Source: a virus
Direction: 5' to 3' (one strand)
IMG/VR virus record: IMGVR_UViG_3300021420_000300
Location: 1 to 24,790 of that record
Length of the DNA stretch: 24,790 nucleotides
Made by a program: the position numbers and the translations under genes. This document shows, piece by piece, positions 1-24,790 of this stretch. Each line of letters begins with the position of its first letter. The stretch's first letter is position 1. The notes below the pieces were generated by a model that had not been told where the DNA came from, did no database searches, and saw only the letters and a list, made by a program, of their open reading frames with translations.

Positions 1-12
1 AGGAGACTCCCG

Positions 13-1026
13 ATGCCTGATTCCGAGGAACGTACCGCCCCAATCGCCGAAGAAGTGGAACTCGACATCTTGCCGGTGAACCAGATCGTCAAGCGTCAAC
101 CCGTTCAGGACTTGATGCTCACCGCCGCCTTCGATGTCGATACCGCGCAACGCAGACTCAAAGAACTTCAAGCGTTTGTGCAGATGTACATGCACGAAGG
201 AGAAGACTTTGGCACTATTCCCGGAACACCTAAACCCACTCTCTACAAACCAGGTGCCGACAAACTCTGCGACATCTATGCGCTTGCTGATCGTTACCGC
301 GTCACAAGTCGCACCGAAGACTGGGACCGGAACCTCTTCGATTACGAAGTTGAATGCTCGCTTATATCTAAACGTAGCGGGCAACTGGTGGCCACTGGCT
401 TAGGCTCGTGCAATTCCTTCGAAGGCAAATACCGCTGGCGCGAGCAGCAACGCAAATGCCCGACGTGCGGCAAAGAAGCAATCATCAAAGGCAAAGCCGA
501 GTATGGCGGTGGATTCCTCTGCTGGAAGAAAAAAGACGGCTGTGGCGCGAAGTTCGAAGAGGACGACGATGCCATTACCGGACAACCTGCCGGGAAGGTT
601 CAGAACGAAGACATACCGACGCTCAAAAACACCATTCTCAAAATGGCGAAGAAACGTGCCAAGGTCGATGCCGTTCTGTCCGCTACTAGGTCCTCTGGCC
701 TTTTCACCCAGGACATCGAAGATTGGTCCAGTTCCCCGGATGAAAGCGAAGGCTCGAAACAGGAAGCCAAGCTTGTTGCCGATAAGAAACTCCGGGAAGC
801 CGCCAAGGGACAGGAAGGCGTTAAACTCGTCAAGTGGAAAGAAGGACTTATCGCTATACAGGGCAACGGGTTAGCGATTGTTCGAGCGAACATGACCAAA
901 GGCGAACAAGCCCGATTCCAGTTTAAGCACGACGATCCCGGCAAATGCTGGACGCTGCCGATTGCCGACGCTTTCCCATTCTCCGACCTGTGCAAAAAGT
1001 ACAAGGTCGAGGCTGAATTTCGCTGA
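13..1026 (+). CDS. Phage zinc-ribbon protein, possibly recombination-associated (unnamed family)
   Basis: This is a 337-aa soluble protein. The start is supported by AGGAG at 1-5, seven bases before the ATG. The N-terminal half contains a GTIPGTPKPTLYKPGADKL segment of a type I associate with phage early-region proteins of unknown function. A zinc ribbon is visible in the middle, with C149-x2-C152, C170 and C177. After it comes a basic helix (LKMAKKRAKVDAVLSATRSS) that resembles the end of single-strand-annealing proteins of the Rad52/ERF type, where a KRA-x-VDA-like helix follows the DNA-binding core. That resemblance is by eye, so a recombination role is inference. A ligase gene follows 60 bp downstream, consistent with a DNA-repair or replication arm. 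The protein is clearly coding, but its molecular function is unknown. Confidence 0.85.
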   Translation: MPDSEERTAPIAEEVELDILPVNQIVKRQPVQDLMLTAAFDVDTAQRRLKELQAFVQMYMHEGEDFGTIPGTPKPTLYKPGADKLCDIYALADRYRVTSRTEDWDRNLFDYEVECSLISKRSGQLVATGLGSCNSFEGKYRWREQQRKCPTCGKEAIIKGKAEYGGGFLCWKKKDGCGAKFEEDDDAITGQPAGKVQNEDIPTLKNTILKMAKKRAKVDAVLSATRSSGLFTQDIEDWSSSPDESEGSKQEAKLVADKKLREAAKGQEGVKLVKWKEGLIAIQGNGLAIVRANMTKGEQARFQFKHDDPGKCWTLPIADAFPFSDLCKKYKVEAEFR

Positions 1027-1088
1027 ATAAACACTTCGACGCACCTCTCAGCGCCGCCGCAAAAAGCGAGAGAACCGGGGGAGAATTG

Positions 1089-1721
1089 ATGGAATACGGA
1101 AAAATTGAAACTCTGTACGAGCGTGACGAGCGGACATTCAAGGTCAAAGTTGGCGAACTCAAAAACCGTACGTATTCACTCTTGAAAACGTGGCACTGGA
1201 CCGAAAAGGTCGATGGCACGAATATCCGCTGCATTTGGCGCGAAGGGAAGTTGACTTTTGGCGGAAAAACGGACGCTGCGCAAATTCAGGCTGATCTTGT
1301 CCGATGGCTTTATGAAAACGTCTCCGTCGATAAACTCCGCGCAGCGTTTCCCGAAAAGGATGGCGTTCAGGCGGATGTTGTGATCTATGGCGAGGGTTTT
1401 GGCGCCGGGATTCAAAAGGGCGGTGGCGACTATTCTCCGATCAAAAAACTGGTCATGTTCGACGTCTTGATCGATGGCAAGTGGTGGCTGAATTACGAAA
1501 ACGTGTGCGATGTGGCGTCCAAACTAAATCTCGAAGTTGTCCCGTCCTTCGGGGAGATGACGCTGGAGGACGCTACGGAATTTGTTCGTAAGGGTTTCAA
1601 ATCGAAATGCGCCGTCAAGGTGAACAAAGACGCCGAGGGACTCGTCGGGCGGCCTTTGGAAACTCTCTTCGACAAAAAAGGCCATCGACTCATCACGAAA
1701 CTCAAGACTAAGGATTTTTAG
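1089..1721 (+). CDS. RNA ligase / nucleotidyltransferase-type polynucleotide ligase (T4 Rnl2-like core)
   Basis: This 210-aa protein has the ordered motifs of the covalent nucleotidyltransferase superfamily. Motif I is KVDGTN, with K40 the expected AMP-accepting lysine. Motif III/IIIa is represented by YGEGFG near 100-105 and MFDV at 123-126. Motif IV is EGLVGRP at 183-189, and motif V is TKLK with K204 and K206. Family knowledge: such enzymes seal nicks or broken RNA through a ligase-AMP intermediate. At 210 aa it is little more than the adenylation domain and lacks the extra C-terminal domain of T4 Rnl2 (about 330 aa). A TTG lies in frame at 1086, but the ATG at 1089 is better spaced from GGGGGAG just upstream. 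RNA versus DNA specificity cannot be decided from the sequence. Confidence 0.85.
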   Translation: MEYGKIETLYERDERTFKVKVGELKNRTYSLLKTWHWTEKVDGTNIRCIWREGKLTFGGKTDAAQIQADLVRWLYENVSVDKLRAAFPEKDGVQADVVIYGEGFGAGIQKGGGDYSPIKKLVMFDVLIDGKWWLNYENVCDVASKLNLEVVPSFGEMTLEDATEFVRKGFKSKCAVKVNKDAEGLVGRPLETLFDKKGHRLITKLKTKDF

Positions 1722-1730
1722 ATTTACGGC

Positions 1731-1757
1731 TCACGAATCACGAATCACGAGTCACCC
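1731..1757 (+). repeat. Short tandem repeat, TCACGA units
   Basis: Just downstream of the ligase gene, a 7-base unit TCACGAA occurs twice, followed by TCACGAG and a partial TCACCC. It lies in a 238-bp gap between genes. No hairpin or T-tract terminator is visible there. The role is unknown and it may be simple slippage. Confidence 0.5.
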
Positions 1758-1959
1758 TTCACCAACGCCCGTCCATCGCACGAATACGATGAGCAAATCG
1801 CCTGTCGCGGTATTAAGCGTCGAGGAAGTAGCCAGGGCTGGAAGCGCTCGCTTGATTTGAGTTGGCGGCATTCGTAGCGGTGCCGAATTTCGATCCGCCG
1901 CCCCCGCCTCCGAGACCGGGCTGGATCGGGAATCGGCACCACCGGATGAAAGGAGAAAA

Positions 1960-2220
1960 ATGAAAGTCGGCGATTGGATTATCTTCGAGTACGGGATGAC
2001 CGATGAGTGGCAGCCGGTTCGAATTGCGCCGCGTTCAATTGCCACCAGATGTCCGGAGTGGGTCGATGATGATTTCCCCTGGCCGGAAATGAAAATTGTC
2101 CGAGTTAGACCGCTTTCGGATGCTGCGCCGTGCGGGGCCATCCATCTTGAGATTCACCCGGCAGATGATTTTGAACCGCTCGGATGTGCGATTTGCGAGC
2201 ACAAGGTATTGGCCGACTAG
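1960..2220 (+). CDS. Hypothetical protein, 86 aa
   Basis: The start is set by a strong Shine-Dalgarno sequence, AAAGGAG, six bases before the ATG. The product is a small, Trp-rich acidic protein that opens with MKVGDWIIFEYGMTDEW, a beta-rich pattern common in small phage proteins, and ends with a possible metal site (C-x2-C near GCAICEH). I do not recognise a named family. Upstream, the same frame is open back to an ATG at 1789 except for one TGA at 1858-1860, so an ancestral N-terminal extension may have been lost. The good ribosome site argues that the present product starts at 1960. Confidence 0.7.
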   Translation: MKVGDWIIFEYGMTDEWQPVRIAPRSIATRCPEWVDDDFPWPEMKIVRVRPLSDAAPCGAIHLEIHPADDFEPLGCAICEHKVLAD

Positions 2221-2373
2221 CCGACTCGGGGAAAAGTCCGATATATAAAAACCGATGAACTCCGAGACAAATACTTTTTGCCGAAGCGCCGACTCGGGGG
2301 AAAATCTCTTCGAGGGGGAGGGGAGTCGCGCATGTTCGGCTACCTACTCGACTCGATTCTCGATACGATTCCC

Positions 2374-2381
2374 GAAGAAAA
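2374..2381. repeat. Target-site duplication, left copy (GAAGAAAA)
   Basis: The eight bases directly left of the inserted element are identical to the eight directly right of it (3536-3543). An 8-bp duplication is the usual size for IS1595-type insertions. Joining the flanks at one copy restores the pre-insertion sequence and closes an 18-codon frame that starts at 2332. Confidence 0.85.
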
Positions 2382-2403
2382 GGGAATTATATAGATAACT
2401 CCC
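2382..2403 (+). repeat. Left terminal inverted repeat of the IS1595-like element
   Basis: The 22-bp repeat starts with GGGAATTATATAG and ends with ACTCCC. Compared with the inverted right end it differs at only two positions in the middle. It directly abuts the target duplication. Confidence 0.85.
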
Positions 2404-2471
2404 GCAAGTAAACAAAGGACTTTAAGCGCCGTGTTTGCGTTAAATATCTTTGGGCAAAACGCAAATAGTAG

Positions 2472-2500
2472 TTGACTACCTTACGGGAGTCATGTATATT
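2472..2500 (+). promoter_or_regulatory. Sigma70-type promoter inside the insertion element
   Basis: The -35 box TTGACT (2472-2477) and -10 box TATATT (2495-2500) are separated by 17 bp. Each box matches the bacterial consensus at five of six positions. Transcription would begin near 2507 and run into the coupled small genes of the element. GGAGG at 2509-2513 then precedes the ATG at 2522, giving a very short leader. The promoter also points towards the phage replication genes downstream. Confidence 0.65.
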
Positions 2501-2521
2501 GTGAGCATGGAGGCAATATAC

Positions 2522-2758
2522 ATGCGAGGAATGAAAATCGGAAACGAATACGCACAGCAACTCCGGTCGCGCTACGCCAAGACGCCTAAAGCAGTGCTTG
2601 CGGCTGTAGTTGTGAGCCTGTTGGTTAAGCAATCAGGTAAAGAGGACTTCGATGGTGTGCTGGACGCCTTTGTTCAAGAGTGGGCAATTCTGCATCAGAA
2701 TGGGATAGTTTCCCAAAAGCCTTTGATCTTAAACAAGAATCAGGAACCCAATGCCTAA
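2522..2758 (+). CDS. Small alpha-helical protein of the insertion element, 78 aa
   Basis: The ATG at 2522 is chosen because GGAGG lies eight bases before it and the predicted transcription start is just upstream. The upstream in-frame ATGs have no such site and precede the promoter. The product has YAQQLRSRYAKTPKAVLAAVVVSLL, a helical stretch of a kind I associate with small reading frames travelling with IS1595-type transposases, but I cannot confirm that here. Its stop overlaps the start of the next gene by eight bases, which suggests translational coupling. It might be a regulator or accessory factor of transposition, but the function is unknown. Confidence 0.65.
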   Translation: MRGMKIGNEYAQQLRSRYAKTPKAVLAAVVVSLLVKQSGKEDFDGVLDAFVQEWAILHQNGIVSQKPLILNKNQEPNA

Positions 2759-2936
2759 GCGAGTCTTTGGTGTTTGCCCTGATTGCCAACGATACATCTC
2801 AAAGCGGAAAGGTAAGTTACGAGTTCACTTCCCCACAGACGGGCGTCAAAATAAAAGCACCTTCACTAATCCTATCCCAAGGTCTGCCGACGAGAATTTA
2901 TGTCCGGGTAGCGGGAAGAAAGTAGTGAGCCAATGA
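2751..2936 (+). CDS. Small zinc-finger-like protein of the insertion element, 61 aa
   Basis: The gene overlaps the previous one by eight bases and ends in an ATGA overlap with the transposase gene, so it is part of the element's operon. The protein has two Cys motifs, CPDC at residues 9-12 and CPGSG near the C terminus. This gives a possible partial metal site like the CxGSG knuckles of small mobile-element proteins. The middle is basic, so nucleic-acid binding is plausible. No enzymatic motif is seen and the function is not known. Confidence 0.55.
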   Translation: MPKRVFGVCPDCQRYISKRKGKLRVHFPTDGRQNKSTFTNPIPRSADENLCPGSGKKVVSQ

Positions 2937-3352
2937 GCCGCTCAACGATCAGCACGTTCAAACTCTTTGAACTGTTCCCCGATGAGCCTTCCGCCCGCAA
3001 GTACCTAGAAGGCCGTCTCTGGCCGAATGGCGTTACCTGTCCCGAATGCAAGTCTAAAGAGCGCATCACGACGCGGAAAGATGGCTTCTACCGTTGCAAC
3101 GCTTGCAAACTGGACTTCACGGTCAGGACTAAGACAATCTTTGAGCGTTCACATGTCCCGCTGCATAAGTGGCTATACGCCATGTACTTGCTTGTGACCG
3201 CTCGCAAGGGGATTTCCAGCCTACAACTCGGCAAGGAAATCGGTATCACCCAGAAATCGGCATGGTTCGTACTCCATCGGCTCCGTGAGGCTTGCGGGAC
3301 CAAACTGGAGTTGCTTCAACGGAACGTCTGGATAGTTTCGTCGATGCCGTAG
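2933..3352 (+). pseudogene. IS1595-family transposase, N-terminal part only (DDE domain deleted)
   Basis: The first roughly 135 residues match the pattern of IS1595/ISXO2-type transposases. There is a zinc ribbon, CPEC near 35-38 and CNAC near 54-57, inside a WPNGVTCPEC context. It is followed by the FTVRTKTIFERS and GKEIGITQKSAW-x2-LHRLREA segments that precede the catalytic domain. Full-length members are roughly 270-320 aa and carry the DDE/DDN catalytic residues afterwards. Here the frame breaks just after KLELLQ and stops at 3352. In the next frame, 3319-3390 reads TERLDSFVDAVAGKRLTFER before its stop, which looks like the typical transposase C terminus. The simplest explanation is an internal deletion of several hundred bases that joined the two ends out of frame. 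The product could still bind the element's ends. Confidence 0.8.
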
Positions 3353-3390
3353 CGGGCAAGCGTTTGACATTCGAGAGGCTAACACAGTGA
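3319..3390 (+). pseudogene. Residual 3' end of the deleted transposase gene
   Basis: In the frame one base off from the transposase fragment, 23 codons read TERLDSFVDAVAGKRLTFER and then end in a TGA. The GKRLT(F/Y) ending is a feature I associate with C termini of IS1595-type transposases. The TGA overlaps the GTG of the next small gene as GTGA, just as a functional gene junction would, which supports this being the original 3' end. Confidence 0.5.
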
Positions 3391-3521
3391 AAATCCTAGA
3401 CCAAATCACCGATGTTGTGCTCGCCTATCGCCCGAAAGAAAAGACGAAGGCTGCAAAGCGTAGAATCCGTAGGAATAAGCGGGCGACGAAGCCGAAGGAC
3501 GGACAGAAATCAAGGGAGTGA
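3387..3521 (+). CDS. Small highly basic protein of the insertion element, 44 aa
   Basis: The GTG start overlaps the TGA of the transposase remnant (GTGA). The product begins MKILDQITDVVLAYRPKEKT and continues as a Lys/Arg-rich tail. Its stop codon lies inside the right terminal repeat, so the gene fills the element to its edge. Strong positive charge suggests a nucleic-acid-binding accessory protein. It is too short to assign to a family with confidence. Confidence 0.5.
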   Translation: MKILDQITDVVLAYRPKEKTKAAKRRIRRNKRATKPKDGQKSRE

Positions 3522-3535
3522 ACTATATAATTCCC
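3514..3535 (-). repeat. Right terminal inverted repeat of the IS1595-like element
   Basis: The inverted copy of the left end starts GGGAATTATATAG when read from the right boundary. The stop codon of the last small gene lies within it, and the target duplication follows immediately. Confidence 0.85.
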
Positions 3536-3543
3536 GAAGAAAA
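3536..3543. repeat. Target-site duplication, right copy (GAAGAAAA)
   Basis: This is identical to 2374-2381 and marks the right boundary of the insertion element. Confidence 0.85.
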
Positions 3544-3563
3544 GCCTTGACTCCGAGGACAAA

Positions 3564-4544
3564 GTGAATAGAATGCGCCAAGCAATCTTGAGTATGGGCC
3601 GGGGACTTAGTTTCCCGATCCAGAGGACCGTGGACCGGGCGGTGCCTAGAACATCCCCGGTCCCGCCCTTTCTAGGAGGGCCTACGAATTTTTACCGACG
3701 ATTCCCCGGCGATTATCTCCGAGACACACAGCACCTAACTCTCGCCCAACATGGAATTTTCAATCTGCTTTTAGACACCCTGTACGCCACCGAAAAACCT
3801 ATTCAGTCCAGGGAGGACGCTTACCGAATCACGCGCTCATTCGAAACCCAGTCGGTTTCTGACTGCAACAAAATCATTGATGAATTTTTCACCGAAACTA
3901 GGCATGGAATCACGAATAAAAGGGTCGAGGAAGAGATTGAACGGGCGAATATTAGAGCTAAAGTATCTAGGGAGAATGGTTTACAAGGTGGAAGACCTAA
4001 AACCAACTGGGTTTCTCTTGGGTTAGCTAAACCGAACCTAGAAAAAAGCTCTCCAGACTCCAGACTCCAGACGCCAGATAATGCAAATTCACAGTCAAAA
4101 CCTATTGCCCAAAAACCGGGCGAGAGCGAACTTTTCGGGTTTAAAGTGTTTTGGGATGCGTACCCAAAGCGAGTAGGCAAACCCGCTGCTAGGAGAGCGT
4201 GGCTCTCGAAAGTCAAGGACGATTCCCGCTACCCGGAAGTGATTGCAGGTTTGGAGCAGTGGAAAGCATCCGAGCAGTGGCGAGAGATTCAGTTTGTCCC
4301 ATACCCCGCTACGTTTCTCAATCAACAGCGATGGCAAGATCAAGTTCCCTCTGGAGGAATAAATGGCAAATCTAAGTCCGAGGAACGATCCGAACGCGTC
4401 CGAGCCGCAGCCGAAGCAGTTTTCGGAACTACTGGCCCAATGGGGAGAGCTTTACGCGGCGAATTACGGCAAGGAGCCGACCGTGGAAACATTCCTGACC
4501 TACAAGATAGGCCTCTCCGACTTGGAACCAAAATTCCTTCATAA
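3564..4544 (+). CDS. DUF1376-domain phage replication-initiation-type protein
   Basis: The conserved part begins at about residue 42 with NFYRRFPGDYLRDTQHLTLA and continues through RADEEI-like helices. This is the DUF1376 pattern found at the N terminus of phage replication or primosomal proteins. After a variable linker, residues about 195-262 give FWDAYPKRVGKPAARRAW and end PYPATFLNQQRWQDQ, the C-terminal helicase-loader/DnaD-like region of such proteins. The nominal GTG (3564) or the ATG at 3573 leaves about 40 untypical residues before the domain. Directly before NFYRR there is AGGAGGG at 3674-3680 followed by an ACG codon at 3684, so the real start could be a non-canonical one there. The 3' end overlaps the next gene by 182 nt in another frame. 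Confidence 0.8.
   Translation: MNRMRQAILSMGRGLSFPIQRTVDRAVPRTSPVPPFLGGPTNFYRRFPGDYLRDTQHLTLAQHGIFNLLLDTLYATEKPIQSREDAYRITRSFETQSVSDCNKIIDEFFTETRHGITNKRVEEEIERANIRAKVSRENGLQGGRPKTNWVSLGLAKPNLEKSSPDSRLQTPDNANSQSKPIAQKPGESELFGFKVFWDAYPKRVGKPAARRAWLSKVKDDSRYPEVIAGLEQWKASEQWREIQFVPYPATFLNQQRWQDQVPSGGINGKSKSEERSERVRAAAEAVFGTTGPMGRALRGELRQGADRGNIPDLQDRPLRLGTKIPS
3645..3676 (+). promoter_or_regulatory. Possible translation-control hairpin overlapping a Shine-Dalgarno site
   Basis: CCTAGAA at 3645-3651 and TTCTAGG at 3670-3676 are perfect 7-bp complements around an 18-base loop rich in C and G. The right arm includes the first bases of AGGAGGG (3674-3680), which sits just before the conserved part of the DUF1376 protein. 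Folding would partly hide that site. No experimental support is possible from the sequence alone. Confidence 0.3.
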
Positions 4545-4842
4545 AGCCTTCGAGGAATCCATGCGGACTTCGATCTTTCCTCCGAATGTCGCGCAACTCC
4601 GTGAATCGTATGCCATTATCTACGACCGCGAGACGAAACACTACTTCGAAGGGCCGGAACCTATCGAGGAACCGTCGAAAAGTGATAAACAAATCCTTGC
4701 CGATTTGATGAAGGATTTTTGGAGTGAACATGATAAAAAACCGTCCGAAGCGATGCCGGGTATGCGCTGGTCCCCGAATCATGGGTGGCTTGCCCGCCAA
4801 AAGTCCTTGGATTTGGAAGAAATCGAAAATAGAGTCAAATGA
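4363..4842 (+). CDS. Helicase-loader-like phage replication protein
   Basis: The ATG is preceded by GGAGG with a five-base spacer, a clear ribosome site. The start lies inside the 3' end of the DUF1376 gene, in the +1 frame. The 159-aa product contains FSELLAQWGELYAANYGKEP followed by a helical segment ending IFPPNVAQLRES. This is the pattern of small phage replication proteins in which an all-helical domain is followed by a 'FP(s/p)xxxLR' turn, as in G39P-like helicase loaders. Its position directly after a DUF1376 protein fits a helicase-recruitment role, which is inference. After the stop at 4840-4842, a protein-like frame continues at +1 (to 5005), so the gene may have a longer frameshift product. 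Confidence 0.7.
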   Translation: MANLSPRNDPNASEPQPKQFSELLAQWGELYAANYGKEPTVETFLTYKIGLSDLEPKFLHKAFEESMRTSIFPPNVAQLRESYAIIYDRETKHYFEGPEPIEEPSKSDKQILADLMKDFWSEHDKKPSEAMPGMRWSPNHGWLARQKSLDLEEIENRVK

Positions 4843-5005
4843 TGATTTATGCGAGTTAATCAGACGCGAAGAACGCTCTGGCCCCGTGGCCGCAGCCGTC
4901 GAGTACTCGTTAAACCGGGTCGGAGGAATAAACACTCGAAGGCTCCTGAAGGCGTGGCGAGTTTTCAGCCGGTCGAGCGGAGGTGCCTCTGCGGGGCGCT
5001 CCTAA
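4781..5005 (+). CDS. Possible overlapping or frameshift-extension reading frame
   Basis: Between about 4841 and 4965 this frame reads DDLCELIRREERSGPVAAA followed by EYSLNRVGGI. That looks like real protein, whereas the competing frame over the same bases is arginine-rich and shadow-like. No well-placed start codon with a ribosome site is seen. The frame could be entered from the ATG at 4781, by reinitiation, or by a +1 slip at the AAA-TGA end of the preceding gene. The product and function are unknown. Confidence 0.35.
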   Translation: MGGLPAKSPWIWKKSKIESNDDLCELIRREERSGPVAAAVEYSLNRVGGINTRRLLKAWRVFSRSSGGASAGRS

Positions 5006-5079
5006 TCGCGGCGTTTGTGCCTTTTACCTGTCCTCGATGCAAATTGCTCTGGCGAGAGGTGCCGAATGCCAAAACTTGA
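4849..5079 (+). CDS. Small zinc-ribbon protein; start uncertain
   Basis: The convincing part is the C-terminal 40 residues, RRCLCGALLIAAFVPFTCPRC followed by KLLWREV, with a CxC and a CPRC pair likely to hold one zinc ion. The upstream 35 residues from the ATG at 4849 are arginine-rich and look like a shadow of the other frame, so a GTG at 4954 (41-aa product) is a good alternative start. Short CPRC proteins in phages include translational or DNA-binding regulators such as Com, but no specific match is claimed. The 3' end overlaps the next gene's start by 14 bases. Confidence 0.5.
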   Translation: MRVNQTRRTLWPRGRSRRVLVKPGRRNKHSKAPEGVASFQPVERRCLCGALLIAAFVPFTCPRCKLLWREVPNAKT

Positions 5080-5206
5080 ACGGCTGTGTGAGTGTGGGCA
5101 CCCTCGAACGAAACATCACAAAGATCGGGACTGTCTCGTTTTGGTGGACCAAAAGCGACCTAAGTACTGCAAATGCTATCTGTTTCGAGAGGTAAAATCG
5201 GCATGA
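5066..5206 (+). CDS. Small Cys/His-rich protein, 46 aa
   Basis: The product starts MPKLERLCECGHPRTKHHK. It shows CxCGH, a KHH stretch, a single Cys and a final CKCYLF, the arrangement of tiny phage metal-binding proteins of the 'CxCGHxxxxH...CxCxxF' type. The ATG at 5066 is preferred because it overlaps the previous gene's end and GAGAGGTG lies before it; upstream in-frame sequence is a shadow. It ends in ATGA, overlapping the next start at 5203. The function is unknown. A related pattern recurs in the 10903 gene. Confidence 0.65.
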   Translation: MPKLERLCECGHPRTKHHKDRDCLVLVDQKRPKYCKCYLFREVKSA

Positions 5207-5796
5207 GGACACTTTCTCCCGCTCAACGTCAAGATTTGTGGCCGCTCGACCGTGGCGTCTCCACATTGCGTCGGGCAAGGCAATATGTCTGGAAAGAGCT
5301 AAAGTCGCTTAAATCGGAGGACCCTCTACCAAGAACCGCCCATTTAAGGCCTATAGAGCGTCTCCAAGGATCGAACTCGCTCAATCCACTCCATGAAGAG
5401 ACTCAAAGTGACATCCCTTTTGGCATAGTTGCAGAAGGTACAAGCAAGAGCGAGGTTGTCAAAGTCGTCGCTCCCGCCATGGGAACGCGGAACGATGTGG
5501 TCAACGGAGGCGGTATCAATCGTCACAGCAGAGCCGCAATACCAGCATCTCCAGCCAAATCGTCCAGACAACCTAAAAATCAATCGACGGTAGCTAAGTT
5601 GCAGAGCGCGGTTCCTGTTGTTCCGCTTTTTGAAAGACATAACGCGATGATAGCAGAGGAAGCGGCACTTCTAGAGGCGTTCCACCTACTTCACCGACTC
5701 CAAGGAGAGCGTTCGAGGGATGTCGTCCAGATTCGGTACTTCGAGGGCCAGGAGTCTATCGGCAGGCTGGCACAGGTGAGAAATGGCCGAAAATGA
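5203..5796 (+). CDS. Hypothetical protein, probably interrupted by an antisense HNH gene
   Basis: The start overlaps the previous stop as ATGA. The first roughly 45 residues (MRTLSPAQRQDLWPLDRGVS onward) and the last roughly 49 (from the ATG at 5650, including RDVVQIRYFEG) look like protein. The central 100 codons are simply the reverse strand of an HNH nuclease gene and have shadow-like composition. The likely history is one host gene split by insertion of the nuclease, with the frame left open by chance, or two separate small genes. RDVVQIRYFEG resembles the helix of sigma-like or RinA/ArpU-type regulators, but no complete helix-turn-helix follows. Confidence 0.4.
   Translation: MRTLSPAQRQDLWPLDRGVSTLRRARQYVWKELKSLKSEDPLPRTAHLRPIERLQGSNSLNPLHEETQSDIPFGIVAEGTSKSEVVKVVAPAMGTRNDVVNGGGINRHSRAAIPASPAKSSRQPKNQSTVAKLQSAVPVVPLFERHNAMIAEEAALLEAFHLLHRLQGERSRDVVQIRYFEGQESIGRLAQVRNGRK
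5344..5640 (-). CDS. HNH endonuclease, free-standing and antisense to its neighbours
   Basis: This 98-aa protein has a complete HNH fold pattern: C32-x2-C35, the catalytic DHIVPRSHGG (D47, H48), D60-N61, and the second zinc pair C66-x2-C69 followed by N70 and K73. Family knowledge: such enzymes cut DNA, and free-standing ones in phages often act as homing endonucleases. It is the only minus-strand gene in the + strand arm and has no clear Shine-Dalgarno site. The surrounding + strand frame stays open through it, suggesting insertion into a pre-existing gene. Its target and activity cannot be seen from the sequence. Confidence 0.8.
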   Translation of the reverse strand: MSFKKRNNRNRALQLSYRRLIFRLSGRFGWRCWYCGSAVTIDTASVDHIVPRSHGGSDDFDNLALACTFCNYAKRDVTLSLFMEWIERVRSLETLYRP

Positions 5797-6010
5797 CGAT
5801 TGGCGGCAGGTCCATCAAGAGCTTCCGCGCATTATCTATGATCGGTTAATGGTTCAAATGAAGCGACTTGCGCTTGTTAACGGGATCAATCCGGAGGGTT
5901 TCGTAGCGGATTCGAAGTTTGCCCAAGCGGTCGGCCCGAGGGTCGAGACGTGGGAATGCCTGCTGTTGCTACTCGAACGAACGGAAAGCGATGACGTATT
6001 ACGAGTGTGA
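5783..6010 (+). CDS. Hypothetical protein, 75 aa
   Basis: The start has a good AGGTGAG two bases before the ATG and overlaps the preceding frame by 14 bases. The product is largely helical (QELPRIIYDRLMVQMKRLAL, then a segment ending ETWECLLLLLER). No known domain is recognised. Its stop overlaps a GTG (GTGA) that may begin the HNH gene, and a zinc-knuckle peptide starts inside its last codons at 5991. It belongs to the coupled small-gene run between the replication genes and rusA. Confidence 0.65.
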   Translation: MAENDDWRQVHQELPRIIYDRLMVQMKRLALVNGINPEGFVADSKFAQAVGPRVETWECLLLLLERTESDDVLRV

Positions 6011-6089
6011 CCCGAAAGCGCCACAATTGCGACTTGGAGCGGACTGCCAATGCCCGATTTGCGGACAAGCGATCTTACTGGACCCATGA
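5991..6089 (+). CDS. Tiny zinc-knuckle protein, 32 aa
   Basis: GGAAAG lies four bases before the ATG. The peptide contains MTYYECDPKAPQLRLG and then CQCPICGQ, a CxCPxCG metal knuckle like those of other very small phage proteins. It overlaps both the previous gene and the N-terminal region of the HNH frame. If it is real, the HNH gene more likely starts at the internal ATG at 6118. Small size keeps confidence moderate. Confidence 0.45.
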   Translation: MTYYECDPKAPQLRLGADCQCPICGQAILLDP

Positions 6090-6318
6090 CGAGCATGAAT
6101 TTCTATTCGGGGACGATATGCGTAGTCGGCGGCAAGAGGTTTACGACCGGGATCAAGGCCGATGCCGGAAATGCGATGACCCTGTAGGATGGAATGAGGC
6201 TCATATGCACCACATCCAGGGAGGGTTGGTTGGCCGGTGCTCCTGTATGCATAACCTCGAAATTCTATGCCGGAAGTGCCATCTACTCGGGGAGCACGTT
6301 CAGGTCAGGCTTCGATGA
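6007..6318 (+). CDS. HNH endonuclease
   Basis: Counting from the GTG at 6007, the core is VYDRDQGRC with C53-x2-C56, then EAHMHHIQGG (H68, H69), a second Cys pair C78/C80, N83, and C88-x2-C91-H92. The order Cys pair, His-His, Asn, Cys pair-His is the HNH/beta-beta-alpha metal nuclease arrangement. Two starts are possible: the GTG that overlaps the previous stop (GTGA), or the ATG at 6118, which keeps the whole domain and has GGGGA upstream. The gene ends in an ATGA overlap with the RusA gene, so it may act with DNA processing or packaging, where phages often use HNH nucleases. That role is inference. Confidence 0.75.
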   Translation: MTRKRHNCDLERTANARFADKRSYWTHDEHEFLFGDDMRSRRQEVYDRDQGRCRKCDDPVGWNEAHMHHIQGGLVGRCSCMHNLEILCRKCHLLGEHVQVRLR

Positions 6319-6692
6319 GGGAATTCAAGGTCAAGCCCGCAGGCATCAGCTTCTCGGTTCCGGCTGTGCCGCCATCGGGGAACGCATACGTTCGTCACAC
6401 ACGCACGGGCCGACACTATGTGACCGAGGAAGCCGAACAGTTCAAGCGCCTGGTTCTGGCGATTGCAAACTCAAAGAAACTGGTCATCCGATGGAAGCGT
6501 TATGGCGTCGAAGTTTCGATCTTCCTCGGAAAGAAACAGAAGGGCGACCTCGACAACTTCGCAAAAGTCACCCTGGATTCTCTGGTTTATGCGGCCATCA
6601 TCGACTCGGACGCGAAGATCACGAACTTGCGCATGTTGAAGGCTCGGGACATTGCCAATCCGAGGACGGTGATTTCGGTATGGGCCGAATAG
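6315..6692 (+). CDS. rusA: RusA-type Holliday junction resolvase
   Basis: The 125-aa product matches the length of RusA (about 120 aa) and has its acidic catalytic pattern. KGDLDNFAKVTLDSL carries D78, D80 and K84, and D99 follows in IIDSDAKIT. The spacing is the same as the D70, D72, K76 and D91 residues of E. coli RusA. The N-terminal P-x2-PSGNAYVRHTR resembles the usual 'PxSxNxxYR' entry strand. Family role: cutting of four-way DNA junctions, as a dimer, during phage recombination and before packaging. The ATG at 6315 overlaps the HNH stop as ATGA; an upstream in-frame ATG (6267) lies inside the HNH gene and is rejected. Confidence 0.88.
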   Translation: MREFKVKPAGISFSVPAVPPSGNAYVRHTRTGRHYVTEEAEQFKRLVLAIANSKKLVIRWKRYGVEVSIFLGKKQKGDLDNFAKVTLDSLVYAAIIDSDAKITNLRMLKARDIANPRTVISVWAE

Positions 6693-6715
6693 GGCCGGGA
6701 AAGGGACAGATCGAC

Positions 6716-6919
6716 ATGAACCAACCGTTAGGTGTTTCTCTGGGATGGATTCGCTGTGTCGATATATTGCCTCCTGATGGCGTTCCGGTGCCGACGAAAA
6801 TCGACGACGCCAAAGGCTGCCGCAACGAACAGGACCTCAAGCGGCAGGGCAATCTATGGTTCGTCCCGGATGGCTCGATATATGTCTATTACACGCCGAC
6901 GCATTGGAGGCCGCTGTGA
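6716..6919 (+). CDS. DUF551-type phage protein, 67 aa
   Basis: The protein begins MNQPLGVSLGWIRCVDILPP and ends YYTPTHWRPL. The W-I-x-V-x-D-x-LP opening and final THW-x-PL are the hallmarks of DUF551, a small family of unknown function common in phage early regions. AGGGACAG lies upstream of this ATG; an in-frame ATG at 6680 is also possible but lies inside rusA. The end overlaps the next gene's GTG start (GTGA). Confidence 0.7.
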   Translation: MNQPLGVSLGWIRCVDILPPDGVPVPTKIDDAKGCRNEQDLKRQGNLWFVPDGSIYVYYTPTHWRPL

Positions 6920-7302
6920 CGCCCGACCCGCTTGAGCCGTTGAGGGAGATGATCGAGAAGTGGACACCGGAACAGTTGGCTGAAAAGTTCCATGAGACCT
7001 ATGAGCGATTGGCTCCGAGCTTCGGCTATTCAACTCGAAAAGCCAGCCGCGTTCCGTGGCGTGAGGTTCCGACTGACAATCGAAACTTGATGATTGCTGT
7101 CTGCGGAGAAATGCTCAAGCCACTCGCCGCCGCACTCCCGGCGCTCGAAGAGGCGATGGCCGCTCAGGATGCGTGTATCGAGGCGATGCAAGAGCCGATG
7201 GCTTGCGGCCACTTCGCGGTCAATCTACAGCCGTTCGACTCGGGCCATGAGATATGCATCGTCTGCGCCGAGCGCGATGCGGCTCGCGGGGAAAAGTGCT
7301 GA
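6916..7302 (+). CDS. Hypothetical phage protein with C-terminal Cys cluster, 128 aa
   Basis: The GTG start overlaps the DUF551 gene's stop. The conserved-looking segment is VPWREVPTDNRNLMIAVCGE, of the 'W..(l/v)p..nr.lmi.v..e.l' kind seen in phage proteins of unknown function. The C terminus has CGH and CIVC, a possible metal site. The protein is mostly helical. Its TGA is overlapped by a GTG at 7296 that begins the amber-interrupted gene. No biochemical role can be given. Confidence 0.65.
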   Translation: MTPDPLEPLREMIEKWTPEQLAEKFHETYERLAPSFGYSTRKASRVPWREVPTDNRNLMIAVCGEMLKPLAAALPALEEAMAAQDACIEAMQEPMACGHFAVNLQPFDSGHEICIVCAERDAARGEKC

Positions 7303-7472
7303 TATAGACCGTTAGGCAATCTTCGTACGGGCACGTTTGCCTTGCAGTTAGCACAGCCGATGGCAGCCGCTTCCCGCACTTTTACGATGAAGGAGTTTCG
7401 ACGGCTTGCGTATCGAGTCGCATTCTCGCCCTCGACCCATCTGCGGTGAAGGCGGCTGAGGAGCAGCGATGA
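7296..7472 (+). pseudogene. Small gene interrupted by an in-frame amber codon
   Basis: A GTG at 7296 overlaps the previous stop, like its neighbours, and has GCGGGG just upstream. The frame reads M-L-I, then TAG (7305-7307), then stays open for 54 codons with protein-like content such as FPHFYDEGVSTACVSSRILA and the ending KAAEEQR. It closes in an ATGA overlap with the next gene. No canonical start exists after the TAG that would keep the conserved part. TAG is a normal stop elsewhere in this window (for example after the ligase gene), so reassignment is unlikely. A nonsense mutation, or a low level of readthrough, is the simplest reading. Confidence 0.5.
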
Positions 7473-7696
7473 GTGTATCGAGACAACAATTGTTGACAGA
7501 CCTGAAAAAGCTCTCAGACAAAGGTGAATTGTTGAACTGTGCGATCACGAAGGCCATCGACGAAAATCCCTGCGATTACCAAGAAGTATTTCGCATCCTC
7601 CGAGAGCAATTAAAATTTATGCGTCGGGCCGAGCGGACTGAGTTTGGATCGCCAAAACGCCGCAAGTCTCGGGCGGCTGAGGAGCACAAACGATGA
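7469..7696 (+). CDS. Hypothetical protein, 75 aa
   Basis: The ATG overlaps the previous frame's TGA and is preceded by GAGGAG. The protein is helical and basic at the end (LKKLSDKGELLNCAITKAID, then RRKSRAAEEHKR). The last codons and the following ribosome site form one copy of a 24-bp sequence repeated at 8051-8074. No family is recognised. It is part of a row of tiny coupled genes whose products end in nearly the same residues, which points to duplication or shuffling of a gene-boundary module. Confidence 0.6.
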   Translation: MSVSRQQLLTDLKKLSDKGELLNCAITKAIDENPCDYQEVFRILREQLKFMRRAERTEFGSPKRRKSRAAEEHKR

Positions 7697-7698
7697 CC
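7675..7698 (+). repeat. 24-bp gene-junction repeat, copy 1
   Basis: This stretch is identical to 8051-8074. It holds GGCTGAGGAGCACAAACG followed by ATGACC, that is, the end codons of one gene, a Shine-Dalgarno sequence and the start of the next. A shorter, diverged relative (GGCTGAGGAGCAGCGATGA) lies at 7454-7472. Confidence 0.85.
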
Positions 7699-7890
7699 GA
7701 CAAAATAATCGACACTGAGCGATGCGAGGGCCTCTACGTTTCGTTCACGCTGCCGAACGATGGGCAGCACACTCCGGTATTAATCGAGCGTGTCAACGGC
7801 GATTGCACTGTCACGAAGTTCATCATTGCGAGAGACGAAGCCAGAAAACTGATCGTCCAACTCAGGGAACTGTTACTGGAGGGACCATGA
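7693..7890 (+). CDS. Hypothetical protein, 65 aa
   Basis: The gene starts in an ATGA overlap and ends in another with the 7887 gene. The product (MTDKIIDTERCEGLYVSFTL onward) has alternating hydrophobic residues suggesting a small beta-sheet protein, followed by a helix (RDEARKLIVQLRELL). No motif identifies a function. Coupling on both sides makes it likely to be expressed with the surrounding run of genes. Confidence 0.6.
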   Translation: MTDKIIDTERCEGLYVSFTLPNDGQHTPVLIERVNGDCTVTKFIIARDEARKLIVQLRELLLEGP

Positions 7891-8072
7891 AAGATACACT
7901 CAGAAGTGCATTACATGACTTATCCAAATTACAAGTCCGATTTGCCAAGTTTGCTGAACGCGAAGCGGACCCGACGAATCGCGGTATCCTGAATAGCTTG
8001 TTCAACGAGTCGGCTATTGGAACCGCCAACGCTGGCATCAACAGTTTTCGGGCTGAGGAGCACAAACGATGA
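7887..8072 (+). CDS. Hypothetical protein, 61 aa
   Basis: The ATG at 7887 overlaps the previous stop (ATGA). A longer in-frame start at 7722 lies wholly inside the previous gene and is rejected. The protein is helical (LRSALHDLSKLQVRFAKFAE) and ends FRAEEHKR, almost the same as the RAAEEHKR ending of the 7469 gene, because both share the 24-bp junction repeat. The function is unknown. Confidence 0.6.
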   Translation: MKDTLRSALHDLSKLQVRFAKFAEREADPTNRGILNSLFNESAIGTANAGINSFRAEEHKR

Positions 8073-8074
8073 CC
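8051..8074 (+). repeat. 24-bp gene-junction repeat, copy 2
   Basis: This is an exact copy of 7675-7698, again covering the last codons of one gene, the GAGGAG ribosome site and the ATGACC start of the next. The genes before and after the two copies are otherwise unlike each other. Confidence 0.85.
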
Positions 8075-8551
8075 TTTAAGGAGTGGATCGTCACGGTTAA
8101 GCCAACCGGGAATTGGCGCACGGATATGCAACTCGGATATGAAGCCGCGACCGCCGAAGCCGAGAAGCGGGAGGCCGAGGCGCGACGGAAAACTGCAAAA
8201 GACTTTTATAAATTGGCGATCCGAATAAAAAAGCAAGGCCCGTGGCATATTGGGGGATTTCTTGGCGAAGTCTGGGAAGCATGGGAGCGGTCCGAATTAC
8301 GACGTAGCAAGATAGGGCAAGCGGAAGGGAAGTGTGGCAAATCTGCCGGAATTCTGATTGCGGGCGCTTCATCTTATGCTTGCGTACTGCCGAAGGACCA
8401 CCAGCCGAGCACGCATCCCGACGCGATTGACGGCCACCTACGCGGCGGGCGCTGCTTCAAGCACGGCGAGTATATAGGGAAACAGTGTCCTCAGTGGCCC
8501 GGGTGCATTGATCCTATGCATACAGGGCAAGCGGAAGGGAATGAGAAATAG
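8069..8551 (+). CDS. Hypothetical two-part protein with repeat-bounded Cys-rich module, 160 aa
   Basis: The start lies in the junction repeat with GAGGAG upstream. Residues 1-83 are helical and charged (EAATAEAEKREAEARRKTAK and a Trp-rich EVWEAWERSE). Residues 84-155 form a Cys-rich module (KCGK, YACV, RCFKHG, KQCPQWPGC) likely to bind metal. The module is bracketed by an exact 18-bp direct repeat, both copies encoding GQAEG, with a period of 210 bp, so its loss would leave the frame intact. No family is recognised. The N-terminal part resembles small phage accessory proteins only in composition. Confidence 0.6.
   Translation: MTFKEWIVTVKPTGNWRTDMQLGYEAATAEAEKREAEARRKTAKDFYKLAIRIKKQGPWHIGGFLGEVWEAWERSELRRSKIGQAEGKCGKSAGILIAGASSYACVLPKDHQPSTHPDAIDGHLRGGRCFKHGEYIGKQCPQWPGCIDPMHTGQAEGNEK
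8314..8331 (+). repeat. 18-bp direct repeat bounding an in-frame module, copy 1
   Basis: AGGGCAAGCGGAAGGGAA is identical to 8524-8541. The two copies are 210 bp apart, exactly 70 codons. Recombination between them would remove the Cys-rich module without a frameshift. Confidence 0.8.
8524..8541 (+). repeat. 18-bp direct repeat bounding an in-frame module, copy 2
   Basis: This is an exact match to 8314-8331, located just before the stop codon of the same gene. Confidence 0.8.
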
Positions 8552-8615
8552 CCGTAGAGGAAGATTTCCGCAAATGGAAGGCTCGGCACCGCCTGCCGAA
8601 CGATAAAGGAGTCCG

Positions 8616-8810
8616 ATGGCGCTTCCCATCACATCCGAGAAAGCCGCCGCCGACCTCCGGGTCGAGGCCGACAAGCTGATGGAATCGGCCCGGAGGCTGA
8701 TCGTCACCGGAGAACTCGATACGGCGGTCCTGTGTTCGGTGGCTGGCCGGGTTGCCGAGTGCGCCGGGGCCTTGAGGTATATTGCCGACGCCATCGAACT
8801 TCCGAGGTAG
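8616..8810 (+). CDS. Hypothetical helical protein, 64 aa
   Basis: AAAGGAG lies four bases before the ATG. The protein (MALPITSEKAAADLRVEADK onward) is alanine-rich and almost entirely helical, ending LRYIADAIELPR. No domain is recognised. Upstream, 8545-8610 contains a short protein-like stretch in another frame (EEDFRKWKARHRLPNDKG) with no start codon, which may be a gene remnant. Confidence 0.6.
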   Translation: MALPITSEKAAADLRVEADKLMESARRLIVTGELDTAVLCSVAGRVAECAGALRYIADAIELPR

Positions 8811-8833
8811 AATGTCGATAAAGGGTACAAATT

Positions 8834-9472
8834 TTGACCGAATCCCAATATCGAGCCATCAAAGCCGCAATCCTTCTCGGCCTAAGTATTGGCATTGCGG
8901 TGTTTCTGACCGAGACGATTCGGATCGAAATGGACCTACGCTCGAAACTTTATTCCTTGGAACATCCCGTATTACAACTGGCCGGGAACTGGAACGCCGT
9001 TGCCGTTACTTCGAGCCAAGTGCTTTCAAAGGAGCGCAATGCCTTCGACTCCCAACAGCAGTATTATTCCCGCCTAACCGCCAGTACCGATCTGATCTTG
9101 GAGGATGTTCATGCCACGATTCTACCAAAGATCGTCCTATCACTGGACCACGCGAATGATGCCGTGGATGAAATTAGTGGCAATTTTAGCTCTTTGGCTC
9201 ATAGCGGCAGTGTGTCTTTGGGAAGGATGGACCCACTTCTCGATGCCCTGACCGAGAGGGTGAATGATCCCCGTTACGATTCGATCTTGACGAACGCCGA
9301 TCAGTCGATGTCCAGTCTGAACCGGATGATGGCCGATGGAGCAGCCGTTACCGCGAACGCGAAGGTGGTTTCCGACCATTACACGAAGATCATTCTGGCC
9401 CCTGCCTCGAAGATGAAAGCAGGGGTCCTATTTGCGGCAAGCGTGGCAGGCCGATTTCTAAGAATACTTTAG
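8834..9472 (+). CDS. Membrane-anchored protein of unknown function, 212 aa
   Basis: The likely start is TTG at 8834, nine bases after AAAGGG. Residues about 8-28 (AIKAAILLGLSIGIAVFLTE) form one N-terminal transmembrane helix. A long extracytoplasmic helical region rich in Ser, Asp and Asn follows, and a second hydrophobic stretch (VLFAASVAGRFLRIL) closes the protein. Long helical domains with this topology occur in phage membrane proteins and chemoreceptor-like stalks, but no specific family is assigned. It is the last + strand gene of the early arm, and its stop overlaps that of the convergent 9469 gene by four bases. No terminator is visible between them. Confidence 0.65.
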   Translation: MTESQYRAIKAAILLGLSIGIAVFLTETIRIEMDLRSKLYSLEHPVLQLAGNWNAVAVTSSQVLSKERNAFDSQQQYYSRLTASTDLILEDVHATILPKIVLSLDHANDAVDEISGNFSSLAHSGSVSLGRMDPLLDALTERVNDPRYDSILTNADQSMSSLNRMMADGAAVTANAKVVSDHYTKIILAPASKMKAGVLFAASVAGRFLRIL

Positions 9473-9861
9473 GCTGCCACTACTGATGTCTCGGGAGGCG
9501 CGGCTTGGACATTTAGGATTGCCACGACCGCATTCACGATATTCGTAATTTGCGCTTGGTTGTAGTTTAACCCTTCCGCCGACAAGAGTTGGGTTACGGT
9601 CGGACTCACCAAGCTAATGACTTGGGCAAGTTTCTGAGGGCCGGTTCCAGTGGGATTCCCGGCAGCCGCGAATTTCTGCTCAACGGTTGCCACGGCCTGT
9701 TGAATAAGATCGACCGAATTGACGACTCCAGCAATTCCCGCCGCCTGCGCCGGAAAGATGAGGGACGCGAGTGCTGACGCAGCCGGTAAATACTTGACCA
9801 CATCCTGCCATACGACTTTGATGTCATGCCCGATTTTGTCCATCAGTGAAACGAACGTCAT
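9469..9861 (-). CDS. Hypothetical phage protein, 130 aa
   Basis: AAGGAG sits four bases before the ATG on the minus strand. The product has an Ala/Val-rich middle (YLPAASALASLIFPAQAAGI) that could be a weak membrane segment or a buried helix, and a C-terminal helical region (AQITNIVNAVVAILN). It is the last gene of the holin-DUF5675 unit. Possible roles are a lysis accessory or a virion component, but the sequence does not decide. Convergent with the + strand arm. Confidence 0.6.
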   Translation of the reverse strand: MTFVSLMDKIGHDIKVVWQDVVKYLPAASALASLIFPAQAAGIAGVVNSVDLIQQAVATVEQKFAAAGNPTGTGPQKLAQVISLVSPTVTQLLSAEGLNYNQAQITNIVNAVVAILNVQAAPPETSVVAA

Positions 9862-9873
9862 AAATCTCCTTTT

Positions 9874-10284
9874 TTAACCCGTGATTGTGATGTTGACCGC
9901 TTCGCCCGCCGAGATTGCATTGTCAAATTCCAGATTGAACTCGTCGAAGGCTTCCTGACTTTTCCCGATCTCTGTCTCCGAAATTCGCAACCGTCCAATG
10001 CCCATGCAGCCCAAAATATCCTTGGGTAGATTAGCAACGTGTATTTCGATCTCCGTGCGTCCCGGAACCTCGGTGATATGGGGCATCATACGGTCGAAGT
10101 GTCCCGACCAAAGCCGCATTACAGGGTACGTCCCGGCAGGGATGCAGGTCTTGTTGGGCACGTTCGGCTGGCCTTCGAAGGTTTCCGGCAGTTCGAGCGA
10201 GAAGTAGCGTTGCTGACCGTCAATTGAAAATGTGCCGGTGATCCCGGCATCCGTCTTCCACATCCGAACGACGGCGATTTCCAT
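9874..10284 (-). CDS. DUF5675 family protein (lysis-cassette enzyme candidate)
   Basis: The start is the ATG one base after the TGA of the 55-aa membrane protein gene; GGAG lies nine bases upstream. The 136-aa protein has the DUF5675 signature: KTCIPAGTYPV at about 45-55, VPGRTEIEIHVAN at about 73-85, and DILGCMGIG with H82 and C93. An isolated His followed by a GC motif about ten residues later recalls L,D-transpeptidase (YkuD) active sites. That is only a by-eye analogy. Placed downstream of a holin-like gene and with no lysozyme or amidase visible in the window, it is the best candidate for the cell-wall-acting protein. Confidence 0.7.
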   Translation of the reverse strand: MEIAVVRMWKTDAGITGTFSIDGQQRYFSLELPETFEGQPNVPNKTCIPAGTYPVMRLWSGHFDRMMPHITEVPGRTEIEIHVANLPKDILGCMGIGRLRISETEIGKSQEAFDEFNLEFDNAISAGEAVNITITG

Positions 10285-10285
10285 T

Positions 10286-10453
10286 TCAGTAGGCTCCGAC
10301 CAAGTGCAAGATGATTGCCGCCCCAATGCCAATGACGATTAGAGTCACAACGAGAGTTCGAACCTTCCGTTCCTTGACCTTGGCCTCGAATTCCCTCTTC
10401 GAAGAGAACTGCTTGGCCGGTTCCGGATTCCAATCCTCGAAATCGTGGCTCAT
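10286..10453 (-). CDS. Small single-pass membrane protein, 55 aa
   Basis: This gene is coupled on both sides. Its ATG overlaps the holin-like gene's TGA (ATGA), and its own TGA is followed after one base by the next ATG. The product starts MSHDFEDWNPEPAKQFSSKR, then a basic charged stretch (KVKERKVR), and ends in one C-terminal transmembrane helix (TLVVTLIVIGIGAAIILHL). A soluble N-terminal part with a C-terminal anchor suits a holin partner, antiholin or lysis regulator. That is inferred from context only. Confidence 0.7.
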   Translation of the reverse strand: MSHDFEDWNPEPAKQFSSKREFEAKVKERKVRTLVVTLIVIGIGAAIILHLVGAY

Positions 10454-10830
10454 GGCTTTATGGGTGCTGGCAGTGGGTTCGCAACTTCGGGAACCGAAAC
10501 CTTGTTATAGACAAGCTGATACCAGCCGTGTTGCAAAACGTACTGACCGGCCCAACGCCACAAGAATTGAGCCAAGATGGAAAGAGGTGGGATATTCAAA
10601 ATCAGTTGGTATTGCACTCCGCTCGGGAGGGTGCCGCCTGTATGCCACGCATAGTTGATTCCGGTGTGGGCGGCAAGCGCACCGAAGATACTGACGATCC
10701 GTTTCGTCCAGACCTGTCCTTCATTTTGGAGCCACGGGAACCACTTGGCATTTTTGAGGACTTGGATGATCCAAACGACAAGTGCCGCCGACGTGAAGTG
10801 AGAGAAGAGTACGGACGCTGATGGGTCCAC
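10450..10830 (-). CDS. Putative holin, 126 aa
   Basis: The GTG start has AGGAGG at an ideal spacing. Three hydrophobic segments are visible: about 9-26 (FSHFTSAALVVWIIQVL), 45-62 (RIVSIFGALAAHTGINYA) and 78-97 (LILNIPPLSILAQFLWRW). A Pro-rich soluble tail follows. Size, several membrane helices and position at the head of a small unit with a second membrane protein and DUF5675 all fit a holin that permeabilises the inner membrane. No sequence family is recognised, so the call rests on topology and neighbours. Confidence 0.6.
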   Translation of the reverse strand: MDPSASVLFSHFTSAALVVWIIQVLKNAKWFPWLQNEGQVWTKRIVSIFGALAAHTGINYAWHTGGTLPSGVQYQLILNIPPLSILAQFLWRWAGQYVLQHGWYQLVYNKVSVPEVANPLPAPIKP

Positions 10831-10902
10831 TAATACCTCCTACGAACCAACTGTCCACTATTAGACAGACCGAGTTTCGGCTTCTGAACTACCCTTCTCG
10901 CT

Positions 10903-11151
10903 ATGCTCCACTGCGGCAATCTCTGCTCGCTCTGCTCTCATCTAATTGATCTGCACGATGACGAGGGCTGTACGCTCACCGGTTGCGCGTGCGGCGTACC
11001 CGGAATCCAAGAAACCTCACTCTTCAGACTCCTCGGAGGCGCATATGAACGAATCGGCACCATTACACCTGATCTGTATTGTGATCGCGCTGGTGCTATT
11101 CGGGTTCGCGGGTTTCGGCTGGCCCGCCCCGGTAGAACCGTACCGGGTTAA
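10903..11151 (+). CDS. Small Cys-rich protein on the + strand inside the lysis region
   Basis: The N-terminal 35 residues (MLHCGNLCSLCSHLIDLHDD, then CTLTGCACG) carry seven Cys and several His in a C-x2-C-x-H-x4-H...C-x4-C-x-C order, the same kind of tiny zinc protein as the 5066 gene. The frame runs to 11151, but the last half overlaps the 11045 gene and looks shadow-like, so a natural shorter form may have been extended. No clear ribosome site is seen. Together with the 11045 gene it forms a + strand island between minus-strand genes. Confidence 0.45.
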   Translation: MLHCGNLCSLCSHLIDLHDDEGCTLTGCACGVPGIQETSLFRLLGGAYERIGTITPDLYCDRAGAIRVRGFRLARPGRTVPG

Positions 11152-11203
11152 ACTCATTGGGGCTGGCTTGTTCTTCATGGTTTTAGCTACCTTCTTCCAC
11201 TAA
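11045..11203 (+). CDS. Small two-helix membrane protein, 52 aa
   Basis: GGAGG lies five bases before the ATG, a strong ribosome site. The product has two hydrophobic segments, ICIVIALVLFGFAGFGW and LIGAGLFFMVLATFF, separated by a Pro-rich turn. It could be a holin-like or antiholin-like protein, or an unrelated membrane peptide. The stop overlaps the convergent minus-strand gene by four bases. Confidence 0.6.
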   Translation: MNESAPLHLICIVIALVLFGFAGFGWPAPVEPYRVKLIGAGLFFMVLATFFH

Positions 11204-11481
11204 TCCCAGGAATCGTCTCGCAAAAGGTCCGCAAATCGTTTCACCTCGCCAGGATTTTCAGCGTGAGTGTCGATCAATGCGGACAGGATTTGTTTATTTC
11301 TTCTCTCTTGTTTTGTATCATTCTTTCGCACTGCTGCACCGAGATTATTGATGTCCTGTTTCGTCTTCGCCAACTCCGCTCGGGTCGTTGTGACTTCGAC
11401 GGCCATCATCCAAATCTTGCCTATACCGAAACTGACAAGTGCGAACGCCAGACTTAGCAAGCCGATCAAGGTCGGCGTCAC
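11200..11481 (-). CDS. Membrane-anchored coiled-coil protein, inner-spanin-like (tentative)
   Basis: The GTG start overlaps the previous stop (GTGA), and the GAGGAGGA at the end of that gene serves as its ribosome site. The protein has one N-terminal transmembrane helix (LIGLLSLAFALVSFGIGKIW) and then a long charged helical region (TTTRAELAKTKQDINN, KNDTKQERRNKQIL) likely to form a coiled coil. That is the topology of inner-membrane spanins, which bridge to an outer-membrane lipoprotein. The nearby 14963 lipoprotein could be the partner. Both assignments rest on topology, not on sequence family. Confidence 0.55.
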   Translation of the reverse strand: MTPTLIGLLSLAFALVSFGIGKIWMMAVEVTTTRAELAKTKQDINNLGAAVRKNDTKQERRNKQILSALIDTHAENPGEVKRFADLLRDDSWD

Positions 11482-11714
11482 TCCTCCTCCTTCGGAGTTT
11501 TCATCTTGATCCCGAAGCTCTTCTCCATTCGGGCGGCGCTTTCCTTATAAATGTCGAGCATGTCCTGGTAGCGCCGTTCGGCCACGGCCATATTCATTTC
11601 GTACATGGTTTCGAGGAGCCAGGAATAGTGCGAGCAGCAGAGTTGCAGTTTCTTCCACGTATGCGTCGGGGCCAAATCGCATTCCCGCACGTAGCACTTA
11701 TTGGCCCAAGACAT
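11478..11714 (-). CDS. Hypothetical Cys/His-containing protein, 78 aa
   Basis: The product starts MSWANKCYVRECDLAPTHTW and includes QLCCSHYSW, giving four Cys and two His within 30 residues as a likely metal site. A helical C-terminal half follows (MAVAERRYQDMLDIYKESAA). The final residues (PKEEE) encode the GAGGAGGA ribosome site of the next gene. A promoter-like sequence sits directly upstream. No family is recognised. Confidence 0.55.
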   Translation of the reverse strand: MSWANKCYVRECDLAPTHTWKKLQLCCSHYSWLLETMYEMNMAVAERRYQDMLDIYKESAARMEKSFGIKMKTPKEEE

Positions 11715-11720
11715 AATGAG

Positions 11721-11748
11721 ATTCTATCCACTTGATTGTTTACATCAA
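11721..11748 (-). promoter_or_regulatory. Possible minus-strand promoter with overlapping palindrome
   Basis: Read on the minus strand, TTGATG (11748-11743) and TAGAAT (11726-11721) are separated by 16 bp and would start transcription almost at the ATG of the 11714 gene. The -35 region lies in an inverted repeat, TTGAT-N7-ATCAA (11732-11748), that could be a binding site. It lies at the end of the secreted-protein block, where the lysis unit might need separate control. Evidence is limited to pattern. Confidence 0.3.
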
Positions 11749-13403
11749 TAAAAATACCTCAGCACAAGTGCGTTTTTGTTCACCGCCATTACGGTGCCCT
11801 TACAGGTCAGATTCATATTGATCGTCCCGCCGATGATGATTGGCGCATTCGTCGGCGTAGGCGCATTCCCTACAAGCGACACCGCCCCAACAGGCCATGC
11901 GCCGCTCGCGGGCCTCGGGATTCCGTTGATGTCATTCTGTAAGGGTGCAAGGTTCCCGGACGCGCTACTGCTCAGATTCACCCCAACACCCAATAGTCCA
12001 GAGCCGATATTTGGAGCACCGGTAGAGCTATTCACGCCCAAACTGCTAAGTTTCCCTCCGTGCGTATCCCCGCTACACGAAGATTGCCATGCCGCGAAGT
12101 TGGCATCCCCCGTCGCGCCGCATTGCCAAGGGGAGTTGCCAGACATGCCGATTGCGCCATAGAAATTGTAATCGAGCGTCGTAAAGGTTGCTGACGATCC
12201 GGTCACGACGTACTGCCCGTAGTTCTCTATGGCGTTATTCTCGGCAGTGATGCTCGTCCCGTAGAGGTCAATTGCCTCGACGTTGCTGCTCGTCGTTGCA
12301 CAGCCGAGGAAAGTGTTATTGGCAAGAAGCACGAAGCCTGCCCCGGAGTTCTGCGTCCGCGTCGAAATCGCCGGATTGGAGTTCAAACACTGCTGGATGA
12401 CCACGTTGTTGAACACATAGGCGTTCGCGGGCGGGGCGGTTTCGATGAACAGGAAATTCGAAGTGGTACAGCAAGTGCCCCAGTTGCCGTCCGAGCGATT
12501 GTTGTAGATATAGAGGTCCGTCATATCGCTCGCCGTGTTCATGTAGCTGTGGATGCAATTGTGATGGTAGGTGTCGGAGACCCCTGTGTCCCAATTCGAG
12601 GCGTCGTGGCAGTGATTCCCATAAAAAAACATGGTTCGGGTGCCCGTGCCGCTGTTCTCCAGCGCCCAATTGTTGTGCCAGAACTCATTATTGAAGACCT
12701 TCACCGTTGCCGAGGTGAATTTCTCCATCGAGAGCGCGTTCCCGGTGTCATGGATATTGTTGTCGTGAATGGAGAGCGTCCCGGTGCAGGCGGAGAGCGC
12801 CGAGGAGCACTGGTAGACGAAGTTGCCACTGTCGGCATTCGCCGTCGTATCCGAGGCAGAGGTGTGCTGGTACAGGTTTCGGATGATGAGATTACGAATC
12901 TCGATGGTCCCCGTACAGGGATTACACCCGTAAAACGCCTGTGTTTGTGTGTTCTGATTCGCCAGAGCCGAACCGTTTGCCGTAGCTTCTACGATGCCCG
13001 CCTGCCCCGTGGCGTAGCCGGTGGGGTGGGCCGCTTCAACAGACGCACAGGCCGTGCTAGGTCCGCACGCGACCTGCCCGTCGAACAGCACGTAACTCTC
13101 GCTGTTCATATTAATAATCTGGCCGAAGGTGAGTGAAACTCTCGCTCCGGTGTCCCAATTGAAAACAATGGGATTGCCGTTCGATCCCGCGCCGTCGATG
13201 GTGAATCCCGAGGTGATCGTCCCGCACAGCCAGTTAATGTCTCCCGCTGACTGTGCCGTTGTGCTGAGGGTAGCCACGGAAATTGCGGTTTGCCCATTGC
13301 AATTCGTTCCGCCACTAAATGAGCCGCCTGCCTGCGACACGTACCGAGTCGTAGCCATCACAGGCACAGCAAGCAGCATTAAAAATGGAACGAGCCAGCG
13401 CAT
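11745..13403 (-). CDS. Secreted right-handed beta-helix protein
   Basis: The chosen ATG (13403) follows the previous TAA by one base. It begins a clear signal peptide, MRWLVPFLMLLAVPVMATT. The mature part has the opening typical of bacterial beta-helix proteins (TRYVSQAGGSFSGGTNCNGQ, then a segment with GFTIDGAGSNGNPI). It is followed by many NN/N-ending strand turns (IEIRNLIIRNLYQH, LYIYNNRSDGNWG, VFNNVVIQQC) and a closing GIPRPASGAWPVGAVSL, the usual 'G-x-PRP...(D/V)GA' end. Such folds act as polysaccharide-binding or depolymerising surfaces; in phages they form tail spikes. An in-frame ATG at 13430 lacks a ribosome site. Confidence 0.75.
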   Translation of the reverse strand: MRWLVPFLMLLAVPVMATTRYVSQAGGSFSGGTNCNGQTAISVATLSTTAQSAGDINWLCGTITSGFTIDGAGSNGNPIVFNWDTGARVSLTFGQIINMNSESYVLFDGQVACGPSTACASVEAAHPTGYATGQAGIVEATANGSALANQNTQTQAFYGCNPCTGTIEIRNLIIRNLYQHTSASDTTANADSGNFVYQCSSALSACTGTLSIHDNNIHDTGNALSMEKFTSATVKVFNNEFWHNNWALENSGTGTRTMFFYGNHCHDASNWDTGVSDTYHHNCIHSYMNTASDMTDLYIYNNRSDGNWGTCCTTSNFLFIETAPPANAYVFNNVVIQQCLNSNPAISTRTQNSGAGFVLLANNTFLGCATTSSNVEAIDLYGTSITAENNAIENYGQYVVTGSSATFTTLDYNFYGAIGMSGNSPWQCGATGDANFAAWQSSCSGDTHGGKLSSLGVNSSTGAPNIGSGLLGVGVNLSSSASGNLAPLQNDINGIPRPASGAWPVGAVSLVGNAPTPTNAPIIIGGTINMNLTCKGTVMAVNKNALVLRYFY

Positions 13404-13404
13404 T

Positions 13405-14934
13405 TTAAGAAGCCGTCCAAGTTCCCACATGGTAGGTAATCACGTATTTAGTCGTATCTCTTCCCTCAATGCACACACTGTCCGTCGCTGCGCCGCCCGA
13501 GGATAGAGTGCCCGTACCCGCCGTGCCGTACGCCGTATTCGCCTGATTGCCATACGCCCCGCTACCGCCGAGTGCGCCAAGCGTGATGACTCCCGTCGTG
13601 TTCACATCGTTCTGGATGCAAAACTTCACTCCGGCAGTCGGAAGGGGAGGCGTAACCGTGCAGGAAGCTGTGCAGATGAAATAGCCGTTCGGCGCGACGA
13701 ACACGTTGCCGGTACCCGATCCGACCGTGAGGGGAACCGCCGTCACTTGGGCGAGGCAGATGAACGAGCCGTTATTCAGGGAGGCTTTTATGCAATGGGC
13801 GGTCGAATCGCCGTAGACGACATCCGTACCGGCTCCGGCTGATGGGGCGGTCGTTTCCGAATAAACCGTATCCGTACCTACTGAAACGGAGGCCGTTGAC
13901 GTAATTGACGGGGAAGTCAAATTGCCACTTTTATCGAAATGACTGACAATCCCTGTCGAGTTATTTATGTCTAATAGGTCGGCGGTTTCACCCACAGTAA
14001 GCTGCGCAATTGTGAAAGGGACTCCCGTGAGATTGGGTGGCGAGGGACCAATTTCAGCCGTTGAGCCTCCGTTTGTTCCGAGATCGAAATATAGACAGCC
14101 GTAGTTTCCATCCCCTCCAGCATTCCCTCCACAGAGTCCGCCGATTCCCGCATTACTCATTTGCGCTTCAAGGGTTGCGGCGTTCTGCCGATTAATCACG
14201 ATCCAAGCAAGATTCGATGCAGAATCACTATCGGTCTCAAACTCAAATAAACTAGTGTTCGAGCCACCTATGAAAGCGCCAGAGCCAAATCCCCGGACAC
14301 CAAATGGAGCCGTAATCGACCCTGAACCACCATTATGAAGATCGACTACGGGCACTGTTAGGGAAGTCGAGAATGAACCGATGGAAAATGGCGTGACATT
14401 GTTCGCCGTAGCCGTAAATGCCATCGCTCCGGTTGCTAAATTTACAGAAGTACCGGGGATTCCGCCGAATGTTCCTGAGTTGTTGTACTGAATCTGGCCG
14501 CTCGAACCTCCAGGGTTCGTTGTGACGGGAGCCGGGGGCAAAAGGACCGCATAGGCGCTGATCGCAGCCGATTCATTGACAGAAGTGCCGGTCACGGTCG
14601 TAATTGACCCGGTAATGAAGCTCGTTACGCCGTCCTTGTACGTGATATGCCACTGATATCCGCATCCCGAAGGAGCGATTAGATTTACGTCATAAACGAC
14701 CTGAGTGAAGGTACCCGTCCCATCGAATCCAACAATCGAAAAGGTCCGTGGCATGGAATAGCCGTTGTAGGTGGGTGCCTGATTTCCGGGGCAAACAAGC
14801 GCCGCATAACCGGTTGAAAATGCATACGGGGTGCTATTTGGGTCGGTAACGGTCGCCGTCACGGTCGTCTGCTGCGCTCGGCAGGACACTCCAAAGATCA
14901 ATAACGCGATAAAAGCGATTCCAATTCGACGCAT
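13405..14934 (-). CDS. Fibre-like protein with signal peptide, 509 aa
   Basis: GGAG lies before the ATG at 14934; the longer frame back to 15021 overlaps the lipoprotein gene. The protein starts with a signal peptide, MRRIGIAFIALLIFGVSCRAQ, cleaved most likely after CRA. Cys18 could instead make it a lipoprotein. It contains an N-terminal beta domain (TATVTDPNSTPYAFSTGY), the phrase GGSSGQIQYNNSGTFGGIPG, which recurs in phage tail-fibre proteins, and a C-terminal beta-rich domain with paired Cys. The combination of a fibre motif and an export signal is unusual. Function inferred: receptor-binding or surface protein. Confidence 0.65.
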   Translation of the reverse strand: MRRIGIAFIALLIFGVSCRAQQTTVTATVTDPNSTPYAFSTGYAALVCPGNQAPTYNGYSMPRTFSIVGFDGTGTFTQVVYDVNLIAPSGCGYQWHITYKDGVTSFITGSITTVTGTSVNESAAISAYAVLLPPAPVTTNPGGSSGQIQYNNSGTFGGIPGTSVNLATGAMAFTATANNVTPFSIGSFSTSLTVPVVDLHNGGSGSITAPFGVRGFGSGAFIGGSNTSLFEFETDSDSASNLAWIVINRQNAATLEAQMSNAGIGGLCGGNAGGDGNYGCLYFDLGTNGGSTAEIGPSPPNLTGVPFTIAQLTVGETADLLDINNSTGIVSHFDKSGNLTSPSITSTASVSVGTDTVYSETTAPSAGAGTDVVYGDSTAHCIKASLNNGSFICLAQVTAVPLTVGSGTGNVFVAPNGYFICTASCTVTPPLPTAGVKFCIQNDVNTTGVITLGALGGSGAYGNQANTAYGTAGTGTLSSGGAATDSVCIEGRDTTKYVITYHVGTWTAS

Positions 14935-14962
14935 GGAAACTCCTAGTGAAAAATAATCCCCT

Positions 14963-15514
14963 CTACGGTTCGCCAAGCGTGGGAGGCTCTGGCGTCGGTT
15001 CGATGAATGGAGGCACCGCATTGTATGGTCCTCTCGGTCGAGGCGTTTCTGGTAAGTGGCTCATATTGGGACGCTGAACAAGCAAGCCACTACGGTCGAG
15101 AGTGATGTCGATTTGCGCCTCTCGGAATGGAATGTCGAGGAACCGCTTCCGCGCAGTCTTTTTTGTTATCCCACTGGCATTACTGTGGTCCACGTCTATT
15201 GTGGCTCGTTCGGCGCTTACCGCAATCAGTGCGACAAACCTTCCCATTTCGTCAACATCAGCGCGGCAGATTGGATTTGCGATTCCGCCACGAGTCTTGA
15301 GGCAGCCGTCAACGAGGCCGATATTGCGCCCCATATGCCCCGTCCACTTTTGAATCTGCGAAATTTCATCCTCGACGCCGGGATATTTCGAGAACTTGTT
15401 GAGCGAGGCTACTTTCGTGGAGAGAGACTTGTTCATCACAACAGCGCGATCAATCGACGGCCTCGACGCGCAGCCGACACAGAACAAGCAAATGATGATT
15501 CCGATTCGGCTCAT
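14963..15514 (-). CDS. Putative lipoprotein, 183 aa
   Basis: The start overlaps the previous gene's stop (ATGA). The N terminus MSRIGIIICLFCVGCASR is a short lipoprotein-type signal with the acylated Cys expected at position 15. The middle is helical (SLSTKVASLNKFSKYPGVED), and the C-terminal 30 residues are Pro-rich (PPFIEPTPEPPTLGEP), which could span the periplasm. Outer-membrane lipoproteins with such tails can be outer spanins, and the 11200 gene would be a partner. The protein is longer than most outer spanins, so this is only a possibility. Confidence 0.6.
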   Translation of the reverse strand: MSRIGIIICLFCVGCASRPSIDRAVVMNKSLSTKVASLNKFSKYPGVEDEISQIQKWTGHMGRNIGLVDGCLKTRGGIANPICRADVDEMGRFVALIAVSAERATIDVDHSNASGITKKTARKRFLDIPFREAQIDITLDRSGLLVQRPNMSHLPETPRPRGPYNAVPPFIEPTPEPPTLGEP

Positions 15515-17826
15515 GGATTCCAGCACTCGATTTGAACGAAGAGTGTATTTCCGGCCACAGGTAGGCTGTTGTAAGTAAAGGTGACTCCGGTGGCTGAGAG
15601 GGCGCTGGGCGTGAAAGGTGCGGCTACTGCAACCTGCGTTCCGCCCACCTGCGAGGCATAGCATCCCGCCGGAGTCGTCCAGAAAGGCGTTGGAAACGTG
15701 TAGGTGATCGTTGGACTTGCGCCCTGGCCTGTACCGGACGCGGTGATTGTTCCTGTTACGTATTGGGTTCCTCCAGTGAGCGATGTCCACGCCGCTGTCG
15801 TGCCCCAACCACCGCTAAGTACAAGTTTCGCGGCAGTGATGGAGGTGCCAGTGATCGAACATGATCCGAACACGCCGCCTGTGAACACATCGGCATTCGT
15901 TCCGGCAGCATAGGTATTCGCGCAGGAATCAAGGACCGCGTTCCCTGCTGACATCTGAAATCCGTTGTTATTCGCGCCTGTAGCGACCAGCTTCGATCCG
16001 TATAGACTAATCGAAGACCCAGACCCCGCGCCCATCTGGATTAGATGGCTCCCTGCCCCATTGGTGGATGTCGTAGTAATTACGTCGCCAGAAAATACAA
16101 GGTTGGTTACTCCAGCGCCATTTGCGAGGATAGCGAAAACGTTTGTCTGGGGATTCTGCGTGAAAATGCTGTCACCGGAAAACGACGCGATGTAAGGACT
16201 CCCATTGGCAAATTCAAGATCTGCACCGCCTGTAGATTCCATGCCACCATAGAAGCCTCCACTTGATGCGAATTGGCCGCCCCCAGTTAGGTTCAGGCAA
16301 GCTACAGGACAACCGAAACATCCCACTGAACTAAATCCGACAATGGTCCCACCAATTCCGGCATTCGTCTGAATTCGACATTCCGTCTGCCCACCCTGCT
16401 GAACCGTAACCATCGAAACATCAGAGTCGCAGCTACCTTCAATATTGAAGCCGACGCTGGAAGTGGACTGGCTAAGCCACTGCGAAATTCTCATGTTTCG
16501 GGCTGTTGATCCGGCGCAAGGAGCGGACGTGTAAAACGTGTTGCTGCCATTCAGATCGAAGATATTGACGGCATGCGTGGTGGTCGGCAGGCTGACTCCC
16601 ATGCCCCAGATCGAGAAGTCATGGGCCACGAGATCGCCAACTCCCCCGAAACAGGAGCTACCGGACGTGCCGGAGGTTCCACCTCCCGTGCATGATGCAA
16701 AATTAAAATCCAGTGTGGGAATAACGACGGAGCCGAGCATTCCAAGGCCCATCAGTTCCGGCCCGGCTTGATTAGAGTCTATCCCTGATTCACAAGCCGC
16801 CGATGCGGACCCACTTCCGAGGCCGCCATTCTTTACATAAATTGGCACATTGGGAAGCACGAGCGTCTTGCACTGCGTTACTCCTACCCATGCCGCTGTC
16901 TGGGCAAGTGCGAGTGCTGGATCGTCCGGCTGCGTGTACCATCCAAAGGCACAGACAAGCCCGGTCACTGGAGTGCAGGATGTGCTGCAAGCATCACCTA
17001 GGGTGACTTGCGTTGAACTTATGAGCGCGGCGATTGTCGTCGGAGTCGTTACGGCTGAATGGAAACAGATAACCGTCCCCGATGGAGACGCGGGAGCTGA
17101 TGCGATGTAGGTTGTTCCCATCCCCGATTTCCCTACATCAGTGATGATGAAATTGGCACTCGGGCACGTCATTGTGGTCGATGCGGCAATCGTGCAATCA
17201 AGTTCGTACTTACCATCAAATTTCCCGCCGTACTCCGGCGATCCGGCATAGATGGTATTGAATCCGCCGTTGTCGCGGATGCAATCGACGAGCGTATTTG
17301 TGGCAGATGCACACAATAGTTGATGCGTTGTAGTGTTAAAGAACGTCTGTCCCGCAGTAGATGTACCTGGGTTTGTGGTGACGTAATTGATTCCTGTTCC
17401 ATTGCCCCCACCTCCACCGCCAGCCCGAGCAGAGGCGATGGAGTAGATAATCGAAACCGTCGAAGTCCCACCAACGAGCGTGGACATCCGAATGCGGACG
17501 TTCGTGTAGGCAGCAATGTTCGCCTGCCATGTGCCGGTGGATGTGGTTGATGTTGCGGCGGTCGTGCTATTGGACGGCGTGGCATTCAGTGCAACCCAAG
17601 TCGTCCCGCCGTCCCCGGAAGCTTCAAACTGAAGCGTGTTTCCGGAGGCATTGGTTGTTACGGTGATCGTGACGCCGCCCGCTTGTGGATCGACGGACGT
17701 AATGAGGCAACTAGTTCCCGTCGTCGTGCAAGTGGCTGCCGCAGCACTCAGGGATTGCTTCTGTTGCGCCCGAGCTAGGCTCGAAACGCATAGAATTAGA
17801 ACCGCTATCTGTAGTATTTTCTTCAT
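15511..17826 (-). CDS. Large Sec-exported fibre-like protein, 771 aa
   Basis: GGAGGTAG directly precedes the ATG. The first 20 residues (MKKILQIAVLILCVSSLARA) are a textbook Sec signal, with cleavage after ARA. The mature protein is Thr/Ser/Gly-rich and beta-strand-rich, including a GGGGGGNGTG linker near 135-145, an N-terminal carbohydrate-module-like region (GGVTITVTTNASGNTLQFEA) and a central part with regular short strands that may form a beta-helix. The C terminus (PTITYTFPTPFWTTPAGCYA) resembles C-terminal domains of phage tail-associated proteins. Likely role: surface or receptor-binding protein; export rather than virion assembly cannot be excluded. Confidence 0.7.
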   Translation of the reverse strand: MKKILQIAVLILCVSSLARAQQKQSLSAAAATCTTTGTSCLITSVDPQAGGVTITVTTNASGNTLQFEASGDGGTTWVALNATPSNSTTAATSTTSTGTWQANIAAYTNVRIRMSTLVGGTSTVSIIYSIASARAGGGGGGNGTGINYVTTNPGTSTAGQTFFNTTTHQLLCASATNTLVDCIRDNGGFNTIYAGSPEYGGKFDGKYELDCTIAASTTMTCPSANFIITDVGKSGMGTTYIASAPASPSGTVICFHSAVTTPTTIAALISSTQVTLGDACSTSCTPVTGLVCAFGWYTQPDDPALALAQTAAWVGVTQCKTLVLPNVPIYVKNGGLGSGSASAACESGIDSNQAGPELMGLGMLGSVVIPTLDFNFASCTGGGTSGTSGSSCFGGVGDLVAHDFSIWGMGVSLPTTTHAVNIFDLNGSNTFYTSAPCAGSTARNMRISQWLSQSTSSVGFNIEGSCDSDVSMVTVQQGGQTECRIQTNAGIGGTIVGFSSVGCFGCPVACLNLTGGGQFASSGGFYGGMESTGGADLEFANGSPYIASFSGDSIFTQNPQTNVFAILANGAGVTNLVFSGDVITTTSTNGAGSHLIQMGAGSGSSISLYGSKLVATGANNNGFQMSAGNAVLDSCANTYAAGTNADVFTGGVFGSCSITGTSITAAKLVLSGGWGTTAAWTSLTGGTQYVTGTITASGTGQGASPTITYTFPTPFWTTPAGCYASQVGGTQVAVAAPFTPSALSATGVTFTYNSLPVAGNTLFVQIECWNP

Positions 17827-17913
17827 CTACCTCCTCCCGGAACGTCGTTTCAATCGCTTTACTTCCTTCGAAGACCCGTTCTGTGAGCCGGAAATCTTTT
17901 TGCTACCCCACAT
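17827..17913 (-). CDS. Very small basic protein, 28 aa
   Basis: It sits exactly between its neighbours: the ATG immediately follows the TGA of the 17914 gene (TGAATG), GGGAGG lies six bases upstream, and the TAG is directly followed by the ATG of the 771-aa gene. The product starts MWGSKKISGSQNGSSKEVKR and ends in Lys/Arg. The codons at its end supply the ribosome site for the next gene, so it may serve mainly as a translation-coupling leader. Confidence 0.45.
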   Translation of the reverse strand: MWGSKKISGSQNGSSKEVKRLKRRSGRR

Positions 17914-18126
17914 TCAGTGCCTCCCGCTTTTCCGGTGATGGCGACGAGCCGAAATTCTCTTCATGTTTTGTGCGAATGTGGCTCTTTTGGCCTGCAATCC
18001 ACCTTCAGCCTTGCCCTCGGCAATCTTCGATGGAGTCGCCTTCCCGAAAGCTCCCTCGGTCCCCTTTTCAGCCATTTTGTCGTCGGCCTTCTGAATCCAC
18101 TTCTTGTCCTTCTTTTTTCGGGCCAT
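17914..18126 (-). CDS. Small basic phage protein, 70 aa
   Basis: GAGGAG precedes the ATG at 18126; the longer frame to 18165 overlaps the previous gene. The product (MARKKKDKKWIQKADDKMAE, then ATPSKIAEGKAEGG and KRATFAQNMKR) is highly basic and helical. It has the composition and pattern of short phage proteins found in structural regions (WIQKA near the start, KRA-x-FA-x-NM near the end). They are usually of unknown function. DNA or scaffold association is inferred from charge. Confidence 0.65.
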   Translation of the reverse strand: MARKKKDKKWIQKADDKMAEKGTEGAFGKATPSKIAEGKAEGGLQAKRATFAQNMKRISARRHHRKSGRH

Positions 18127-18140
18127 TTTCGAATCTCCTC

Positions 18141-20057
18141 TTATTTCTTCGCTCCAGCAATCCATTCCCGAAGGGCAGGATGGGACAAAAGTTCAGCAAT
18201 CAACTTCTGAGCCGCAAGCCGAGGCCAGTAATACGGAATCACGGCCTGGTAGGGTCGGAGCGTGCCCCAAGTCTTCGGCATCTTTTCTAGCGCCTGAAGC
18301 TTTTCCCTCGTAATATCGAGCGGCTCGGTGGTCGATGGTCGCTCCGAAATATTGATTGGTTCCGGTTCCCGAGGGAAACTTGGTGGTCGCAATCGACCAG
18401 GGATCGAAGGAGCAACGGAAGGCAGTTCCCGGACCTGTTTCATCAGTGAGCGCAGCCTTCCGGCCATACCGGTTACGTTCGGGTTGAATCGAGCGTACCG
18501 ACCAAGCGCGTCGATGATATTTGCGCCTTTACTCCCGGTAATCAGGTTCAATCGGCCATCTGATGTCGCTGCATTCTTCAATTGAGAGAGAGGACCATCG
18601 GAATCGTAGAAATCGCCCATGTACTGTGCCCAGTCGGACTTTAATCGCTCATAGGTCGGGACTTGATCCTTCGGCATGGACGCTTTTATCTGCCTATCCG
18701 CAGCGTCCTGGACCGATTTAAGCGCCCTTCGTACATCCCCAGGGAGTGACCGGCTCTTGGCGATCTTCTCCCCAATTTCGGTGTAATAGCCCCTAGCATC
18801 CTCGAAGGGGATTTGGACATCCGGCTTGGCAATTGGACCACTGCCGCCCCGTTCCTCGAATTGTCCCTCGTCTCCGAGTTGCTGGATCAGCCGAGCGCGG
18901 CCTTCTTCCGTTAAGTTCTTGCTTTTCAATACATCTTCGAGTGCTCCACCTGTTTTCCTGAAAACCGTTGCTTTTTCGAGGGTTGGATCAACCCCTTCCC
19001 GAAGGATATTCCTGAAAATGGCAATATTCTCCGGCGATCCCTGAAGGATATTGGTTTCCGCATCGACGACTGCCTGTTGGACCGGAGTCCAATTCAGAAC
19101 GACTTCGCCAAGCGCCTGCCGGAACGCCGTCCACCGGTTATTCTGCGCCGTTCTAACGTCCTTATCGAGCGTTGGAACGTCCTGTGTGGCAAGTTTGTCA
19201 GCCATTCCTGCCATCCGTTGATAAACAGGGCCAGAGCGCGGCTGTGTCGTTAGTGATTTTCTCTTTGTTTCGGCTCCCGTCTGCTTGGTTGAGGCTTCGA
19301 TCTTCTTGGCTTCGTTTGCCGCTATTTTACGAGCGTAATCTTCCCGAGCCTGCTCGATTTTGGTTCGATAGGCGGCTTCGTGTTCGGCAGTCTTCTCTCC
19401 AGCCTGCTGAATCTTCTGCTCGTAGTCACGGTTGATCGTGTCAATGGCGTCTTGGTGCTCTTTTCTGGCCCGCTCCTCGAAGTTCTCCCCTACGTCAAGG
19501 AGGCCAGCAACCGGCTTACGAGCCATTTCGCTAAGAGCGTTGGGAGTTAAGTGTTCAGCCAACGCCGGAGCACTGGCCCCAAGTCCAGTTGCCGTCAGTC
19601 CGGCCCCGATTGAACTCCCTACACCACCGGCAATGTCGCCCTTCCCCATCTGTTCCATCGCCCCAACGGTCATGGGACCGGCATATGGGACACCCGAAAG
19701 CGCGTATTCCGTGCCACCGGCAACCTTGTTCATAATTCCAGGCTGTTTCATCCTCGATAGACCAGTCGAGGCAGCATTCGTGCTTGCCGGAATGGGGTTT
19801 AGGCCAGAAATAGCCTGCTTGAGCGCCGTGATGTAGTTACCCAGGTCTCCCGAACCGGCATAGAACCCCTTGCTCGTAGGATCAATGTTTGTTCCCTCGG
19901 GGATACCGGCAGTTGAAGTAATGAGTCGATTGACGGCAGATGGTTGCGTGTACGGCTTGGCCCCAAACTTCTGCGTCATGGCAGGGACCTGCGACCTCGG
20001 GACGTTGTATTTCTTCCCATCCGGCGTGACCATCAAAAGAATGTCATCGTTCGGCAT
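18141..20057 (-). CDS. Large internal-virion-type protein, 638 aa
   Basis: The start overlaps the upstream TAA (TAATG). Residues 1-150 contain Gly/Ala-rich, membrane-active-looking stretches (GVGSSIGAGLTATGLGASAP). A long charged coiled-coil follows at about 190-270 (ARKEHQDAIDTINRDYEQK), then mixed helical regions and a Pro-rich segment near 560-590. No catalytic motif is recognised. Large helical proteins with an amphipathic N-terminal part placed just downstream of tail-hub and small internal genes are typical of podovirus ejection proteins. Exact family assignment would need a profile search. Confidence 0.6.
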   Translation of the reverse strand: MPNDDILLMVTPDGKKYNVPRSQVPAMTQKFGAKPYTQPSAVNRLITSTAGIPEGTNIDPTSKGFYAGSGDLGNYITALKQAISGLNPIPASTNAASTGLSRMKQPGIMNKVAGGTEYALSGVPYAGPMTVGAMEQMGKGDIAGGVGSSIGAGLTATGLGASAPALAEHLTPNALSEMARKPVAGLLDVGENFEERARKEHQDAIDTINRDYEQKIQQAGEKTAEHEAAYRTKIEQAREDYARKIAANEAKKIEASTKQTGAETKRKSLTTQPRSGPVYQRMAGMADKLATQDVPTLDKDVRTAQNNRWTAFRQALGEVVLNWTPVQQAVVDAETNILQGSPENIAIFRNILREGVDPTLEKATVFRKTGGALEDVLKSKNLTEEGRARLIQQLGDEGQFEERGGSGPIAKPDVQIPFEDARGYYTEIGEKIAKSRSLPGDVRRALKSVQDAADRQIKASMPKDQVPTYERLKSDWAQYMGDFYDSDGPLSQLKNAATSDGRLNLITGSKGANIIDALGRYARFNPNVTGMAGRLRSLMKQVRELPSVAPSIPGRLRPPSFPREPEPINISERPSTTEPLDITREKLQALEKMPKTWGTLRPYQAVIPYYWPRLAAQKLIAELLSHPALREWIAGAKK

Positions 20058-21139
20058 TATTGCGCTTGCGTCACTCCTGGAAGATCAGTTGGACTGCCCT
20101 GCGTGCCTGCCGGTGCCCCAATGGGTCTCAAGAGCCAAGCGGGGACTGGCATCCCGGCGTCCTTTAGCTTCTGGATCGCATCTACCCGCTTCCCCTCGGC
20201 GTCTATCTGTGCATCATCGACCCCTGGTTGGAAGAGTTTGGCATTCCCCCAAGTGAAGGGGTTATAGAGACGTGAAGCCGCCGACACTTTCGACTGGTTG
20301 TCGGAGGCAGACCGGTATTTCGTGAATGCGTTAATGAACTCAGAAACGGCGGTATTCGCGTCTTTCTCTGCTGTGGCAGCATCAACCTGCTTCTGCCTAA
20401 ATTCCTCGCTCTTGTTCATTCGATCTAGAACCTGCTGGCTACGTCGCTCCTCGTCATTCGCCTTCCGTTGATCGACTGTGTTTTGGGCGCTCACCTGAGA
20501 GGCGACAAGTTGCTGAATGTCGGGCGGCAGATTCGGATTGACGTTCCCTTTCGCGTCGTAGATCGGATATTCGGTTCCATTGCCGAACGCATCGAAAACC
20601 GCAACCGTACCCTTGTTTACGTCCACAACCGGAGGCTTCTGCTTTTGCGCTTTCACGGCGCTCGGAACGAATTGGAGCCACTTATCGAGCACCTTCGATG
20701 GATCGACTCCCATTTGCAATTCGCCCATCAGTTGATCGGCATAAAACTGATCCTGTGGAGACAGGGATTGCCGACCGTTCAAAATCTGCCTTCCGACCGC
20801 ATCCGGAGTGATGTAGGACGGAATAAGCGGATTGATCTTCGGAGTGCCAGTATTCTGGTCATACGTAATCGCTCCAAGACCCCCTCCCGGCATACTCGCG
20901 GTCCCCTCGTAGGTGGGTTGCTGCAACTTCTTCAATTGTTCTTGGAGTAGTTGCAATTGCAAAGGTGCTTGCACATCTTGGATTTTCTGCCGAGCCTGCT
21001 CCATCGCTAGGTTTTGCAGACGAGTCTTCCAGTCTAAATTTAGGTCATACGCCTGACCGGTCTGCGCCCCAAAGTCGCCCAAGCCTCTGCCTATCCATCC
21101 AATAAGGCACCGCCTATGATAAAGAGGCTGCGAAGGCAT
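20057..21139 (-). CDS. Internal-virion-type helical protein; start uncertain
   Basis: The convincing sequence begins GLGDFGAQTGQAYDLNLDW and continues as a coiled-coil (NLAMEQARQKIQDVQAPLQL). Later come a region with FDAFGNGTEYPIYDAKGN and a long helical segment (KANDEERRSQQVLDRMNK). The ATG at 21139 has no Shine-Dalgarno site. Further upstream the frame runs into the previous gene and is rejected. An in-frame ATT at 21103 lies after AGGCGG and close to the expected protein start, so a rare start codon or a frame error near here is possible. By position, size and helical content it is probably a minor virion or ejection protein. Confidence 0.6.
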   Translation of the reverse strand: MPSQPLYHRRCLIGWIGRGLGDFGAQTGQAYDLNLDWKTRLQNLAMEQARQKIQDVQAPLQLQLLQEQLKKLQQPTYEGTASMPGGGLGAITYDQNTGTPKINPLIPSYITPDAVGRQILNGRQSLSPQDQFYADQLMGELQMGVDPSKVLDKWLQFVPSAVKAQKQKPPVVDVNKGTVAVFDAFGNGTEYPIYDAKGNVNPNLPPDIQQLVASQVSAQNTVDQRKANDEERRSQQVLDRMNKSEEFRQKQVDAATAEKDANTAVSEFINAFTKYRSASDNQSKVSAASRLYNPFTWGNAKLFQPGVDDAQIDAEGKRVDAIQKLKDAGMPVPAWLLRPIGAPAGTQGSPTDLPGVTQAQ

Positions 21140-21194
21140 ACGACTGCGCAGCCAAGGAGAGATGGGGAGAATTCGCGTGTTTGAATTTCCCAAC

Positions 21195-21794
21195 TCACGA
21201 AGGAATCCCAAATGGGTCTTGATTTTGTGTGTCTCCAAATATCGGAGGCGTTCCAAGCTGATCGAGAGTTGGACCTTGGTTGAAATCGAGCACCGGCTGC
21301 GTTGATGGCGCATTTCCGGCTCCCGATCCAACTCCGCTTTTCATCAACATTGCGATCAAGGGACTCATATTCGTATTCGCCGGAAGTGAACGCAGCACGT
21401 CAAGTGGAATGCCGAGTTTCTGTAGTACTAGTTGTAATGCTGTTTGTTGATTGGCAGCCTCATAAGGAGCAAGCCCCTGTGACACAGCCTGAGCCGTGAG
21501 TCCCGGAGCCTGCGAAAGACCCATTTCTGCTTGGTTCGCATTGACATTACCGGTAACGGCCTGTACGAGACTTGCATTGAGCGGTTGCGTGGCTCCGGTG
21601 ACGAGCGACCCGAGTTGCGCGGGCGTCAGTTTGGCGTTCGCTTCGGCCTGTTTCTCGGCTGCGGCCCGTTGCGCTTCGAGAGACAGATTCCCGGCGAGAC
21701 CGGCTCCCGTAGCTCCGAGACCGGCGATCTTGGAAATGGTACTGAAAGCCGGACTTGAGAACCAACTTCCGATTTGCCCTAGTAATTCACTCAT
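21195..21794 (-). CDS. Minor virion protein candidate, 199 aa
   Basis: GGCGGGAAG precedes the ATG. The N-terminal half has a Gly/Ala hydrophobic stretch (ISKIAGLGATGAGLAGNLSL) followed by a charged helix (AQRAAAEKQAEANAKLTPAQ). This layout resembles small podovirus internal proteins (T7 gp14-like in layout, not proven in sequence). The C-terminal half is Pro/Asn-rich and low in complexity. It lies between the 131-aa protein and the larger helical proteins, as expected for the ejection-protein series. Confidence 0.6.
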   Translation of the reverse strand: MSELLGQIGSWFSSPAFSTISKIAGLGATGAGLAGNLSLEAQRAAAEKQAEANAKLTPAQLGSLVTGATQPLNASLVQAVTGNVNANQAEMGLSQAPGLTAQAVSQGLAPYEAANQQTALQLVLQKLGIPLDVLRSLPANTNMSPLIAMLMKSGVGSGAGNAPSTQPVLDFNQGPTLDQLGTPPIFGDTQNQDPFGIPS

Positions 21795-21805
21795 CTTCCC
21801 GCCTT

Positions 21806-22201
21806 TTACTGTATTTCGAAGTCCGAAAGCTGAAGCGGACTCCCCCGCACTACCGAGTTCGTCGCTTGACTATTCGCCGGAGTGAAACTCTGCTGTCCCG
21901 TTGCTGATGCACCAGCCGCATTCGCTCCCGGCTCGCCTAAAACTCCTGCTAAAATCTGTGAAATGAGTGAGGAGTATTCCGGACTTGCAAGCCCGGAAGT
22001 TGAACTAATCACATTTGGCTCTTGTTGTGCTACTGCTGCACGCTGCTCTAATAGCTGCTGTGCATTCGGAGGCGTAGGGGCTGGCGCGGCAGGAGCCGCT
22101 GGCGATCCGGCGTTTTCAACAGCACTCGCAATCCCCAAGCCAGTACCCGCTAGACTTCCTACGCCTGCCAAGAGTGGCAATAGACCAGCTAAAAATGGCA
22201 T
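21806..22201 (-). CDS. Ala/Pro-rich minor virion protein candidate, 131 aa
   Basis: The protein starts MPFLAGLLPLLAGVGSLAGT, a Gly/Leu-rich hydrophobic segment, followed by an Ala/Pro linker (AGSPAAPAAPAPTPP) and a helical, Gln-rich C-terminal half. It overlaps neither neighbour and starts one base before the end of the GNAT-like gene. No domain is recognised. Its composition and place next to the 199-aa gene suggest a similar internal role. Confidence 0.55.
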   Translation of the reverse strand: MPFLAGLLPLLAGVGSLAGTGLGIASAVENAGSPAAPAAPAPTPPNAQQLLEQRAAVAQQEPNVISSTSGLASPEYSSLISQILAGVLGEPGANAAGASATGQQSFTPANSQATNSVVRGSPLQLSDFEIQ

Positions 22202-22609
22202 CTAGAACCTCGCTGCCTTTTCGATTGATCCGACGAGTCCGACTTGCAACATCGGAACCTGCATTCCTCCCGCTTTATGGCAAATCGGGATGAACTTGCG
22301 CTCAACTTCGAGGCTCGGATCAATAAACGTGAAATATCCTCGAAGTCCCTTCTTTTCACAGTCCTGCACGAAATGCCGAAACAATAGATGGACCGTCTTA
22401 CTCGGGGCATCCCTCTCGACACAAACCCGCACAATGAACACCAGACCATGACACGGAGCGCCGAGCATGATTCCGATGATCTTTCCGTACTGCTCGGCAA
22501 TCCATACGAATTCGTTCATCACCGGCATAGACTCGTAGCCGGTACCAAGATGCTGCGGCATCGCTTCTTCGGGACGTAATGTGCGAATCGAGATCAAGCT
22601 GCCACCCAC
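22202..22609 (-). CDS. GNAT-fold acetyltransferase-like protein, 135 aa
   Basis: The product has the strand-helix pattern of a GNAT domain: RTLRPEEA at the start, EFVWIAEQYGKIIGIMLGAP as the central strands, then VFIVRVCVERDAPSKTVHLL leading into a helix, and GLRGYFTFIDP before the last strand. GNAT-like proteins are found near tail genes in several podovirus-type genomes. The usual acetyl-CoA loop Q/RxxGxG/A is not obvious, so activity is uncertain. The GTG start is part of an 11-G run that separates it from the upstream stop. An ATG at 22561 would be an alternative. Confidence 0.55.
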   Translation of the reverse strand: MGGSLISIRTLRPEEAMPQHLGTGYESMPVMNEFVWIAEQYGKIIGIMLGAPCHGLVFIVRVCVERDAPSKTVHLLFRHFVQDCEKKGLRGYFTFIDPSLEVERKFIPICHKAGGMQVPMLQVGLVGSIEKAARF

Positions 22610-22619
22610 CCCCCCCCCC
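22609..22619 (-). repeat. Eleven-base G tract at a gene start (C on the + strand)
   Basis: The run fills the gap between the TAG of the tail-hub-like gene and the GTG of the GNAT-like gene, including the first base of that GTG. Its length sets the distance between stop, ribosome-binding region and start. Confidence 0.8.
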
Positions 22620-24790
22620 TACACCGCAGAAACAGGTACACCAAAAGGACGAGCTTCAACCGCCCAATCTATTCCATCGAGTGTTACATCGACATTGCCG
22701 CTGATAATTGCGTCGAATCGGACTCCGGTCAGACCCACATCGGCGAACAGGTCAAAGTCTCCATTCCCCGGTATCGTGTAATTCACCGCCGTTTGCGCTA
22801 CCGCCGATCTCCGAGGCTGGACTGTAATGACCCCCGAACTTCCAGTGTTTGTTCCCCGAACCATCAATTTCCGTACCCAAATCCGCTGGCTTGAAGCCTG
22901 TGAAGCGATGGTAATGCTTCGAAGTGACCACACGACCGGTGTTTGCGACGCCCCGCCGCCCGTATACCATTGGTTATCGCCTGCCTGCCAGCGTTGCAGT
23001 GCTCCATCGTTGAATCCACCGATGATCGTCAATGGATTCGAAGTGACCGGCTGCACCTGAGCCATCGAACCAATCGGGAACGGCAAATCAACTGGCGCAG
23101 CCCAACACTTTAGGATCAAATCGTACAGCATCATCCGGGTCAGCTTGCCGCCGCTATTCCCAATCGGTATCGCAACTGCATACATCGGTGGATTCGAAGT
23201 TTGAGACCCCCAAGCTAGAGGCATGTAGTTCGCATCGGCTACTACAATGTCTTCCTCATCGAAATCGTTCACCGGAAACAGATAGGGCCGAATCTGTTCA
23301 CTGATAACCTGATCTCGCCAGCCATCGAATACCGAGAATCCAAGGTGCGTGTAACGAGTCAGACCGTAACCGGCTACGAACTGAATCGTTCGGGGAGCAA
23401 GGCAGCCCATATCCGAGGATACGGGCTGAATCTGGAAGTTGTTCGCTCCAAATACGCCGATGATCTGGTACGGAACGCGGTATTTGAAGGCAATGAGCGA
23501 CCCTTCGGGGGGAATGCCCTGGGCCGTGATGGTAAACTTCCCAAGCCCCATTCCTTCTGCGCCATCGTCCTTGTCGAGAAACGCCTGATTGACCGGATTC
23601 CAACCAAAAGGATTGTTCGTGTTCGCCATTCGGAGGGCAGTCGGACCATCCAGTCCATTCGTCGTGTTTACGGGCCAAGTGTTGAACGCCCATAGCGAAC
23701 CAGCATAGATTTCGATATGTCCGGCACCTGGGGGTGGAGGAGCAGTCGAGTTCAAAAGCCCACTGACCGTCCAGATGATATTGTTGTCCTTAAATTGCTC
23801 CCCCGTAACAGGTTGTGGAGAATTCCATCCAGGCTCCGATCCGCCCGAGGTCCCTGCCTGTGTGCAGGTAACATAAATCGCGTTCCCGGGCTGCGTAGCC
23901 GGAACGATGATGTCACCTACCGCATACGCCGTGGATGCAACCCATGCCGGATAAGCCGGGGTGAAACTCGTATTCGTCACGATAGGAGTCGTCGAAATGG
24001 TCCATGTGCCCGTCGATGCTCCGCCCGATGCGCTTGTATTCCTGACAGTGAATGTATGAGCCGTCACCGCAATGACCACAAAGGTTCCGTTATAGGTCGA
24101 ATCGCTCGCATTGGAGATGACCACATTCGATCCAACGGGCATGAACCCGGCTGCAAACGGGTTCGTCGCGCTCAACGTAGCCGAAGTCGTGACCGTAACT
24201 TCATCTTGCGTAACTGCTACCGATGTAATAGCCCCGGTCGGAGCCGAATTGACGGTACTTCCAGTCGAATCCCAAAATACCTGTATCGGGAACCCGTTGC
24301 CCATTGCCATACAGACACGGTTTGTGAACTGTTTCATCTGCGGTAGCGCCCCGACCAGTCCAATGACACCGCCCGAAGGGGTAGAATTGCCTTGTCCCGA
24401 AATTCCTTGTCCCGTGGTGCCCTGTCCACCCGTACCACCGGTAGGAACTTGTCCGAGTGATCCAAGAGAAGCCGGGAAGAACGCCACAATATTAGAATTC
24501 GTATAGCTTATAGGTGTTAGACCAGAGGGCATTTCATAGAGCACAGTTTGTTGCGTCGTATCCGAAAGTGGCGGAGCCGATGAAAATGTGGCTGTCCCGC
24601 CCGTCCCCACCGCGCCATGCGCCAAGGTCGCCCATGTTGGAATAATACCCAAAAGGGTCACACTTGTACTTGATACGCCGGTTGCCTGTGTGACAAAAGG
24701 AGTCCCGTTAAAAGTGCTCGGACTGACTCCGGTAACGACAACCGATTGTGTGTTTTGCGCAAGGACTGGTGTTGTGAGCACCATTGTTGC
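22619..24790 (-). CDS. Tail-hub / tail-tube-associated-like protein, 5' end cut off by the window
   Basis: At least 721 residues are present. The first visible ones (ATMVLTTPVLAQNTQ) look like the end of a signal peptide, but its beginning is outside the window. Two Ig-like or strand repeats follow (GVSPSTFNGTPFVTQATGVS and NASDSTYNGTFVVIAVTAHT), the second before a GTW turn. The C-terminal 350 residues read as beta-propeller-like blades (PYLFPVNDFDEEDIVVADAN, LILKCWAAPVDLPFPIG, GGFNDGALQRWQAGDNQWY) and end GIDWAVEARPFGVPVSAV. This fits the large T7 gp12 / P22 gp10-type tail proteins placed upstream of GNAT-like and internal-protein genes. Assignment is by pattern. Confidence 0.65.
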   Translation of the reverse strand, partial: ATMVLTTPVLAQNTQSVVVTGVSPSTFNGTPFVTQATGVSSTSVTLLGIIPTWATLAHGAVGTGGTATFSSAPPLSDTTQQTVLYEMPSGLTPISYTNSNIVAFFPASLGSLGQVPTGGTGGQGTTGQGISGQGNSTPSGGVIGLVGALPQMKQFTNRVCMAMGNGFPIQVFWDSTGSTVNSAPTGAITSVAVTQDEVTVTTSATLSATNPFAAGFMPVGSNVVISNASDSTYNGTFVVIAVTAHTFTVRNTSASGGASTGTWTISTTPIVTNTSFTPAYPAWVASTAYAVGDIIVPATQPGNAIYVTCTQAGTSGGSEPGWNSPQPVTGEQFKDNNIIWTVSGLLNSTAPPPPGAGHIEIYAGSLWAFNTWPVNTTNGLDGPTALRMANTNNPFGWNPVNQAFLDKDDGAEGMGLGKFTITAQGIPPEGSLIAFKYRVPYQIIGVFGANNFQIQPVSSDMGCLAPRTIQFVAGYGLTRYTHLGFSVFDGWRDQVISEQIRPYLFPVNDFDEEDIVVADANYMPLAWGSQTSNPPMYAVAIPIGNSGGKLTRMMLYDLILKCWAAPVDLPFPIGSMAQVQPVTSNPLTIIGGFNDGALQRWQAGDNQWYTGGGASQTPVVWSLRSITIASQASSQRIWVRKLMVRGTNTGSSGVITVQPRRSAVAQTAVNYTIPGNGDFDLFADVGLTGVRFDAIISGNVDVTLDGIDWAVEARPFGVPVSAV

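Follow-up and report, generated by a model that had tools for sequence, protein, structure and literature searches.

A non-autonomous, cargo-bearing IS1595-family element in a viral genome fragment and its relatives in environmental phages

The movement of small accessory genes between unrelated phages is, to our knowledge, poorly explained. An IMG/VR virus record, a fragment of 24,790 bp analyzed here over its whole length (hereafter, the window), raises this question at a single locus: positions 2382-3535 contain a 1,154-bp stretch with the ends of an insertion sequence (IS) and several small genes, which a preliminary description had interpreted as a complete IS1595-like element without a complete transposase. 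What is this stretch, could it still move, and does its family belong to phages or to their bacterial hosts? The reading that we favor, with a probability of roughly 85%, is that it is a non-autonomous, cargo-bearing element of the IS1595 family that was transposed into a phage genome with duplication of 8 bp.

Members of the IS1595 family (Siguier et al., 2009, as summarized in PMC8101967 and PMC11891212) are characterized by a transposase comprising a Zn ribbon and a DDE domain, terminal inverted repeats (TIRs) starting with GG, and an 8-bp target-site duplication (TSD). The window element is bordered by 22-bp inverted repeats matching at 20 of 22 positions (91% complementary), the left one, GGGAATTATATAGATAACTCCC, located at 2382-2403 (plus strand) and the right one, GGGAATTATATAGTTCACTCCC, at 3514-3535 (minus strand), and both ends begin with GG (GGGAATTATATAG...). 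A perfect 8-bp repeat, GAAGAAAA, lies directly outside them, at 2374-2381 on the left and 3536-3543 on the right, and TSDs of 8 bp are found clade-wide. These ends and their duplication agree in coordinates and in character with what had been described before. When the window was scanned with the family TIR pattern (at most three mismatches), only the two element ends were found, compared with 0.03 matches expected from shuffled sequences; the left TIR also matches the pattern on its own reverse strand. In two viral elements, L073 and L074, both TIRs are letter-for-letter identical to those of the window element, each copy has its own 8-bp duplication (TTAAATAG and AAATTTTT, respectively), and each encodes an intact 305-aa IS1595 transposase. 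The proposed check, a search for longer relatives that combine these ends with a full DDE transposase, was thus successful, and L073 is 97% identical to the window element over the shared part.

Compared with L073, its closest intact relative, the window copy lacks approximately 460 bp, a loss which shifts the reading frame. The truncated tnpA open reading frame (2933-3352, plus strand) holds the first 129 of the 305 residues of the full-length transposase, including the Zn ribbon and the start of the IS1595 domain, followed by 10 out-of-frame residues. The deletion junction is a CAA triplet (3317-3319, plus strand), which in L073 occurs at each end of the missing stretch, and an out-of-frame remnant of the tnpA 3' end (ERLDSFVDAVAGKRLTFERLTQ) follows at 3320-3389 on the same strand. 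The zinc ribbon (PF12760) is recognized in the window open reading frame over its curated cut-off (E = 5.5e-11), and the NCBIfam IS1595 transposase profile NF033547 gives 51.4 bits, covering only positions 1-53 of 215, in contrast to 185.8 bits over nearly the entire profile for L073. Together with the TIRs and the 8-bp TSD, these two profile matches bear out the proposed IS1595-like identity. An alignment of 49 transposases identified the invariant acidic residues D135, D204, and E240 as the natural candidates for the catalytic triad; all three are located inside the stretch lost from the window copy. Since a complete DDE catalytic domain, present in L073 and L074, is lacking here, we classify the window element as a non-autonomous derivative and not as a complete IS, and, its ends being intact, as transposase-dead yet end-intact. 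The earlier statement that it has no complete transposase therefore holds, only a stump being left. An AlphaFold2 model of the L073 transposase (pLDDT 85, pTM 0.82) found its best solved matches among retroviral intasomes and the ISCth4 transposase.

The catalytic region is also missing in L085 (1,260 bp), L196, and L026 (a bacterial contig), all three of which retain a small gene termed here orf4. In L196 (6709-8116) and L026 (1412-3588), the N-terminal domain is kept together with orf4, and in L196 the C-terminal end has been fused in frame. Repeated loss of the catalytic region alone could point to a regulatory role for the stump. The PHROG family phrog_25593, listed without a known function, matches the IS1595 transposase (E = 1e-22 with the window stump) and is therefore probably a phage-borne IS1595 transposase family, which provides a likely role for a phage family so far unannotated.

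Upstream of tnpA, homology of the relatives L073-L076 and L078 to the window element extends from the left TIR through a promoter and a Shine-Dalgarno sequence, stops approximately at the start codon of the first passenger gene, and restarts at or near the tnpA ATG, the intervening genes being different in each relative. The conserved left module (2382-2521, plus strand) contains on the same strand a sigma-70-type promoter, with TTGACT at 2472-2477, a 17-bp spacer, and TATATT at 2495-2500, and a Shine-Dalgarno sequence, GGAGG, at 2509-2513. The element's own promoter, as previously proposed, was thus located in a module common to relatives, with about one such match expected by chance in a region of this size. 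It is followed by orf1 (2522-2758, plus strand; ATG at 2522), encoding a 78-aa protein assigned to no Pfam or PHROG family, and by orf2 (2751-2936, plus strand), encoding a small Cys-rich protein of 61 aa without a confident family. Among the relatives, a recognizable orf1 homolog is present only in L078 (36% identity over 61 aa), and a pattern scan for viral relatives of orf1 found none. Because the promoter/Shine-Dalgarno module is kept while the genes after it differ from relative to relative, the passengers seem to act as interchangeable inserts in an expression slot and, as far as these comparisons indicate, orf1 and orf2 behave like exchangeable passengers between that module and tnpA.

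The last gene, orf4 (3387-3521, plus strand), encodes a 44-aa basic protein with an LDxIxDxVLAYRPK core and a basic tail. Its relatives are present in 88 of 92 elements bearing a complete or truncated transposase gene and in none of 34 transposase-less elements. No Pfam family above the cut-off and no solved relative were found for it, no match was detected beside four distant plasmid IS1595 transposases, and its structure model consists of two helices with a low pTM. The simplest reading of this distribution is that orf4 encodes a clade-specific partner of the transposase and is not cargo. The description of a cargo-bearing element with four coupled small genes has to be modified accordingly. 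The four open reading frames are real, and the first three overlap (orf1 and orf2 by 8 bp, orf2 and truncated tnpA by 4 bp, ATGA), but truncated tnpA and orf4 are 34 bp apart, their coupling having been broken by the deletion frameshift. Cargo is present in the form of orf1 and orf2, whereas of the remaining two genes one is a transposase stump and the other appears to be part of the transposition module.

The window copy is flanked by a small open reading frame (1960-2220) on its left and by a DUF1376 replication gene on its right. A promoter-like TTGACT site at 3547 starts 4 bp past the right duplication and is therefore spared by the insertion, which may be tolerated here because it is intergenic and leaves this site untouched. 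An empty site was sought in several ways, and none was identified for the window copy. Relatives of the RNA ligase gene of the window (L288-L302) are not syntenic; the structural-gene relatives L307-L312, reached through a tail-side protein (63-73% identity in this one protein), contain no TIRs and, with flanks too divergent, no alignable sequence at the insertion point, with only a 92-bp match further downstream; and relatives of the DUF1376 protein, used as a marker, are only 26% identical. The RNA ligase gene itself (1086-1721) has relatives with 62-83% identity in unrelated phage backgrounds, and the contigs of two of them also hold cassettes of the window element's family. A stretch of 92 bp upstream of the DUF1376 gene (3590-3681), with AGGAGG at its end, is 93% identical in the distant phage L317 (5814-5904), in which the surrounding sequence cannot be aligned; several of the mismatches lie in two arms resembling those of a hairpin. 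On the basis of this comparison, the stretch resembles a conserved leader, with no meaningful Rfam match and with folding little better than that of shuffled sequences (z = -1.2). Just upstream of the element, two 30-bp direct repeats of the type GCCGACTCGGGGAAAA (2209-2238 and 2277-2306; 80% identical) are possibly phage regulatory or origin repeats.

With the N-terminal part of the transposase as a query, 210 loci were confirmed in viral contigs and another 71 in a 257-Gb collection of bacterial genomes, and a scan with one TIR variant found at least 119 viral stretches. According to a view that PMC8136500 credits to Leclercq and Cordaux (2011), IS elements are rare in phages, and the preliminary description likewise regarded such insertions as uncommon, an expectation which fits this clade poorly given the 210 viral tnpA loci. 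In all sequences fetched, 126 distinct elements with perfect 8-bp duplications were found, comprising 88 with a full transposase, four catalytically truncated (the window element, L085, L196, and L026), and 34 with none. One could suppose that no transposition is involved and that the repeats serve regulation or recombination of the phage around a normal block of its genes; several TIR copies do occur in some phages, and the TIR provides stop codons for cassette genes. However, nearest TIR pairs are flanked by a perfect 8-bp duplication in 145 of 196 cases and by none when displaced 8-mers are compared, 2.3 Mb of shuffled sequence gave none, 118 of the 126 duplications are distinct, and cassettes described below occupy unrelated sites with different duplications. 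This alternative, to which we assign a negligible probability, is already refuted by the TSD statistics. The duplications are composed of 82% A+T, compared with 48% in nearby flanks, which is an A+T-rich insertion target preference. In another viral contig, L295 (approximately 6582-8770), the RNA-ligase gene is split by an element of approximately 2.17 kb with different ends, GGTAMTAATATA...GACTGACTA, and the 8-bp duplication CAAGAAAG; it probably represents a sister group that uses a TIR type of its own. In the 2.9-kb element L086 (contig G010, 43041-45972), an additional left TIR pointing inward at 45209 gives the impression of two cassettes, one nested in the other or fused with it.

The 34 transposase-less elements measure 171-1,426 bp, have perfect TSDs, and consist mostly of single genes; many such cassettes were found in viral contigs. 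Their longest open reading frame covers a median of 82% of the element, compared with 42% in shuffled interiors; it fills at least 80% in 23 of 34 elements, and the stop codon lies inside a TIR in 22 of 34. Three of these cassettes were each found twice (78%, 85%, and 91% identity), with different duplications and no similarity in the flanks, which is direct evidence of movement without a transposase of their own. Exact joined-flank patterns of two cassettes, each present in more than one contig, identified no empty alleles. Integron-like site-specific recombination was also considered as an explanation but discarded, since every insertion is flanked by an 8-bp duplication of its own. Recognizable cassette cargo is nearly all related to DNA modification, with methyltransferases of the N6/N4, MT-A70, Dam, and C5 types and one Mom protein. 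Further methyltransferases and Mom are found among the passengers of transposase-bearing copies, along with PAPS-reductase-like proteins and an SfiI-type enzyme; for most cargo, including that of the window element, no function was recognized.

The movement of these cassettes bears on whether the window copy is a dead relic, that is, an autonomous IS1595 element which inserted once, suffered an inactivating deletion, and never moves again, its passengers and orf4 decaying. The frameshifting deletion has indeed wrecked its transposase, this exact deletion derivative was not encountered a second time, and no helper transposase was found in the window record, which is a fragment. Nevertheless, the TIRs and the TSD are intact, the former being identical to those of active-looking relatives, orf1, orf2, and orf4 are still open, and cassettes of this family have demonstrably moved without a transposase gene, so that we consider a relic rather unlikely, though worth keeping in mind. 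For a non-autonomous element still able to move, the identical ends suggest mobilization in trans: a full-length sister TnpA, probably together with the orf4 protein, would bind the TIRs and transpose the element through DDE chemistry in a cell in which such a phage meets either another one or a host carrying the family. The family would persist in phages through spread by co-infection and through the benefit that some passengers, DNA methyltransferases and Mom among them, can bring to the phage.

The helper need not be bacterial. The earlier proposal that the element borrows a transposase from its host is right in that it has none of its own, but autonomous copies reside next to cassettes in viral contigs G001, G002, and G007. 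In G007, a 97-kb phage contig, an autonomous copy (L079) and a 274-bp cassette (L224) share the rare TIR variant GGGAATTATAGAGTTAACTCCC, which suggests local mobilization. Among 40 viral contigs (2.2 Mb, all containing matches by selection), approximately nine hold two or more elements, some phages having 2-4, and genes flanking the viral copies include matches to integrase, helicase, DNA polymerase, portal, and internal virion proteins. Ten exact TIR matches in eight genomes, and only two TIR pairs, were found in 299 Terriglobia genomes (approximately 1.4 Gb, estimated from listed sizes), a comparison to be read with the reservation that Terriglobia may not be the host, that metagenome-assembled genomes (MAGs) tend to lose viral contigs, and that IMG/VR includes proviruses. 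Ten MAGs picked for holding a tnpA relative contain about one element each. The rarity of the ends in Terriglobia and the presence of several elements per phage contig support residence in phages. Among isolated phages (INPHARED), only three distant matches, all below 40% identity, were found, and the clade therefore cannot be studied in described isolates.

The same comparison weighs on the possibility that the family is chromosomal and that the phage copy represents an incidental hop of a bacterial element during lysogeny. Such an origin would agree with the generally bacterial distribution of IS1595 transposases (415 plasmid records), with related elements in MAG contigs, and with the view that phages gain IS elements while integrated (PMC8136500). 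Against it, none of these plasmid records holds a copy at 60% identity or more, exact TIR matches in Terriglobia are few whereas single phage contigs hold 2-4 elements, and one locus from the bacterial genome collection, L019, lies on a contig that agrees in length and coordinates with the IMG/VR virus record L116. We regard a bacterial-host element caught in a prophage as unlikely.

With these amendments, the overall reading of the window element, namely complete ends, no complete transposase, cargo, and an IS1595 identity, is supported. One point had been undersold, namely its membership in what appears to be a phage-resident clade, one whose cargo is exchangeable and often anti-restriction and which has a newly recognized, conserved accessory gene. 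Members of this IS1595-type clade, most of them found in genomes of environmental phages, appear to transfer small phage genes from phage to phage, frequently ones for DNA modification. Whether it forms a phage-specialized cassette system, in which TnpA and the small basic accessory protein, mainly in environmental phages, mobilize in trans a pool of compact units of one gene each, many of them for anti-restriction DNA modification, is a proposition for which we see even odds. If true, phage accessory genes ('morons') would have a dedicated route between unrelated phages. Ends which are common in viral contigs, nearly absent from candidate hosts, and enclose single phage genes provide a concrete and testable mechanism.

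Several kinds of mobile element resemble this clade in part. The IS1595 family is described with a single transposase gene (PMC8101967), whereas orf4 accompanies it as a further conserved gene in this clade, which resides mostly in phage contigs and carries phage-type cargo, and the window copy lacks the catalytic domain; passengers are already known in the family, such as the transcription regulators of ISNha5 reported in PMC8101967 and PMC11891212. Transporter IS elements (tIS) are defined by passengers unrelated to transposition (PMC3129680, PMC11891212), and methyltransferases are listed there as passengers of another IS family. The window element is similar to tIS in this respect, orf1 and orf2 being unrelated to transposition and unlike the passengers of close relatives. 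In contrast to tIS, this clade resides in phages, and its cargo differs between close relatives (>90% identity, shared transposase part) while the promoter/Shine-Dalgarno module and tnpA remain constant. Mobile insertion cassettes (MICs) of the IS231 type in Bacillus cereus consist of TIRs around genes, without a transposase, and can be activated in trans by a related one (PMC3129680). The 34 transposase-less elements share this organization but differ in their IS1595-type ends, phage genomes, compact single-gene units, and DNA-modification-rich cargo, and the window copy, in which 129 tnpA residues remain as a stump, is not a MIC in the strict sense of having no transposase gene at all. Viral MITEs, non-autonomous IS derivatives linked to viruses and their hosts (Nadal-Molero et al., 2024, a preprint as cited in PMC11389934), belong to a class described as gene-less (PMC11389934), whereas the cassettes of this clade are gene-sized and coding, and the window element, with 1,154 bp and four open reading frames, is neither short nor non-coding. 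No description of this combination was found in the searchable literature, outside of which most subscription journals lie. Transporter IS elements, MICs, and IS1595 passengers are known kinds, and the phage-resident clade, its accessory protein, and its phage-gene cargo look undescribed.
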